Source: Bacteroidota bacterium
GTDB lineage: Bacteria; Bacteroidota; Ignavibacteria; Ignavibacteriales; Melioribacteraceae
Direction of reading: 5' to 3'
DNA length: 64,000 nucleotides
Assembly (NCBI GenBank): GCA_018829205.1
Contig: JAHJUE010000023.1
Coordinates: 62,001 to 126,000 of the forward strand
Below the pieces are notes generated by a model, which did not search any database, had not been told where the DNA came from, and saw nothing but the letters and a program-made list of their open reading frames with translations. The position numbers and the translations under genes are program-made. The stretch's first letter is position 1. Each line of letters starts with the position of its first letter. Of the stretch, positions 1-64,000 are shown in pieces.

Positions 1-1649
1 ACGGCAAGGTAATGTTTATTTAGCATCTTATAAAAAGAGAGTTCAATTTTTTTCGGATCGATTATCACAAATTTTACTTCGGATGGGTGCTTAGCATAAA
101 GGAGGCTTGTAATCATCATATTAATACCGACACTTTTTCCCGCGCCGGTAGATCCAGCAATTAACATATGCGGCATTTTTGCAAGGTCGGTAATAAAAAC
201 ATCACCTGAAATAGTTTTACCGAATGCGAGCGGAAGTTCTGCTTTGGATTCTTTAATTTTCGCTAATACTGTTCTTGCAAAAACCGGAGAAGCTTCGGCG
301 TTTGGTATTTCCACACCTATCGCGCTTTTACCGGGTATAGGCGCAATAATTCTAATTCCTCTTGCAGCAAGGGCCAGAGCAATATCATGTTCCAAACTTA
401 CAATACGACTTATCTTAACTCCGGGCGCCGGAACAATCTCATAAAGAGTAACAACCGGTCCGGGAGTTACTGATATATCCTCGATTTTAATATCAAATAA
501 GGCAAGTTTTTCTTTTAATAATTCGGCGTTTCTTTTTAATTCTTCTTCGGGAATTTCTATTTCTTCCTGAGCTGGTTTATCAAGAAGATCAATTTTAGGG
601 AAATTATATTTTAGTTTTTCTTCCCATTGATCCGGTAGATGTTTTTCCTGATGATAGTCTATAGGTTCGTCAATATCGGCTGCATTTTTAAGTTTATCTT
701 TTTTGCCGCTATCTGATTTCGACTCTTCGGTTTTCGGAGGTTCCGGTTCAAGTTCTGCTTCAAGAATTTTCCCAGGTTCATCTTGTTTAATAATTCTGAT
801 TTTAGTTTCTTTTTCAGGAATAATTTCAGATATAGATTCATTATCAGGGTTTATAAATTCTTCGGGCTGAATTGTTTGTTTAAGGCTGTCCGTTTTTTTC
901 TTTTTAGAATTTTTTCTTCCGAATATTCCTTCTTTTTCAGCTTCTTCTTCATGTTTAATTATTTGTATTTTTGTGTCCTGGTCTTCTACTTCTTCATCTT
1001 CGGTAAAAGCGCCTCGGAACAGACCTGAAATAAATGAAAGTATTTTACCAATTTTTATATCGAAAACAATAAAGAAGGAAACAAACAAAAGTGTTGATAA
1101 AAATATTATGCTTCCCAGTCCGCCTAACAAACGGCCAACGCCGGCGCCAAAGAATCCGCCGACTTTACCCGATAGTTCGTTTACATCCGTAAGAACACCA
1201 AGTTCAAATCTTAAAACGCCAAAAAATGTTGAAAGGATAACACCGAGAGAAATTAAAAAGTTTGTTATATAGATTACTAATTTATGTTCGGAATTTCTGG
1301 CAATTGAATAACCCCAGATAAACAAAATTACTGGGAATATAATTGCGAAATAACCGATAGTAGAATTAATAAAGAAATCTGAAATATAGGCGCCGAATAT
1401 ACCCAGCCAGTTATGTATACTTTCGGCTCGTTTTAGAAATTCGGAATCAGATGAGAATACTTTAAAGAGATCGGTAAATCCGAACGTTAAATTTGCCTGA
1501 TCAAATCTAGAATAAGAAAGTATACTTAAAAATATCAACAATGAGAATAACGCAAGAAATATTCCTAATAACTTCTTCTTTTTTTCTACCGAAACAATGA
1601 AGTAGTTAGATTCCGCGGATTCTGTTTTTTTTATTTTTCTTTTTGCCAT
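1..1649 (-). CDS. ftsK: DNA translocase FtsK, N-terminal two thirds (3' end beyond the window)
   Basis: Septum-associated ATPase that pumps DNA during chromosome segregation and dimer resolution. My translation from the ATG at 1649 opens with a basic stretch and a hydrophobic segment near residues 27-46, followed by further membrane segments to about residue 200, as in the four-helix FtsK membrane anchor. A charged Lys/Glu-rich linker follows, then the alpha-domain ('SVTPGPVVTLYEIVPAPGVK') and a Walker A motif GSTGAGKS at about residues 499-506. The reading frame stays open to base 1, so Walker B and the gamma domain are outside the window. No close neighbour shares its strand within 160 bp upstream. 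The identity is secure; only the length is unknown. Confidence 0.95.
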   Translation of the reverse strand, partial: MAKRKIKKTESAESNYFIVSVEKKKKLLGIFLALFSLLIFLSILSYSRFDQANLTFGFTDLFKVFSSDSEFLKRAESIHNWLGIFGAYISDFFINSTIGYFAIIFPVILFIWGYSIARNSEHKLVIYITNFLISLGVILSTFFGVLRFELGVLTDVNELSGKVGGFFGAGVGRLLGGLGSIIFLSTLLFVSFFIVFDIKIGKILSFISGLFRGAFTEDEEVEDQDTKIQIIKHEEEAEKEGIFGRKNSKKKKTDSLKQTIQPEEFINPDNESISEIIPEKETKIRIIKQDEPGKILEAELEPEPPKTEESKSDSGKKDKLKNAADIDEPIDYHQEKHLPDQWEEKLKYNFPKIDLLDKPAQEEIEIPEEELKRNAELLKEKLALFDIKIEDISVTPGPVVTLYEIVPAPGVKISRIVSLEHDIALALAARGIRIIAPIPGKSAIGVEIPNAEASPVFARTVLAKIKESKAELPLAFGKTISGDVFITDLAKMPHMLIAGSTGAGKSVGINMMITSLLYAKHPSEVKFVIIDPKKIELSFYKMLNKHYLA

Positions 1650-1812
1650 TAAAACGAATATTAAAATTAATTTATTCTATAAACATGAAATGAAAAATAT
1701 AATCAGCTTTACAAATACAAAAGAACGTTTAATAAATTGAGTGAATAATTAAATTAATAAGTTTTCCAATAAGTCAGTCCTGCTAAAAAAATTAACAAAA
1801 TCAATTTAACAA

Positions 1813-2562
1813 TTACTCCGGTTTAAATTCATTGTCTTCTTCTTTAAATATTTTAATAACACCTGAGTAATAAAATGGAATAACATCCGATACCGAGAAC
1901 TCGGCGCATTCATTTAAATCATCTTCAAATCCGTTGCTTATTAATTTTTGTCCGTGCTCAGATTTTTTCAACATTTCAAATATACTGTCTCCGGAAGAAT
2001 CATTTAAAACAACACTGGCTTTGGCCGCGTCAGTTAATTCAACATCATTAGAAACATCACAAATTTCATTAATTAATTTCCCGGCGCATACTGTATCTTC
2101 AATGCAGAACATTCCGTTTGAACCGGCGCATAATATTTCAATATCATTATTTAATTTTGCCAAATGAGCCGCAACGGCTTTCAAATTTTTGAACGAACAG
2201 ATAAACAGGTTTTCTGAGAATTTTGCTTTAACAATAGCTTTTGAACCGTTTGAAGTATATAATATAATAGATTTACCTATAACTGTTTCGCTATTATATT
2301 CTGAAGGAGAATTGCCCAGATTAAAACCTTCAATTTTAGTTGTATTTCTTTCACCGCCAAGAAGAGTTTGTCCGCCGAATGCATTTCCGGATACCTTCAT
2401 TGCAAAATCTACAGATATTACGGGGATAACTTCTCGGGCGCCGTTTTCCAAAGCCGTAATAATAACTGTAGTAGCTCTCAGAACATCTATTACAACAGTA
2501 GTTTTTTTCGAAAAATAGAGTTCATCAACATTATGCGGTGAAAGAAGTACATTAATTTTCAT
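1813..2562 (-). CDS. comB: 2-phosphosulfolactate phosphatase family protein (ComB-like)
   Basis: This 249-residue protein is close to the usual family length. The N-terminal 'VVIDVLRATTVIITALENGA' segment (about residues 24-43) and the later 'GGERNTTKIEGFNLGNSP' and 'LYTSNGSKA' segments are hallmarks of the ComB family. Characterised members dephosphorylate 2-phosphosulfolactate in coenzyme M synthesis. Most bacterial relatives lie outside that pathway and their substrate is unknown, so the phosphatase activity is a family inference. The start lies 1 nt after the gcvT stop, making it the last gene of a tal-gcvT-comB operon. There is no obvious Shine-Dalgarno sequence, which suggests translational coupling. 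Confidence 0.85.
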   Translation of the reverse strand: MKINVLLSPHNVDELYFSKKTTVVIDVLRATTVIITALENGAREVIPVISVDFAMKVSGNAFGGQTLLGGERNTTKIEGFNLGNSPSEYNSETVIGKSIILYTSNGSKAIVKAKFSENLFICSFKNLKAVAAHLAKLNNDIEILCAGSNGMFCIEDTVCAGKLINEICDVSNDVELTDAAKASVVLNDSSGDSIFEMLKKSEHGQKLISNGFEDDLNECAEFSVSDVIPFYYSGVIKIFKEEDNEFKPE

Positions 2563-2563
2563 T

Positions 2564-3649
2564 TTATTTTTTCACAAAAGGAAGTTTAACAATTGTTGCG
2601 GGAATTTCTTTTCCCCTAATAAAAAAATTAACTGTATCGTTTTCTTTTGCGAATTCAGTTTTTACGTATCCCATTGCAATTGGTTTTTCAAGGATCGGGC
2701 TAACTGTACCGCTTGTAACTTGTCCGACAACCTGCCCGTTAACCGTTAAATCATAACCGTGCCTAGGGAAAGCTTTTTCTTCTGTAGTAATAGGCACTAA
2801 TTTTCTTTTTAATCCTTCTTCTTTAACTTTGATCAACACATCCTTTGCAATAAAATTTTCTTCTTTTTTAAGTTTTGTAATCCAGCCAAGTCCCGCTTCA
2901 AGAGGGTTTGTATTTTGGTCAATATCATTTCCGTAAAGACAATATCCCATTTCAAGTCTTAATGAATCTCTGGCGCCTAAACCAACAGGCTGAATATCAA
3001 ATTCTTTTCCCGCATCAAAAAGCGCATTCCATATTTTTTCGGCGTCGGTTTCATTTCCTTTAAAATACAATTCATATCCTAATTCACCTGTATAGCCGGT
3101 ACGCGAAACGATCATATCAACACCGGCGCATTTTGCTTTAATGAAATTATAATATTCCATTGTAATTTCCGAGTCGCATATTTTCTGAATTACTTTCTGC
3201 GAATTCGGGCCCTGTACGGCAAGCAATGAATATTCATCGCTTTCATCGTTAAGCTGTGCCCCGAAAATATTATTCTCTTTCATCCAGTTAAAGTCTTTGT
3301 CTTTATTGGATGCGTTAACAACAAGAAGATATTCTTCATCCGATATTTTGTAAACAAGAAGATCATCAACAATTCCGCCGTCGGGATAACACATTGCAGA
3401 ATATTGAACTTTACCAACGGTTAATTTTGAAACATCATTAATTGTAATATACTGCACAAAATCAAAAGCTTTTTCACCTCTAACAAATACTTCGCCCATA
3501 TGCGACACATCAAATACACCAACTGAATTTCTGACTGCTTTGTGCTCCGCGATAATTGAGGAATATTGAACCGGCATTTGATAACCCGCAAAATCGACAA
3601 TCTTAGCACCAAGTTTCTGATGAACATCAAACAGCGTAGTTTTTTTCAT
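2564..3649 (-). CDS. gcvT: Aminomethyltransferase, T protein of the glycine cleavage system
   Basis: Transfers the methylene carbon from aminomethyl-lipoyl-H protein to tetrahydrofolate, releasing ammonia. The 361-residue protein has the family's landmarks: 'HQKLGAKIVDFAGYQMPVQY' near the N-terminus, 'GVFDVSHMGE', 'SRTGYTGELGYEL', 'GLGARDSLRLEMGYCLYGND' (folate site) and the C-terminal 'GQVTSGTVSPILEKPIAMGY'. Two in-frame ATGs lie 6 nt apart. I chose the second (3649) because an AGAG precedes it at a suitable distance; the first (3655) would add Met-Lys. It follows the transaldolase-like gene by a few bases. gcvH and gcvP are not in the window, and no glycine-riboswitch-like leader is evident upstream of the operon. 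Confidence 0.95.
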   Translation of the reverse strand: MKKTTLFDVHQKLGAKIVDFAGYQMPVQYSSIIAEHKAVRNSVGVFDVSHMGEVFVRGEKAFDFVQYITINDVSKLTVGKVQYSAMCYPDGGIVDDLLVYKISDEEYLLVVNASNKDKDFNWMKENNIFGAQLNDESDEYSLLAVQGPNSQKVIQKICDSEITMEYYNFIKAKCAGVDMIVSRTGYTGELGYELYFKGNETDAEKIWNALFDAGKEFDIQPVGLGARDSLRLEMGYCLYGNDIDQNTNPLEAGLGWITKLKKEENFIAKDVLIKVKEEGLKRKLVPITTEEKAFPRHGYDLTVNGQVVGQVTSGTVSPILEKPIAMGYVKTEFAKENDTVNFFIRGKEIPATIVKLPFVKK

Positions 3650-3657
3650 TTTCATCT

Positions 3658-4302
3658 CTAGTTATTTTGTTTTTTCCAATCACTTAAAAATTTCTCTAAT
3701 CCGATATCGGTAAGAGGATGATTAAATAATTTATCAATTACACTAAAAGGAAGAGTAGCAACATCGGCGCCCATCTTTGCTGCTTCAACAACATGAAGAG
3801 GATGGCGGCAGCTTGCAACAAGCACCTCGGTTTCAAAACCGTAATTGTCATAAATCTGAATAATTTCTTCTATTAAATACATTCCGTCAGAACTAATATC
3901 ATCAAGTCTTCCAACAAAAGGGCTTATATAAGTCGCTCCGGCTTTGGCCGCAAGCAATGCCTGCGAAGCAGAGAAACATAATGTTACATTTGTTTTAATT
4001 CCTTTATCCGACAAAGCTTTAACAGCTTTTATACCTTCCTTTATTAAAGGTACTTTAACAACAATATTAGGATGTATTGCTGACAACTCATCAGCTTCTT
4101 TCAGAATCCCGTTTAAGTCAGTAGAAACGACTTCCGCGCTGACAGGTCCGTCAACAATTTTAAGTATTTCATTTAAAAGAGTTTTAAAATCTTTTCCTTC
4201 TTTTGAAACTAAAGACGGATTAGTTGTAACGCCGTCAAGAATTCCCATTGCCGCCGCTTCTTTAATTTCGTCAATATTTGCCGTATCAATAAAAAATTTC
4301 AT
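3658..4302 (-). CDS. Small transaldolase / fructose-6-phosphate aldolase family protein
   Basis: A 214-residue TIM-barrel protein of the MipB/TalC (Fsa) subfamily. It starts with the typical '[16 protein letters not shown]' and '[13 protein letters not shown]', carries the Schiff-base lysine segment '[10 protein letters not shown]' (about residues 81-90), and has '[20 protein letters not shown]' and '[10 protein letters not shown]'. The family either transfers dihydroxyacetone units in the pentose phosphate pathway or cleaves fructose 6-phosphate; sequence alone does not separate the two well, although most such bacterial proteins act as transaldolases. It is the first gene of the operon with gcvT and comB, with AAGGGA a few bases before the ATG. 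The roughly 90 bp upstream are AT-rich, with no recognisable riboswitch. Confidence 0.9.
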
Positions 4303-4394
4303 AGTATTCCCTTCCGTTTCAATTATAATATTTATTGGTTATAAATTAATATAAAAAAAACTGATTTTAATGATAGAATTTTACAAAAAATATT

Positions 4395-5963
4395 TTATGC
4401 TAATTCTTCAGTTATATCTTCACCAGTTTTGGCATTAATAATTTTAAATGACTGGGGACTAATTTTTTCTGTTTCCTCAATTTTAATATTCAGAAAATAT
4501 TTAAGTCGGAGTTTTATATGTGTTGAAATCATCCCTTCTTTCAGTTTTTTTCCTAAGGACGGATGCACACGAATTATAATAGCTTTTTGTTTTCCGGTTA
4601 CCTTAAATCTTTTCAGCCATTCTTCAATTTCGTAGATAAGGTTTGATTTCTTTATTAATAATCCCGTCCCTTCGCAATAAGGGCATGCTTCGTGAGTGGA
4701 CTGCATAATATTTTCACGGATTCTCTGCCTTGTGATCTGCATTAATCCGAATTCTGTCATAGGCAGCAATGCAATTTTAGCTCTGTCTTTTTTAAATTCT
4801 TTTTTCAGCTCGTCAAAAATTTTCTTTCTGTTTTTATCATCTTCAAGATCAATAAAATCGATAACAATTAATCCGCCAATGTCGCGCAATCTTAATTGAC
4901 GGGCAATTTCACGCGCGGCTTCTAAATCAGTTTTAAGAGAATTTAATTCCTGTTCTTTTTTCGCAGCGTAACGTCCGCTGTTAACATCGACAACATGCAT
5001 TGCTTCTGTATGCTCAATTACAATATGCCCGCCTGCAGGAAGCGGAACCTTTCTGCCCATTAAAGTTTTTATCTGCTCTTCGATTTTGAATGCTTCGAAA
5101 ATCGAAACTTCTTCTTTATAATGTTCAATTCTTTCGAGAAGTTCGGGCTGGAAAAATTGGAGGTAACTTTTAATTTCTTTATATAATTTTTTTGAATCGA
5201 TAAAAACCTTTGTTACGTCGGGCGTAAATAAATCTCTAATAACACTTATAGTTGTACTTAAGTCTTTATAAACTCTTGCAGGAGGATCTTTCTTTTTAAC
5301 GGTTTCCTGAATTTCTTCCCACGTTTTAATCAGAAATTTAATATCGCCTGCCAGCAGATCTTCGGGCTGGTTTTTCGCGGCAGTTCTAATTATTAATCCG
5401 CAATTATCGGGAAGAAGTTCTCTTGCCATTTTACGGAGTCTTCTTCTTTCTTTATAATCATAAATCTTTTTTGAAACTCCGATTTTATTGTCAAAAGGAA
5501 GCATAACACAAAATCTGCCCGGCAAAGAAATTGCTGAAGAAACCCTAACCCCTTTGTCCTTAACCGGTTCTTTAATAATCTGGATTAATATATCCTGCCC
5601 TTTATGAAGTTTAGGAATTGATTTCTCTTCGTTTCCTTTGGCTTGCGGTTTTCTGACAACATCGCCGTTTTCATCCTCATCATCTTCATCAATATCCCTG
5701 TCGTCTTCATCAATCATTTCGGTTAATGCTTCTAGCCTGTCGCCTATATCCGAAAAATGAAGAAATGCGTCATGCTTCATTCCGATATCAATAAAGGCCG
5801 CTCTTATTCCGGGAAGTACTCGTGCAATTTTACCTAAATATATATCGCCGACCATTCTTCTTTTTTCGGGATGATCAACAAAAAAATCTACCAATTTGCT
5901 GTCTTCGGTAATTGCAACTCTATTCTGCGATGCCGAAGAATTTATTATTATTTCTTTATACAT
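4395..5963 (-). CDS. rng: Ribonuclease G/E family endoribonuclease
   Basis: Endonuclease of rRNA maturation and mRNA decay. The 522 residues hold an N-terminal S1 domain ('GDIYLGKIARVLPGIRAAFI', about residues 40-59), the catalytic RNase G core ('GRYAAKKEQELNSLKTD', 'GGLIVIDFIDLEDDKNR' with the Mg-binding acidic residues) and a zinc-link CPYCEGTG at about 423-430. It lacks the long C-terminal scaffold of E. coli RNase E, so it is RNase G-like in length. The S1 domain carries an acidic insertion (about residues 84-105) dominated by Asp and Glu. The gene starts 5 nt after the dusB stop, so the two are probably co-transcribed. Confidence 0.93.
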   Translation of the reverse strand: MYKEIIINSSASQNRVAITEDSKLVDFFVDHPEKRRMVGDIYLGKIARVLPGIRAAFIDIGMKHDAFLHFSDIGDRLEALTEMIDEDDRDIDEDDEDENGDVVRKPQAKGNEEKSIPKLHKGQDILIQIIKEPVKDKGVRVSSAISLPGRFCVMLPFDNKIGVSKKIYDYKERRRLRKMARELLPDNCGLIIRTAAKNQPEDLLAGDIKFLIKTWEEIQETVKKKDPPARVYKDLSTTISVIRDLFTPDVTKVFIDSKKLYKEIKSYLQFFQPELLERIEHYKEEVSIFEAFKIEEQIKTLMGRKVPLPAGGHIVIEHTEAMHVVDVNSGRYAAKKEQELNSLKTDLEAAREIARQLRLRDIGGLIVIDFIDLEDDKNRKKIFDELKKEFKKDRAKIALLPMTEFGLMQITRQRIRENIMQSTHEACPYCEGTGLLIKKSNLIYEIEEWLKRFKVTGKQKAIIIRVHPSLGKKLKEGMISTHIKLRLKYFLNIKIEETEKISPQSFKIINAKTGEDITEELA

Positions 5964-5968
5964 TTTTA

Positions 5969-7051
5969 TTACTCAAAACTTTTATTAATTAGTTCAAATT
6001 CCTTTTCTTCAGCCAGCCAGAAAAGTACTTTGTTTTCAAATTTTTTATGTACGTTAATTAAATCTTCTTCCGGAAAATAATTATTAATAATTTTTTCCGA
6101 ATGCTCATAAATAAAATTTATTACTGAGGCGCTGTCCTTAAAAGAAAATATATTATCAAGAAAATTATTAATCCCGTTATATTTTCTGAAGTACCAAACA
6201 ACATTTTTCTTTATCCGGTCAAGTGCGTTATTTTCACCGAAGTCCCGCACAAGAAGTTTAATATGTCTAATTGCCGTATCTCTAACTTTAATAATATCCG
6301 GTTCTCCCGGGTCAAATCCTTTTTCAACTATTGAATTGTATCTTTCAAAAAGGAAAGGATTTCCCAATGCGCCTCTGGCAACCATTACAGAATCGCAGCC
6401 CGTATCTATTTTCATTTTAACAATATCTTCCGGTTCAAAAACTGAACCATTGCCTATTACGGGAATTGAAATATTATCTTTAACTTTTTTCAGCCATTCC
6501 CAATCAGGATTTTCCGAATACCTGTCAATCTTTGTACGGGCATGGACAATAATTAAAGATGCTCCGTTATCTTCGGCCGCTTTTGCATTATCTAAAACAT
6601 TAATGTTTTTTTTATCTTTACCCAGTCTAATCTTAATTGAAATAGGAACACCGTTAGCGCCTTCAACCATGCTTTTAACAAGCTTGCCTATAAGTTTAGG
6701 ATCATCAAGCAAACTGGCGCCCATATCATGCTTAGTAACCTTACTAACAGGGCATCCGCAATTAAGATCAATTAAATCCGGGGAATATTTTACGAGTTCT
6801 TTTACGGCATTTTTTAGAATAACCGGATTATTGCCGAGAATTTGAACTCCGACCGGCTGTTCATTTCTGCTGAAAACAAGCCGTCTTAATGTACCAAAAT
6901 CATTTTCAATTACTCCTCTGGCGCTAACCATTTGAGTAAACGTTAAGCCGGCGCCGAATTCCTTCGCAATTATTCTGAAAGGATGATCACTTACATCCGC
7001 CATAGGAGCTACAAATAATTTTTCCCCTAAATCTATATTTCCGACTTTCAT
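5969..7051 (-). CDS. dusB: tRNA-dihydrouridine synthase, DusB type
   Basis: Flavoprotein that reduces uridines of the tRNA D loop to dihydrouridine. The FMN-binding start 'LFVAPMADVSDHPFR' (residues 12-26) is followed by 'QILGNN', the active-site NCGCP (97-101, catalytic Cys expected at 100), 'KIRLG', 'VHARTK' and 'PVIGNGSV', and then 'GALGNPFLF'. The 360-residue length includes a helical C-terminal tRNA-binding domain. The ATG lies 43 nt downstream of the hairpin that appears to end the pnp transcript, so it needs its own promoter in that short gap or depends on readthrough. Confidence 0.93.
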   Translation of the reverse strand: MKVGNIDLGEKLFVAPMADVSDHPFRIIAKEFGAGLTFTQMVSARGVIENDFGTLRRLVFSRNEQPVGVQILGNNPVILKNAVKELVKYSPDLIDLNCGCPVSKVTKHDMGASLLDDPKLIGKLVKSMVEGANGVPISIKIRLGKDKKNINVLDNAKAAEDNGASLIIVHARTKIDRYSENPDWEWLKKVKDNISIPVIGNGSVFEPEDIVKMKIDTGCDSVMVARGALGNPFLFERYNSIVEKGFDPGEPDIIKVRDTAIRHIKLLVRDFGENNALDRIKKNVVWYFRKYNGINNFLDNIFSFKDSASVINFIYEHSEKIINNYFPEEDLINVHKKFENKVLFWLAEEKEFELINKSFE

Positions 7052-7093
7052 TTAATACTTTCTGATAAAACAATATCATTATGTTTAAAAACA

Positions 7094-7126
7094 AAAAATG
7101 CTGAATAAAAAGTATTCAGCATTTTT
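7094..7126 (-). terminator. Intrinsic terminator after pnp
   Basis: Perfect 14-bp inverted repeat (AAAAATGCTGAATA pairing with TATTCAGCATTTTT) around a 5-nt loop. On the minus strand it runs into TTTTTTGTTTTT. It sits just beyond the pnp stop and only 43 nt before dusB. Confidence 0.85.
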
Positions 7127-7139
7127 CCGCAAAAATTAT

Positions 7140-9239
7140 TTAATCTTTTTGCTCTTCTTTTTCTTCTGTCATTAAAACTTTACGGGAAAGGCTGAACTTT
7201 CCGTTTTCAATTTTTAACAGTTTAACTTTAATTTCGTCTCCTACTTTCAATACATCTTCAACTTTATCAACGCGTTTCACATCAATTTGCGAAATATGCA
7301 AAAGGCCTTGCGTTCCGGGTAAAATTTCCACGAAAGCACCGAATTCGGCCGTCTTCATAATTTTACCTACGTATGTTTTACCTACAATAGGAACTTCCAT
7401 CATTTTTCTAATATATTCTTTTGCGTTTCGAGCGCTTTCGGAATTTACACTGGCAATACTTACAGTACCGTCTTCGTCAATATTAATTTCAACTCCGAAA
7501 TCTTTTTGGATACCCTGAATAACTTTTCCGCCGGGTCCAATCAATGATCCGATTTTATCGACAGGAATTTTAGTAGATAATAAAGTCGGAGCAAAAGATG
7601 ATATGCTTTCTTTAGGTTTGGAGATAACTTCGTTCATTTTGCCTAAGATGTGCATTCTTCCTTCTTTGGCTTGATGAAGAGCTTTTTCCATAATTTCAAA
7701 AGATATTCCTTGAATTTTTATATCCATTTGGAATCCGGTTATACCGTTTTCAGAACCGGCAACTTTAAAATCCATATCGCCGAGGTGATCTTCATTTCCC
7801 AGAATATCTGAAAGAACCGCAAATTGATTTTCTTCTTTTACAAGTCCCATTGCAATTCCGGCAATAGCGCATTTAACGGGTACGCCGCCTTCCATTAATG
7901 CAAGCGATCCCGAACAAACAGTAGCCATTGAAGATGATCCGTTTGATTCCAAAATATCGGAGTTAAGACGAATAATGTAGGGGAATGCAGCTTCATTAGG
8001 AAGAATATGTTTCAATGATCTTTCTGCAAGATTGCCGTGACCAACTTCTCTTCTTCCTGTACCGCCGAATCGGCCAGTTTCACCAACGCAGAACGGTGGG
8101 AAGTTATAATGAAGAAGGAAACGTTTTTTGTATTCTTCATGAAGTCCGTCAATTATCTGCTCATCGCCCTTGGTTCCCAAAGTAAGAGTCATTAAACTTT
8201 GAGTTTCGCCTCTTGTAAATAAAGCGGAACTATGAGTTCTAGGAAGTACGCTTAAGTCAATTGAAATAGGGCGTATTTCAGTAGTGGTTCTGCCGTCGAG
8301 TCTTTTGCCTTCATTCAGAATTCTTTTGCGCATCAATTCTTTTTCAATATCATGAAGAATTTCTTTAATTGTTTTTTCCTGCTCGGGATATTTTTCGGCA
8401 AGAGCATCCAATACTTCTTTATTCAGTTCATCGTTTTTTGAATAACGTTCTTCTTTAGCAAGAACTGCAGATACGATTTCCGAATATTTATTGTAAGCCA
8501 AATCTTTAACATCTTTAACCAATTGCTCATCAACAATTTTAGATTCGACTTCCATTTTAGGTTTTCCGCACGCTGCCTGCAGTTCTAATTGAAGCTGAAC
8601 AATTCTTTTAATTTCGACCTGCGCAAATTTAAGAGCGGCCAGCATATCTTCTTCGTTAACTTCTTTTGCTTCTCCTTCCACCATCATAATTGAATCGGCA
8701 GTACCGGCAACAATCAATTCCATATCGCCTTTTTCAATTTCCTGATGAGTAGGATTAACAACAAATTTACCGTCGATTCTACCCACTCTAATTTCTGCAA
8801 TTGGTTCAAGAAAAGGGATATCAGAAATTACTAATGCAGCCGAAGCGCCAATTGCGGCAACAATATCTGCATCATTTTCACCGTCGTAAGAGTATACCAA
8901 TGCAATAATTTGAGTATCGTTTTTAAAATTGTCAGGGAATAAAGGTCTAATAGGTCTGTCAATTAATCTGGAGCTCAATATTTCTTTTTCAGTGGGTCTT
9001 CCTTCTCTTTTAAAGAAACCACCCGGAATTTTTCCGGCTGCAAAAGCTTTTTCTCTGTATTCAACAGAAAGCGGAAAATAATCCAAACCTTCCGCGGCTT
9101 TATTTGATGCAACAGCCGTAACAAGCACCATTGTATCTGCATAACGTACCATCACTGAACCGTTAGCTTGCTTTGCGTATCTACCTGTTTCAATCGAAAG
9201 TATCTTTCCGCCAATCTCAATTTCTTTTGTGTATATCAT
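7140..9239 (-). CDS. pnp: Polyribonucleotide nucleotidyltransferase (PNPase)
   Basis: Phosphorolytic 3'-5' exoribonuclease of the degradosome. The 699 residues show the full family order: a first RNase PH-like domain ('VMVRYADTMVLVTAVAS'), an all-helical domain, a second RNase PH domain ('GKRLDGRTTTEIRPI' near 313, 'RGETQSLMTLTLGT', 'GGTGRREVGHGNLAERSL', 'AGIAMGLVKE', 'DFKVAGSENGITGFQMDIK'), a KH domain ('IGSLIGPGGKVIQGIQKDFG', about 553-572) and a C-terminal S1 domain ('VGKTYVGKIMKTAEFGAFVE'). It follows rpsO by 12 nt, the arrangement known from many bacteria, and a strong terminator follows it. Confidence 0.98.
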   Translation of the reverse strand: MIYTKEIEIGGKILSIETGRYAKQANGSVMVRYADTMVLVTAVASNKAAEGLDYFPLSVEYREKAFAAGKIPGGFFKREGRPTEKEILSSRLIDRPIRPLFPDNFKNDTQIIALVYSYDGENDADIVAAIGASAALVISDIPFLEPIAEIRVGRIDGKFVVNPTHQEIEKGDMELIVAGTADSIMMVEGEAKEVNEEDMLAALKFAQVEIKRIVQLQLELQAACGKPKMEVESKIVDEQLVKDVKDLAYNKYSEIVSAVLAKEERYSKNDELNKEVLDALAEKYPEQEKTIKEILHDIEKELMRKRILNEGKRLDGRTTTEIRPISIDLSVLPRTHSSALFTRGETQSLMTLTLGTKGDEQIIDGLHEEYKKRFLLHYNFPPFCVGETGRFGGTGRREVGHGNLAERSLKHILPNEAAFPYIIRLNSDILESNGSSSMATVCSGSLALMEGGVPVKCAIAGIAMGLVKEENQFAVLSDILGNEDHLGDMDFKVAGSENGITGFQMDIKIQGISFEIMEKALHQAKEGRMHILGKMNEVISKPKESISSFAPTLLSTKIPVDKIGSLIGPGGKVIQGIQKDFGVEINIDEDGTVSIASVNSESARNAKEYIRKMMEVPIVGKTYVGKIMKTAEFGAFVEILPGTQGLLHISQIDVKRVDKVEDVLKVGDEIKVKLLKIENGKFSLSRKVLMTEEKEEQKD

Positions 9240-9251
9240 TAAATAATCCTT

Positions 9252-9521
9252 TTATTTTCTTAAGTTAAGTTCTTTTATAATTGCTCTGTATCTTTCGATA
9301 TCTTTACTGCGCAGATAATCAAGCAATCTTCTTCTTTTACCAACCATCATCATTAAACCTCTTCTTGAAGCGTGATCTTTTTTATGCTCAGAGAAATGAT
9401 CGGTTAAGTTATTAATTTTTTCGGTAAGAAGAGCCACCTGCACTTCTGCAGTGCCGCTGTCATTTGCGTCTTTACCGAATTTTTTAATTATTTCTTCTTT
9501 TTTTTCTTTTGTTAAGTTCAT
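9252..9521 (-). CDS. rpsO: Small ribosomal subunit protein uS15
   Basis: An 89-residue protein matching uS15 throughout, including '[20 protein letters not shown]', '[20 protein letters not shown]' and '[17 protein letters not shown]'. It binds the central domain of 16S rRNA. A good Shine-Dalgarno (AGGAGC, 8 nt before the ATG) sets the start. In enterobacteria S15 represses its own mRNA. Here a short hairpin overlaps the ribF stop just upstream, but I see no clear homology to the E. coli pseudoknot. Confidence 0.98.
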
Positions 9522-9550
9522 TTTACTGCTCCTTATTATTATTTCGATTA

Positions 9551-9572
9551 AACCCCAGAATAACCCGGGATT
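9551..9572 (-). other. Hairpin between ribF and rpsO
   Basis: AACCCC and GGGATT can pair as a 6-bp stem with one G:U on the minus-strand transcript, around a 10-nt loop. It overlaps the ribF stop codon and lies about 30 nt before rpsO. There is no U-run, so it is not a standard terminator; an RNA-processing or S15-binding role is only a possibility. Confidence 0.3.
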
Positions 9573-10512
9573 AATTAACTAATTTATTTATAATTTCTAC
9601 CGCGTGTTTTTTATCTTTTTCAATTTGATTTACAAGTTCTTCTTTTGACGAATATTTTTTTTCGTCACGAATTCTTTTTAATAATTCCAGTTCGATACTT
9701 TCACCGTAAATATCTTTATTAAAATCAAACAAATGCACTTCAATAACCGGTTCGTCCAGATTCTCAAATGTCGGTCTAACGCCTATATTCATTACTCCGA
9801 ATACTGTTTTACCGGCAATCAGGCTCCTTACCGCGTAAACGCCGGTTTTGGGAATAAGTTTTTTTTCATCAAACAATTGAATATTAGCTGTCGGGAACCC
9901 TAACGTTTTTCCTCTTCCGGCACCTTTTACAACTTTTCCGAAAATGAAATAATTCCTGTTTAAGTATGAATTAACTTTATCCAGATCGCCGTTAATTAAT
10001 GCATGACGAATTTTTGTACTGCTTACAATTTCATCGTTAATAGTTTTTGCTGAAACAACAGTAAGCTCAAAATTATGTTTATCGGCAAGCCGACGGAAAG
10101 TAGACTCGTCGCCTCCTCTATCTTTACCGAATTTATGGTCATAACCGATTACAATTTCTTTAGCGCCGATTTTGTCAATTATCAAATTTTCAATGAACTC
10201 TACAGAAGTCTGCCGTGAAAACTCTTTAGTAAAATTAACTATCAATAAATTTTCAACACCAGAGTTTTCAAATACTTTAATTTTCTCGTTAATAGGTGTT
10301 AAAATTTTAATGCCGTTTTCCTTTGATAAAACTAATCTAGGATGCGGCTCAAACGTAACGACAAAGGTTCTGCAATTGTTTTGTTTAGCTTTATTATTAA
10401 GAACATTTAATATATTCTGATGACCAATATGCAGACCGTCGAAAGTACCTATTGTTACTGCAGTATTTTCATCTTTTATAATTTCGGAAATATCGCGAAA
10501 AACTTTTATCAT
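9571..10512 (-). CDS. ribF: Bifunctional riboflavin kinase / FAD synthetase
   Basis: Makes FMN and then FAD from riboflavin. The N-terminal nucleotidyltransferase domain has '[17 protein letters not shown]' (about residues 19-35, HIGH-type motif) and '[17 protein letters not shown]'. The C-terminal kinase domain has '[20 protein letters not shown]' and 'GVYAVRS', with '[10 protein letters not shown]' and the terminal '[14 protein letters not shown]'. The length of 313 residues is standard. It lies between truB and rpsO in the translation operon. Confidence 0.97.
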
Positions 10513-10547
10513 AAATCAATTTCTCTTTAAGAATCCTTCCAATAAAA

Positions 10548-11255
10548 TCAGGCTGCTGTAGTTTTTTCCGCAATAGTTCTGAAATCATTTATTTCCAAAG
10601 CGTCATCAACTTTATAACTTCCGATAGCGGTTCTTCTCAAACTTTTCAAATAAGCTCCGCAGCCGAGTTTTTTTCCAAAATCATCCGCGATAACACGAAT
10701 ATATGTTCCTTTAGAACACACAATTTCAAAATAAATATCCGGCAAATCGGTTTTTAATATTTCAAACTTAGAAACCGTAACATCTCTAAGTTCTCTTTTT
10801 ATTTCTACTCCTTTACGGGCGTATTCGTAAAGAGATTTACCTTTATGTTTAATTGCCGAATACATCGGCGGCATTTGCTGAATATTACCAAGGAATGATT
10901 TTCTGACATTTTCAATATCATCACTCCCTATTCCTATTAAACTTTTTTCTTCGCTGAATTCAGTTTCCGCATCCATTGAAGCAGAACTTTTACCTAAAGA
11001 AATTATACCCGTATAAGTTTTTTCACTTTCCTGGTATTTATAAATCTCTTTAGTTTTTTTTCCGGTACAAATTATCAGAAGTCCGGTCGCTTCCGGATCA
11101 AGTGTTCCGGCATGTCCTACTTTTTTAACATTTACAGCTTTTCTAATTTTATGAACAACACTGAAGGATGTTAATCCTTTCGTTTTATCAATCAGAATAA
11201 CTTCTCCAGCAAGGAAATCTAAATCGGAAAAATCATTCGTTGTTTTTGTTATCAT
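10548..11255 (-). CDS. truB: tRNA pseudouridine(55) synthase
   Basis: Isomerises U55 of the tRNA T arm. Catalytic-loop signature 'VGHAGTLDPEATGLLIICTG' (about residues 47-66, Asp of GTLDP is the nucleophile), preceded by 'IDKTKGLTSFSVVHKIRK', with 'QMPPMYSAIKHKGKSLYEYA' and 'CSKGTYIRVIADDFG' further on. At 235 residues it lacks the C-terminal PUA extension of E. coli TruB, as is common in this phylum. The first 23 nt overlap the end of rbfA, suggesting coupled translation. Confidence 0.96.
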   Translation of the reverse strand: MITKTTNDFSDLDFLAGEVILIDKTKGLTSFSVVHKIRKAVNVKKVGHAGTLDPEATGLLIICTGKKTKEIYKYQESEKTYTGIISLGKSSASMDAETEFSEEKSLIGIGSDDIENVRKSFLGNIQQMPPMYSAIKHKGKSLYEYARKGVEIKRELRDVTVSKFEILKTDLPDIYFEIVCSKGTYIRVIADDFGKKLGCGAYLKSLRRTAIGSYKVDDALEINDFRTIAEKTTAA

Positions 11256-11592
11256 TTTTATGAATTTCTTTAAACAATCCGTCCATTTTTTCTACATAGT
11301 CAAGTGTATCGTCAATATAAAAAGCCAGGTCAGGTATAAATCTAAAATTTTTAATTCTTTGAGCCAGCTGCGACTTTATAAATCCTTTTATATCGTTCAC
11401 CTTCTGCAGAAGCTCATCTCTTTTCTCTTTATTGTAAATTGAGATATAAACTTTCGCATTTTTTAAATCCGGACTAACTTTAACGCTAGTAATAGTAATA
11501 AGCCCTAAAGAAGGGTCCTGAATTTTATGAAGAAAGATTAAACTAATTTCTTCTTTTACAAGGCTCGCAACTTTATCTAATCTAACAGACAT
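11233..11592 (-). CDS. rbfA: Ribosome-binding factor A
   Basis: A 119-residue KH-fold factor for late 30S maturation. Typical features are the N-terminal 'SVRLDKVASLVKEEISLIF', 'DPSLGLITITSVKVSPDLKN' and 'AKVYISIY', ending with 'RFIPDLAFYIDDTLDYVEKM'. Its ATG overlaps the infB stop in a TAATG junction, and its own end overlaps truB, so it is translationally coupled on both sides. Confidence 0.95.
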   Translation of the reverse strand: MSVRLDKVASLVKEEISLIFLHKIQDPSLGLITITSVKVSPDLKNAKVYISIYNKEKRDELLQKVNDIKGFIKSQLAQRIKNFRFIPDLAFYIDDTLDYVEKMDGLFKEIHKNDNKNNE

Positions 11593-14246
11593 TATTGTTC
11601 TAACTTTTTCTTAGTTTCAATTATTTTATAAGCTTCAATAATATCGCCGACCTTAATATCATTAAAGTTCGCAATATTAATACCGCATTCATAACCGGCG
11701 TCAACTTCTTTCACGTCGTCTTTAAATCTTCTTAACTGAGAAAGTTCGCCTTCATATGCAACAATTCCGTCGCGTACTAATCTGATTTTACTGTTTCTTG
11801 TAATCTTGCCGTCGGTTACATAACATCCAGCAATAGTTCCAACCTTAGGAACTTTGAATGTATCGCGAACTTCAACGGTGGCAACCATTTCTTCCGAAAG
11901 AACAGGTGAAAGCATTCCTTCAAGAGCTGATTTAACTTCGTTGATTGCATCATAAATAACATTATATAATCTAATATCTACTTTTTCCGCTTCGGCCAAT
12001 TTACGTGCGTTTAAGTTGGGACGTACATGGAAACCAATAATAATCGCGTGTGATGCCGCCGCTAATAAAACATCTCCCTCTGAAATTGCGCCCACGCCTC
12101 TGTGTATAACTTTAACGGCAACTTCTTTATTTGAGAGTTTCATTAATGAATCGGCAAGAGCTTCAACCGAACCATCAACATCGCCTTTAACAACAAGCGG
12201 TAATTCTTTATAGCCGCCCTGGCTGATTTGATTTGCAATTTCGTCAAGTGTAATAAGTTTGATTTGACGCTGATCCTGTTCACGTTTAAGCTGCTGACGT
12301 TTAACGGCAACTTCTCTTGCTTCGCGTTCGGTATCAAGTACGATCAACGAGTCGCCGGCCTGGGGAGTACCTTCAAATCCGAGTACTAATACCGGGGTTG
12401 AAGGATCAGCCTGGCTTACTTTATTATTTCTTTCATCAAACATTGCTCTAACACGGCCGTGATAATTACCGGCAACAAATATATCTCCTACTTTCAAAGT
12501 TCCTTTTTGCACAAGTACAGTAGCTGTTATACCTCTTCCTTTATCAAGCTGAGATTCAACTACCGTACCGCGGGCATTTCTATCGGGGTTAGCTTTTAAT
12601 TCAAGCAGCTCGGCTTCGAGAGAAACTTTTTCCAAAAGCGTATCTATATTAATACCTTGCTTAGCGGAAATTTCAACACTCTGATATTTACCGCCCCATT
12701 CCTCAACAAGAACATTTCTATCGGCAAGCTGCTGTTTGATTTTTTCTATGTTGGAGTTTGGTTTATCAATTTTATTTATTGCAATAATTATAGGTACGCC
12801 GGCTGCCTGAGCATGATTTATAGCTTCGACAGTCTGCGGCATAACTGCATCATCTGCCGCTACAATAAGAATTACTATATCCGTAACACTTGCGCCTCTG
12901 GCACGCATAGCCGTAAAAGCTTCGTGGCCGGGAGTATCGAGGAATGTAACGTATCTGCTATCTTCAAGCTGTACTCTGTATGCGCCTATATGCTGTGTAA
13001 TGCCACCGGATTCGCCGGCGACAACATTTGCTTTTCTTATATAATCAAGAAGCGATGTTTTACCGTGATCAACGTGCCCCATTATAGTTACAACAGGAGG
13101 ACGAGGTTTTAATGTTTCTTCTTCATCTTCAAAATCTTCAAGCACTTCTGCTGTAAATTCTTCCTGGAATTCAACTTCAAATCCGAATTCATCAGCAACC
13201 AGTGTAATTGTTTCGGTATCAAGTCTTTGATTAATTGAAACCATCAATCCAAGTCCAATACATTTTTGAATAACTTCACTTACCGAAACATTCATTAAGT
13301 TCGCCATTTCGTTAACGGCAATAAATTCGGTAACCTTTATAGTAGTTTTTGAAGCTGCTAGTTTTTCTTCTTCAATACGTTCCTGAATTTCAAGTTTCTC
13401 TCTTCTTTTTTTCCTTTTTGCGCTAGCGCGGTCGCCTACTCCCGACTCATCCATACTCATCATTGTGCGTTTAATCGCAGCTTCAACTTCTTTTTTATCA
13501 ACTTCCTGCTTTTTGGCTTTACGTTTTTTCTTTGCCTTAATTATTTCTTCGGGACCGACTTCAGCTTTTTTCTTAGCTTTTAATTTTTTCTTTTTCTTTT
13601 TCTTTTTAGCTTCTTCATCTTCAGCCGCGGAAGTAGAAGTGACAGCAGGTTTTGCGGCATCTTTTTTATCAACGGGTTTTTCAGGAGCAGGTTTTTTCTT
13701 CCCGGCGTCCAGATCCATTTTACCAACAACTTTTAAACCTGTTTTTCTATTTCTTAAATCTCTTTCGGCTTGAGTTTGGTATGAACCTTCTTCAGCAGGT
13801 TCCGGTTCAACAACTTCTGTTTTTTCTTCCTCTACTGTTTCAGTTTCAACATCTTGCGCCGGAGAATCATCAGCAGATTGAACCTCTTCTACAATTTCAG
13901 GTGTTTCAGTCTCTTCAGAAACTTCTTCGGTAACTTCTGCGGTTATTTCTACTGGTTGTACTTCAACTTGTTTAACTTCCGGAGCAGTTTCTTCTTCAGT
14001 TTCTGTTTTATCTGATCTTTTCTTATTAAAATCTGATATTTTCTTATAATGTTTTTCAGCTTTTTCAATATCTTTTTTAAACTTTATCTGAATATCGGCA
14101 AGCATATCATCAGTAAGAACGGACATATGAGATTTAACCTTGTAACCTTTCTCATTCAAGAAATCGACTAAAGATTCAGTTGCAAGATTATATTCTGAAG
14201 CATATTTGTAGATTCTTAATTTTTTTTCTTTCGTATTTTCCGGCAT
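11592..14246 (-). CDS. infB: Translation initiation factor IF-2
   Basis: GTPase that delivers initiator tRNA to the ribosome. The 884 residues begin with an IF2_N-type helical segment ('[20 protein letters not shown]'), followed by a long linker rich in Glu, then Lys/Ala, to about residue 280. A second IF2_N element follows ('[20 protein letters not shown]'), then the G domain with GHVDHGKT (about 388-395), '[16 protein letters not shown]' and 'NKIDKP'. The remaining beta-barrel and C-terminal domains end in '[20 protein letters not shown]'. The linker's low-complexity Lys runs are typical of the phylum. It lies between nusA and rbfA. Confidence 0.98.
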
Positions 14247-14276
14247 ATTAAAATTACCTGCTTTTTTAGATTAACT

Positions 14277-15524
14277 TTATTCTTCTTCTTCAAATTGGTT
14301 CTTAATTATTTCTATGATTTCTTCAGCTTTGCCTTCAGCAAGACCTTCAATTTCTTTAAGTTTATCAACACCTGCCGAAAGAACTTCAACGGCAGTATCA
14401 TACCTATTGTTAATCAATAAATCAACAATCTCAGCGCCTAATTCTTCTTTAAGATCTACTAATTCAATATCATCTTCATATTCGTCAAACGGTTTTTCTT
14501 CACGAATAACGTCAATATCATAACCGGTAAGTTTCATTGCCAATCTTATATTAACACCGTTTCTGCCAACAATAAGTGAGACTTGATCGCTATCTGCAAC
14601 TACGGTACATTTTTTTTCATCCTCATCCAAATCAATCTGTTTTAATTTAGCCGGAGCCAACGCCCGCTGAATATATGTTAAAGGATCTTCCGAATAATTA
14701 ATAACATCTATATTTTCATTATTTAATTCGCGCACAATTGCGTGAATTCTTACGCCTTTCATACCAACGCAGGCGCCAACGGCATCAATTCTAGCGTCTT
14801 GCGATTCAACGGCGACTTTTGCTCTTTCGCCCGGTTCGCGCGCAATTCCTTTGATTTCAATTACGCCGTCATATATTTCGGGAATTTCTATTTCAAATAA
14901 TCTTCTTAAAAATAAATTATCTCCGCGGGAAATTATTATAACCGGTCCGTTCTGAGTTTTTTTAACTTCTTTAACAACGGCGCGGACAGTATCTCCTTTT
15001 CTATATCTTTCACGGGGAATCTGTTCATTGCGGGGCAGAAGCAGTTCATTTTTATTGTGATTAACTAAAACATCATTTCTGCGGACCTGGTAAATATCAC
15101 CGACAACTATTTCACCCTGCATATCGCCGTATTCATTAAAAATAATATCTTTTTCTATTTCACGGATTTTCTGATTTAAACTTTGACGCGCAAGATTTAT
15201 AAGTCTGCGCCCAAAAGTTACGAGTTCCAGTTTTTCAACAAAGTCTTCGCCAACTTCAAGTTCTTCTTCATTACCTTTTTCATTAACTTCTTCAATACTG
15301 ATTTGTCTGTTCGGATCTTCAACTACATCAACAATTTCTCTTTCAAGAAATATTTCTATATCGCCTTTATCCATATTAACAACAACATCAAAAACTGCTT
15401 CGGGTCCGTATTTCTTTTTAACCATAAGCCCGAAAATTTCTTCTATAATGCCGGCAAGAACGTCTTTATCAAGACTTTTTTCTCTTACCATTTGAGAGAA
15501 AGATTCAACTATCTCTGAATTCAT
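14277..15524 (-). CDS. nusA: Transcription termination/antitermination factor NusA
   Basis: The 415-residue protein has the NusA N-terminal RNA-polymerase-binding domain, an S1 domain ('GEIVVGDIYQVRRNDVLVNH'), and tandem KH domains ('VAVESQDARIDAVGACVGMK' and 'QVSLIVGRNGVNIRLAMKLT'). A short C-terminal helix-hairpin-helix-like region follows ('DKLKEIEGLAEGKAEEIIEI'). It lacks the long duplicated acidic repeats of E. coli NusA. GGAGG precedes the ATG. NusA also acts on hairpin-dependent pausing, which matters because a terminator-like hairpin lies before rimP, the first gene of this operon. Confidence 0.96.
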   Translation of the reverse strand: MNSEIVESFSQMVREKSLDKDVLAGIIEEIFGLMVKKKYGPEAVFDVVVNMDKGDIEIFLEREIVDVVEDPNRQISIEEVNEKGNEEELEVGEDFVEKLELVTFGRRLINLARQSLNQKIREIEKDIIFNEYGDMQGEIVVGDIYQVRRNDVLVNHNKNELLLPRNEQIPRERYRKGDTVRAVVKEVKKTQNGPVIIISRGDNLFLRRLFEIEIPEIYDGVIEIKGIAREPGERAKVAVESQDARIDAVGACVGMKGVRIHAIVRELNNENIDVINYSEDPLTYIQRALAPAKLKQIDLDEDEKKCTVVADSDQVSLIVGRNGVNIRLAMKLTGYDIDVIREEKPFDEYEDDIELVDLKEELGAEIVDLLINNRYDTAVEVLSAGVDKLKEIEGLAEGKAEEIIEIIKNQFEEEE

Positions 15525-15539
15525 TGTATTCCTCCGTGA

Positions 15540-15992
15540 TCAAAAACTAATTAAAACTTTTGCTGTCTGTATAGAGTTAAAATCAATTTCTATTTCAGAT
15601 TTAGGGGATTCGAAAATTAATTTTTCACCATTAATACTTTTTAACTTACCATTAAAAATTTGTTTTTCTTCGCCGATAAGATATACCACTTCAAAATTTC
15701 TGTTTAGATGTTTTTTGTATTGAATGAGAAATTTTAACGGTCTGTCAACACCGGGAGAAGAAACATCGAGCCTGAAATTTGCCGGTAATAATTCCGCGCT
15801 TTCAATTATTTCATTGATTTCTCTGCTGATTTCGGAACAAAGTTCAATTGTAACTCCTTGTTCGTTATCAATATAAATTTCGAGCACGGGTATACTATGA
15901 CTTCCTCTGAAGACAGAATCTACCAACAAACAACCGTATTTTTGTACGGTTTGCGCTATTTTTTCTTGTAATATTTTCTTTTTTTGATCCAT
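15540..15992 (-). CDS. rimP: Ribosome maturation factor RimP
   Basis: A 150-residue factor for 30S assembly. Characteristic 'CLLVDSVFRGSHSIPVLEIY' in the N-terminal domain, 'LCSEISREINEIIESAELLP' and 'RLDVSSPGVDRPLKFLIQYK' (conserved SSPGxDRPL), then a small C-terminal SH3-like domain. It is the promoter-proximal gene of the nusA-infB operon. No Shine-Dalgarno is visible at a normal distance: the base of a stable hairpin and its U-run occupy the 28 nt before the ATG. Confidence 0.93.
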   Translation of the reverse strand: MDQKKKILQEKIAQTVQKYGCLLVDSVFRGSHSIPVLEIYIDNEQGVTIELCSEISREINEIIESAELLPANFRLDVSSPGVDRPLKFLIQYKKHLNRNFEVVYLIGEEKQIFNGKLKSINGEKLIFESPKSEIEIDFNSIQTAKVLISF

Positions 15993-16003
15993 ACAAACAA
16001 AAA

Positions 16004-16020
16004 TCGCCCTTTAAGGGCGA
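16004..16020 (-). terminator. Terminator-like hairpin immediately before rimP (possible attenuator)
   Basis: TCGCCC/GGGCGA (extendable by A:U pairs) with a short loop, followed on the minus strand by TTTTTGTTTGT and then directly by the rimP ATG at 15992. It has the form of an intrinsic terminator, but any rimP promoter upstream must transcribe through it. Confidence 0.6.
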
Positions 16021-16032
16021 ATTAGAATGCTT

Positions 16033-16061
16033 AATTTAACACTTATATTTAGAATTAGCAA
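16033..16061 (-). promoter_or_regulatory. Candidate rimP operon promoter
   Basis: On the minus strand, TTGCTA (16056-16061) and TAAATT (16033-16038) are separated by 17 bp. This would start transcription near 16026, just before the hairpin. It is a pattern match only. Confidence 0.35.
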
Positions 16062-16301
16062 GAAAAGTTTATTTATTTATTTTCATAAATAATTGTTTAA
16101 TCTTTAACCGGATTACGAATAAATTCATTGGAATCTAGGGATAAAGTTACTCCACCTAAACACCAAACTAATTGTTTCAAATAGCTGCGCAATAATAAGT
16201 ACTAGTAATTATTTGTTATTCCTATTGGTATTAAGGAAACGAAATTAAAAATAAATTTATTCATTAATTTTACTTTGGTTCATAGAAATTTCTAATTACC
16301 G

Positions 16302-18839
16302 TTAAATAACCGCAAGTTTCAGAATTTTGGAAGCTCCTATATCAGGCATATCAATATAAATTATGTATAATCCCGGAGGAATTCTTCTCCCCCATTTTGT
16401 GAACAGATCCCATGTAATAAACTGGTTATTGGTATTTTTATTAATTGAGTTCATCAGTTGTCCGTTTAAGTTGAATATTTTTATAACGGCATTTTGAGGC
16501 AGATGCGATATTGTAACATAATCAGGATACTTTAATAACCCGGTTGACTCAACTTTATAATAATACGGATTAGGGAATATATTTATTTCATCTGAATCGA
16601 CAACTGCTTTATTTTTATCGAATGATACAGCTGTAGTTGAAAATTTATAAATATCATCGTCAGAAAGGTAGTTGAATGAATCAGATCCATTTGATTTATT
16701 ATTTATTTCCAAACTTACTCCGTCGAAAGTAATATTTTCGGATTGCTCAATTTTTATAAACATACCTGAAAATACTTGTTCGTTTGTATTTTCATTTGTG
16801 ATAATAATTTCTAAAGAATTATCGTTACTACTATTAAAGTTAATTATGTAAGAATTTCCGCTTAATTTTTCAGGAGAAATGACGGCAGCATTAAGCAGCG
16901 CGTTGCCGGATCCAAATGTATGTTCAATATTCAAGTTCTCACTAACTTTAATTGGTGAAGAAAATCCAGGACTGTAACCTCTTGGTCTTATTGAAAATAT
17001 TTCAGGGAATGATTCCGTTGATTTGAATCCGGATATTATTTCACTGTTATAGGTATAAGAAGCAACACCGAAATAATACTCCTTACCGTTTACAAGTTCG
17101 GTATCATTTATATAATCCCGGTTGATAATTATATTTCTTAAAATTCCCGAGTCCGAACCAAACTGTTCAACATTACCATCCGCATCAAGTATTTGAGTAA
17201 TCCCGTCTATAATATCAAAAGTAGCAATCCTAATAGCATTCTTTGTTTCTTCTGCAGGGTAAGAAAACTGGTATACATTATAACCCTGAAATTTATACCC
17301 TTTTTTCTCAAAGGTTTCAACCTTGTTAATTAAATCGGCATTGCTTCCCCATGCAAGTCCAATTGCTTTATCCATTTCATAAACTTGAACGCTTGGATTG
17401 GATATTTCCAAACCTGTAATAAAATCCGAATCATATAATAATTGAGCGTAATCGGAATATTGTTTAATAAGCGATACTGCGGTTATTGAATTAACACCGT
17501 TAGTTCCGCCGGCGGCAATATGCGCGTAAATAACTTCCTGAGTATCCCCGGGAGCCATTGTAAAAGGTCCTGTTCCAATACCCATTCTTCTATCGCTTGG
17601 TTCAATATCAATTCCGTCAATCCATCCCGTACCTGCAACCGGATTACCAGAATAAGGAAAAGTTGAAGATCCGCCTCCGAATCTTTCGGGAACTAAGAAT
17701 TTGTCTCCGGTTCTTAAATTGCCCTTCATATATTCATACCAATCCATGGAGCCGAGATCGTAAACTCCGTAAACAGGATCTCCGTAATTTGGAGGGCAGC
17801 ATTTAAACAAGTAATGAAAAGATGTCATTTCAATATTTTTCATCCCATTAATTTTATTCCCGAAAAATTTAGCTGATTCATCCAGCGAAGCGGGTGTTTT
17901 AGGACCCTGCAGAATTTTGAATCCGATAGCAGGCGCCTCATTTCCGTAAGTCGCGTCAAAATATGATGAATTATACGCGTAGCCAAGATTTGAAATTGTA
18001 TCGCAGCCAACAAGATCATCGCCGGCATCTCCAATATCCGGATCCATCCAGAGCGACAAATACATATCCTCAAACGGAACATTACTTTTATTTATAATTA
18101 CATAACGTCTGAACATCATATTATCGGCCGGAGTATTATTTGAGTAACCCCAAAATGTAGCCTGCATTTCTATACCCAGCGGAGGCGAACCGTAAAGTTC
18201 AAAAGTAAAATATGAATCAAGATCATTTGCAACATACCAAATTGTCTGATCAGCACCTGGAATGCCCGGAATATCAATATCCGCATTATAAAATCCGTCA
18301 TTATTAATATCCTCGAAAGGCGCGCCGTCATTTGCGGGCCATTCATTCCAATCCTTTATATATTGATCTCTTATTTGTTTGGCCGAACCTTGCTGGTCAT
18401 TTATTTCAGCGCTTACATCAACATTTTCCCGGTTATTTAAATCCGCAAAATCTCTTCTAACCCTGTAAATCCTAACATTGTCTGCGTTAAAATTTTCAGC
18501 TGATCCGTCCGGTAAAATTTTCCCGCCTACTAATCCTTGCTTAAATGTTGAACCGCCGACTCTAACCTGACCGTTATATTTAGCGCCCCAAACCAATCCG
18601 GAGCTAAAAACAAGTGCTTTTCTGCTGCCTTTTGGATATTCAAAACCGGAACCCTGCAAAAGATTAAAATCCGTTCCGCCGTCATTATAAATAAAAGTTG
18701 AAATATTATTGATGTCAAAAAATGTAAAATCCGGTTTTCCATTAATCTTCCGGGAATTATTATCTTTTTCCCCTTCGCTAAAAACAAGGTTCGCCGAAAA
18801 CGCTGAAATCAGAATTATAATAAGTACATGTTTTTTCAT
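16302..18839 (-). CDS. Large exported protein of the local paralogous family, short form with 'LKLAVI' C-terminal module
   Basis: About 845 residues from the ATG at 18839; a TTG 12 nt upstream is an alternative start. A signal peptide comes first. The conserved N-terminal block of the family ('FFDINNISTFIYNDGG', 'GFEYPKGSRKALVFSSGLVW', 'GQVRVGGSTFKQGLVGGKI') is followed by 'DIPGIPGADQTIWYVANDLD' and 'GYNVYQFSYPAEE', which looks fibronectin-III-like. The C-terminus has 'INIFPNPYYYKVE', 'VIKIFNLNGQLM' and 'PGLYIIYIDMPDIGASKILK', a sorting-type beta domain. I do not recognise a catalytic motif. It is a paralogue of the four-gene cluster at 20835-33150 but is separated from it by two esterase genes on the other strand. 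Function unknown; surface or secreted location is inferred from the signal peptide and C-terminal domain. Confidence 0.8.
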   Translation of the reverse strand: MKKHVLIIILISAFSANLVFSEGEKDNNSRKINGKPDFTFFDINNISTFIYNDGGTDFNLLQGSGFEYPKGSRKALVFSSGLVWGAKYNGQVRVGGSTFKQGLVGGKILPDGSAENFNADNVRIYRVRRDFADLNNRENVDVSAEINDQQGSAKQIRDQYIKDWNEWPANDGAPFEDINNDGFYNADIDIPGIPGADQTIWYVANDLDSYFTFELYGSPPLGIEMQATFWGYSNNTPADNMMFRRYVIINKSNVPFEDMYLSLWMDPDIGDAGDDLVGCDTISNLGYAYNSSYFDATYGNEAPAIGFKILQGPKTPASLDESAKFFGNKINGMKNIEMTSFHYLFKCCPPNYGDPVYGVYDLGSMDWYEYMKGNLRTGDKFLVPERFGGGSSTFPYSGNPVAGTGWIDGIDIEPSDRRMGIGTGPFTMAPGDTQEVIYAHIAAGGTNGVNSITAVSLIKQYSDYAQLLYDSDFITGLEISNPSVQVYEMDKAIGLAWGSNADLINKVETFEKKGYKFQGYNVYQFSYPAEETKNAIRIATFDIIDGITQILDADGNVEQFGSDSGILRNIIINRDYINDTELVNGKEYYFGVASYTYNSEIISGFKSTESFPEIFSIRPRGYSPGFSSPIKVSENLNIEHTFGSGNALLNAAVISPEKLSGNSYIINFNSSNDNSLEIIITNENTNEQVFSGMFIKIEQSENITFDGVSLEINNKSNGSDSFNYLSDDDIYKFSTTAVSFDKNKAVVDSDEINIFPNPYYYKVESTGLLKYPDYVTISHLPQNAVIKIFNLNGQLMNSINKNTNNQFITWDLFTKWGRRIPPGLYIIYIDMPDIGASKILKLAVI

Positions 18840-19047
18840 TATATATACCAAATAAAGATATTAAGGAAGCATAAATATATTTAATTACTTAGCACTGACA
18901 AGGCAATAATTAAGCAACTATTTAATGATTTTTTAGACGTGCCGAATTACCGAAAGTAATAAACGGAAACATTATTGTGCATTAATTTATCAATTGTTTT
19001 TTAAGAAGAGTTCACATACTATTAACCAAGTAATTTCCGGGGGAGGA

Positions 19048-19926
19048 ATGCAATCATTTAGATACATCTTATTTTTGCTAATTACTATTGTTCTAACCGG
19101 CTGCAATGATGAGAAACCAAATGAACCTGATAAAAAGTTAGATACGAATTTTGAAAACAGGACATATTTATTATCTGTTCCTGAAAATTATGATGTGAAT
19201 AATCCGTCCCCTTTAATTTTTGCTTTTCACGGATTTAGTATTAATGCCAATGATACGCAAAGACTAACGGATTTGGACGAACTCGGGAAATCTGAGCGGT
19301 ATATTGTTGTATATCCCAACAGTATTGAGGATAAAGGATATTGGACAGACGGGTGCGGCTGTTACGGATTGGAAGAGCAGGGGGTTGACGATATTGGGTA
19401 TGTTGATTATTTGCTGAATAAAATAATGAAACAATATTCGATTGATACTTCCAGAGTTTATGCTTTAGGCATTTCACAGGGAGCTTCGTTTGTTCAGCAT
19501 CTCGCCTGCAAACGGTCTGAAATTTTCGCTGCATTTTCTTCTTACATCGGAAGCATGCGTGAATTATTGGCAAAAACCTGCTCGCCTCAAAAACCTGTTA
19601 ACATGATTATAATGAACGGTACGCTTGATCTGGACGCTCGCTGGAACGGTTTAACAAACAGTTCGTTTGCGTTTTTAGCAATCCCCGATCTATTTAAAAA
19701 ATGGGCGGGATTCAACGGATGCACCGATTCGCTATCTACTGTAAATCTTCCCGATAAAGTAATTCAAATTGATGTTGAAAGAATTAGATACGAGGAATGT
19801 TCATCAAATAAAGAATTAGTTTTATACAAAATCTTGAGAGGCGAACACTTACTTTATAGAAATCCGGAATTTGATTTTTCGGTTGAGACAATTAATTTTT
19901 TCAGCAAACATAAATTAGATGAATAG
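19048..19926 (+). CDS. Lipoprotein esterase of the PHB-depolymerase/CE1-like alpha/beta-hydrolase family, copy 1
   Basis: I place the start at the ATG at 19048 because GGGGGAGG directly precedes it; the open frame extends to 18994 only through a TTG. The 292-residue protein has a lipoprotein signal with lipobox LTGC (Cys19), so it should be membrane-anchored. The hydrolase core shows 'PLIFAFHGF' (oxyanion side), GISQG with nucleophile Ser143, a likely acid at Asp194/196 ('NGTLDLDARW') and His267 ('RGEHLLY'). Several Cys (DGCGC) may form disulfides. The family includes feruloyl/acetylxylan esterases and PHB depolymerases; the substrate is undetermined. It is followed by a tandem paralogue. Confidence 0.85.
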   Translation: MQSFRYILFLLITIVLTGCNDEKPNEPDKKLDTNFENRTYLLSVPENYDVNNPSPLIFAFHGFSINANDTQRLTDLDELGKSERYIVVYPNSIEDKGYWTDGCGCYGLEEQGVDDIGYVDYLLNKIMKQYSIDTSRVYALGISQGASFVQHLACKRSEIFAAFSSYIGSMRELLAKTCSPQKPVNMIIMNGTLDLDARWNGLTNSSFAFLAIPDLFKKWAGFNGCTDSLSTVNLPDKVIQIDVERIRYEECSSNKELVLYKILRGEHLLYRNPEFDFSVETINFFSKHKLDE

Positions 19927-19951
19927 AATTATAAATTATATAAAGAATATT

Positions 19952-20833
19952 ATGAAACTGAATTATAGATTTTTCAACATTGCCTTATGTTTAATAGTTG
20001 TATTAAGCGGATGCAATAATGAAAGTAATATCTCTGAGCTCCCCAACTTCGACAACACAAATTTCGAAGACAGAACATATATAGTACATCTTCCTAAAAA
20101 TTATAACGCGAATAAACCGGCGCCGCTAATGTTTGCAATTCACGGCATTGGTATTGACGCTGCAGGCACACAGCAGTTTTCCGGTTTCGATCAACTAGGA
20201 GAAGATGAAGGATATATTGTGGTATACCCAAACAGCTACGACGGTTTCTGGAGCGACGGATGTAATTGTCAGTATGTTGAGCAGATTGGAATTGATGATG
20301 TTAAGTTCATTGATTTTTTACTTGAAAAAATGAAAAAGCAATACAACATCGACACTACAAGAGTATATGCATGGGGCTGGTCGCAGGGAGGAATACTTGT
20401 AAATCAGCTTGCGTGCAGAAGAGCGGAAGTATTTGCGGCATTTGCCTCATATGTAGGAACAATGCGCCTTCCTGTTGCTTCGGCTTGTTATCCGAAAAAA
20501 CCGGTTAACATAGTTATGTTTAACGGAACTGACGATAAGGACGTAAATTGGGAAGGTCTGCCAAATACCGAATTCGCTTTTTTAGCAATTCCGGACCTGT
20601 TCAAAAAGTGGGCGGGATTAAGTAATTGCTCAGGTGAGCCGGTTTCAGAAATGTTTCCGGACAGCGTGGATCATATAGACGTTGAAAAATTAACTTATGA
20701 AAACTGCAGCGGTGCAAAAGAAGTTGTGTTATATAAAATTATAAGAGGAGTGCACGCTTTGTACAGGAACAAAGAAATTGATACCTCCGAAGAGACAATT
20801 AAATTTTTTAATAAACACAGACTTAATGATTAA
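19952..20833 (+). CDS. Lipoprotein esterase of the PHB-depolymerase/CE1-like family, copy 2
   Basis: Tandem paralogue of the preceding gene, with the same architecture: lipobox LSGC (Cys21 from the ATG at 19952), 'PLMFAIHGIGID', 'SDGCNCQYVEQIGIDDV', GWSQG with the nucleophile Ser, 'NGTDDKDVNWEG' with the acid, and 'RGVHALYRN' with the His. An earlier in-frame ATG at 19919 overlaps the upstream stop. The start at 19952 gives the more typical lipoprotein signal (293 residues), so I prefer it. It ends 1 nt from the stop of the convergent 20835-24134 gene, with no terminator between. The catalytic triad appears intact in both copies, so neither looks decayed. Confidence 0.84.
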   Translation: MKLNYRFFNIALCLIVVLSGCNNESNISELPNFDNTNFEDRTYIVHLPKNYNANKPAPLMFAIHGIGIDAAGTQQFSGFDQLGEDEGYIVVYPNSYDGFWSDGCNCQYVEQIGIDDVKFIDFLLEKMKKQYNIDTTRVYAWGWSQGGILVNQLACRRAEVFAAFASYVGTMRLPVASACYPKKPVNIVMFNGTDDKDVNWEGLPNTEFAFLAIPDLFKKWAGLSNCSGEPVSEMFPDSVDHIDVEKLTYENCSGAKEVVLYKIIRGVHALYRNKEIDTSEETIKFFNKHRLND

Positions 20834-20834
20834 T

Positions 20835-23800
20835 TTATTTTAGAAGAACCATTTTCTTAACTTCTCTAAAATCACCGGCGGTTAATTGATAAATATATAC
20901 TCCGCTTGAATACACGGCGGCATTAAATGTCACTTCATATTCTCCGGGCGGCTGACTTGTATCCAAAAGTTTTGCTACCTCTCTACCTAGAATGTCATAA
21001 ACAATTATTTTTACGGGAAGATTTTTCACCCCGAATACATTTTCCAAAGGAATTTTATATTTAATTTTTGTTGATGGATTAAACGGATTAGGAAAATTTT
21101 GAGATACCGTAAATTTATTTACTAATGATATTTCGTTCAAATATTCATTTATTGATTTTGTTGAAAACTCGTATTCATCAACTCCGGGTTTTACAAATTT
21201 GCCGGAAGTAATTCTAAAAATTGTCCCTGTCTCAGGCAGATCCTGATTAAACGGAGGTTTGCTGCCGCCATTATGATTTACAAGAACAGTTCTAGCCATT
21301 ATTTCATAACCGCCGAAATCATATGTTCCTTCATTCATATTCACCAAATCAAGTTCGGATACAAATTTATCATAGCCAGTTGTACCCGGAGTAGTGTCAT
21401 CCGGCCTTATCCAGTAAATCCAATCTGTGAATGGATCATTATCACCGCCGGATACGGAATGTTCATAATTTCTCGAAGGATTGGTTGAAGACTGCCCCCA
21501 GCTTTCAAGGTTAAATGTAAAGTCTTCTCCATTATCTATCATCCATGGAATAATTCTATAATCATCGCTAGGATCATCAGGCGTATTGATTCCAATACAC
21601 CAAAGTTCAAACGGAACTTCTACAACAGCTCCGTCCTGATATGCTCTTACTGAATATGATTTCTGTCCAGTAAATCTCATCTCCCAATCATAAGGTGAAA
21701 GTCTGTCTTTATCATCGCCGCGAATTGATCTCTGTTTAAAAGCCTCATATGAACCTCTGGTACCGCCGTCGAAAGTACCGCCGTTATCACCGGTATGGAA
21801 CATCCATTCACCTTCTCCAACTTGCTGGCGCTCTGTCGGCCTTGACCCAGGGAAACCTTGAAACTCAGCTGCTGCGCCTTCGGGGGGATCTAACGGTCCT
21901 AATTGATTAGCCACAACCTCAAAATTTGTAATAGGCTCGGTTTCATTTTCAATTGAAATTTTTAACCCGTCGATTGTTAATAAATCCGGTATCGAGTAAC
22001 TGTGCGGGGATGGAAAAGTAGAATAATGTCTTGAGAATTTTCTGTCGGATATTAAAATCTCATTCGTATTTAAATCCGTTAAATTCCATCTCACGGTATC
22101 TTCAATAGAAGAAAACCAAAATTTATATTTATGTCCGGTTATTTTTGAAGGATCATCAATCTCAATAAACAGCTGTAATGTACCAATTCCAATTGTATGG
22201 TCTAATTCAATAATGTCCCCTATCTTGGGACCGTTATAATTATTTTTATAAACAGCCTTAAATACACTTGCTTTGGATTCAATTGTTTTATTATTTGCAG
22301 CATCATAATAATATGCCGCGACACCGAAGTAATATTCTTTGCCGATTATAAAATCAGTATTTTTAATATAGTCATTTTCAATTTCTATGTAATTTTTAAT
22401 GCCTCTATCATTCCCATTATAAACTATACCCTCAATCGGATATCCGGATGATGTGTCACTAACAGTTCCGAATATATCTTTAATACCGTCCTTCGTATCA
22501 AATAGAGCAATTTCTGTCCCGGCATTTTTTAGAATAATATCGTCTGACAAATATTGATAAACTCTATATCCTTGAAATTCATAATTATCATATTTATTGT
22601 TTTCAGAATTATTATCCCATTCAAAATAAATATTATCACTAATCCCGTTATATGTATCCGTAATTGCCGGAGGTTCAATTTCATATTTAAAATCTTCAGA
22701 GGTATTAATCAGCGAGCTGTAGTATCTAAGAAGTTTCAGACTCTCCCACCGGTTATTCCCAACAGCCGCAATCTGCGCATATATTACTTCCTGAGTATCG
22801 CCGGGGGCCATTTCATAAGGTCCTGCAGAAGCAACAAATACCCTGCATCCAGGCGGATGAAGCTGACCGTCAATCCACCCTTCGTTTTTAATCGGATCAC
22901 CGGCTAAGCAGAACGATGTTTTAATACCTGTATTAGGATCTACAAATTCCTGACCGGTAGAACCGATTTTCCCCTGCATAAAATTATACATTGAAAGTGT
23001 ACCGTATTCATAATCTCCCAGCCTTGGATCATAAAATACCGGATCGCCGCAAACAAACACAGCGAAAGCAGTATACCCTAGGTTTTTCTTCCCATAAATT
23101 ATTTGTCCATTTCTTTGTGCAAAATCATTATTACTTCCGTTTATTATTGGTCCCTGAACTAGTTTAAACCCAGCGGCCGGTACAGGTTCACCATATACAT
23201 AATCAAACTTATGATCAAACTCTTCACCGTTATAAACATAAGCCAGATCAATTGTTGTATCGCATCCTGTAAAATCATCTGTTGCGTCTCCAATCTCGGC
23301 GTCTGACCACATTGACGCGTACATATCGGTTATTGTTTTTCCGCTTTTATTAATAATTATATATTTTCTGAACATTGCATTTGAGAGCACCTCACCGTTC
23401 TTATATCCCCAGATAGTTGCCTGCATTTCAATACCAATCGGGGGAGAACCATATAATGATTTTGATACTTGAACATCGATATCATTGCATACAAACCATA
23501 TAGTCTGATCCGCACCAGGGACACCGGGAATATCAATCTCAGGTTCATAAGTACCATTTAGGTTTTTATCTTCAAATGGAGCCCCATAAATCGCAGGCCA
23601 TTCGATCCAGTCTTTCTCATACTGTTCAAAAATATCATGCTGTAAATTAGATTCTATATACTTGGGATTAGGATAGGTGTAGGGAAAATTTGTTTGAATT
23701 AAAATATCTCCGCTAAGATCCGCAGTTAAATAATATCTTCTCACTCTATAAATTCTAACGTGAGGCAATTCAGTATCCTCGGCAACACCTTCGCTAATTA

Positions 23801-24134
23801 TTCTTCCCGGAACCTGGCCTTGATTGTATGTTGAACCACCCACTCTAATTTCACCGTCAACTTTTCCGCCGTATAAAAACCCGCTTTGAAAAAAGGAATG
23901 TTTATTTGTTCCTTTGGGATATTCAAATCCCGAATTACCGTCAGGGACAATATCTGATTTACCGTCATTTTTGAAATATGTAGATATATTATTGATGTTA
24001 AATATAGCGTATCCAGGCTGGCCGTTGGACTTATACAATTTTTTCTGCCGATATCTTTGATCTCCTTCGGCATTCAATTGAATTGATGAAGTGAGGATTA
24101 AAGTTATTAGCAATAAATATTTTAATTTTTTCAT
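20835..24134 (-). CDS. T9SS-targeted secreted protein, local paralogous family, long form
   Basis: 1,099 residues. A signal peptide ends near 'LNAEGD'. The family N-terminal block follows ('YAIFNINNISTYFKNDG', 'GFEYPKGTNKHSFFQSGFLY', 'GEIRVGGSTYNQGQVPGRI'), then 'DIPGVPGADQTIWFVCNDID' and an FnIII-like 'QGYRVYQYLSDD'. An extra domain of about 230 residues follows ('GGTFDGGTRGSYEAFK', 'YDWEMRFTGQKSYSVRAYQD', 'VPFELWCIGINTPDDPSDDY', 'SVSGGDNDPFTDWIYWI'). It closes with a type A sorting domain ('FPNPFNPSTKIKYKI', 'IIVYDILGREVAKLL', 'SSGVYIYQL', 'KKMVLLK'). It is the last gene of the operon, its ATG overlapping the previous stop as ATGA. Secretion by T9SS is inferred from the sorting domain; function unknown. 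Confidence 0.85.
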   Translation of the reverse strand: MKKLKYLLLITLILTSSIQLNAEGDQRYRQKKLYKSNGQPGYAIFNINNISTYFKNDGKSDIVPDGNSGFEYPKGTNKHSFFQSGFLYGGKVDGEIRVGGSTYNQGQVPGRIISEGVAEDTELPHVRIYRVRRYYLTADLSGDILIQTNFPYTYPNPKYIESNLQHDIFEQYEKDWIEWPAIYGAPFEDKNLNGTYEPEIDIPGVPGADQTIWFVCNDIDVQVSKSLYGSPPIGIEMQATIWGYKNGEVLSNAMFRKYIIINKSGKTITDMYASMWSDAEIGDATDDFTGCDTTIDLAYVYNGEEFDHKFDYVYGEPVPAAGFKLVQGPIINGSNNDFAQRNGQIIYGKKNLGYTAFAVFVCGDPVFYDPRLGDYEYGTLSMYNFMQGKIGSTGQEFVDPNTGIKTSFCLAGDPIKNEGWIDGQLHPPGCRVFVASAGPYEMAPGDTQEVIYAQIAAVGNNRWESLKLLRYYSSLINTSEDFKYEIEPPAITDTYNGISDNIYFEWDNNSENNKYDNYEFQGYRVYQYLSDDIILKNAGTEIALFDTKDGIKDIFGTVSDTSSGYPIEGIVYNGNDRGIKNYIEIENDYIKNTDFIIGKEYYFGVAAYYYDAANNKTIESKASVFKAVYKNNYNGPKIGDIIELDHTIGIGTLQLFIEIDDPSKITGHKYKFWFSSIEDTVRWNLTDLNTNEILISDRKFSRHYSTFPSPHSYSIPDLLTIDGLKISIENETEPITNFEVVANQLGPLDPPEGAAAEFQGFPGSRPTERQQVGEGEWMFHTGDNGGTFDGGTRGSYEAFKQRSIRGDDKDRLSPYDWEMRFTGQKSYSVRAYQDGAVVEVPFELWCIGINTPDDPSDDYRIIPWMIDNGEDFTFNLESWGQSSTNPSRNYEHSVSGGDNDPFTDWIYWIRPDDTTPGTTGYDKFVSELDLVNMNEGTYDFGGYEIMARTVLVNHNGGSKPPFNQDLPETGTIFRITSGKFVKPGVDEYEFSTKSINEYLNEISLVNKFTVSQNFPNPFNPSTKIKYKIPLENVFGVKNLPVKIIVYDILGREVAKLLDTSQPPGEYEVTFNAAVYSSGVYIYQLTAGDFREVKKMVLLK

Positions 24135-27100
24135 TTAAGAATCACCATTTTTTTCACATTCCTATAATCACCAGCACTTAACATATATATATAAACACCG
24201 CTGGAATAATTAGATGCATTAAAATTTACTTCATAATCTCCCGGCGGCTGCATTGTATTAACAAGAGTATTAACTTCGCTTCCGAGAATATCGTAAACAA
24301 TTAATTTTACGGGAAGATTTTTAACTCCGAATACATTTTCCAACGGTATTTTATATTTAATTTTTGTAGTCGGGTTAAACGGATTCGGGAAATTCTGTGA
24401 GAGTGTAAATTTATTTTCGGTTGAAATTTCACTAAGATAATTTTCAATAGATGTAGTAGTAAATTCATATTCATCAACACCCGGTATAACATATTTACCT
24501 GAGGTAATTCTAAATATTGTCCCAGTTTCGGGCATGTCCTGATTAAACGGCGGTCTGCTCCCCCCGTTTAAATTTATAAGTACGGTTCTTGCCATTACCT
24601 CATGCCCGCCATAGTCGTAAGTACCATCATCATTACTAACCAAATCAAGTGTGGATACAAATGTATCATAACCTAATGAACCCGGAGTTATGTTATCAGG
24701 ATTAATCCAGTAGATCCAATCGGTAAACGGATCGTCATCACCGCCGGAAACCGAATGCTCATAATTATTATCAGGGTTTGTTGATGCCTGTCCCCAGCTT
24801 TCGAGGTTGTAAGTAAAATCTTCCCCGTTATCCAGTATCCATGGTACCATTCTGTAATCGTCACGCGGATCATCGGGCGAGTTAATTCCAATACACCAAA
24901 GTTCAAAAGGAACCTTTACTAAAAGTCCGTCCTGAAAAGCTCTAACAGCCCAAGATCCTTCAGAAGTAAAACGCATTTCCCAATCATAAGGTATCAATCT
25001 ATTGCGATTGTCGTTACGCAATGAGCGTGCCTGAAAAGCACTATAAGAACTTCTGTTCCCGTTGTCAAAAGTACCACCGTTATCGCCTGTATGGAAAAGC
25101 CAGATTCCGTCTCCTTCCTGCTGTCTGTCCGTAGGACTAATACTCGGGAAGCCTGCTTCCGGAAGAGCGCCCCCTTCGGAAGGTTCTAATTTTCCAGATT
25201 GATTAGCAACTACTTCAATATTATTAATTGTTTCGGGGATCCCCTCAATATAAATATTCAAACCCTTTGCTTTATAATATTTGCCATTACCCCGGTAATA
25301 GTGATAACTATTATTATAGTTTGAATAAGTTAAAAGGTTTTCATTTTCAATTATAATTTCGCCGGTTTGCAAATCACTTAGATTCCAATTGATAGAATCG
25401 TACTGTGCAGTAAACCATATTTTATAATCGTGTCCTGTTATTTCTTCAGGATCTTCAACTTGTACAACTAAGCTTAATGATCCTATCCCTTTTATCTTAT
25501 TCACAATAATTGAATCTCCAAATTTAGGGCCCGAATAATTTTCCTTATAAATTGCCGAGATAGTACTTACCGGAGATTCAAGAATTTTATTTTCATTTGA
25601 ATTGTAATAAAAAGCCGCAACACCGAAATAGTATTCCTTGCCGACAATAAAATCGGTTTTATTTATTTCATCTTTTTCAATATCAATTTTGTTTTTTATT
25701 CCTGAGTCGGTGCCCTTATAGACCACGCCGTATATCGGATATCCTGAAGATGTGTCGATCACAGTTCCCGAAATTTCTTTTATCCCGTCCTTCTTATCGA
25801 AGACAGCTATTTCTTTCCCGTTAGTATTAAGTATTACCTCATCAAATTTATATTGATAAACCCGGTAACCCTGGAATAGGTAATTATCATAATTTTTATT
25901 TTCTGAACTATTATCCCATTCAAATGATATTTCGTCATTAATACCGTTATAATTTTTAGTTATAGTTGGTGAAGATACATTGAAATTATAAATATCCGCC
26001 GAATCAATTACACTGCTGAAAAATCTCAGTAGTTTGATGCTTTCAAATCTATTAATTCCAAGCGCGGCTATCTGGGCGTAAACAACTTCCTGAGTATCAC
26101 CGGCGGCCATTTCAAAAGGTCCCGCGGATGCAATCATTCTTCTGTCGCCCGGCGGATGGAGCTGCCCATCAATCCATCCTAAATTATTTATTGGATCGCC
26201 GGCCAAACAAAATTTTGTTGCAAGGCCGGTATGCGGATCAATAAACGGCTGACCTGTTATACCTATTCTTCCTTTCATAAGGTTATACATCTGCAGTGTA
26301 CCATCATTATAGTTGCCTAATCTCGGATCCGTAAATAACGGGTCTGAACCTATAAAAAAACTAAATGAGGTATAATCCAGATTCTTCTTACCTTTTATTG
26401 TTCTGCCGAGTAATTTTCCAGTGTCTTCAATATTACCGTTTACTAAAGGTCCCTGCAATAATCTAAAACCCGCAGCGGGAATCTGCTCCCCGTATGTTGC
26501 GTCATAATCATCACCGTTATAAACATATGCAAGATTTATTGTAGTATCGCAGCCTACAAAATCTTCCGTAGCATCTCCTACATCAGGATCTGACCACATT
26601 GTAACATACATGTCGTTTATATATTTACCGCTCTTGTTGATAAGCAGATACTTTTTAAAAAGAGTATTAGCCAAAACCTCATTGCCTTTATAACCCCATG
26701 CTGTCATCTGCATTTCAATTCCAATTGGCGGAGAGCCGTAAAGGACCTTTGAAACTATCGGATCAATATCATTACAAACAAACCAGATTGTCTGATCGGC
26801 TCCCGGAACACCGGGGATATCAATTGACGGTTCATAAATTCCATTTAAATTTTTATCTTCAAAAGGGGCCCCATAAACTGCCGGCCATTCATTCCAGTCT
26901 TTTTCATATTGGTCCCTTGCCTCCCTGGCGCTTACAAGTTCGCCGTTCAGCACAGCTGTGTTATAATCCTTTCTTACCCTGTAAATTCTTACGTGAGGAA
27001 GTTCCGGATCTTCGGCAATACCTTCACTTATAATTCTCCCCGGCACCTGTCCCTGGTTGTAAGTTGCGCCACCGACTCTTATTTGTCCGTCAATAATTCC

Positions 27101-27367
27101 GCCGTATAAAAACCCGCTTTGAAAAAATAAATGTTTATTTGAACCTTTAGGATATTCAAAACCTGAATTTCCATTAAAGTGTATATCAGCTTCACCATCA
27201 TTTTTAATGAATGTTGAAATATTATTGATATTAAATAATGTGTATTGAGGCTGGCCGTTGGACTTATACAATTTTTTCTGCCGATATCTTTGATCTCCTT
27301 CGGCATTCAAAATAGAAACCAAAGAAATCAGAAATAAAAAAACAATAGAATTTTTATAATTTCTCAT
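24131..27367 (-). CDS. T9SS-targeted secreted protein, local paralogous family, long form
   Basis: 1,078 residues and the closest relative of the next gene (20835-24134). It has the same signal peptide end, N-terminal block, FnIII-like part and extra domain ('GGTFDNGNRSSYSAFQ', 'YDWEMRFTSEGSWAVRAFQD', 'VPFELWCIGINSPDDPRDDY'). The type A sorting domain reads 'FPNPFNPTTKIKYKI' and 'LIVYDILGSEVNTL'. The 21 codons around the signal cleavage site are identical at DNA level to those of the neighbour (63 bp). The stop overlaps the downstream ATG (ATGA), and 21 nt separate it from the upstream gene. No enzymatic motif recognised; likely a surface or extracellular protein. Confidence 0.85.
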   Translation of the reverse strand: MRNYKNSIVFLFLISLVSILNAEGDQRYRQKKLYKSNGQPQYTLFNINNISTFIKNDGEADIHFNGNSGFEYPKGSNKHLFFQSGFLYGGIIDGQIRVGGATYNQGQVPGRIISEGIAEDPELPHVRIYRVRKDYNTAVLNGELVSAREARDQYEKDWNEWPAVYGAPFEDKNLNGIYEPSIDIPGVPGADQTIWFVCNDIDPIVSKVLYGSPPIGIEMQMTAWGYKGNEVLANTLFKKYLLINKSGKYINDMYVTMWSDPDVGDATEDFVGCDTTINLAYVYNGDDYDATYGEQIPAAGFRLLQGPLVNGNIEDTGKLLGRTIKGKKNLDYTSFSFFIGSDPLFTDPRLGNYNDGTLQMYNLMKGRIGITGQPFIDPHTGLATKFCLAGDPINNLGWIDGQLHPPGDRRMIASAGPFEMAAGDTQEVVYAQIAALGINRFESIKLLRFFSSVIDSADIYNFNVSSPTITKNYNGINDEISFEWDNSSENKNYDNYLFQGYRVYQYKFDEVILNTNGKEIAVFDKKDGIKEISGTVIDTSSGYPIYGVVYKGTDSGIKNKIDIEKDEINKTDFIVGKEYYFGVAAFYYNSNENKILESPVSTISAIYKENYSGPKFGDSIIVNKIKGIGSLSLVVQVEDPEEITGHDYKIWFTAQYDSINWNLSDLQTGEIIIENENLLTYSNYNNSYHYYRGNGKYYKAKGLNIYIEGIPETINNIEVVANQSGKLEPSEGGALPEAGFPSISPTDRQQEGDGIWLFHTGDNGGTFDNGNRSSYSAFQARSLRNDNRNRLIPYDWEMRFTSEGSWAVRAFQDGLLVKVPFELWCIGINSPDDPRDDYRMVPWILDNGEDFTYNLESWGQASTNPDNNYEHSVSGGDDDPFTDWIYWINPDNITPGSLGYDTFVSTLDLVSNDDGTYDYGGHEVMARTVLINLNGGSRPPFNQDMPETGTIFRITSGKYVIPGVDEYEFTTTSIENYLSEISTENKFTLSQNFPNPFNPTTKIKYKIPLENVFGVKNLPVKLIVYDILGSEVNTLVNTMQPPGDYEVNFNASNYSSGVYIYMLSAGDYRNVKKMVILK

Positions 27368-27388
27368 AATTAAATTTTCACTTTTTTT

Positions 27389-29989
27389 TTAATAAAAGTC
27401 AGGTACTTCTGTCCCTAATATTACAGCTAATTTTAACAGCTTAACTTTTCCCAAATCGGGCATTTCAATATGAATAATAAACAGGCCGCTGGCTACAAGA
27501 ACATTATGATCATTCTGGAGATCCCATAAATAATATTGGCTTGGGGAATCCTTATGAAGCTTCCTCACTAAATGTCCGGCTAAATTATAAATTCTTATAA
27601 CCGCTCTTGCAGGCAGATGATTTATCATTACAAAGTTGCCGAACTTCTGCGTCTCCATTGGGTTATAACCATAATACGGATTCGGGAACACGTTTATTTT
27701 TTCCACATCTGCTTTTGCAGACTCTTCACTATAAATTACATTTGGAGTTGTAAACCTGTATAAATCACTTTCAGTAATTGGATCGCTTTCATTTTGTTTA
27801 ATTATAATTCTTATACCGTCTGCAATTATATATTCATCGCTTCCGGATAAGTTTCCTTGATTTGACAATATAGTTATGTTTTCAGTAACATCATCAAGTT
27901 CCCATATAATTTTATTTTCATTATTTTTTCTAAAACTTATTTCATAATTATGTCCGTTTACTTCTGCCGGATTAACAATTATTATATCAACATCCGCCGA
28001 AGCGCTTCCTCTTACATGAGCAGGTTCAATCTTATCGCCGGTTTTAGAATTATATTGTATTCCCGGATTGGATGTCTGCGGAATAACTTTAATTGGCTGA
28101 GAATAAATTTCATATGTATTTAAATACGAGTTATTGTAACCGTTATAATTATATGATGAAACTACATAATAATATGGTGATCCGTTATGAAGGTAATCAT
28201 TACTAATATAGTCTTTATCAATTAATAGAAATCTTTCAAGACCGGTATCATTTCCGTTCTGGGTAATATTTGTTACAATTGAATTATTTTTTTGACTAAA
28301 TGACTTCCCGAGAATTTTCCCAACACCGTTTATTTTATCAAATGTAGCTATCAGCTTATAATCTGAAATAGATGAATTAATTTCAGGAAGCTGGTAAACA
28401 TTATATCCTTCAAATTTATAAATTCCGTTTGTGAAATCTTCGATAGCATTTTGTGAATGAACGTCCGGACTCCAATTTAAAACAATTTTCTTATCGAATG
28501 CCGTACCTGTTAACTTGGGAAAATGCGGCGCGGTAACAATATTATTTGCGTACCAAGAATTTTTAATAGTAGCGGCGCTAAGTTTTAACAACTCAACTGA
28601 AGAAAGATTGTCGATACCTTTATTTGCGCCGGCGGCAATTTGAGCATAAATGACTTCTTGAGTATCTCCGGCCGCCATTACAAAAGGTCCTGTATTCATC
28701 ATAATTCTTCTGTCACCGGGTGTGTGGAGCATCCCATCAATCCATCCTGTTTTATTTATCGGGTCGCCGGATAATGCAAATTTAGTTACACCGCCACCTG
28801 CTTCAGGAGGAGCTATATAAGGTTCTCCGGTAAACGCTAGTTTACCCTGCATTAAATTGTAAATTTGAAGAGTACCGTTGTATTCTCTTAATACTGGATC
28901 GCCGTAAACCGGATCTGACCCGATAAAAAATGAAAAAGAACTTAACTCTAAATTTTTTTTACCGAAATAAATATTATTGTTCGCAAATCCTATATTTGCA
29001 GAACTGCCGTCGACCAATGGTCCCTGCAAAAGCATAAAACCTGCTGAAGGAATACTTGTGCCATATGTAGCGTCTCTTTCATCACCGTTATAAACGAATC
29101 CTAGACTTAAAGCCGTATCGCATCCAATAAAATCGTCAGAAGCATCACCAAGATCCGGATCGGACCACATTGTAAAAAACATGTCTTCAATATTCTTGCC
29201 GCTTTTATTTATAAGTTTATATTTTCTAAAAAGCATGTCGTTATACAGTTCTAAATTTTTATACCCCCATATTGTAGCCTGCATTTCTATACCTATAGAA
29301 GGCGACCCGTAAAGTAACTTGGCTTGGACTTCATCAAGATCGTTGCATACAAACCAAATAGTCTGATCAGCGCCGGGAACACCCGGAATATCAATTTCAG
29401 GGTTATATATTCCGTTGCCGTCCAAATCTTCAAAAGGAGCTCCGTAAATAGCAGGCCATTCGTTCCAGTCATTAGAATATTGTTCTTTAGTTTTTTGAGG
29501 CGAAACAACCTGAGTAATATTCACTCCCCATTGAGTTGTATCGCCATATTCAAATATACTATCATTACTTAAATCCGCTGTCCTATAATCTCTTCTAACT
29601 CTAAAAATTCTTACGTGAGGTAATTCCGGATTCTCGGCAACTCCTTCACTTATAATTCTACCCGGAACCTGTCCCTGAGAGTATGTTGATCCGCCTACTC
29701 TAATTTCACCGTTAATTTTACCGCCGTATAAAAATCCGCTTTGAAAAAAGGCCGCCTTGTTACTTCCTTTGGGGTAAACAAAACCGGAGTTGCCGTTATA
29801 ACGGATATCAGATTCTCCATCATTTTTAAAATAGGTGGAAACATTATTTATATTAAAAAAAGCGTATTCAGGATGAGCTCTACTTATATTAGTTTTTTTT
29901 AGCTTTCCGGTATTATCACCTTCAGCATTAAGCTGAAATGAAAAACAAACAAATAAAACGGCGGCTAATATTTTTTTTGTTGATTTCAT
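27389..29989 (-). CDS. Large exported protein of the local paralogous family, short form with 'LKLAVI' C-terminal module
   Basis: 866 residues. Signal peptide ending near 'FQLNAEGD', then the family N-terminal block ('FFNINNVSTYFKNDGESD', 'GFVYPKGSNKAAFFQSGFLY', 'GEIRVGGSTYSQGQVPGRI'), 'DIPGVPGADQTIWFVCNDLD' and FnIII-like 'FEGYNVYQLPEIN'. It lacks the extra domain present in its three operon partners. Its end differs from the type A sorting domain: 'INVFPNPYYGYNPMETQ', 'VIRIYNLAGHLVRKLHKD', 'VASGLFIIHIEMPDLGKVKL', followed by a 10-residue tail ending in PDFY. The same C-terminal type occurs in the solitary paralogue at 16302-18839. Translationally coupled to the gene upstream (ATGA). Function unknown. 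Confidence 0.82.
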   Translation of the reverse strand: MKSTKKILAAVLFVCFSFQLNAEGDNTGKLKKTNISRAHPEYAFFNINNVSTYFKNDGESDIRYNGNSGFVYPKGSNKAAFFQSGFLYGGKINGEIRVGGSTYSQGQVPGRIISEGVAENPELPHVRIFRVRRDYRTADLSNDSIFEYGDTTQWGVNITQVVSPQKTKEQYSNDWNEWPAIYGAPFEDLDGNGIYNPEIDIPGVPGADQTIWFVCNDLDEVQAKLLYGSPSIGIEMQATIWGYKNLELYNDMLFRKYKLINKSGKNIEDMFFTMWSDPDLGDASDDFIGCDTALSLGFVYNGDERDATYGTSIPSAGFMLLQGPLVDGSSANIGFANNNIYFGKKNLELSSFSFFIGSDPVYGDPVLREYNGTLQIYNLMQGKLAFTGEPYIAPPEAGGGVTKFALSGDPINKTGWIDGMLHTPGDRRIMMNTGPFVMAAGDTQEVIYAQIAAGANKGIDNLSSVELLKLSAATIKNSWYANNIVTAPHFPKLTGTAFDKKIVLNWSPDVHSQNAIEDFTNGIYKFEGYNVYQLPEINSSISDYKLIATFDKINGVGKILGKSFSQKNNSIVTNITQNGNDTGLERFLLIDKDYISNDYLHNGSPYYYVVSSYNYNGYNNSYLNTYEIYSQPIKVIPQTSNPGIQYNSKTGDKIEPAHVRGSASADVDIIIVNPAEVNGHNYEISFRKNNENKIIWELDDVTENITILSNQGNLSGSDEYIIADGIRIIIKQNESDPITESDLYRFTTPNVIYSEESAKADVEKINVFPNPYYGYNPMETQKFGNFVMINHLPARAVIRIYNLAGHLVRKLHKDSPSQYYLWDLQNDHNVLVASGLFIIHIEMPDLGKVKLLKLAVILGTEVPDFY

Positions 29990-32900
29990 TTGATCAGCAT
30001 CATCTTTTTAATTTCAACAAATTTATTGTTTACCTGGAGTCTGTAAATGTAAACCCCGCTTGAAAGTGTAACCGCGTTGAAGTCTTTTTCATAAACACCC
30101 GGATTCATCTGCCGGTTAATTAATGATGTCACTTTTTGTCCGAGTATATTATATACTTCTAATCTAACATTACCCGCTTCAGGCAGAGAGAATTTTATTT
30201 TTGTTGATGGGTTGAACGGATTTGGATAATTCTGTTCTAATTTATATTCATTGGGGAGTTCATTAGAATTAGCAAATGTTACATCGGCAGTCGGTGAATA
30301 GAATCTTACCTTATCATTAATTGTTACCGCTTTATTCATGTTAAATCTTATTACTGTCCCGGCCGGAGGAGGATTGCCGTCATTATCGTAGTCACAAATG
30401 GTTACTCTGCCAATTGAATAGGTCGATTCCGCATTTGCATTTTTGGCTGACGGATCTATATCAAAAGAATAATTATAGTATGCGCCCGGGCCGCCGGATT
30501 GAATACAAGAATTTGCAAATTCTAAATATCCATTTTCACCAGGTGTTTTATTAATTGGATTGTAAAAATATATTAAATCGGATGCTGGGTAACCAAGTAC
30601 GTCTTCAATTTCAACTGCATAACGCCAATTCAATGGTGCGTCTGATAAATAATCATTAGTAGCAAGAAATGGTATCATTCTAAAATCATCAGAGGAATCA
30701 TCAATTGTTCCGGATCCGATTGACCAAATTTCGAAAGGAACATTTGCTATTTGATCAAATTGAAACCACCAAAGTCCAAAATTATTACTGCTGTTTGAAA
30801 ACCTTAATTCATAATCAGAATATAGATCAGTATATCGAACAATTCTGTCAATATCATCGCCATAAAGTGAACTTAAATAGTATCTATCCCTTGCTTCATT
30901 ATTTCCGCTCCAATTTGGATCAAGCCATACTGTATTACCATGAAATTCAAAACCAAATTCATCCCAGCCTTCTTGAGGAATCGGTTCATCAGCATACTTA
31001 ACCTCAACAATTCCCTTGCCGCCATTTTCAGCTCCTTGAGCAAATTTATAAACCTGAATTTCAATCCCGTCAATTATTGGATAGATACCATATCGCGAAG
31101 TATCGAAAGGATATTCATAAAATTCCATACCGGATAGTAAAACATGATTAGTTTTTTCATCGGTTAATTTCCATTTAAAGTCACCGTTTATTTCATCAAC
31201 CGAAACTATATATCCATGTTCTTTTAATTCAGATGGATTCTTAATAACCGGTATTACTTTTATTCCTTTATTCCCGGCAATAGTTTGTGTACTTACCATT
31301 TGATTATATATAGGTCCCTCCACACCATCGTCGTAAACTATTTTCACGGGAGTAATTTTTCCTTCAATTGATTTTCCATCATGACTATTATAGTAATATG
31401 CACTTATACCGAAATTATATTCTTTCCCTCTAATAAATAATTCTTTTGATATTTCATCGGATTCAAATAAGAATGAATACTGCAAACCGTTATCATTTCC
31501 ACTTTGAACAATACCCAGTTCAGGTTCTCCGGTTCCTGCATTCATTTTAATTCCTTCGATGGATTTTATTCCATTATCAATATCAAAAGTTGCGAGTTTT
31601 AATCCGTTTTCTATTAGCGGCTCCACACTGTATAATTGATAAACATTATATCCTTCAAAACTATATCCATTCCCAATATCTTGGTTTGATATATCGTTCC
31701 ATTCTATTTGAATTCCATTTATATCTGATACGGTGCTTATAATTGAAGGTGAAAACTGTTTCGCATTTGAAATAAAATATGACAAGTCATCATAATAATC
31801 TTTCAAAAGATTCGCATAATATTTTATGATTCTAACTGCGCTAAGTCTATCTTTTCCTAACGCGGCGGTTTGTGCGAAAGTAATTTCCTGAGCTTCACCG
31901 GCTTTAAGTGTAAAAGGGCCTGAAGACATAAAGAATCTTGTGTCGCCGCATCCATATAATGTGCTTCCCAGCCAACCGGTTTCTGTCAACGGATCACCGC
32001 TTAAAGTATATTTTGTAATTTTCCCGTCAATTGGATTAATGATCGGGTCGCCTGATTTTCCTAATAGACCTTGAAACCAATTATACCACGCTAATGATCC
32101 ATCAATATATTCACCCAATCTGGGATCAATATAAGGAGGACCTCCGCATACAAAATTTCCGAACGCGGTCATCGGAAGTAACTCACCTAAATCATTCCTA
32201 GGGCCCTTTAATATTTGAAAGGCCGTTGCGGCGGGTGCTTCTCCATATACATTATCATATGCTGCACCATTATAAGCATAGCCTAAATTCAACAAAGTAT
32301 CACAACCGCCAAAATCATTTGTTGCTGAACCTACATCGGGATCGGCCCAGATACACATATACGTTTCATTTACATCATTTTCTGATTTATTTATCAGTTT
32401 ATATTTTTTAAACATTACATTCTGCAGAAAGCTTTCGGTATTATATCCCCATGTAGTTACCTGAACTTCTAAACCAATAGGAAGAGAGCCATAGGAATTT
32501 TTAGTAACATTAGGATCTAAATCGTTTCCTACAAACCATAAGGTTTGATCAGCTCCAATTACTCCGGGAATATCAATTGAAGGATCATAAATCCCATCAT
32601 TGTTAATGTCTTCGAATGGAGCTCCGTATTGGGCAGGCCATTCATTCCAGTCGCTTTCATAATTACTATAAACTTGTTCAACAGATATATCTTCATCCAT
32701 AGCCTCATCAGATAAATCGGCAGTTTTGTAATCTCTTCTCACCTTATATATTCTAACGCTGTTTAAGTTAACATCTTCAGCGGATCCGTCTTCCAAAACT
32801 CTTCCCCCTTTTAATCCGGGATTATATGTTGATCCACCGACTCTAATTTCACCATTAATTTTTCCTCCCCAAAGTAAACCGGACTGATAAACCGCAGTTT

Positions 32901-33150
32901 TGCCTGAAAGTTTTGGGAATTCGAATCCGCCGCTAGGATTGCTTATAAGATTTAATCCATAATCACATTCACCGGAATTATTAAATATTGATGATATGTT
33001 ATTAATATTAAACTTAGCACTGTGATTAAATATATTTGTTTTTGAAAGACTTTTTGTGTTATCAGGTTTGCATTCTTGAGCAGTAAGAGATGAAGTCCCA
33101 ATGGTAAAAAATAGAATCGTAATAAATTTAATGTTATGTATTCTTTTCAT
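29986..33150 (-). CDS. T9SS-targeted secreted protein, local paralogous family, first gene of the operon
   Basis: 1,054 residues, the most divergent long member. Signal peptide ending near 'SLTAQE', then 'KFNINNISSIFNNSGECD', 'GFEFPKLSGKTAVYQSGLLW', 'GEIRVGGSTYNPGLKGGRV', 'DIPGVIGADQTLWFVGNDLD' and FnIII-like 'SFEGYNVYQLYSVE'. A diverged version of the extra domain follows ('YSDYELRFSNSSNNFGLWWF', 'VPFEIWSIGSGTIDDSSDD'). The C-terminus is a type A sorting domain ('YPNPFNPSTKIKFSLPE', 'LEVYNILGQKVTSL', 'SSGVYIYRLQV', ending KKMMLIK). GAGGT before the ATG gives it a good ribosome-binding site, unlike the downstream genes that rely on overlap. An inverted-repeat element lies about 135 bp upstream. 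Confidence 0.85.
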   Translation of the reverse strand: MKRIHNIKFITILFFTIGTSSLTAQECKPDNTKSLSKTNIFNHSAKFNINNISSIFNNSGECDYGLNLISNPSGGFEFPKLSGKTAVYQSGLLWGGKINGEIRVGGSTYNPGLKGGRVLEDGSAEDVNLNSVRIYKVRRDYKTADLSDEAMDEDISVEQVYSNYESDWNEWPAQYGAPFEDINNDGIYDPSIDIPGVIGADQTLWFVGNDLDPNVTKNSYGSLPIGLEVQVTTWGYNTESFLQNVMFKKYKLINKSENDVNETYMCIWADPDVGSATNDFGGCDTLLNLGYAYNGAAYDNVYGEAPAATAFQILKGPRNDLGELLPMTAFGNFVCGGPPYIDPRLGEYIDGSLAWYNWFQGLLGKSGDPIINPIDGKITKYTLSGDPLTETGWLGSTLYGCGDTRFFMSSGPFTLKAGEAQEITFAQTAALGKDRLSAVRIIKYYANLLKDYYDDLSYFISNAKQFSPSIISTVSDINGIQIEWNDISNQDIGNGYSFEGYNVYQLYSVEPLIENGLKLATFDIDNGIKSIEGIKMNAGTGEPELGIVQSGNDNGLQYSFLFESDEISKELFIRGKEYNFGISAYYYNSHDGKSIEGKITPVKIVYDDGVEGPIYNQMVSTQTIAGNKGIKVIPVIKNPSELKEHGYIVSVDEINGDFKWKLTDEKTNHVLLSGMEFYEYPFDTSRYGIYPIIDGIEIQVYKFAQGAENGGKGIVEVKYADEPIPQEGWDEFGFEFHGNTVWLDPNWSGNNEARDRYYLSSLYGDDIDRIVRYTDLYSDYELRFSNSSNNFGLWWFQFDQIANVPFEIWSIGSGTIDDSSDDFRMIPFLATNDYLSDAPLNWRYAVEIEDVLGYPASDLIYFYNPINKTPGENGYLEFANSCIQSGGPGAYYNYSFDIDPSAKNANAESTYSIGRVTICDYDNDGNPPPAGTVIRFNMNKAVTINDKVRFYSPTADVTFANSNELPNEYKLEQNYPNPFNPSTKIKFSLPEAGNVRLEVYNILGQKVTSLINRQMNPGVYEKDFNAVTLSSGVYIYRLQVNNKFVEIKKMMLIK

Positions 33151-33284
33151 CTTTTACCTCTATTTTAATAAAACCAATTTTTCATATCTATAAGTTTGCC
33201 GTAAACTGAAGGCATGGGAAAATATGTTATGCCGGCTTTCAGTTTGTATATCTAATAATGAATAAAATCATTTATAATTTGCAA

Positions 33285-33335
33285 ATGCGGGGGATGCACT
33301 TACAAGCCCTTGGCGGAGGGATGCATCGCCCGCAT
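33285..33335. repeat. Compact inverted-repeat element (REP-like)
   Basis: The arms ATGCGGGGGATGCA and TGCATCGCCCGCAT pair at 13 of 14 positions around a 23-nt centre. That centre itself holds CCCT/AGGG as a second small stem. It lies in the gap upstream of the secreted-protein operon and downstream of the small membrane protein gene. It is GC-rich in an AT-rich setting. It has no U-run, so it is not a normal terminator. Confidence 0.65.
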
Positions 33336-33361
33336 AATAAAATAGAAAATTTATTTCCTGA

Positions 33362-33583
33362 TCAAGAATTGTAATGATTTGAATAATTATTATGATCAAT
33401 TACTACCTTAATCAAAACATAGTTTGAATTATTAATATTATTTTTTGTGCAATTTATATTGGTCATACCGAAAAGCATATTAAGAATAGCATGTACAAGC
33501 AGAAGCGCTATTATCAAAAAGAGTAATAGGTATCTATCGCTTTTTTTAAACGGAGTTTTACTTTTTGTCCGGGAATCATCCAT
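33362..33583 (-). CDS. Small single-pass membrane protein of unknown function
   Basis: 73 residues: a charged N-terminus (about 17 residues, Arg/Lys-rich), a hydrophobic segment at about residues 18-40 ('RYLLLFLIIALLLVHAIL'), then a short Asn-rich tail. Predicted topology is one helix. GGAG lies 8-9 nt before the ATG, supporting translation, but this site is the right half of a perfect palindrome. I recognise no family. It could also be a chance frame, and a homologue search would decide. Confidence 0.5.
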   Translation of the reverse strand: MDDSRTKSKTPFKKSDRYLLLFLIIALLLVHAILNMLFGMTNINCTKNNINNSNYVLIKVVIDHNNYSNHYNS

Positions 33584-33586
33584 AAA

Positions 33587-33605
33587 TTTTTCTCCAATTT
33601 TGGAG
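33587..33605 (-). promoter_or_regulatory. Ribosome-binding site embedded in a palindrome
   Basis: CTCCAATTTTGGAG is a perfect 14-bp palindrome just upstream of the small membrane protein gene, and its GGAG half is the only Shine-Dalgarno candidate. Folding of the mRNA would hide the site; alternatively the palindrome is an operator. Confidence 0.4.
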
Positions 33606-33662
33606 TTTTTTCAAAATTGATTTTCCCCCCGGACTAAAAGTACATAAATGTCAAACTATTTG

Positions 33663-33684
33663 ATATGACATATTCGGGTCATAT
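33663..33684. repeat. Inverted repeat of ATATGAC, operator-like
   Basis: ATATGAC and GTCATAT flank an 8-nt spacer, and a further ATGTCA lies about 15 bp to the left. It is between proC and the small membrane gene, with no U-run. Possible regulator site, but nothing more can be said. Confidence 0.25.
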
Positions 33685-33715
33685 GGATGTTTTAATATTA
33701 AATCAAGTTGGATGA

Positions 33716-34531
33716 TTAGTCTTTATTAGAATAAAGCGTAGCTGCTTTTTCAGCAGAGCTGACAATTCCTTTTATTAACGAGGAACTGAATCCTGAATGT
33801 TCCATTTGATTTAATCCTGAAATTGTGCAGCCTTGAGGTGTGGTAACTTTATCAACTTCGCGTTCGGGATGACTTCCTTGTCTTAACAATAATGCAGAGG
33901 CTCCTTTTGAAGTCTGCGCGGCCATAAAGAGTGCATCTTCGGCATGAAAACCTATTTCAATTCCACCTTGCGATGCGGCACGAATAGCACGCATAAAAAA
34001 TGCAATGCCGCACGCGCAGAGGGCTGTAGCAGGAACCATTAGTTCTTCTGCGATCACGACTGTTTTACCAACATTGTCAAAAATATTTACGGCCAGGTCA
34101 ATACTTTCTTTTTCATTTCCGGAAATACACGTCATAGATTCCTGAATTGCGATGGCTGTATTCGGCATTACACGCACAACCGGAACGTCATCGCCGAATA
34201 ATTTTTTTATTTGTTTAATTGATGCGCCTGAAACAATAGAAAATATTTTATGATTTTCGCTGTCAATTTCAGATTTAATTTCAGCGGCAAGTTCATTTAA
34301 CTGCTGCGGAGTTACCGCGATAATTATCAGGCTGCTGTTTTTAACCGCTTCTTTATTATCGGTTGTAGTATTAAACCCTTCGTCGGCATATTTTGTAAGT
34401 GAATCTTTTTTCCTTTTTGTGCAGTAAATATTTGAAGCCGAAAATTTACCGGATTTTACAAGTCCCAATGCTATCGCCGAACCGATATTTCCGCATCCTA
34501 AAACAGCAATTTTAAGTTCCGATGTATTCAT
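33716..34531 (-). CDS. proC: Pyrroline-5-carboxylate reductase
   Basis: Last step of proline synthesis, NAD(P)H-dependent. The 271-residue protein starts with a Rossmann motif 'IAVLGCGNIGSAIALGLVKS' (about residues 8-27), continues with 'VVRVMPNTAIAIQESMTCIS', and has the C-terminal signature 'KVTTPQGCTISGLNQMEHSG'. It is 23 nt downstream of the symporter gene and probably in the same transcript as hemW and the symporter. Confidence 0.95.
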   Translation of the reverse strand: MNTSELKIAVLGCGNIGSAIALGLVKSGKFSASNIYCTKRKKDSLTKYADEGFNTTTDNKEAVKNSSLIIIAVTPQQLNELAAEIKSEIDSENHKIFSIVSGASIKQIKKLFGDDVPVVRVMPNTAIAIQESMTCISGNEKESIDLAVNIFDNVGKTVVIAEELMVPATALCACGIAFFMRAIRAASQGGIEIGFHAEDALFMAAQTSKGASALLLRQGSHPEREVDKVTTPQGCTISGLNQMEHSGFSSSLIKGIVSSAEKAATLYSNKD

Positions 34532-34554
34532 AATATTTTCCTATAAAATTATTT

Positions 34555-35766
34555 TTATACTTTTAAATTTTCACCTTCGCTGTTTGCGATTATTACAGCC
34601 CCGCAGCTGTCGCTCCATACATTTATTGTAGTGCGGCACATATCTAAAATTCTATCAACAGCTAAAATTAATCCCACGCCTTCAAGGGGCAGACCTACAG
34701 CGCTTAGTATCACGGTCATCATTACAAGTCCGGCCATCGGAATACCCGCGGCACCAATTGACGCCAGCAAAGCAGTCATAACAACAATTGCCTGCTGAAG
34801 AAATCCCAATTCAACGCCGTAAGCCTGGGCAATAAACATAGCAGCGACGCATTCATACAAAGCTGTTCCATCCATATTAATTGTCGCGCCCAAAGGCAGT
34901 GTAAAACTTGTTACTTTGTTTGATACGCCGGAATTATGTTCAACGGCTTCCATTGTTAAAGGAAGAGTAGCATTTGACGAGGATGTAGAAAAAGCAGTAA
35001 GCAGCGGCGTGGTCATTGCTTTTAAATGTTTAATAGGATTAACTTTTCCCACTAATTTTAACAAAACCGGCAAAGTAATTCCCGCATGTACGGCTAATCC
35101 TAATAATACCGCAAGCATATACAATCCCATTCTGCCTGCAACATCCATCAGGTCCGAGGTTTCGGCAACCTGCTGAGCTACAATTCCAAGAATTCCGAGA
35201 GGAGTAAATTTTATTATAAACATTGTTATTTTCATCATTACTTCGAAGGTGGCGTTAAAAAAATCGGTAAGCATTATTTGATACTTTCCTTCGATGCGGG
35301 TAATAAAAAATCCGAAAAGCAGAGCGAAAAAAATTATCGATAACATTTGTCCTTCGGTAAAAGCTGTAAATATATTTGTCGGGATAATATTAAGAAGTGT
35401 ATCGCCGAAAGAGTTCCTCGCCGCATCGAGACCTTCAACGGTTTTGCTGAAACCAAGATCTGCTCCAACACCGGGTCGAATAATATTTACAAAAAACAAT
35501 CCGGTTACAATTGCTAGTAAACTGGTTGTAAGGTAATAAGACATTGTTTTAAATCCCAGTCTTCCCAAATTACCCGCATTGCCAATATTAGTAACGCCTG
35601 AGATAATTGAACTAAGAATTAATGGAACGATTACCATTTTTAAAGCGCGCAGAAATAAATCCCCCATCCATGCTACATATTGAGTATAATCACTGAGTGT
35701 TAAACCGTATATTATCCCAAGAATTAATGCAATTAATATCTGCCAATGCAATTGTATTTTTTTCAT
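34555..35766 (-). CDS. Dicarboxylate/amino acid:cation symporter (DAACS family)
   Basis: A 403-residue inner-membrane carrier of the glutamate/aspartate or C4-dicarboxylate type. The start at 35766 is set by AAAGGA 5 nt upstream; the longer frame would use a TTG. Recognised motifs are an early 'RALKMVIVPLILSSIISGVT', the serine-rich re-entrant loop 'TAFSTSSSNATLPLTMEAVE', and 'LGATINMDGTALYE' with the Na/substrate-binding NMDGT. Later come 'ASIGAAGIPMAGLVMM' and 'ILDMCRTTINVWSDSCGAVI'. Substrate preference cannot be fixed by eye, although the Arg in the last helix (DMCRTTINV) is typical of acidic amino acid carriers. Upstream of proC, downstream of hemW. Confidence 0.9.
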   Translation of the reverse strand: MKKIQLHWQILIALILGIIYGLTLSDYTQYVAWMGDLFLRALKMVIVPLILSSIISGVTNIGNAGNLGRLGFKTMSYYLTTSLLAIVTGLFFVNIIRPGVGADLGFSKTVEGLDAARNSFGDTLLNIIPTNIFTAFTEGQMLSIIFFALLFGFFITRIEGKYQIMLTDFFNATFEVMMKITMFIIKFTPLGILGIVAQQVAETSDLMDVAGRMGLYMLAVLLGLAVHAGITLPVLLKLVGKVNPIKHLKAMTTPLLTAFSTSSSNATLPLTMEAVEHNSGVSNKVTSFTLPLGATINMDGTALYECVAAMFIAQAYGVELGFLQQAIVVMTALLASIGAAGIPMAGLVMMTVILSAVGLPLEGVGLILAVDRILDMCRTTINVWSDSCGAVIIANSEGENLKV

Positions 35767-35783
35767 GAATGTCCTTTTATTAT

Positions 35784-36914
35784 TCAACTCATGTTCGATA
35801 ATATTTCGTCACAAAGAGCGTAGCCTTTGCTTGTAAATTTAAGAAAATTATTTTTCTTTGTTATAAAACCTTTCTTAATTAAATCTGATATATATTCATT
35901 ATTACTATTCTTCCATTCATTTCCGAAAAGATTTTCAAGTTTATCAAGATGCAGCCCCTCACCTCTTAAAGCTAGCATCACATATTCTTCCATCATTTGT
36001 TCATGCGATAGTTCTTCACTTCCAGCAACAACATAATTCATCTTTTCAACTGCTGCGATATAGAATTTAAGACTGGAATAGTTCCACCATCTTTTGTTAT
36101 TTAAGAAGGAATGCGCTGAGGTACCGAAACTTAAATACTCTGAGTAATCCCAATAAGCTTTATTATGAATACACTCATAACCTGGCAAAGCAAAATTTGA
36201 AACTTCATATTGGTTAAATCCGGATGCAGTTAAAAAATCAATTGTTTCTTCGTAAAGTTCGGCATCATAATCTTCATCCTGCATTTTAACCTTTCCGTCT
36301 ATTACCATCTTGTTCAGAATTGTTCCTTTTTCCAATATAAGACTGTATGCAGAAATATGTTTAATAGGAAGTTCAACTGCCCTTTGCAAATTATACATCC
36401 ACTTTTCTTTTGTTTGTCCGGGAAGATTAAAAATTAAATCGAGACTTATATTTTCAAATCCCGCTTGTTTCGCCTTATTGATTGTATCTGCCGCAGTTTC
36501 GCTGTCATGAATTCTGGTTAAGAATTTTAATTCCTCTTTATCGAATGATTGAATCCCTACACTAATTCTATTAATTCCCGCTTTTTTAAATTCTATAAAT
36601 TTATTAAGATCAACTGTGCCAGGATTGGTTTCCAAAGTTATTTCAGCATTAACACTTACATTAAATTTATTTTTTATATGATTTATTATCTCTTTTATAT
36701 ATGCAGGGTTCATTAGGGAAGGAGTTCCTCCGCCGAAATAAACAGTAAATAATTCTCTGTCGATAGAATAAATATTGGAATAATATTCTATTTCTTTCTT
36801 AATAGCATTTAAATAGTTTGAAATATTATCCGAGGTAATTATAGAATAGAAATCACAATAAATGCATTTATGATCGCAAAATGGTATATGAACATAACAA
36901 GCGGTTTTTTTCAT
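35784..36914 (-). CDS. hemW: Radical SAM heme chaperone HemW (formerly coproporphyrinogen III oxidase-like)
   Basis: 376 residues from the ATG at 36914. The longer frame runs back into a terminator hairpin, so this start is preferred. 'YVHIPFCDHKCIYCDFYS' holds the CxxxCxxC cluster motif (Cys13, 17, 20), followed by 'VYFGGGTPSLM', 'ETNPGTVD', 'GINRISVGIQSFDKEELKFL' and 'SLDLIFNLPGQTKEKW'. The C-terminal part has 'YWDYSEYLSFGTSAHSF'. HemW-type proteins lack residues of true HemN and are thought to insert heme into respiratory enzymes. The gene begins 32 nt after the terminator of the upstream gene. Confidence 0.92.
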   Translation of the reverse strand: MKKTACYVHIPFCDHKCIYCDFYSIITSDNISNYLNAIKKEIEYYSNIYSIDRELFTVYFGGGTPSLMNPAYIKEIINHIKNKFNVSVNAEITLETNPGTVDLNKFIEFKKAGINRISVGIQSFDKEELKFLTRIHDSETAADTINKAKQAGFENISLDLIFNLPGQTKEKWMYNLQRAVELPIKHISAYSLILEKGTILNKMVIDGKVKMQDEDYDAELYEETIDFLTASGFNQYEVSNFALPGYECIHNKAYWDYSEYLSFGTSAHSFLNNKRWWNYSSLKFYIAAVEKMNYVVAGSEELSHEQMMEEYVMLALRGEGLHLDKLENLFGNEWKNSNNEYISDLIKKGFITKKNNFLKFTSKGYALCDEILSNMS

Positions 36915-36945
36915 ATTATACTTTAAAATAAAAGAAAAGAAGTAA

Positions 36946-36979
36946 ATCCCTGGAGGTTGATTTAACAACCTCCAGGGAT
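36946..36979 (-). terminator. Intrinsic terminator of the barrel protein gene
   Basis: Perfect 14-bp stem (ATCCCTGGAGGTTG with CAACCTCCAGGGAT) and 6-nt loop, followed on the minus strand by a T-rich tract. It separates the 37054-38109 gene from hemW. Confidence 0.85.
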
Positions 36980-37053
36980 ACTATAGTTGAATTGCAAAGT
37001 GGTAACTTTGAAGGTAAAAAACAAGCGTCCTTCAAAATTCTAAATGACTTAGA

Positions 37054-38109
37054 TTAAAATCCGAAAGAGATGCCAGCGCCTATTGTATTTACTTTAGCCA
37101 TTTTGTAATCAACATTTAAATTAAGAACAGCCAATTTAAATGCGAGTCCTACGGTTAATGCAGAAGTATTCGCTCCTTCGAGATCAAAATTAATTTTCGC
37201 GGTCTGCGGTCCAACCTCCGTATCAAATTTATAATCGTATTGAATTGTAGTTTCTGAACTTTCAGTGGTTAAACTGGCGTAAGGTGTAATTGATATTACC
37301 GCTCCAAAAGTTTTACTTACATATACACCGAATTGTGTTGCTTTACTTTCAAATATATCGCCGACTTCGAGTTTCTGATAAAAGTAACCGACAGCGACAT
37401 CAACAGGCAAAGGGTTGTTCATCCATATTCCGGGATTATGTATAAATCCGATACCGAACCAGCTGAACTTGCCGAGGTCTTGAATATCAATACTTGGAGT
37501 CCATCTAATCGCGGCATTTGTTCCAAAAACTGTTCCCACATTTAACTGAACGGCAGCCGATGGGAAAATAGAAAGTTTGTTTAGAAATCCTTTCACATCC
37601 TGTATTTCAGTTTTATATTTACCAACTTGCTGTCCTTGAATCGTAGCTCCGGGGAATTCTACATTTAAATATTCGTTCTCGCTTCCTGTAATAGTAGGGC
37701 CGGATAAATTTACATCCCATTCCTGACTTAGGATTTCCTGTTTCAGCGCGTTGTACTGCTGGCTTCCGGGGTTATATCCTGAATTCTGCAAAATTGCGTC
37801 TACCTGATCGGAAGTATAATTAAATTTTCCGGTCGATGAAAAATTCTGATCCGCTTCATCTAGCAACGTTCCTACGCCAATAACTCTTATATTTAGATTA
37901 AAGCCTAATAGCTGGTTTGGTACCTTTGTAACCCAGCCAGAGTTTAAATTAGAACCGAACGCATCAACGACAGGAGCAACATATTTTTTTGCAGCGTCGG
38001 ACGATAAATTGGATAATGTTTCATCAAGCGACTGTGCTTTTACAGATGCAATTCCGCCGGCAAGAACTAATATCATCACAAGTTTTAATACCGCAAATCT
38101 ATTTTTCAT
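37054..38109 (-). CDS. Outer-membrane beta-barrel-like protein (possibly DUF6588)
   Basis: 351 residues with a clear signal peptide (cleavage after 'ASVKA'). After an N-terminal region of about 120 residues come alternating strands typical of a barrel ('AAIRWTPSIDIQDLGKFSWF', 'PVDVAVGYFYQK', 'FGVYVSKTFGAVISITPYAS'), ending with 'KVNTIGAGISFGF', where the terminal Phe is an outer-membrane assembly signal. It resembles uncharacterised Bacteroidota proteins I would place in DUF6588, but I cannot confirm that. GGAGG directly precedes the ATG. It is divergent from the barrel protein at 38348 across a shared 240-bp promoter region. Confidence 0.72.
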   Translation of the reverse strand: MKNRFAVLKLVMILVLAGGIASVKAQSLDETLSNLSSDAAKKYVAPVVDAFGSNLNSGWVTKVPNQLLGFNLNIRVIGVGTLLDEADQNFSSTGKFNYTSDQVDAILQNSGYNPGSQQYNALKQEILSQEWDVNLSGPTITGSENEYLNVEFPGATIQGQQVGKYKTEIQDVKGFLNKLSIFPSAAVQLNVGTVFGTNAAIRWTPSIDIQDLGKFSWFGIGFIHNPGIWMNNPLPVDVAVGYFYQKLEVGDIFESKATQFGVYVSKTFGAVISITPYASLTTESSETTIQYDYKFDTEVGPQTAKINFDLEGANTSALTVGLAFKLAVLNLNVDYKMAKVNTIGAGISFGF

Positions 38110-38186
38110 CTAACCTCCGTTAAATAATTATTTAGGAATGATTTAAATGTAATAAAAGAATTAGTTATAATAAATAATTTCATAAC

Positions 38187-38215
38187 TTGACATAAACAGT
38201 AAATGAACTTAAATT
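38187..38215 (+). promoter_or_regulatory. Sigma-70-like promoter, distal
   Basis: TTGACA and TAAATT with 17-bp spacing, about 130 bp upstream of the 38348 gene. Confidence 0.4.
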
Positions 38216-38274
38216 AAATTCCATGTTTGTATAAAATGCCTTACCATAAAATTATCTTTATTTTTATTTATTTG

Positions 38275-38302
38275 TTGACACAGAACACTGATAATTTAGA
38301 AT
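38275..38302 (+). promoter_or_regulatory. Sigma-70-like promoter of the barrel/lipoprotein pair
   Basis: Consensus TTGACA (38275-38280) and TAGAAT (38297-38302) with a 16-bp spacer, about 45 bp before the ATG at 38348. Confidence 0.55.
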
Positions 38303-38347
38303 AATAAATTTATAATTACAAAAACCATATATTAAGTAGGAGTTACA

Positions 38348-38998
38348 ATGATGAAAAAACTACTATTCATTATGCTTGCTGCATTTCTATTATACTCATC
38401 GCAAAATTTTGCTCAGGGTTTCGCAATAGGTGCCAAGGTAAGCACGCTTGGATTTAGTTTTGAGCTTGATAAATCCATCACAGAAAATATTAATCTCAAA
38501 GCAGGCGGAGCTTTTTTCAGCTACTCGCAAGACGGCGGCGGCGGAACCGATGACTACACCTATACCGCTAAACTGGATTTATCTTCATTTTTTATTTTAG
38601 CGGATTGGTTCCCGTTCGGCAATTCTATAAGAATTACTGGCGGCGCATTAATAAATTTAAATGAAGCAAATATTGATTTAGTTCCTACCAGTTCATATAC
38701 GGTTGGCGGAGACGTTTACGCACCAAAAGATTTGGGAACACTTAGCGCTAAAGTAGATTTTAATTCATTATCTCCTTACATAGGAATGGGACTTGGCAAC
38801 CCTACTGCCGGAGGATCGGGACTTAAATTTACATTTGATGTTGGCACTATTTATCAAGGTTCGCCGGGCGTTGATCTTTCAGCAACCGGTTTAATTGAAC
38901 CTTCTGCGGCTCCTGATCAGGAAGCGCAGCTAGAGAATAATTTAAGCTGGTTTAAATGGTATCCAGTTGTTTCATTTGGTTTAATGTATAAATTTTAG
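38348..38998 (+). CDS. Outer-membrane beta-barrel protein of unknown function
   Basis: 216 residues, signal peptide ending near 'SSQNFAQG', then amphipathic strands ('IGAKVSTLGFSFELDKSI', 'NLKAGGAFFSYS', 'SIRITGGALINLNEA'), 'SLSPYIGMGLGNP' and a terminal 'WYPVVSFGLMYKF' whose last Phe fits the outer-membrane targeting rule. Size suggests an 8-10-stranded barrel. Two ATGs are adjacent; TAGGAG supports this start. It is followed after 17 nt by a lipoprotein gene, so the two are probably co-transcribed. No function assigned. Confidence 0.72.
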   Translation: MMKKLLFIMLAAFLLYSSQNFAQGFAIGAKVSTLGFSFELDKSITENINLKAGGAFFSYSQDGGGGTDDYTYTAKLDLSSFFILADWFPFGNSIRITGGALINLNEANIDLVPTSSYTVGGDVYAPKDLGTLSAKVDFNSLSPYIGMGLGNPTAGGSGLKFTFDVGTIYQGSPGVDLSATGLIEPSAAPDQEAQLENNLSWFKWYPVVSFGLMYKF

Positions 38999-39015
38999 TT
39001 GAGGAGAATTTAGAT

Positions 39016-40635
39016 ATGAATTTTAGAAAATATATACTGCCTTTTTTATTGATTACCGCCGCTTTATCATCAGCTTTAGTTATAAGCAGCTGCGATATTA
39101 AATCGCCTACAGAAGGAATTGAAGTACGATTAAATACAAAAACAAGAGAAACGCTAGTTAATACTTATTTTTACGACGCGAATACAAAAAACTCAATTTC
39201 GCAAAATGTAAAAGTTACATTCTCGGGAAGTAATGCTTCAAAAATTACCGACGAGACAAACGATCCAAAAACTGTTTTTACCGCTGAAAACGGTATACTA
39301 TTATTCGGTATTAAGGACGGCACGGAGTTTTCGGAATCAGCTCCTTTTAGCGTTACATTAAAAATGGAAGCTTCGGGTTATGAGACAAAAACTGAAGTAT
39401 TAAAAATAACTTCAAAGGGCATTCAAACATATGATATGTTTTTAGTAAATCCGGCTACACTTCCTCAAAACGCGGATCAGGGCACAGGAACAGGAAGTAC
39501 CAATAATACAGGTACAACAACTTCAAACGTGCAATTAACAACCGGCGGAGGAACTACGGTTAATATTCCATCCGGCACGCAAATCACTACAAGCACGGGA
39601 ACTCCGTTAACAGGAAATATCAGCGTAAACATTACAACAATTCCAATTACGGCACAAAATATTTATAATGTACCTCAGAACTTAGCAGTATCAACCACAC
39701 AAACAATTGCTCCTGCAATTAGTATTGATTTAAGTATTACGGATCAAAACGGAAACAGTTCTAATAATGAAATTGAAATTTCTGTTCCTTTAGCAGATGG
39801 TATTGTAAATCCAAGAACCGGGAATGAATATCAAGCCGGTGATACCATGGGATTTTTCAGGTTTAACGCGACGACCGGTTTGTGGGAAAAAGTTGGCAAT
39901 GGTACAGTTACCGGATCGCTTCCCAAAAAATCACTTCGTAAAATAAATGCCGGCCGTTATGTCGGCGGTGCAGTTGTTGCAGGAGCAGTAATCATAGCCG
40001 GGAATGATGAAACCAATTGTAGTGCAGTACTTACAGTGGCAAACATACCTTCCGGTTTCAATAATTCTTCTTTAAGATTTTTTAATGCCGAAGGAAATAG
40101 AATGAATCCATCAAACAGCGGATCAAACTTCTATTTTGAAATTCCTGACGGAGGAACAACAATTGCTTCAATAAGAATAAACGCGGATTTAAATGATCCT
40201 TTTAATACCGGGACTCAATTAGGCAGCAATATCGCTCTTTCATGCGGAAGTAATTCTACGTCGCTAAATTTTCCAAGCAACTTAGTCGGTGCCCAATTTG
40301 AGATTATAGGCGTATGTACTTCCAAAGATCCTGTTGTTGAAGTATTCCCAAATGCGTCTTTCAGTTACAGACAGGTCGGAACTCAAACATGGCAAAGCGG
40401 AAGTTTAGTAAACGGTAGAGCTACTATTACAGGTTTAGTCGTAGGTGCTTCTTATGAAGTAACAACATCTTACAGAGGCAACACCGGTAACGCGCAGGTA
40501 AAAATTACTAGCTCATCAATAATTGATATATTGCAAATAAGCAATCCTGAAAACCTTCTTTCACAAGAAGTAGATGAGACGACAAATCCTGCTACCGTAA
40601 AACTTTCAATTGATATTGGAAACGAATGTGATTAG
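39016..40635 (+). CDS. Large lipoprotein-like exported protein of unknown function
   Basis: 539 residues. Hydrophobic signal with 'ALVISSCDIKSP' (Cys after SS, lipoprotein-like). Then a carboxypeptidase-regulatory-like or Ig-like beta region ('SAPFSVTLKMEASGYETKTE'), a Gly/Thr/Asn-rich linker (about residues 154-172), a ZU5-like stretch ('VQLTTGGGTTVNIPSGTQIT'), 'RNEY'-type 'NPRTGNEYQAGDTMGFFRF', and further beta domains to the C-terminus. GAGGAG lies 9 nt before the ATG. The protein probably faces the periplasm or cell surface and may pair with the barrel protein encoded just upstream; that link rests on gene order only. An intrinsic terminator follows. Confidence 0.7.
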   Translation: MNFRKYILPFLLITAALSSALVISSCDIKSPTEGIEVRLNTKTRETLVNTYFYDANTKNSISQNVKVTFSGSNASKITDETNDPKTVFTAENGILLFGIKDGTEFSESAPFSVTLKMEASGYETKTEVLKITSKGIQTYDMFLVNPATLPQNADQGTGTGSTNNTGTTTSNVQLTTGGGTTVNIPSGTQITTSTGTPLTGNISVNITTIPITAQNIYNVPQNLAVSTTQTIAPAISIDLSITDQNGNSSNNEIEISVPLADGIVNPRTGNEYQAGDTMGFFRFNATTGLWEKVGNGTVTGSLPKKSLRKINAGRYVGGAVVAGAVIIAGNDETNCSAVLTVANIPSGFNNSSLRFFNAEGNRMNPSNSGSNFYFEIPDGGTTIASIRINADLNDPFNTGTQLGSNIALSCGSNSTSLNFPSNLVGAQFEIIGVCTSKDPVVEVFPNASFSYRQVGTQTWQSGSLVNGRATITGLVVGASYEVTTSYRGNTGNAQVKITSSSIIDILQISNPENLLSQEVDETTNPATVKLSIDIGNECD

Positions 40636-40670
40636 AATATTTGATTTGTAACATGTTTTAATTATAAATT

Positions 40671-40697
40671 AAGCGGGGTTCATTACTCCGCTTTTTT
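40671..40697 (+). terminator. Intrinsic terminator after the lipoprotein gene
   Basis: AAGCGGGG/CTCCGCTT stem with one G:U and a 7-nt loop, followed by TTTTTT. It abuts the recN stop on the other strand. Confidence 0.8.
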
Positions 40698-40698
40698 A

Positions 40699-42402
40699 TT
40701 AATGGCCCATTAATTCTTTCGCCCCTTTTAATCCGGCTTCAGTAATTTCATCCCCGCTGATTAATTTGGCTACCTCATTAACTTTTTCTTCTTCGGAAAG
40801 TTTTTTGATATTGCTTGTCACTCTTTCTCCCGTTTTAACCTTTTCAACAGCGTAATGCTGATCGGCCAGTCCTGCAATCTGCGGAAGATGCGTAATTGCA
40901 ATTATCTGATGATATTTGGATAAATCCTTTAACGCCATACCAACTTTCTGTCCAATTCTTCCGCTTACGCCCACATCAATTTCATCAAATATAAGAAGAG
41001 GAAGTTTATCATTTTTAGCGAGAATAGTTTTTAACGCGAGCATAATCCTTGATATTTCTCCGCCCGAGGCAATTTTAGCCAATGGTTTAGGATCCTCGCC
41101 AAGATTAGTTGAAATATAGAATTCGACTTCGTCAATGCCTGAATTATTATAAATAAACTTTTTACCGTCAATTAATAAATAGTTCTCTGAGTTATTATCA
41201 GAAGTAATGTTGTCTATTCTTACTTCAAATTTGGAATCATTGATTCCGAGTTGAGTCAAATTAGTTTCAATTTCTTTTTTAATTTTATGCGATATTTTTT
41301 TTCTTTGCTGAGAAATTTTTTCCGCTGTAGTTCCGCATTCGGTTCTAAGTAATTTTATTTGTTTATCCAGTTCCGGAATTTTTTCCGAAAAACTTTCCGC
41401 TAGTTCAAACTCCTCGCCAATCTGAGCGCGGTATTTAATAACCTTTTCAATTGAACCGCCGTATTTCTTTTTTAATAAACTAAGCGCTCCCAGTCTTTGA
41501 CGGACTTCATCAAGCCTTGTGGATTCCGTATCAATATTATCTCTGTAGCTTCTTAAAAAGTCGGAAATATCATTTATATTCGCGATAGCGGATTCGCATT
41601 CATTTTCTTTTTCCTTAAATGAACCGTCAATTCTACTTAATTCAATAAGTTGGTTTTGAATCTCGACCAGTCTGTCATATACAGTATCTTCCCCTTCATA
41701 AAGATTAGTATAAATCTCATTTGTTAAGTCAAAAAGCTTTGCGGAATTTTCAAGGATTTTTAATTCCTCAAATAATTTTTCCTCTTCCTCGTTTTCCGGA
41801 GAAACTTCGTCAATTTCTTTTATCTGAAACCCGTATAATTCCGCTTTTTCTTTAAGCGACTGTTCTTTTTTAAGTAAATTTTTCTTCTCACTTATTAATT
41901 TTTCCATTTCAAATTTAAGTTTGCCGAACAATAACAATTCTTCTGTAAAATTCCCGAACTCATCAAGCATTTCAATATGCGTCTCGGTTCTTAAAAGCGA
42001 CTGATGTTCATGCTGGCCGTGGAGATCTACAAGAAGATTCCCGGCATCTTTAATTAAATTAAGTGTAACCGGACTATCGTTTATAAAACATCTATTAGAA
42101 CCTTTTAGTGAAATTTCTCTTCTGATTATAAGTTCGTCCTCAAAATCTAGATCGTTTTCTTCCAAAAGTTTTTTAATTTTTTTATTATTAACAACATCGT
42201 AAATTCCTTCAACAATTGATTTCGAAGCTCCTTTACGAACTGTTTCCGAAGAAGCTCTTTCTCCCAATAATAAGCCAAGAGCTCCTATTAATATAGATTT
42301 CCCGGCTCCGGTTTCACCGGTAATTATATTTAATCCTTTACCGAATTCAACATTAATATTTTTAATTAATGCGTAGTCTTTAATTTGAAGTGATTTTAAC
42401 AT
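40699..42402 (-). CDS. recN: DNA repair protein RecN
   Basis: SMC-like ATPase of recombinational repair. I take the ATG at 42402 (567 residues, 'MLKSLQIKDYALIKN') because the family begins there; the frame continues 36 nt upstream. Walker A GETGAGKS at residues 29-36, 'LLGERASSETVRKGASKSIV', 'DSPVTLNLIKDAGNLLVDLH' and 'GQHEHQSLL' follow. A central coiled coil (about 150-370) precedes the ABC signature 'IASGGEISRIMLALKTIL' and Walker B 'LPLLIFDEIDVGVSGRIG', then 'HLPQIAGLADQHYAVEK'. No neighbouring repair genes. Confidence 0.95.
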   Translation of the reverse strand: MLKSLQIKDYALIKNINVEFGKGLNIITGETGAGKSILIGALGLLLGERASSETVRKGASKSIVEGIYDVVNNKKIKKLLEENDLDFEDELIIRREISLKGSNRCFINDSPVTLNLIKDAGNLLVDLHGQHEHQSLLRTETHIEMLDEFGNFTEELLLFGKLKFEMEKLISEKKNLLKKEQSLKEKAELYGFQIKEIDEVSPENEEEEKLFEELKILENSAKLFDLTNEIYTNLYEGEDTVYDRLVEIQNQLIELSRIDGSFKEKENECESAIANINDISDFLRSYRDNIDTESTRLDEVRQRLGALSLLKKKYGGSIEKVIKYRAQIGEEFELAESFSEKIPELDKQIKLLRTECGTTAEKISQQRKKISHKIKKEIETNLTQLGINDSKFEVRIDNITSDNNSENYLLIDGKKFIYNNSGIDEVEFYISTNLGEDPKPLAKIASGGEISRIMLALKTILAKNDKLPLLIFDEIDVGVSGRIGQKVGMALKDLSKYHQIIAITHLPQIAGLADQHYAVEKVKTGERVTSNIKKLSEEEKVNEVAKLISGDEITEAGLKGAKELMGH

Positions 42403-42561
42403 AATTTTGACATAACTAAATGAATTAATGGTGATCAAATATAAGCTGTTTTAAACTATATTTTAAACAAATTTTCTTTTTATTCGCAAATGTTTGACAT
42501 TGGGGTTCAGTGTTTATATATTTGTCCTCTTAAAATTATTCGCTATGTGCGATATTTAGAA

Positions 42562-42590
42562 TTGACATTTAGTTCTTATTAAAATAGAAA
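42562..42590 (+). promoter_or_regulatory. Initiator tRNA promoter
   Basis: TTGACA (42562-42567), 17-bp spacer, TAGAAA (42585-42590), 6 nt before the tRNA 5' end. Well placed for a stable-RNA gene with almost no leader. Confidence 0.55.
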
Positions 42591-42596
42591 TTATAC

Positions 42597-42669
<73 letters not shown>

Positions 42670-42680
42670 CAAGTAAGTAA

Positions 42681-42712
42681 AAAAAACCTCATACGAAAGT
42701 GTGAGGTTTTTT
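42681..42712 (+). terminator. Intrinsic terminator of the initiator tRNA
   Basis: CCTCATAC and GTGTGAGG pair (one wobble) around GAAA, flanked by A-run and T-run. It starts 12 nt after the tRNA. Confidence 0.85.
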
Positions 42713-42736
42713 CTTTTTAAATAATTGGTGAGTGTA

Positions 42737-42806
42737 GTCCCGATAAAATCGAGACTAGCTCGGCGGGTTCTAGGTTCAATCCGCAGCGGCGGAATAACCC
42801 CGCTAC
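42737..42806 (+). pseudogene. Degenerate copy of the initiator tRNA, with an upstream hairpin
   Basis: Positions 42755-42806 repeat parts of the tRNA 150 bp upstream: TAGCTCG, CGGG, TTCTAGGTTCAA and CCCCGCTAC occur in the same order. The anticodon arm is missing and the T arm is broken by an insert of about 15 nt. An imperfect hairpin (GTCCCGAT/ATCGAGAC, 42737-42755) precedes it and a terminator follows, so the layout of the intact unit is repeated. It cannot fold as a tRNA. It is either a decayed tandem duplication or an attachment-site scar. Confidence 0.6.
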
Positions 42807-42811
42807 TAAAG

Positions 42812-42840
42812 AAAAAGGCCGAGTTTTATTCGGCCTTTTT
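42812..42840 (+). terminator. Intrinsic terminator after the tRNA remnant
   Basis: AAAAAGGCCGA/TCGGCCTTTTT stem with a 7-nt loop and trailing T-rich sequence. Confidence 0.8.
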
Positions 42841-42851
42841 TATTTTTAAAT

Positions 42852-43040
42852 ATGTACTAAGTTTATGTTATAAAAAGTAAAGAAGGTCACAATTATACCG
42901 GATTTACAAACGATCTAAACAAGCGACTTGTTGAGCACAAAAACAAATCTCTTTCTTTTTGGACAAAGAAAGGAACAGGATAGAGATTAATATATTCCGA
43001 ATGTTTTGAATCTAAGTCGGATGTTTGGAAATGGGAATAA
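42852..43040 (+). pseudogene. GIY-YIG endonuclease domain protein, pseudogene (YhbQ/UPF0213-like)
   Basis: Reading from the ATG at 42852, the frame gives Met-Tyr, a TAA, then 'VYVIKSKEGHNYTGFTND', 'LNKRLVEHKNKS', a TAG at 42981, then 'RLIYSECFESKSDVWKWE' and a TAA at 43038. This is the standard layout of small GIY-YIG proteins (YVYxLKS...YTGxTNDLxxRLxEHN...LxYxExFxSKxxAxKxE), with two in-frame stops and a truncated C-terminus. The intact Tyr and Gly of the motif imply recent inactivation. Intact relatives in Bacteroidota are often solitary and mobile. A sequencing error is unlikely to create both stops. Confidence 0.8.
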
Positions 43041-43079
43041 ATGGCCAGTAAAAATTATAACAATAAATATATTTTAAAA

Positions 43080-46073
43080 TCAAACCGGCAGATAAATATT
43101 AAATGATGATCCAATTCCTTCCTTACTTTCTACAGTTATTTTACCTTTAAGCAATTCAATATATTTTTTTGTAATTGAAAGTCCGAGTCCGGTTCCCGGC
43201 CAGCCTTTAGTCGTTCCTTCGCTTAGTTGTCTGAATTCCTTGAATATTTTAGGAATATCTTCTTCCTTAATTCCTATACCTGTATCGCTAACTTGTATAA
43301 ACGCGTAATTAATATTTTCAAGTTGCTGCAGACCTGTAATAATTTTAATCTCACCTGAAGCTGTGAATTTTATCGCGTTGTTAATTAAGTTTTCGATAAC
43401 CGTATTCAGCATTTCTATATCTGTATTAATTAAAAAAGAATCCGAATGCGGATAAAAATTAAAATCTATATTCTTTAATGATACGGCGCCTTTAAAATTA
43501 TTATAGGATTCTTTCAATAAAGAAATTAATTCAACAGGTTTAATTTGAATCTCAAATTTATCGGATTCAACTCTAGTTAAGTCCAAAACCAGACTAAGCG
43601 TATTTAAAAGTCGTCTGCCGGTTCTGTTAATACCTTCGGCCATTTCTTTAGTATCCGGATTTGTGAGTTCATTGGAAAGCAATTCTGAATATCCCAATAT
43701 ACCCACTAACGGGGTGCGCAGTTCATGGCTCATATTTGCAAGAAAAATTGTTTTGGCTTTGCTAACCGTTTCTGCCTGTTGTTTTGCGTCAATAATTTCT
43801 TGTTCGGCATTTTTTCTGTCTGTAATATTTTCATGCTGAATTATTAAATACATTATTTCATTATTCGAGTCAACTATTGGATATGCAATATTTGAGAACC
43901 ATAATTTATCCTTTTTATTCACTTTAACATTCTGTGATTCGGCGGCCGATCCAATGTCAAAATTAACAATCCAAGTAGCGGGTTCACGTTTTTCCATTAC
44001 CGTATATAAAATTTTATCAATTCCGTTTTTTATTATTTCTTCATCTTTAAATATATTATACTTTCGTCCTTCTATATCTTCCGATTTAACGCCGAAAAGT
44101 TCGGTTAATTTCGGATTAATTCTTAAACACCAGCCTTCTCTATCTAAAATCTGCGTGCTTGTTGCTGATTGAAGATACATCTGCTCAAAAAATATTTTCT
44201 GTTTTTCAAGCTCTAATACCGCTAATTTTTGTTTCGTAATATCTCTGAAAAATGATTGGTAAGTTCCGTCAGGCATCATTTTGGAATTCATTTCAACATA
44301 CATTACCGATCCGTCTTTTCTAAGAATTTCTCTTTCGATTTTAATTGTTTGCCCTTTCTGAAGCAGATCATATCTTAAAGGTTTTGAATTAAGAATATTA
44401 TTAGAAAACAAATCTTTCATATTCATACTTAATAATTCATCTCTCGAAAAGCCTGTCTGCTCAACGGCTTTATTATTTATAGTAATAAAGTTACCATAAT
44501 TATCACCCTGAAAGAAAGCATCGGGCGCAAGTTCAATTAGCCTTCTATATTTATCCTCGCTGGATTTTAGCGCGCTTTCAAAAAGTTTTCTTTCGGCAAT
44601 TTCTTTTTGCAGATCGGCTGTTCTTTCTTTTACAATTTCTTCGAGATTATTCTGATAATTTCGTAGTTCCTCTTGATTCAGTTTCAATTCATTTTCAGCA
44701 ATCTTTCGTATTCTTATATTCTCCTGAAGAATTTTATTGTCTTTACGTTTTCTTAGATAGAAATAAAATGTTGCGGCCGATATTACAACTATTAAAAGAG
44801 TAAATCCTATAAGAGTTTTTTTAATAAAATCTTCTTTCTCTTTTTGTCTATTCAGCAGTTCAATTTCTTTTTCTTTTATATCCAGATCCTGCTTAATTTC
44901 CATCTCCGAGATTATTCTTTTATTCTCTTTGGAATAAATAGAATCCTTAATTTGCTGCGCTGTTTTAAAAGTCTCCAACGCGCTTAAATAATCTCCTTTC
45001 AGCTTATAAGTTTCGGATAATGAAAGAAGAAAATTTTTCCTCTCATCTTCGTTTCCGAGAACTAAAAATTTATCTACCGATTTTTTAAAATATTCAATTG
45101 AACTGTTCAGCAGTTCGTTTTTTCTGCCTGGATTTAAGGATTGATTTGATTCTGAAACGATGCTTAAATTTAAACTCCCTATTTGACCATACTGATATGC
45201 AATTCCGTATTCATCGCCGATTTCTTCCGCGTACTTCAAAGATTTTTTATAACATTCCAATGCTTTGGAATAATTTTTAAGAGCGGCGTGTACCTTGCCC
45301 GAATTTGATAGAATAATTGAATAATTATAATACTCTCCTAAGTCCTCAAGAATTAAAAGCGCTTCTTCTAAATATTCTAAAGCCTTCTCATTGTCTTTCA
45401 GTTCATAATAAGTGATTCCGATATTTCCTAATTGAATTCCGGTATTTTTACCATTTTTTAATTCTTTTTCTATTTCTAAAGATTGATTAAAATAACCCAG
45501 CGCTTTTTTATTTTCGTTAAATGCAGCATGCAGGATTCCTAAATAACTATATACTTTTGAAACACCTGCTTTGTCCTCAAGTTGTTGAAAGATTTTTAGC
45601 GATTTATTATAGTATTCAAATGATTTGGGAAAGTTTGAAATATTAAAATATGCCATCCCTAAATATCTAAGCGTATTTGCTATTTCATTCTGATCATTAA
45701 TTTGGACAAAAATTTCCAAAGCTATTTCATAATTATCAATTGCTTTTCCGATCTCTCCCTTATATTTATAAGCCTCACCTAAATTGTTATGCGCTGCCGC
45801 TTCGCCAAATTTCCAATTTATATTATTTGATAACCGAAGCGCGGAATTAGCATATTCTAATGCTTTTATAAAATTATACTCTGAATAATTCCATGAGATT
45901 TCATTTAAGATATTTATTTTTACCGTATCATTATTTGCATTTGAAAGCGTTGAAATTAGACTGTCCAGAAAAGGATTTGCCTGCGAATCAGATAATGTAA
46001 AAGCGTAAATATTCCCGCATAAAATAGCAGTTAATAATGAAACCGTTATAAAAGATTCAAATTTATTCCGCAA
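43080..46073 (-). CDS. TPR-PAS hybrid sensor histidine kinase, orphan
   Basis: 997 residues starting at a TTG, supported by AGGAAGAG a few bases upstream. Signal or anchor helix at 1-25, then about eight tetratricopeptide repeats (roughly 50-390, for example 'AAAHNNLGEAYKYKGEIGKA', 'GIQLGNIGITYYELKDNEKA'). A transmembrane helix at about 414-437 is followed by a coiled coil and two PAS domains (about 500-620 and 625-745). The HisKA box 'FLANMSHELRTPLVGILGYS' has its phospho-acceptor His near 782, and the HATPase domain shows 'NLINNAIKFT', 'VSDTGIGIKEEDIPKIFKEF' and 'GTGLGLSITKKYIELL'. The periplasmic TPR sensor is a common Bacteroidota design. No response regulator is adjacent, so the signal and output are unknown. 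Confidence 0.92.
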   Translation of the reverse strand: MRNKFESFITVSLLTAILCGNIYAFTLSDSQANPFLDSLISTLSNANNDTVKINILNEISWNYSEYNFIKALEYANSALRLSNNINWKFGEAAAHNNLGEAYKYKGEIGKAIDNYEIALEIFVQINDQNEIANTLRYLGMAYFNISNFPKSFEYYNKSLKIFQQLEDKAGVSKVYSYLGILHAAFNENKKALGYFNQSLEIEKELKNGKNTGIQLGNIGITYYELKDNEKALEYLEEALLILEDLGEYYNYSIILSNSGKVHAALKNYSKALECYKKSLKYAEEIGDEYGIAYQYGQIGSLNLSIVSESNQSLNPGRKNELLNSSIEYFKKSVDKFLVLGNEDERKNFLLSLSETYKLKGDYLSALETFKTAQQIKDSIYSKENKRIISEMEIKQDLDIKEKEIELLNRQKEKEDFIKKTLIGFTLLIVVISAATFYFYLRKRKDNKILQENIRIRKIAENELKLNQEELRNYQNNLEEIVKERTADLQKEIAERKLFESALKSSEDKYRRLIELAPDAFFQGDNYGNFITINNKAVEQTGFSRDELLSMNMKDLFSNNILNSKPLRYDLLQKGQTIKIEREILRKDGSVMYVEMNSKMMPDGTYQSFFRDITKQKLAVLELEKQKIFFEQMYLQSATSTQILDREGWCLRINPKLTELFGVKSEDIEGRKYNIFKDEEIIKNGIDKILYTVMEKREPATWIVNFDIGSAAESQNVKVNKKDKLWFSNIAYPIVDSNNEIMYLIIQHENITDRKNAEQEIIDAKQQAETVSKAKTIFLANMSHELRTPLVGILGYSELLSNELTNPDTKEMAEGINRTGRRLLNTLSLVLDLTRVESDKFEIQIKPVELISLLKESYNNFKGAVSLKNIDFNFYPHSDSFLINTDIEMLNTVIENLINNAIKFTASGEIKIITGLQQLENINYAFIQVSDTGIGIKEEDIPKIFKEFRQLSEGTTKGWPGTGLGLSITKKYIELLKGKITVESKEGIGSSFNIYLPV

Positions 46074-46316
46074 TTAAAACTCTTCCTATTTTTTGAAATT
46101 ATCGAAAATAAATTACTAAAATTCAGCTTTTTGTTAAAATATTCTTCAATAATCTTTATTTTTCATACAAATTCGAAATAATAAAATATGGTTAAAATCT
46201 TGGTATTACTAATTAAGTTTAAGCATTTACCTGCGCGGTAATTATTAATCCCTTCTGCAACTAATTTTAAAAAGGAGCGTCTATACAATTATATATTTAA
46301 ACAGAATGGGGGAATT

Positions 46317-48734
46317 ATGTTTAAAAGTATTTTTAAGGTCGCATTCCGAAATTTACGCCGTCAAAAAGGTTATTCTTTTATAAATATTTTAGGTTTAACT
46401 ATAGGACTTGCCATCAGTCTCATAATTGCATTTTATGTAATTGATGATCTTACATACGACAACTTTCACAAAGACGCAGATAATATTTACCGCGTTTTAA
46501 CAACCGAATCAACAAATACAGGATCAATGACTTATTCAATTACTTGCGGCCCTTTAATTCCTGCCGCTAAGGAATCTATACCTGAAATAAAAGATGCAGT
46601 GAGAACTTTCGCGATGGGACGGCCTTTTGTTGCTGCGGGAGTTGTTCCTCAAAATGAAATGAACGCTAGTAATTCAATACAACTTCAGGGATTTATTACT
46701 GAACCGGAATTTTTTGATGTGTTCAGTTTCAAATTTTTAAAAGGCGACCGTGAAAATGCTCTAAAAATTTCAAACGGGGTTTTATTAACACCGAAAGCCG
46801 CTAAACAGTTATTTAACGACGAAGACCCGATCGGAAAAAGATTAACAGTTCAGTTTATGGGTCCCGGCAACGGAGAGGGACAGCAGGACCCTTATGTTAT
46901 AGGTCTTATTGAAGAACCCCCTTTAAACTCCCATATACAATACGATTTTGTTATTCATATGCGAATTCAGAATTTTCCGCAGTGGTGGGATTCATGGGAA
47001 AATTTTAATATGCAGGCATATCTAAAATTAAACGAAGGCGCAGATGCATCCGCGGTAGAAAAGAAAATGGTTGAATTAGCCGAGGCTAATAACATGCCCG
47101 AAATTAATAAACCGAAACTTCAAAAACTGCTTGATGTGCATTTAGGTTCGGCCGATTACAGATACGATTTCAGCAACAGGGGCAAAAACGATAAAACCGT
47201 AGTTTACGCTTTGGCAATTATTGGGTTGATGATAATTTTAGTAGCCGCGGTAAACTTTATAAATCTTTCAAGCGCGCGCGCATCTAAAAGAGCACGTGAA
47301 GTGGGAATGAGAAAAGTAATAGGATCGAACAAATCAATGCTGATTGCACAGTTCCTGGGCGAGTCTGTTTTTATTACAGTTATATCTATGATCCTAACTT
47401 TAGCGATTATTGAATTAACATTACCGTATATCGACAACCTATTGGGTAAAACTCTGGAAATTCATTTTTTCTCGGATCCGCTTCTGCTGTTAAGTATGCT
47501 TATTATCGCAATTATTATTGGAATCCTATCCGGATTGTACCCTGCTTTCATTTTATCTTCCTTCAAACCTGTACTTGTTCTTAAAGGAAATTTTCAAAGA
47601 AGCGGTATAGGATCAGTTGTAAGAAAATTTCTTGTTCTTTTTCAATTCGCGGTAACTATTTCTTTAGCAATTGGTGTTATGATTATTCATGATCAAATTA
47701 ATTACTTAAAATCCATTGATATGGGTTATAATCGAGATCAGGTTATTACCTCATTCGCTCCGCCTAACAACGGAGATTTATATGTAGACAGATTAAAAAC
47801 ACTTCCAGGAGTTGTAGCTGTAGGAAGATCAAGCGGAATATTCGGGAATGATTTTGGGAGATATGAAGTTCTTCCCGAAGGTGCATCCCGCGATCAAAGC
47901 GAAATGTTTCAAACTCTTTTCGTTGATGATAATTACTTAAATACATTAGAAATATTGATGGCCGACGGACGTTCATTCTTGCGTGATTTTAAAGCCGATA
48001 CTAACGCTTCAATATTAATAAACGAAATTGGCGCGAAAAAACTTGGCTGGGATAATCCTCTCGGCAAAAGATTATCAATGGTTGAAATTGACGGCTCACT
48101 AACTACCAAACAGGTTGTTGGTGTTGTAAAAGACTTTCATTTCAACAGTATGAAAAGTAAAATTGAACCTCTATTTTTCCAGTTAAACACTCAAAATACA
48201 TTCCTATTTTCAGTTAAACTTGCGGGCGGACAAATAGAAGAAACCATTGATAAAATCGGGAAAATATATGCCGAAGTTTATCCTAACAATAATTTCAATT
48301 TTCAGTTTCTTGATGACGCTTTCGATCAGCAATTCCAGAACGATAGGAACTTTGCAGCGAACATCGCCTATTTCTCCGGATTCGCTATTTTTATTGCATG
48401 TTTAGGTTTAATCGGTTTGGTAGCTTATTCTGTTGAACAGAGAAAATCCGAAATAGCAGTAAGAAAAGTATTAGGATCAAGTGAGGGAAAAATTGTTTTT
48501 CTATTAGCTAAAGAATTTTTGAAATGGGTGCTTGTTGCAAATTTAATTGCATGGCCTTTAAGCTATTTTGGTATTGGGTTGTGGCTTGATTCATTTACCT
48601 ACAAAGTTACGCCAGGAATCACGCCATTTTTAATTTCAGGTTTCGCCGCAATGATTGTAGCGTTTTTAACTATGTTCTATCAATCGTTAAAAGCTGCCAG
48701 ATCAAATCCTGTTGAAGCGCTTCGAAATAATTAA
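46317..48734 (+). CDS. MacB/FtsX-type ABC transporter permease, orphan
   Basis: 805 residues: an N-terminal helix ('GYSFINILGLTIGLAISLII'), a large periplasmic MacB_PCD domain, an FtsX domain of three helices (about 295-410), a second helix and periplasmic region, and a final FtsX domain ending 'FYQSLKAARSNPVEALRNN'. 'ASKRAREVGMRKVIGSNKSM' and 'EQRKSEIAVRKVLGSSEGK' are the duplicated FtsX signatures. It has no ATP-binding subunit next to it, as is usual for this duplicated-permease class in Bacteroidota. A role in export or lipoprotein/peptide transport is inferred only from family. TGGGGGA precedes the ATG, and a terminator follows. Confidence 0.9.
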   Translation: MFKSIFKVAFRNLRRQKGYSFINILGLTIGLAISLIIAFYVIDDLTYDNFHKDADNIYRVLTTESTNTGSMTYSITCGPLIPAAKESIPEIKDAVRTFAMGRPFVAAGVVPQNEMNASNSIQLQGFITEPEFFDVFSFKFLKGDRENALKISNGVLLTPKAAKQLFNDEDPIGKRLTVQFMGPGNGEGQQDPYVIGLIEEPPLNSHIQYDFVIHMRIQNFPQWWDSWENFNMQAYLKLNEGADASAVEKKMVELAEANNMPEINKPKLQKLLDVHLGSADYRYDFSNRGKNDKTVVYALAIIGLMIILVAAVNFINLSSARASKRAREVGMRKVIGSNKSMLIAQFLGESVFITVISMILTLAIIELTLPYIDNLLGKTLEIHFFSDPLLLLSMLIIAIIIGILSGLYPAFILSSFKPVLVLKGNFQRSGIGSVVRKFLVLFQFAVTISLAIGVMIIHDQINYLKSIDMGYNRDQVITSFAPPNNGDLYVDRLKTLPGVVAVGRSSGIFGNDFGRYEVLPEGASRDQSEMFQTLFVDDNYLNTLEILMADGRSFLRDFKADTNASILINEIGAKKLGWDNPLGKRLSMVEIDGSLTTKQVVGVVKDFHFNSMKSKIEPLFFQLNTQNTFLFSVKLAGGQIEETIDKIGKIYAEVYPNNNFNFQFLDDAFDQQFQNDRNFAANIAYFSGFAIFIACLGLIGLVAYSVEQRKSEIAVRKVLGSSEGKIVFLLAKEFLKWVLVANLIAWPLSYFGIGLWLDSFTYKVTPGITPFLISGFAAMIVAFLTMFYQSLKAARSNPVEALRNN

Positions 48735-48782
48735 AAATTATTATATATAAGTCATCCTGATAAAGTTAACTGTTATTTAACG

Positions 48783-48807
48783 AACCCCTCTGATAATTAG
48801 AGGGGTT
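48783..48807 (+). terminator. Intrinsic terminator after the permease gene
   Basis: AACCCCTCT/AGAGGGGTT stem with a 7-nt loop, followed by a run of T. Confidence 0.85.
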
Positions 48808-48998
48808 TTTTTATAATTATTTTTATTGCTAATTATTATCCATTGACTTAAATATTGATAGATAATTTTTAGCTGTTTGCAGAAAGTGAATAAAGTTAGA
48901 AAATATTCCCCATTCATACCGACCGGTAATTTCGACTCAAAATATATTTTAAACAAATCAATCAACAACTTCCTAATGAATTAAATAACAGGTGTTTT

Positions 48999-49445
48999 AT
49001 GAAAAAGTTAGTTCTATTTATTTTTCTTTTGTTGCTAAACGCTGCAAATTTTTTGAACGCACAAGAAATTAAAGTGCATAATTTTGTAGGCAAACAGATT
49101 AAGGAAGCAATAGCTTATTATGGGAAACCGGTTCATCAGGATAATTCTATTCCCGAAATGATCAGCACTTTTTTCCAGCTTCTGAATAAAAGCTATATTT
49201 TTATTTCAAACGGAGATAGTGTATATCAAGCACAGGCTATAATTACTTATCCATCAAAAGATGAAATAAGAAACGCGGTTACTTCATTTATGAATGAACT
49301 TGTTCAAATAGAATTTGTATCAGATACAATTAGTACTGAAAAATATGTGTTAAATAAACCTGGATGTTCTATTGAAAATGAAATCACGGCATTAAGCAGC
49401 GGTAAATATCAGTTAAAAATTGTTGCTAGAAAAACTGAGAATTAA
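48999..49445 (+). CDS. Small exported protein of unknown function
   Basis: 148 residues with a signal peptide ('LVLFIFLLLLNAANFLNAQE', cleavage after NA or AQ). The mature part begins 'IKVHNFVGKQIKEAIAYYGK', has a single Cys and mixed alpha/beta content, and shows no motif I recognise. AGGTG lies just before the ATG. It sits alone between two terminators, so it is its own transcript. The 264 bp upstream hold only the permease terminator and AT-rich sequence. Confidence 0.65.
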   Translation: MKKLVLFIFLLLLNAANFLNAQEIKVHNFVGKQIKEAIAYYGKPVHQDNSIPEMISTFFQLLNKSYIFISNGDSVYQAQAIITYPSKDEIRNAVTSFMNELVQIEFVSDTISTEKYVLNKPGCSIENEITALSSGKYQLKIVARKTEN

Positions 49446-49461
49446 ATATTATTTAATCTAA

Positions 49462-49485
49462 AAAACCCGGTAAATACCGGGTTTT
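49462..49485. terminator. Bidirectional intrinsic terminator
   Basis: Perfect AAAACCCGGTA/TACCGGGTTTT stem with AA loop and T-rich flanks on both sides. It ends the 48999 gene on plus and the sulfur operon on minus. Confidence 0.8.
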
Positions 49486-49509
49486 ATTTTAATAAGTTAT
49501 ATAACAAAT

Positions 49510-49917
49510 TTACGGTAGTTTAGATTTTATCATATTAAAAATATAAACACCAGCTACTGCCCCTACAAGTGTAGCTACCGCAGCGCTTTCTCCGGCTCCT
49601 ATCTGCGCAAAAATTGGCCCTGGACATGCGCCTGTTATTGCCCATCCAATACCGAAAATTATTCCCCCGATAACAGTGCCTTTATTTAAATCTTTGCCAG
49701 GGAATTCAATTTTTTCTTTTGTGAAACTTTTCATTTTAATTTTTTTAAGTATTAATACAGAAAACGCACCTACGGCAACAGCAGTACCAATTATCAAATA
49801 CATATAAGGTTCTTCAAAAAGAAACATTTTCTGAATTCTAAACCAGCTAATAACTTCGGACTTCGTTAATATTACACCAAATATTATACCCGATAAAATT
49901 GATATATAATTATTCAT
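49510..49917 (-). CDS. YeeE/YedE half-transporter, C-terminal-type half
   Basis: 135 residues with four predicted helices and the conserved 'GWAITGACPGPIFAQIGAGE' (Cys98). In full-length YeeE (thiosulfate permease TsuA) this GACPGP segment and the partner's GCTSGH segment line the substrate path, where cysteines relay the sulfur compound. Here the two halves are separate proteins, the upstream gene supplying the other. It is the last gene of the metZ operon. Transport of thiosulfate or another sulfane-sulfur compound is an inference from family and context. Confidence 0.85.
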   Translation of the reverse strand: MNNYISILSGIIFGVILTKSEVISWFRIQKMFLFEEPYMYLIIGTAVAVGAFSVLILKKIKMKSFTKEKIEFPGKDLNKGTVIGGIIFGIGWAITGACPGPIFAQIGAGESAAVATLVGAVAGVYIFNMIKSKLP

Positions 49918-49932
49918 TTATTTTCCATACGG

Positions 49933-50409
49933 TTAAAGAACAAAATAGTTTATAAAAGTGAAAATTAGTCCGCCGATAAAAAAAGAAACTGTAGCCGCAA
50001 GACTTGATTTTTGTAATAATGCAAGGCCCGTAATTGAATGACCGGAAGTGCATCCGTTAGCGTATCTTGTCCCGAATCCGACTAACAAACCTCCGATAAA
50101 TAATTTTACTAATCCGGTTAAAGAATAATATTCCTCGGGCAGAAAATTAATTTCACCTGCGGAAAAATAATTTGAAGCAATAAATCCGCCTAGAATAATT
50201 CCGAGTACAAAATAGAACTTCCATTTATGTTCTTTGAAATCGTAATTCAGAAGGTTAACGGAAATTTTCTTTGGAATAACAAGAGAACATAAATGAATTA
50301 AAGAAGAGGAAAGACCGAACAGTTTGTTCCCGATAATTAAGGTTAATGGTACAAACAGTCCTATTGCAATTCCGTATATCATCCAATCCAAATTTTCAAA
50401 TATTGACAT
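49933..50409 (-). CDS. YeeE/YedE half-transporter, N-terminal-type half
   Basis: 158 residues, about five helices, with 'GFGTRYANGCTSGHSITGLA' carrying the conserved Cys120 of the YeeE/YedE (sulf_transp) family. It pairs with the 135-residue protein encoded 15 nt downstream. Split two-gene forms are common in Bacteroidota and often sit beside sulfur-handling enzymes, as here (OsmC and a sulfhydrylase upstream). Confidence 0.87.
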   Translation of the reverse strand: MSIFENLDWMIYGIAIGLFVPLTLIIGNKLFGLSSSLIHLCSLVIPKKISVNLLNYDFKEHKWKFYFVLGIILGGFIASNYFSAGEINFLPEEYYSLTGLVKLFIGGLLVGFGTRYANGCTSGHSITGLALLQKSSLAATVSFFIGGLIFTFINYFVL

Positions 50410-50446
50410 TAAGTTAACCCTGCTTTTAAATTATAAAATAATGTTT

Positions 50447-50863
50447 TTATTCATTAACACTGAAACCATATTTTATATCAACAGATTTCCTAATAACCGC
50501 CGCGGCAGAACAATACTTTTCCATAGATAATTCAACCGCTCTTCCGGCTTTTTCTTTTTCAATATTTCCCGATAAATAAAAATGTATATAAATATTTTCG
50601 AAAACCGAAGGCGTTTTGTCTTTTTCACGTCCGGCTTCAACAACAATTTTAAATTCCTCAATATTCTGTTTTTGTTTCTTTAAAATGTTAACAATATCAA
50701 TTCCGCTGCATCCGCCCAATCCCATTAATAATAATTCCATAGGACGCGCCCCCATGTTATGACCGCCTATTGCCGGAGCCGCGTCAATATTAACCGCAAT
50801 GCCAGTCGATCCTTTGGCTTCAAAATGAAAATCTTTATCTATTCTATTAATTTCTATTTTCAT
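50447..50863 (-). CDS. OsmC family peroxiredoxin-like protein
   Basis: 138 residues. The two reactive cysteines of the OsmC/Ohr fold are visible: Cys52 in 'LLMGLGGCSGIDIVNIL' and Cys118 in 'ELSMEKYCSAAAVI'. The family reduces hydroperoxides, and some members act on persulfides. AGGAATTTT precedes the ATG, 7 nt after the metZ stop. Its place between metZ and two sulfur transporters suggests a role in handling reactive sulfur or thiol intermediates, but this is inference from context. Confidence 0.9.
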   Translation of the reverse strand: MKIEINRIDKDFHFEAKGSTGIAVNIDAAPAIGGHNMGARPMELLLMGLGGCSGIDIVNILKKQKQNIEEFKIVVEAGREKDKTPSVFENIYIHFYLSGNIEKEKAGRAVELSMEKYCSAAAVIRKSVDIKYGFSVNE

Positions 50864-50870
50864 AAAATTC

Positions 50871-52037
50871 CTATTTAGATTTCTGCAACGCTTGGGTTAT
50901 ATCTTCAATTATATCGTTTATATTTTCAAGTCCGACCGAAACTCGCACTGTCCCCGGATATATCCCGACACTTTTTCTTTCATCATCGGTTAATTTAGAA
51001 TGAGTAGTTGAAGCCGGATGGGTTATAATAGTTCTTGTATCACCCAGGTTCGCTGTTTTAGAAGCCATATTTAACGCATCAATAAAATTCCTTGCACGAT
51101 CGTAACCTCCTTTTAAAATCAGCGTTACAATTCCGCCTCCCATTTTCATCTGTTTTTTGGATAGCTCGTATTGGGGATGCGAAGCAAGCATAGGATATTT
51201 TACTAATTCCAATTCCGAATTGCCTTCAAATATTTTCGCTAATTCAAATGCGTTTGAACAATGTTTTTCCATCCTAATTGAAAGTGTTTCAAGACTTTTT
51301 GATAAAATCCATGCATTAAATGGCGAAAGTGACGGACCGGTTTGTCTTGCGAAATAACGGATTTCTTTAATTAATTCTTTATTGCCGACTATAACCCCGC
51401 CAATTACTCTTCCCTGCCCGTCAATATATTTTGTTGCCGAATGAGTAACCAGATCGGCGCCGTAATCAATTGGGGTCTGCAGATACGGGGTAGCAAAACA
51501 ATTATCCACATTTAAAATTAGATTATGTTTTTTCTTAAGCTTACCTAAAAATTCTAGGTCGATAATTTCGAGTCCGGGATTCGAAGGAGTTTCGGCAAAT
51601 ATCATTTTCGTGTTTTCGCGAATATTATCTTCCCATTGTTCGGGTTTGTCGGCATCAACATAGGTAAATTCAATTCCCCACTTAGGCAGAATTTTTGTAA
51701 GTATTTGGTGGGTTGAACCGAACAATGAGCGCGAAGATAAAATGTGATCGCCTTTAGAAAGCAGAGAAGCGAATCCGGCAAATACTGCCGCCATACCGGA
51801 AGCGAACGCAAATCCGTCTTCTGCATTTTCCAGCTCGGCCATTTTTAATACAAATTCGGAAGTATTTGGATTTGAAAATCTTGAATAAATATTTCCTTCT
51901 ATTTCATCGGCAAAAAGTGCTCTTCCGTGTTCAGCATTTTCAAAAAGGAAACTGGAAGTTAAATACAGAGGAACCGAATGTTCGTTGTGAATACTTTTTC
52001 CGGCTTGAGTTCGTATAGCTTTGGTTTCTTTCTTCAT
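50871..52037 (-). CDS. metZ: Cys/Met-metabolism PLP enzyme, O-succinylhomoserine sulfhydrylase-like
   Basis: Forms homocysteine from an activated homoserine and sulfide, within the gamma-family of PLP enzymes. I use the ATG at 52037 (388 residues, 'MKKETKAIRTQAGKSIHNEH'); the longer frame runs into the terminator hairpin. Motifs are 'NIYSRFSNPNTSEF', 'AFASGMAAVFAGFASLLSKG', 'AETPSNPGLEIIDL', the PLP-lysine segment 'VTHSATKYIDGQGRVIGGVI' and 'TRTIITHPASTTHSKLTDDE'. Length and motifs fit MetZ best. Cystathionine gamma-synthase or methionine gamma-lyase are alternatives not excluded by eye. It is the first gene of a metZ-osmC-yeeE-yedE operon controlled by the leader described next. Confidence 0.85.
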   Translation of the reverse strand: MKKETKAIRTQAGKSIHNEHSVPLYLTSSFLFENAEHGRALFADEIEGNIYSRFSNPNTSEFVLKMAELENAEDGFAFASGMAAVFAGFASLLSKGDHILSSRSLFGSTHQILTKILPKWGIEFTYVDADKPEQWEDNIRENTKMIFAETPSNPGLEIIDLEFLGKLKKKHNLILNVDNCFATPYLQTPIDYGADLVTHSATKYIDGQGRVIGGVIVGNKELIKEIRYFARQTGPSLSPFNAWILSKSLETLSIRMEKHCSNAFELAKIFEGNSELELVKYPMLASHPQYELSKKQMKMGGGIVTLILKGGYDRARNFIDALNMASKTANLGDTRTIITHPASTTHSKLTDDERKSVGIYPGTVRVSVGLENINDIIEDITQALQKSK

Positions 52038-52061
52038 TTCTGCACCATTAAAAGTTTTTAT

Positions 52062-52100
52062 AAAAAAAAAGTCCTTCAAGTTAATTTTGAAAGACTTTTT
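52062..52100 (-). terminator. Attenuator terminator before metZ
   Basis: On the minus strand the arms 52100-52087 and 52079-52066 form a 14-bp stem with one G:U pair and a 7-nt loop, followed by nine T (52070-52062). It ends 25 nt before the metZ ATG. The G:U pair makes the stem work only as minus-strand RNA. Confidence 0.8.
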
Positions 52101-52123
52101 AAAAAGTTATTTCTAGTCTCTCA
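52088..52123 (-). promoter_or_regulatory. Antiterminator helix of the metZ leader
   Basis: TGAGAGACT (52123-52115), which begins with the leader stop codon, can pair with AGTCTTTCA (52096-52088), the 5' arm of the terminator: nine consecutive pairs with one G:U. The two structures exclude each other. Confidence 0.65.
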
Positions 52124-52192
52124 GCAATTTAAATTATTACATTTACAAATTTCATTTAGTATTGCCTGTATTATTTTCATATAGTAATTCAT
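52121..52192 (-). CDS. Cysteine-containing leader peptide of the metZ operon
   Basis: A 23-codon frame on the minus strand, ATG at 52192 (a second ATG four codons later), TGA at 52123-52121. It encodes 'MNYYMKIIQAILNEI' followed by eight residues in which Cys occurs at positions 1, 3 and 8. The three Cys codons are 52147-52145, 52141-52139 and 52126-52124. Cys is normally about 1% of residues, so three in eight at the end of a short frame just before a terminator is a leader-peptide signature. AAAGTGA about 6 nt before the ATG may serve as ribosome-binding site. The likely role is translation-dependent control of the downstream sulfur genes by cysteinyl-tRNA supply. The inference rests on sequence layout; no homologue was compared. 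Confidence 0.7.
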   Translation of the reverse strand: MNYYMKIIQAILNEICKCNNLNC

Positions 52193-52321
52193 AATTATCA
52201 CTTTACATTTTCTGAATGAAGTTAAGATTTTTTTAAGTGAAATCAATCAAAAAAAAATATTGAAAAATATTAATAATAATTTTTTAAAATTTGCTAATAG
52301 TTTTTATATTGAGATTAAGAA

Positions 52322-52327
52322 TATGAT
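52322..52327 (+). promoter_or_regulatory. Candidate -10 element of the small RNA
   Basis: TATGAT about 10 nt before the first stem of the RNA candidate. No convincing -35 box is visible at 16-18 bp. Confidence 0.3.
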
Positions 52328-52336
52328 AGAAAGTTT

Positions 52337-52441
52337 GCTCATTCCGGTTATGCCTTAGATGGTACTCCGGAAGTACGAGCAATAATCACAAGATGAGATA
52401 CTCTTGTGGCATCCCTCCGGCAACGGAGGGATTTTTTTTTA
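52337..52441 (+). ncRNA. Candidate small RNA with three stem-loops and its own terminator
   Basis: There is no coding frame, but three stems occur in order. GTACT/AGTAC (52362-52376) is closed outside by GCTC/GAGC (52337-52340 with 52377-52380). CACAAGA/TCTTGTG is at 52387-52408. ATCCCTCCG/CGGAGGGAT (52411-52432) has a GCAA tetraloop and is followed by ten T. The U-run exists only on the plus strand, so the transcript runs on plus, away from metZ. I do not recognise an RNA family (it does not look like 4.5S, 6S or tmRNA). About 105 nt. Confidence 0.55.
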
Positions 52442-52443
52442 TC

Positions 52444-52848
52444 TTAAGGGTTTTCAATTATATAGAAATAATCACTGAAATCCGCTGTCGATTTTGTAAC
52501 AGCATCCGCAATTTTTATTCTGTAATGGTGCGAATAGTTTAAATTAGCAGGCACAATCCAATCATAGGAAGATTGATTTTCAATTCCGGCTGCTATTGTC
52601 ATAATTCTAATATCTTTTCTATACAATAAAATATCGATCTTAGATATGCTTTTTTCAACATCCCACCGTATAGTATGTCTTGTTCCGGGAAACCAATTAT
52701 CCGAGTAAGCCGGAGAAGTGATTTTTATTAAACTTACATTATGTTCTTCATGAACCGGGCTAGTACTAAAATCAGGCACAATATTTTCCCGGCAGGATAA
52801 AAAAGCAACCGAGACAGATAAAAATATGATAAAACGGGAAATTAACAT
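52444..52848 (-). CDS. Lipoprotein with Kre9/KNH-like Ig domain
   Basis: 134 residues: a lipoprotein signal with 'VAFLSCREN' (Cys at about 19), a short linker, then one beta domain with 'LIKITSPAYSDNWFPGTRHT', 'IRWDVEKSISKIDILLY', 'SYDWIVPANLNYSHHYRIKI' and 'SDYFYIIENP'. This is the pattern of the Ser-Thr-rich/Kre9-KNH domain, found in secreted bacterial proteins as a binding or spacer module. At this length it is essentially one domain on a lipid anchor. No neighbour suggests a partner. Confidence 0.75.
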   Translation of the reverse strand: MLISRFIIFLSVSVAFLSCRENIVPDFSTSPVHEEHNVSLIKITSPAYSDNWFPGTRHTIRWDVEKSISKIDILLYRKDIRIMTIAAGIENQSSYDWIVPANLNYSHHYRIKIADAVTKSTADFSDYFYIIENP

Positions 52849-52925
52849 TTCCCCTCCTGCTGTTTTAAATTCATTTGAATATAAAAAACAAATAAAATAT
52901 AGTAAAGCTTATATTTGCAAGTATT

Positions 52926-54293
52926 TCAAAATTTCAGCCAATTTCCTTTTCGTGCCTCGTAAAGTTTAATATCATTAAATTCATTCAGTATTTTATGTCC
53001 AACCCAATCAATTGCTTCGGGATCGCCGTGAATTAGAACAACATTTTCGGGTTTAAGTATTTTTACAATCTCAATTAAATCTTCTCTTTTGGAATGCGAT
53101 GGAAAATAAAACTTTTCAACATTACATTTTATTTCAACAGGGTTTTCAATTCCAGCAATTTTTACAATGTCGCCTTTTTTAGAATTTGCAAAAACAAAAC
53201 CCGGCGATTCTTCATCCATATATCCGACAATTACAATTCCGAAATCGTCATATTTTATCCAGTTTTTCATAAGTTCATATGATTTTGTACCCTTGATCAT
53301 CATACCGCTTGATGCTAATACAATTCCCGGGTTTCTTCTGAATTCATTAAAGTCCTTTATTTCATATAAATTCAGCTGCGGTATATCCTTTAATTCAAAA
53401 TTTTTATTTTTCCTCTTCACCTTGTATTTATGTTTGTCGTAAACCGAAGAAATCTCTTTGCTTAATCCGCCCGAATAAATGTTAGTTTCAATCAATAATC
53501 CTTTTTTCATTAGCCTGTTCAATATAGAAAGTAATTCCTGTGTTTTTCCGAGAGCGAAAACCGGGACTAAAACCGAACCTCCATTCGAAAAAATTTTATT
53601 CAAATATTTTGCGAGTCTTAGTTCTTCATGCCGCCAATCATTAAGAAGTTTTGAATCGGTTGCCCCGTAAGTTGTTTCTAAAATAAGAGTATCGATTTTT
53701 TCATCCGGCAGATCTCCTCCGTTTAATATTGATTGAGTTGAGAGATTTATATCGCCGGTATAAAAGAAGGATTTTCCGTCCTGAGTTTTAATTAAAATTC
53801 CAGCCGACCCTAAAATATGCCCTGCGTCGTAAAATTCGATTTCTAGTTCTTTAGTGTAAGAAGAAGCAATTCCATTTATATAAAATTTTTCGTTATAATC
53901 TTTTTCTCTTACGGTTCTTAAAAGCAAATTTATTTCTTCATGAGAATAAGGGACGATTAAATCATTTTCATTAAGCTGTTCTTTTAATATTCTTGAAGAA
54001 TTATGAAGAGTTTTTTCGGCTATTTCAAGAGATTGTACAGTCATAAATATTTGCAGATAAGGATGATTTCTTATGAGAAACGGAAGCGAGGCAATATGAT
54101 CCTGATGTGCGTGAGATATTAAAACCGCGTCTACATTTTCATTTTTAATAAGTTCAAAATCAGGGAGTGCATTTATACCTTTTTGACGAGGATGAAGACC
54201 GGAATCAAGAATAATCCCGGTTCCATTAATATTTATATAAAAACAACTTGCGCCTATTTCAAGAGCGCCGCCTAATGGAAGGAATTTTATCAT
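52926..54293 (-). CDS. Metallo-beta-lactamase fold RNA-processing exonuclease (beta-CASP)
   Basis: 455 residues of the CPSF73-like bacterial family. The zinc motif HAHQDH at residues 61-66 follows 'GIILDSGLHP', with later metal ligands in 'YDAGHILGSAGI' and 'FFYTGDINLS'. The beta-CASP insertion holds 'LILETTYGATDS', 'SVLVPVFALGKTQELLSIL' and 'IVLASSGMMIKGTKSYELM'. The C-terminal 'YFPSHSKREDLIEIVKILK' and 'VVLIHGDPEAIDWVG' match the family's final histidines. It probably acts in RNA turnover. The gene lies 32 nt downstream of the lipoprotein gene at 54326. Confidence 0.9.
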   Translation of the reverse strand: MIKFLPLGGALEIGASCFYININGTGIILDSGLHPRQKGINALPDFELIKNENVDAVLISHAHQDHIASLPFLIRNHPYLQIFMTVQSLEIAEKTLHNSSRILKEQLNENDLIVPYSHEEINLLLRTVREKDYNEKFYINGIASSYTKELEIEFYDAGHILGSAGILIKTQDGKSFFYTGDINLSTQSILNGGDLPDEKIDTLILETTYGATDSKLLNDWRHEELRLAKYLNKIFSNGGSVLVPVFALGKTQELLSILNRLMKKGLLIETNIYSGGLSKEISSVYDKHKYKVKRKNKNFELKDIPQLNLYEIKDFNEFRRNPGIVLASSGMMIKGTKSYELMKNWIKYDDFGIVIVGYMDEESPGFVFANSKKGDIVKIAGIENPVEIKCNVEKFYFPSHSKREDLIEIVKILKPENVVLIHGDPEAIDWVGHKILNEFNDIKLYEARKGNWLKF

Positions 54294-54325
54294 TAAAATT
54301 AATTAGCAAGTATTGATTTGATCAA

Positions 54326-55336
54326 TTATTTATAAAACTCGTATTCATATTCAATAATTAAAGCAGGTTTATCTTTCCCGTCATATCTTGTTTTTTTTGT
54401 CATCAAACCTTTTTCATCGTATTCAATAATATATTTATGCTGTCTTCCTCCTGCTGAATTAAACATCATATCAACGGTAACATTCCCGTTTTTATTATAT
54501 TCAAATACTTTTTTCTGAAGAGGCGTTATTATTTCATTTGCATAGTAGCCGTTATAACCGTAAGTAGTTACTTGTTCAGGCTGGTTCGGATACTTTAAGA
54601 TTTCTTTAGAGATATTTCCGCTTGAATTATATTGCATTGTTCTTTCGGCAGTTACTGAACCATTTTGATCAATTAATATAATCTTGCTTACTTTTCCTTC
54701 TGAATTATATTCTTTTTTTTCGCTCGACTTTTCACCTTTAGAACTTGTTCCAATAGTATTTATTAAAAGCCCTTCATCGTTATAATTATATATATAATTT
54801 ATTTCATTCATTTTTGTTGTGTAAATTTCAGTCGATTCAACTAGTTTACCGGCTTCGTTATAAGTCATATTTCTTTTAAGCTGCAGGACATTATTCCTGT
54901 CAAAGGATTCAAACTCAATTAAATTATCATTATCATCGTATTTAAATTTCCATGTATAATTAATTTTATCAATTCCCCTATATACGGTATGTGTTAAACG
55001 TCTTCCTTTTTTATCGAATTCAACTTCTTCTGCAATTCCGCCTTCATCCATTAAATTTCCGTTAAGATCATATAAATAATTTACGGTTGTTCTTTTCTTT
55101 ACGTTATTTTCTCCGGCAATTCTTAATTGATAATCTTCCGGGGTTTCGTCATTTCTTCTTGCAGAGGGATCATTATTAGGGGCGAATATTTCGGGAGTGT
55201 CTGATGTTAAGTTTTCCGCGTTATTTTTATTGTCTTCATTTTTATTCTCTTGTTTTGAATCGGCACAATTAAGTGCAAACGCCATAACAAATAATATCAG
55301 TATGTAATTTAAAAATTGTTTTAAGGTGTAATACAT
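54326..55336 (-). CDS. Lipoprotein with RHS/YD-like repeats
   Basis: 336 residues. Lipobox near 'FALNCADSKQ' (Cys about 24), an Asn/Glu-rich linker to about 60, then repeated beta-hairpin units of about 20 residues in YD-repeat style: 'VNYLYDLNGNLMDEGGIAEE', 'WKFKYDDNDNLIEFESFDRN', 'RNMTYNEAGKLVESTEIYTT', 'RTMQYNSSGNISKEILK', 'IIEYDEKGLMTKKTRYDGKD'. Such proteins form extended beta solenoids on the cell surface. No toxin domain is present, and the protein is far too short for an Rhs toxin. GAGGAG precedes the ATG. Confidence 0.75.
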   Translation of the reverse strand: MYYTLKQFLNYILILFVMAFALNCADSKQENKNEDNKNNAENLTSDTPEIFAPNNDPSARRNDETPEDYQLRIAGENNVKKRTTVNYLYDLNGNLMDEGGIAEEVEFDKKGRRLTHTVYRGIDKINYTWKFKYDDNDNLIEFESFDRNNVLQLKRNMTYNEAGKLVESTEIYTTKMNEINYIYNYNDEGLLINTIGTSSKGEKSSEKKEYNSEGKVSKIILIDQNGSVTAERTMQYNSSGNISKEILKYPNQPEQVTTYGYNGYYANEIITPLQKKVFEYNKNGNVTVDMMFNSAGGRQHKYIIEYDEKGLMTKKTRYDGKDKPALIIEYEYEFYK

Positions 55337-55352
55337 AAATCTCCTCTAAATT

Positions 55353-55793
55353 TCATTCAGATAAAACGTTTTTAATTTTTTGAAGTTGGTCTTCATTCAG
55401 CTTGTTCTGAAGCATCTCAAATAAAACTCTTTCTTCTTTCCTTATATGTTTTTCCAATAAAACGCCAAGATCATTTAATAACAATTCATCATGTTTATTT
55501 TCTTTCAGCGTCAATATAAAATTAATTATTTGTTTATGTTCTTCAATAAGTTCTTTAATTACTGAACTTATTTTAATATCTACATTATTAACTAGCGGAA
55601 AAAGTTTTTCTTCTTCTATTTCAAAATGATATTTTAGATTATTATAATAAAACTTTACGACATAATCCGATTTGCCGGTAACATCGGAAGGCAATCCAAA
55701 ATATACAGGAGCGTCCTTCTTTATTAATTGCGCAATTATAAGACCTTCGTGGTGCTCGCGCGAAAGTGTAATTAAACTTTCGTGTCTTCTCAT
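55353..55793 (-). CDS. Hemerythrin-like (HHE) domain protein
   Basis: 146 residues of four-helix-bundle type. Metal-binding candidates occur in the expected order: 'LSREHHEGLIIAQLI' (His14/15), 'FEIEEEKLFPLV' preceded by His, 'IEEHKQIINFI' and 'LEKHIRKEERVLFEML'. Cytoplasmic HHE proteins bind a di-iron site and are linked to oxygen, NO or iron handling. Its position just after the YihY gene may be operonic but offers no functional clue. Confidence 0.87.
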   Translation of the reverse strand: MRRHESLITLSREHHEGLIIAQLIKKDAPVYFGLPSDVTGKSDYVVKFYYNNLKYHFEIEEEKLFPLVNNVDIKISSVIKELIEEHKQIINFILTLKENKHDELLLNDLGVLLEKHIRKEERVLFEMLQNKLNEDQLQKIKNVLSE

Positions 55794-55796
55794 AAA

Positions 55797-56717
55797 TTAA
55801 ATGTTTCCTGCCTTTTGTCTTCTCTCCCGGTAAAGCTGACCTATTTCCGCGCCAATTACAAAAACAATTGAAGAATAGAAAATCCAGAACACGATAACGG
55901 TTATTAAAACAAAAGCGCCGTAAACTTTATTAGTCATTAAAAAATTTCTGACATAATAAACAAAAATAAATCTTGCAAGTTCCCATAAAATAGTAGCCCA
56001 GAACGCGCTTATAAGAGGAACTCTTTTCCCGAGTTTTTCATAAGGAATGAGGTAGTAAAAACTGAAGAACAGCCAGAAAATAATTAGTATAGTCACAAAT
56101 GAAAGAAGTAATTCAAAAAGATCGCTAATTCGAAACATCTTTAATATTTCCAGCTGATCTGCTGAATCGACAAGAATGTTTATAACAGGCAAAATTAATG
56201 TTGATAATAAAATGAATAAAATTAAGAGAAGCACCATTCCGAAGTCTCTTAACAAACCTATCCATGCGCTTATATGGTAGGTAACTCCAAATATTCTGTT
56301 TAATACGGTTCTTAAACTGCTGAATAGCCAGGTAGCCGTAAAAAATAAACCTAACGCGCCGGTATAACCCGCAAGTGTTTTAAATTGTATTACTTCCGGA
56401 ATTCTAGATAGTATAAATTGTTTAATATAAGCGGCCGAGGCTCTATGAGGAATAACAGCGTTTATAAACGTATTAACTTGATTTTCAATCCAGCTGATTT
56501 CAACTAAGTTGCCGAAGACGGAAATGATAAGCAGCAGGATCGGAATCATGCTTAACAACAATGAGTATGCAATTCCTCCGCCTGAAAGAAACACGTGATG
56601 AGAATCTAGTCTTTCAAGCAGACCGCCGATATAATGTTTAAAAAATTCAATAATATTTTTACAAGCCGGCAAAGGAATAAACTTCCTAATCCATCTTAAG
56701 ATCTTAAATTTTGACAT
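55797..56717 (-). CDS. YihY/UPF0761 family inner-membrane protein
   Basis: 306 residues with about six transmembrane helices and the family's '[20 protein letters not shown]' start, '[20 protein letters not shown]' in the middle, '[20 protein letters not shown]' and '[20 protein letters not shown]' with 'IGAEIGQLY' at the end. Formerly annotated ribonuclease BN; that activity is not supported for the family, and the function is unknown. Its first 14 nt overlap the end of purL. Confidence 0.88.
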
Positions 56718-58932
56718 TCATTTTCCCCGGAATTGAAAGGTAATACAGATCCATCAATTTTTGTAAAGGGAAATCATATTTATTATTAATTTTTAATTCA
56801 TTCCCGGATACTTTACCTATTATTGAAAAAGGAGTAAAACTTTCCGATGCTGCTTTTTCAAATTCATTCTGTTTATCAGGTGCAACCGAAACAATTACCC
56901 TTGACTGTGATTCAGAAAAAAGAGTAAAATCCTCTCTGCTTTTAATAGGAATTATTACATCGGCGCCGAGCGGTTTTTCTTCATTAATTATACAGCATTC
57001 GGCAAGAGCACAAATTATTCCGCCTTCTGAAATATCATGCGCGGATTTAATAAGTTTTTTACCAATCACTTCCAGAATTAGAGTATGTAAATCCTTTTCG
57101 GTTTGCAGTTCCATTCTCGGCGCGTTGCCGGTTACCTTACCATGAATAACTTTTAGGAATTCACTGCCGCCCATTTCTTCAAAATCGGCTCCAAGTAGGT
57201 AAATTAAATCCCCTTTATCTTTAAAATAAGAAGTTGTTATGTTTTCAATATTATCAATCAATCCAACCATACCGATTGTAGGGGTTGGATAAACCGCTGC
57301 ATCAGGACTTTCATTATAAAAACTTACATTCCCTCCGGTAACAGGAGTATTAAAAAACCTGCACGCGTCACCCATTCCTTCAATGGCTTTTTGAAAAGTC
57401 CAATAAACCTCCGGTTTATAAGGATTGCCGAAATTCAAACAGTTAGTAATCGCTAACGGCACGCCTCCTGAACAGACAATATTTCGTGCCGATTCTGCAA
57501 CAGCGATTCTTGCTCCCCGTTTCGGATTTAAATAAACATATCTACCGTTGCAGTCAGTTTTAACCGCAAGTGCTTTATTAGTATTCTTTATATAAATTAC
57601 AGCTGCATCGCATCCCGGGCCAACAATTGTATTAGTCATAACCATTGAATCATATTGTTCATATACCCATTTTTTTGAAGCGATATTAGGGGAAGAAAAA
57701 ACTTTTTCAAAAGCTTCTTCAATATTTTTAATTTTCGGTAATGAAGAAAAATCGAACGCGCTTGTTTCTTTAATATATTCAGGTTCTTTCGTTGCTCTTT
57801 TATAAACCGGAGCGCCTCCGCCAAGAACAAGATCATAAGCAGGAAGAACAGCTTTTACTTCCCCGTTATAATTTATATTAATTTTCCCTGTATTATTAAC
57901 TGTTCCAATAATTTCGCAATGCAGATCCCACTTAGCAAATACCTCGCTTACTTTATCTTCAAAACCTTTTTTAACACAAACAAGCATTCTTTCCTGGCTT
58001 TCCGAAAGCATGATTTCATAAGCTGACATTCCTTCTTCGCGTAGCGGAACTTTATTTAAATTTATATCCATTCCAGAATTTCCTTTCGCGCTCATTTCGG
58101 AAGTTGAGCACGAAATTCCCGCGGCTCCCATATCCTGAATTCCTATAATCCAATCGTTCGCAATGATTTCCAAAGTAGCTTCTAGAAGCAATTTTTCTGT
58201 GAACGGATCACCGACTTGAACAGACGGCCGTTTTGCTTCCGACTTTTCAGAAATTTCTTCGGAGGCAAATGTAGCTCCGTGAATTCCGTCGCGGCCTGTA
58301 GATGAGCCTACAATCATAACCGGATTGCCTTCACCGGCGGCAGTTGCCGACGCGGTTTTATTAGTTTCAACCAAACCAACGGCCATTGCATTCACTAAAG
58401 GATTGCCTTTATAAGATTCATCAAAATATATTTCCCCGGCTACGGTAGGCACACCAAAACAATTTCCGTAATCGCCTATGCCTTTCACTACACCTTCAAA
58501 TAGAAACCTTGTGCGCGCATCGTCAAGCGATCCGAAACGCAATGAATTAAGAGACGCGATTGGACGGGCACCCATTGTAAAAATATCTCTCAAAATTCCG
58601 CCTACGCCTGTTGCGGCTCCCTGATAAGGCTCAACGGCAGAAGGATGATTATGGCTTTCAATTTTGAAAGCTACCGCAAGCCCGTCGCCGATATCAACAA
58701 GTCCGGCATTTTCTTCTCCAGCGCCTACAAGCAGTTTACCGCCGTCACGCGGCAATGTTTTAAGTAAAGCTATTGAGTTTTTATAACTGCAGTGTTCGCT
58801 CCACATTACGCTAAACACACCCAGTTCAGTAAAAGAAGGAACTCTAGCAAGTCTTTCTATTATCAAATTATATTCTTCTTCAGTCAGCCCGTGTTCCAGA
58901 GCCAGTTCTAAATTTACTTCAGGTTCAGTCAT
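56704..58932 (-). CDS. purL: Phosphoribosylformylglycinamidine synthase subunit PurL
   Basis: ATP-dependent amidation of FGAR in purine synthesis. 742 residues, the small PurL that works with separate PurS and PurQ (neither in the window). Conserved '[16 protein letters not shown]', '[20 protein letters not shown]', '[20 protein letters not shown]', '[20 protein letters not shown]', '[20 protein letters not shown]' and '[11 protein letters not shown]' mark both halves of the duplicated fold. 225 bp separate it from the csp gene; no purine riboswitch is evident there. Confidence 0.97.
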
Positions 58933-59111
58933 AATTTTTTAACCGGATTTAATGAAATGATTTTTAAGCTTTCAATATAATACATTTGAAAAACTTATCG
59001 AAGCGGGAATAATATTTTGTTTGATATACTGCAAGCTTAAATCAATTACATGCTTTATTCGTTCATAAAAAGCAAATAGAATAAATATAAAAATTCTGCT
59101 TTAAAATAAAA

Positions 59112-59132
59112 AAGCTCCCATATAGGGAGCTT
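59112..59132 (-). terminator. Intrinsic terminator after the cold-shock gene
   Basis: AAGCTCCC/GGGAGCTT stem with a 5-nt loop, followed on the minus strand by TTTTTATTTT. Confidence 0.85.
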
Positions 59133-59157
59133 CATAAATCAAAAATCAATTTATAGC

Positions 59158-59367
59158 TTATAAAGGTTTAACTTCATTAGCTTGTAAACCTTTTGCACCT
59201 TGTCCGATTGCAAATTCTACTTTTTGACCTTCTTCTAAAGTTTTGTATCCGTCACCAATAATTGATTGGAAATGAACGAAAACATCTTCACCATTTTCTT
59301 GTGAAATGAAACCAAAACCTTTTGTGCTGTTGAACCATTTAACGGTTCCTTCTACGCGCTCTGCCAT
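59158..59367 (-). CDS. Cold-shock domain protein
   Basis: 69 residues from the ATG at 59367, where AGGAG lies 9 nt upstream; the frame continues 75 nt further only through a TTG. '[20 protein letters not shown]' carries RNP1 and '[10 protein letters not shown]' RNP2 of the CspA fold, followed by '[17 protein letters not shown]'. RNA chaperone. The leader is long (at least 100 nt of AT-rich sequence), as is usual for csp genes. Confidence 0.95.
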
Positions 59368-59610
59368 AACAGATGCTCCTATGTAAATTGTTTGTAAATT
59401 GTTTATTTGACAGAGCTTGAGTAAAAAGGAGGGATGATACAAGATTTATTCTACTTTTACATCTACTTCTACTTCTAAACTTACTGCCTTTGATGTAAAT
59501 ATATATAATAATTGCGGAATAACATAATTATATTTTAAAATATTGTTTAATTAAATTTTGAGGAACCTAATTTATGCGTTAAAATCGCATATTCTTAAAA
59601 TTAGTCAAAA
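59368..59610 (-). promoter_or_regulatory. Long 5' region of the cold-shock gene
   Basis: Untranslated region with no coding frame. It holds a GTAGAA-type short repeat (about 59451-59478) and a near-repeat of CAATTTACA around 59384-59402. At 59572-59591 a weak ATGCG/CGCAT hairpin lies nearer the MscS stop than csp. CspA-type leaders act as thermosensors in other bacteria; I cannot assign such a structure here. Confidence 0.35.
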
Positions 59611-61044
59611 TTATTTTATAAAAATGTTCTTAATTTTACTTATTAATTGCTCAAGTCTTGTTGCTTTCGGTTTTTCAGATTCTTCTTTTTTAAGATAATT
59701 AATATCCTTTCTGTCAAGAATTGTTTCTCCAAATTCATGGATAATTTCCTTCCGGTTTTTAATTATAGGGGAAAGATCTTCTTTTTCGATTTCATAAATT
59801 AAAGAGTCGCATATACATTCAATTGTTGCTGTTCTTTTTTCACCTGTAAACAAAGTCATTTCGCCAAAAAAATCCCCCGGTGATAGTTGCCCGACTTCAA
59901 TTTCAATTCCTTTCTCGGAAACTAGTTTAGCTTTTAACAGACCTTCGGCAAGCACAAACATTGAAGATCCTTCATCACCCTGTTTTATAATTATTTCATT
60001 TTCATTAAACTCTTTGACTGCTAATTTCCCGGAGAGTAAAATAAGTTCTTCATCATTTAATTTATTAAACAGCTCAATGTTGGAAAGGACATTTTTTATA
60101 TTTTCTTTAGTATCATGAAAAACATTAAAATTATACGAATTATCTTTTCCCAAATTAATTCCGGCATGAAACAAATGATTTAGTATACTGCTTAGTACTT
60201 TATCTTTTGCAAATTGAGGCGTGAAATTTTCCCAAGGCTCAATCCAGAAATAAATTGAAAATTCCGTTCCGTTTTCATTAATATTTTTTATTAATACTTC
60301 CGGCCGCTGCTCGGACAAAAAACCGTATTTAATTGAAGCATCTACTGCGCCGGCAAATAAAATTCTTTTTATTTTTTTAATCGGCAATGAAGAATTAATT
60401 CCTATTCTAACTTCAAACCTGCTTTGTTTACCGCTTCCATAGTAGTTTTGAATTATAAATTCATTCAAACCGGATTGAGGAACAATTACAATGTTATTCC
60501 CCTCGGTTTTTATCTTAAGAGTTTTCCTGTCGATATCTTCAACTTCGCCTACAATTTCAAGATTTGTTTTTGTGCCTATAAGTTTTATCCAGTCGCCAAT
60601 ATTAAAATTTTGAGTGTTGGATAAAAAAACCGATTTGAAAAAAGCTAAAATATTAGCGCGGATAAACGTTCCTAAAACAAGTATAATAACAGCAACCGAA
60701 AAAAGATTAAATGAAAACTCAAAATTAAAAACACCTACAATAACTATTATTGTTACAGTTATATAAAGGAACATAGATACAAAATCTTTGATTTTTAACA
60801 GGAAAAAATCACCGACAGCGATTTTTTTAATTCCTCCCCAAAAAAACTTATTAATAATAGCATTAAGCAGGTATGCCGTTGAGAACCAGAAAGTAATATT
60901 TACAATTACAAAAAATATTCGGTCCATCGTATAATAATTTTTAACATTTTGCGGCACATAAAACATATTCGACATAACAAGTAGAAGAGTTATAGAAAAT
61001 ATTATTAATGAAGGGGCTAGTTTAATTGTTTTTGGAAATTTCAT
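59611..61044 (-). CDS. MscS-like mechanosensitive channel fused to a cyclic-nucleotide-binding domain
   Basis: 477 residues from the ATG at 61044, chosen because TGGGGA directly precedes it. Four membrane helices lie before residue 140. The MscS pore and beta domain come next ('FIRANILAFFKSVFLSNTQN', 'FNIGDWIKLIGTKTNLEIVG', 'KIKTEGNNIVIVPQSGLNEF'), then the alpha/beta vestibule. A C-terminal cNMP-binding domain spans about 350-460, with 'IIKQGDEGSSMFVLAEGLLK' and the phosphate-binding cassette 'FFGEMTLFTGEKRTATIE'. The Glu and Arg needed to bind a cyclic nucleotide are present. The fusion suggests osmotic gating modulated by cAMP or cGMP (inference). Confidence 0.88.
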   Translation of the reverse strand: MKFPKTIKLAPSLIIFSITLLLVMSNMFYVPQNVKNYYTMDRIFFVIVNITFWFSTAYLLNAIINKFFWGGIKKIAVGDFFLLKIKDFVSMFLYITVTIIVIVGVFNFEFSFNLFSVAVIILVLGTFIRANILAFFKSVFLSNTQNFNIGDWIKLIGTKTNLEIVGEVEDIDRKTLKIKTEGNNIVIVPQSGLNEFIIQNYYGSGKQSRFEVRIGINSSLPIKKIKRILFAGAVDASIKYGFLSEQRPEVLIKNINENGTEFSIYFWIEPWENFTPQFAKDKVLSSILNHLFHAGINLGKDNSYNFNVFHDTKENIKNVLSNIELFNKLNDEELILLSGKLAVKEFNENEIIIKQGDEGSSMFVLAEGLLKAKLVSEKGIEIEVGQLSPGDFFGEMTLFTGEKRTATIECICDSLIYEIEKEDLSPIIKNRKEIIHEFGETILDRKDINYLKKEESEKPKATRLEQLISKIKNIFIK

Positions 61045-61222
61045 ATTTCCCCACAAAGAATTTTGAAGTGATTGTAATATTATAAAAAATACGAATTAAA
61101 ACATTAACAAAATATTAAACTAGTATTGTTCATTTATTAATAATTAATTATTGTGCATGAAATAACAGTAAAGAGAAGTCAACAGGAAAAATTCAAAACA
61201 TTTCCGTATCAACTAAACATTT

Positions 61223-63007
61223 TTATTCTTTATTAATTTTCCCTGACGTTTCTAAAGTTGATAAATAAAAAGATAAGGATGCCGTACCGTCCATAGTTGG
61301 TTCATTTGTTGAATAATCTCCAATGTCATCATGATATACAACCAGCTCCGATTGGAATTGTTTATATTCATCATCTTCAAACAGTTTTATGCCTATTAGG
61401 TTATTAAATATTTTGCCGTATACCGGTCCGTCGACTAATCCCCCTAAAGTCTGCTGGTATTCCAACGCAACTAGGGAAGAGTGCACGTGAGCCGGGTAAT
61501 CGCCGTTTTCGGGAAGCCCGACAATCATACTTGTCCCCCAAGGATTACAACCGAAGAGCCAGTCTCTTAACGAAGCTTCCATTTCTTTGTATTTATATTC
61601 GCTAGTAATTTCTTCATATAATTTCGCTTGAGTTAGAGCAGCGGCAATTAAATTATTCGAGCACCAGATAAAAGGAATTCCGATAAAAAACGGGTTTGTT
61701 TTCCCCTTATTATAAATTTTTTCCAATCCTTTATTTAAATAATATTTAAACTCAGCAGATTTTTTATTCTCCGAACTTGCGGCAAGCAAATAATGCCCCA
61801 GATTAACAAACGGATACCATTGATAATGCCTAGCGGTATCCGCCCCCATCCATGGAGTAAAGGGTTCTATTTTTCCCCAATAGTTTGCCGCATCAAGGTA
61901 TTCATTCTTTTTTGTAGTTAGGAAGAGTTGAGCAGCCGCCAATTCCAAATCGTCAACATAATTATCTTCTTCGTAAAAATACGGGGATACATTACTTGCG
62001 GTTTGAGCTACGCCTAAATCAGTCAATGCAAATTTATATGATTCTTCAGCTTTGATTATAATATTCTCAGCAAATGAGGGATAATATTTTTTTAATAATT
62101 CCGATCCCAAAGCAAAAGCTGACGCAAATTTAGCCGCAGAAGATGAAACGCCTGTTGAACGGTTTTTAAACTTCGCCAATCCCTGCTGTTTACCGGTAAT
62201 AAAATAAACCGGTCTTTCTAAACCTTTACCGTAATTAACAGTGTCGCTGCCGGGAAGACGGAATCCCGCGTGGTCTCTGTCATCGGCAATTTGATTAAAC
62301 ATAACCCCGTATTCAGGATTCATTTTATTCAGCCAATCCAGGCCCCATTTAGCTTCATCTAAAATATCGGGAATTCCGTTTGAGCCTGTATCTCCATTAG
62401 CTAAAAATTCATCTTTATAAGCTGCCGGATTTTTTTTATAGGCAAATAATAATTGATATACAGCAGTCGCTGAAGTTGTAAGGTACTGTAAATAGTCGGA
62501 TGCATCATGCCATCCGCCCGTAACATTAACATACGCAGAATCTTGTTCAGGGTTATCAACAATAAATCCGTCTCTTGTATGGCATGAATCTTTAAGCGTA
62601 GGATTATAACCGCATCTTTGCTGTCTCATATATTTTAGTATAAAATCTGCGGTTCCGTTATATACATCGTTTGATATTCTGAAAACCGACGATTTAATTC
62701 CATTAGCGGATATATAATATTTCCCGTTTGATATAAAATCGGAGAAATCGAGTCTGAAACTATTTTTAAAACTGCCGTACTTACCGAAGGACTTAATCTT
62801 TTTTCCGGCATAAACTTTTTTATCATTATCGGCATTAATAACTTCAAAATTTTCTAATATAATTTCTTTTTGGAGACTGACAAAAACAGCGTTTTTAACG
62901 GCATTATTCTGATAACCGAGCTGGTTAATTCTAATCCAGCTTTGCTGTGCAAATAATGAAGAATATGCGGTAAAAAAAAGAAGGACTATTTTTTTAGATA
63001 TGTTCAT
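61223..63007 (-). CDS. Glycoside hydrolase family 9 protein with N-terminal Ig-like (CelD_N) domain
   Basis: 594 residues: a signal peptide ending near 'YSSLFAQQ', a CelD_N immunoglobulin-like domain (about 23-115, 'IRINQLGYQNNAVKNAVFVS') and an (alpha/alpha)6 GH9 catalytic domain. 'GGWHDASDYLQYLTTSATAV' (about 160-179) retains both Asp of the usual DAGD site, with Ser replacing Gly. 'NPWGTSMIVGLPENGDYPAH' precedes the final helix, and 'YSTNEPTMDGTASLSFYL' (Glu near 567) supplies the general acid. Likely an endo-beta-glucanase or exo-acting beta-glucosidase on plant or cellulosic glycans. No sorting domain is present. AGGTA precedes the ATG. Confidence 0.9.
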   Translation of the reverse strand: MNISKKIVLLFFTAYSSLFAQQSWIRINQLGYQNNAVKNAVFVSLQKEIILENFEVINADNDKKVYAGKKIKSFGKYGSFKNSFRLDFSDFISNGKYYISANGIKSSVFRISNDVYNGTADFILKYMRQQRCGYNPTLKDSCHTRDGFIVDNPEQDSAYVNVTGGWHDASDYLQYLTTSATAVYQLLFAYKKNPAAYKDEFLANGDTGSNGIPDILDEAKWGLDWLNKMNPEYGVMFNQIADDRDHAGFRLPGSDTVNYGKGLERPVYFITGKQQGLAKFKNRSTGVSSSAAKFASAFALGSELLKKYYPSFAENIIIKAEESYKFALTDLGVAQTASNVSPYFYEEDNYVDDLELAAAQLFLTTKKNEYLDAANYWGKIEPFTPWMGADTARHYQWYPFVNLGHYLLAASSENKKSAEFKYYLNKGLEKIYNKGKTNPFFIGIPFIWCSNNLIAAALTQAKLYEEITSEYKYKEMEASLRDWLFGCNPWGTSMIVGLPENGDYPAHVHSSLVALEYQQTLGGLVDGPVYGKIFNNLIGIKLFEDDEYKQFQSELVVYHDDIGDYSTNEPTMDGTASLSFYLSTLETSGKINKE

Positions 63008-63081
63008 TTGTACCTGGTTTTATTTAATTGAATTTTCCGCAAGAATGCCAGTTATTATTTTCGCTTAAAATAAATGTGAAT

Positions 63082-63768
63082 TTAAATATCTAAATATTCA
63101 TTCCAAATATTATAGAGTTCATATGTCGCCGCTATATCCTCACCGCAATATACTGCAATGTCCTTAGTTCTGCCTGCACGGTAAAGTTCATTGATATCCA
63201 TTCCGGTTACACCTTTAGATTTAGGAGATTCAATGCCGAATGATCTGCAGTAAAAATCCAGATTAAATTTTTTTGTAATACCTTGGAACGTAAATTTTTC
63301 AAGCAGGTCGATATGAGTTTTATCGCTGTAACGGTTGCCCATGAAATTTCTTGTAGGTTTGATTTTTAGAATAGCCGAACGCAGCATTAAAAAAGGTATG
63401 TCAAAATTTCGTCCGTTAAAAGAAATTACCTTATCTGCTTTTTTAGCGTAATCCCAGAATGTGGAAATTATTTTTTCTTCGGGCAAAGATTTGTAAAAAA
63501 TTCTTTTTTCTTCGCCGGTCCATTCTTCGCCTTCCTTACCTTCATAAAGAACAAGCGAATTACCAGTGTCGGTATTCAGCAAACCAATAGCGCAAACATT
63601 TGCAGTAAAAGGATAAAGATTTAAATAGCGGATTGCTTCATCAATTTTTTCTGTTTTAAGATCTTCGTTTTTTTCTTTTTCCGCGTATCTCAGAATATAT
63701 TCGCGCTGCGATTCATCCAGGTTTTCAAATTCATAACCGACGGTTTCAATATCGATTATTAATTTCAA
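63082..63768 (-). CDS. DnaQ-like 3'-5' exonuclease (predicted PolB-exonuclease family)
   Basis: 228 residues starting at a TTG, which is preferred because GGAG lies 7 nt upstream and 'LIIDIETVG' begins at once. Exo I Asp6 and Glu8; Exo II 'VISFNGRNFDIPFLMLRSA'; Exo III 'DIAVYCGEDIAATYELYNIW' with Tyr and Asp. The motif order and spacing match the DNA_pol_B_exo2 group, a stand-alone RNase H-fold exonuclease. Its precise nucleic-acid substrate is unknown. 75 bp downstream lies the GH9 gene, unrelated in function. Confidence 0.87.
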   Translation of the reverse strand: MKLIIDIETVGYEFENLDESQREYILRYAEKEKNEDLKTEKIDEAIRYLNLYPFTANVCAIGLLNTDTGNSLVLYEGKEGEEWTGEEKRIFYKSLPEEKIISTFWDYAKKADKVISFNGRNFDIPFLMLRSAILKIKPTRNFMGNRYSDKTHIDLLEKFTFQGITKKFNLDFYCRSFGIESPKSKGVTGMDINELYRAGRTKDIAVYCGEDIAATYELYNIWNEYLDI

Positions 63769-63812
63769 TTTGAACTCCGTTTAATTTATAGTTCAAATTA
63801 AAAATATAAAAA

Positions 63813-64000
63813 TTATTCATTACGCACAACATTTACCTGTTTCTCAAAATCGGTTACCGCGTCATAAAATTCCTGAGGAAGAGGAATAGATTTTTTAGTT
63901 TTTAAATTTATATGAACAAAAATTCCCGAACCGACTGTGATAATTTTTTTTGTGGCATCGTTTTCAATTATATGCTTAAATCCAAAACTCGAATTTTTTA
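63813..64000 (-). CDS. Acyl-CoA thioesterase (hotdog fold), C-terminal part
   Basis: Open frame from the window edge to a TAA at 63815-63813, 61 residues seen. 'SSFGFKHIIEN' then 'ITVGSGIFVHINLKTKKSIP', then 'LPQEFYDAVTDFEKQ' matches the end of 4-hydroxybenzoyl-CoA thioesterase/YbgC-type proteins. The catalytic Asp region lies beyond the window, so the family call is moderate. Confidence 0.7.
   Translation of the reverse strand, partial: KNSSFGFKHIIENDATKKIITVGSGIFVHINLKTKKSIPLPQEFYDAVTDFEKQVNVVRNE

Follow-up and report, generated by a model that had tools for sequence, protein, structure and literature searches.

A putative cysteine-reading transcription attenuator before the metZ-osmC-yeeE-yeeE operon of an Ignavibacteria genome

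The leader of the metZ-osmC-yeeE-yeeE operon in the window, which is the whole 64-kb stretch of DNA that was analyzed, is very probably a ribosome-mediated transcription attenuator that would read the supply of charged Cys-tRNA. An earlier note had proposed a cysteine-sensing attenuator at this position from the letters of the DNA, and the interpretation is supported here by comparative sequence evidence, for which no expression data are available.

As shown in Table 1, a frame of 23 codons precedes metZ on the minus strand, and Cys occupies codons 16, 18, and 23, that is, three of its last eight codons, as the earlier note had read. The stop codon is the first triplet of TGAGAGACT, which forms nine base pairs with the 5′ arm of the intrinsic terminator lying between the leader and metZ, so that formation of the antiterminator excludes the terminator. 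The 14-bp stem and the nine U of this terminator were also found as described, and only the distance to metZ required correction: 24 nt were counted between the last U of the terminator and the metZ ATG (52037) instead of 25 nt. At Cys23, a ribosome would cover the antiterminator strand, so this codon cannot serve for control. The region that separates the metZ leader from the upstream gene (52330–52432) contains a strong terminator-like inverted repeat (52411–52432) and more inverted repeats.

Table 1. Elements of the putative attenuator and the genes downstream of it (window coordinates; here and in the text, leader peptides are given up to their stop codons).
Feature	Coordinates	Strand	Description	Basis
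Leader peptide ORF	52121..52192	−	MNYYMKIIQAILNEICKCNNLNC, 23 codons, ATG...TGC TGA; stop TGA 52123–52121	Sequence, sole detector match in window, conserved geometry
Putative control codons Cys16 (52147–52145) and Cys18 (52141–52139)	52139..52147	−	24 and 18 nt before the stop	
Cys23 codon	52126–52124	−	Adjoins the stop; too near the stop to act	
Antiterminator strand TGAGAGACT	52115..52123	−	Contains the leader stop codon; 9 bp with AGTCTTTCA	
Terminator hairpin AAAAAGTCTTTC...GAAGGACTTTTT	52066..52100	−	14-bp stem	
U9 tract of the terminator	52062..52070	−	Overlaps the 3′ arm	Sequence
metZ-like gene, Cys/Met metabolism PLP enzyme	50871..52037	−	Best NCBIfam models O-succinylhomoserine sulfhydrylase, below cut-offs	
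OsmC-family gene, in the metZ operon	50447..50863	−		
YeeE/YedE-type sulfur transporter half	49933..50409	−	PF04143	
Second YeeE/YedE-type sulfur transporter half	49510..49917	−	PF04143	

No match to the PAPS-reductase family was obtained in the genome of the window (G000) at E ≤ 1e-30, and this absence agrees with a dependence on reduced sulfur sources, although such a dependence is an inference.

The arrangement of these elements was compared with that in shuffled sequences. At least two correctly placed Cys codons in an ATG frame whose end lay at the right distance occurred in 0.15% of the dinucleotide shuffles of the window sequence, and pairing of the stop region with the 5′ arm of the terminator as strong as that in G000 had a probability of P = 0.0007. 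In all 10 metZ leaders, the stop region was more complementary to the terminator arm than expected by chance, with P values from 0.0007 to 0.0087. A purpose-written detector, which searches for a terminator, an antiterminator, and a short frame ending on the antiterminator, gave exactly one match on both strands of the 64-kb window, namely, the metZ leader. In 1.94 Mb of G000 (42% of the genome, as the scan was incomplete), the detector gave 12 matches including the metZ leader; the 11 others had no evident fitting operon and were judged to be due to chance. The frame MSEGGGAVSAWFASP at locus L209 was also judged to be due to chance. The detector requires an antiterminator of 7 bp, and weaker ones, such as that of the metY leader of G000 itself, are missed. 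A second scan, based only on amino-acid content and a terminator, returned the metZ site, the metY site, and three sites without evident meaning. On another contig of G000 (C3; L274, 2262–2319), a glutamine-amidotransferase-like gene is preceded by the frame MIILKCLKCIYSMMGKNSK and then a terminator; the frame resembles a leader and is probably due to chance.

In the proposed mechanism, RNA polymerase would transcribe the leader and be followed closely by a ribosome. When Cys-tRNA is plentiful, the ribosome would get to the stop codon within the antiterminator strand and cover this strand; the terminator, its 5′ arm being free, would then fold, and transcription would end before metZ. When Cys-tRNA is scarce, the ribosome would pause at Cys16 or Cys18, leaving the region of the stop codon bare, and this region would pair with the emerging 5′ arm of the terminator, so that the polymerase would pass the U tract. 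Translation of the leader, stalling of the ribosome, and the direction of the regulation are inferred. The two ribosome positions were examined by constrained folding of the nascent transcript, where the ribosome was assumed to cover 17 nt upstream and 13 nt downstream of the first base of the A-site codon. With this footprint, the expectation that a ribosome stalled at either of the first two Cys codons leaves TGAGAGACT free was met in G000, since the clearance is 10 nt at Cys16 and 4 nt at Cys18, with an antiterminator probability of 1.00 at both, and the companion expectation that a ribosome at the stop covers this strand was also met, the antiterminator being impossible there. The antiterminator probabilities were weaker in two relatives, 0.47 in G145 and 0.28 in G711. 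In a third, G030, the proximal CIC codons are too close to the antiterminator strand and fit the geometry poorly, so the upstream CC pair would have to act.

In the full transcript at equilibrium, the terminator beats the antiterminator in most sequences, including that of G000, which means that the choice must be kinetic and made during transcription. A protector (1:2) hairpin is usual in trp-type attenuators, though not universal, and brings about termination when the leader is untranslated. The corresponding criterion was not met here: without a ribosome, the antiterminator forms with P = 1.00 in G000. The device thus lacks the usual protection against read-through when the leader is untranslated.

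Relatives were collected by whole-genome searches for metZ and by a covariance model of the antiterminator plus the terminator. As the earlier note had suggested, the upstream regions of metZ homologues were compared, and the outcome was for the most part favorable to it. The unit, consisting of a Cys frame, an antiterminator on the stop codon, and an intrinsic terminator, was observed before metZ in a total of 11 genomes. Besides G000, these are G030, G129, G157, G144, and G145 of family f1 and G695, G711, G713, G660, and G342 of family f10, both families belonging to the class. In genus g78 of family f10, at least three genomes also carry it ahead of the YeeE pair, MKMRQFNITLSYIQCCLPVLLSS being one such leader. 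The unit was absent from four orthologues at the level of the order with readable upstream DNA (G024, G007, G109, and G120) and from six metZ genes of family f10. No leader-plus-terminator unit was found among the Bacteroidota metZ homologues in the loci L036–L090, L124–L126, and L128–L148, which were scanned for Cys frames, the scan for terminators being limited to L036–L090.

The metZ leader peptides of the relatives include MLKGRQNICCTNFGMWMHCICEEDL, MINGILNNCWCMNPF, MLRSLYLSHQLYWSVSCMCKKET, MILSLTKILFTKRRMLSCGCKILMLRE, MKSEVFNISMMCCLMLSSPS, and MPSQVNQIVSCCLKIFKPS; the sequences differ and have little else in common, and the geometry is kept. A Cys codon starts 15–30 nt upstream of the stop in 10 of the 10 measured metZ leaders, the antiterminator strand starts between −10 and +3 nt from the leader stop, and the intervening loop is 18–30 nt long. 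Seven of these leaders have at least two Cys codons in the right place, for which the shuffle probabilities were 0.001–0.015 per sequence, and three have one; Cys frames were part of what was searched for in assembling the set. A strong hairpin with a tract of U6–U9 lies between the leader and the gene in all the measured metZ leaders, at a distance from the metZ start that varies from 24 to 157 nt. In G342 (L122) and G660 (L149), the attenuator lies 114–157 nt from metZ because of repeat-rich extra sequence after the terminator. Compared with L122, the leaders of L149 and L151 contain a hairpin-like in-frame insert (CCTCGCCGTTTT.TGGCGGG) between the two Cys codons, with the frame and the position of the proximal Cys kept.

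Compensatory changes and codon-level conservation, both of which the earlier note had named as checks, gave divided results. In the terminator, 109 of 110 cells were paired across 10 genomes, and a double change from A-U to G-C was seen in four genomes. The core antiterminator pairs were kept in 69 of 70 cells, though the antiterminator strand varies; co-variation of this helix was nevertheless rejected as a main argument, because the 5′ arm of the terminator is nearly invariant, which limits helix co-variation, and shuffles reached the observed score. At the codon level, the position of the Cys codon is kept in all 10 leaders, and Cys is encoded by TGT (59) as well as TGC (20), which indicates that the residue is kept and not a DNA word. 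A synonymous/nonsynonymous test on related leader peptides found no excess of synonymous changes and no purifying selection outside the control codons.

Elsewhere in the order, further amino-acid operons are preceded by the same architecture, with a control residue that tracks the operon. Genes outside the window were named from their similarity to window proteins, from the locus-fetching search, or from a reading of the protein sequence, and not from a family search for each gene. The sulfate-assimilation operons cysH-cysDN have Cys leaders, such as MIKLNININCCMCINLKRGL and MKNEKQNIASKFNSMNACMCLCCINC, and in G109, a Cys leader ending in NCCTMMCCSCCLIC precedes a sulfite/nitrite reductase-like gene and is followed by a second leader (...CMCCCMMCS...). 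The metY-metX operons have Met leaders with some Cys, such as MKRIDINIAHIMMINMMMLFSLRTKGE and MKFFVKNNIFLKNLHSMMMCMMLFISKG, often with two attenuators in series. Tandem Met-rich leader attenuators were seen before metY at L325, L326, L327, L328, L330, L332, L334, and L335, each with its own terminator resembling AGCCCTTC...GAAGGGCT. One His leader, MKNFNNTYHHHHHSNALGVRR (...HHHHH...), precedes hisG in G046 (L218, 5997–6060), and one Trp leader (...FWWF...) precedes trpE in G034 (L181); these are classical attenuators in the same order. The Cys:Met counts in the leaders were 56:30 before metZ, yeeE, and cysH and 10:63 before metY, for which the Fisher test gave P = 3e-11. This value is too small because leaders within a genus are not independent.

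These observations bear on whether the metZ terminator could be an ordinary attenuating one, either constitutive or dependent on the growth rate, with the Cys frame arising by coincidence in an intergenic region that is small and AT-rich. In G024, which is closest by metZ sequence (77%), a terminator stands before metZ and a Cys frame is missing (L007), and the leader peptide is overall unconserved, both of which would be expected in that case. However, Cys frames stand in the right place in every measured leader, mostly at the low shuffle probabilities given above, and the leaders of other operons, which were found through the terminator/antiterminator model, carry codons fitting those operons. 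An ordinary terminator is therefore considered improbable.

The metY gene of G000 (L339, contig C39, about 1098–1500) is preceded by a Met/Cys leader, ending in NMAMCMCCMCNIGPR or MKIQIKNTSGKLNMAMCMCCMCNIGPR, with a terminator, and then by a SAM riboswitch (Rfam RF00162, 87.9 bits, gathering threshold 44.4), which has its own terminator-like hairpin and U tract. Two different sensors are thus arranged in series. At L351 (about 836–1101), a SAM riboswitch likewise follows a Cys leader attenuator, upstream of a short gene and cysH; in the group, SAM riboswitches (S-box) occur, for example, at L339, L351, and L376. It is reasonably likely, though with less assurance than for the metZ leader, that a family of codon-reading attenuators governs sulfur amino acid metabolism in this group, where Cys leaders would serve the use of thiosulfate and sulfate and mixed Met/Cys leaders, often two in series, would serve metY-metX. 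In some genomes including G000, the SAM riboswitch lies downstream of these, so that one operon may integrate Cys-tRNA, Met-tRNA, and SAM through successive terminators.

Control of translation can also be considered, in which a Cys stall opens a structure hiding the ribosome-binding site of metZ and termination is irrelevant, as for the polycysteine uORFs of mycobacteria. Cys-rich frames have been predicted before cys operons of Actinobacteria without clear terminators (Seliverstov et al. 2005, PMC1262725), and such frames in M. smegmatis are cited as translation attenuation (Canestrari et al. 2020, as cited in PMC13236596). This is a marginally weaker candidate than the ordinary terminator, because the hairpin and U tract found in all the measured metZ leaders, at the distances from the start given above, fit termination and not masking of the start site. 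The least credible possibility is that the terminator serves a metabolite-binding riboswitch or T-box and that the short frame is there incidentally, since, although the S-box occurs in this group and even before metY of G000, an Rfam search of window positions 40000–64000 found no riboswitch or T-box but only a tRNA, and the metZ leaders share only the terminator and the stop-codon strand, without a conserved block resembling an aptamer.

Amino-acid attenuators are textbook examples of regulation for the Trp, His, Leu, Thr, and branched-chain operons. The attenuation proposed for metZ resembles that of trpL, hisL, leuL, and thrL of proteobacteria in having a frame with control codons for the product of the operon and an antiterminator competing with an intrinsic terminator, where the position of the ribosome decides the outcome. 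Unlike these, the metZ leader would read Cys, has its stop codon within the antiterminator strand, has no effective 1:2 protector hairpin, and occurs in Ignavibacteria-type genomes. The Cys leaders of Actinobacteria are likewise short frames that precede cysteine or sulfur genes and have Cys codons close to their stops, but they have no evident terminators, whereas the metZ leader has an intrinsic terminator and an antiterminator. In Streptomyces lividans, a Met-dependent leader, metL (...CMCRRMC...), was proposed before metNIQ, for which no typical Rho-independent terminator was found (PMC8079986). The metY leaders are similar in being Met/Cys peptides before methionine genes, and they differ in that a terminator and an antiterminator strand are present, often with a second unit in tandem. 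The S-box and T-box share with the present system the transcription attenuation of metZ- and metY-type operons; however, they sense SAM or uncharged tRNA directly through RNA structure, and neither was matched at metZ. Ribosome-read attenuators are known, and the Cys or Met type with an intrinsic terminator appears to be new, as none was found for this phylum or elsewhere in the literature searched; a prior account in Lopatovskaya 2010 or Canestrari 2020 is not excluded.

The stop codon inside the antiterminator makes the design simple enough for the construction of reporters, and the tandem Met/Cys leaders, together with the order of a leader followed by a SAM riboswitch, represent serial RNA decisions that are directly testable. 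The recurrence of the unit in two families, with control codons that follow the operon, makes the system suitable for comparative tests in a phylum whose regulatory biology has been little studied.
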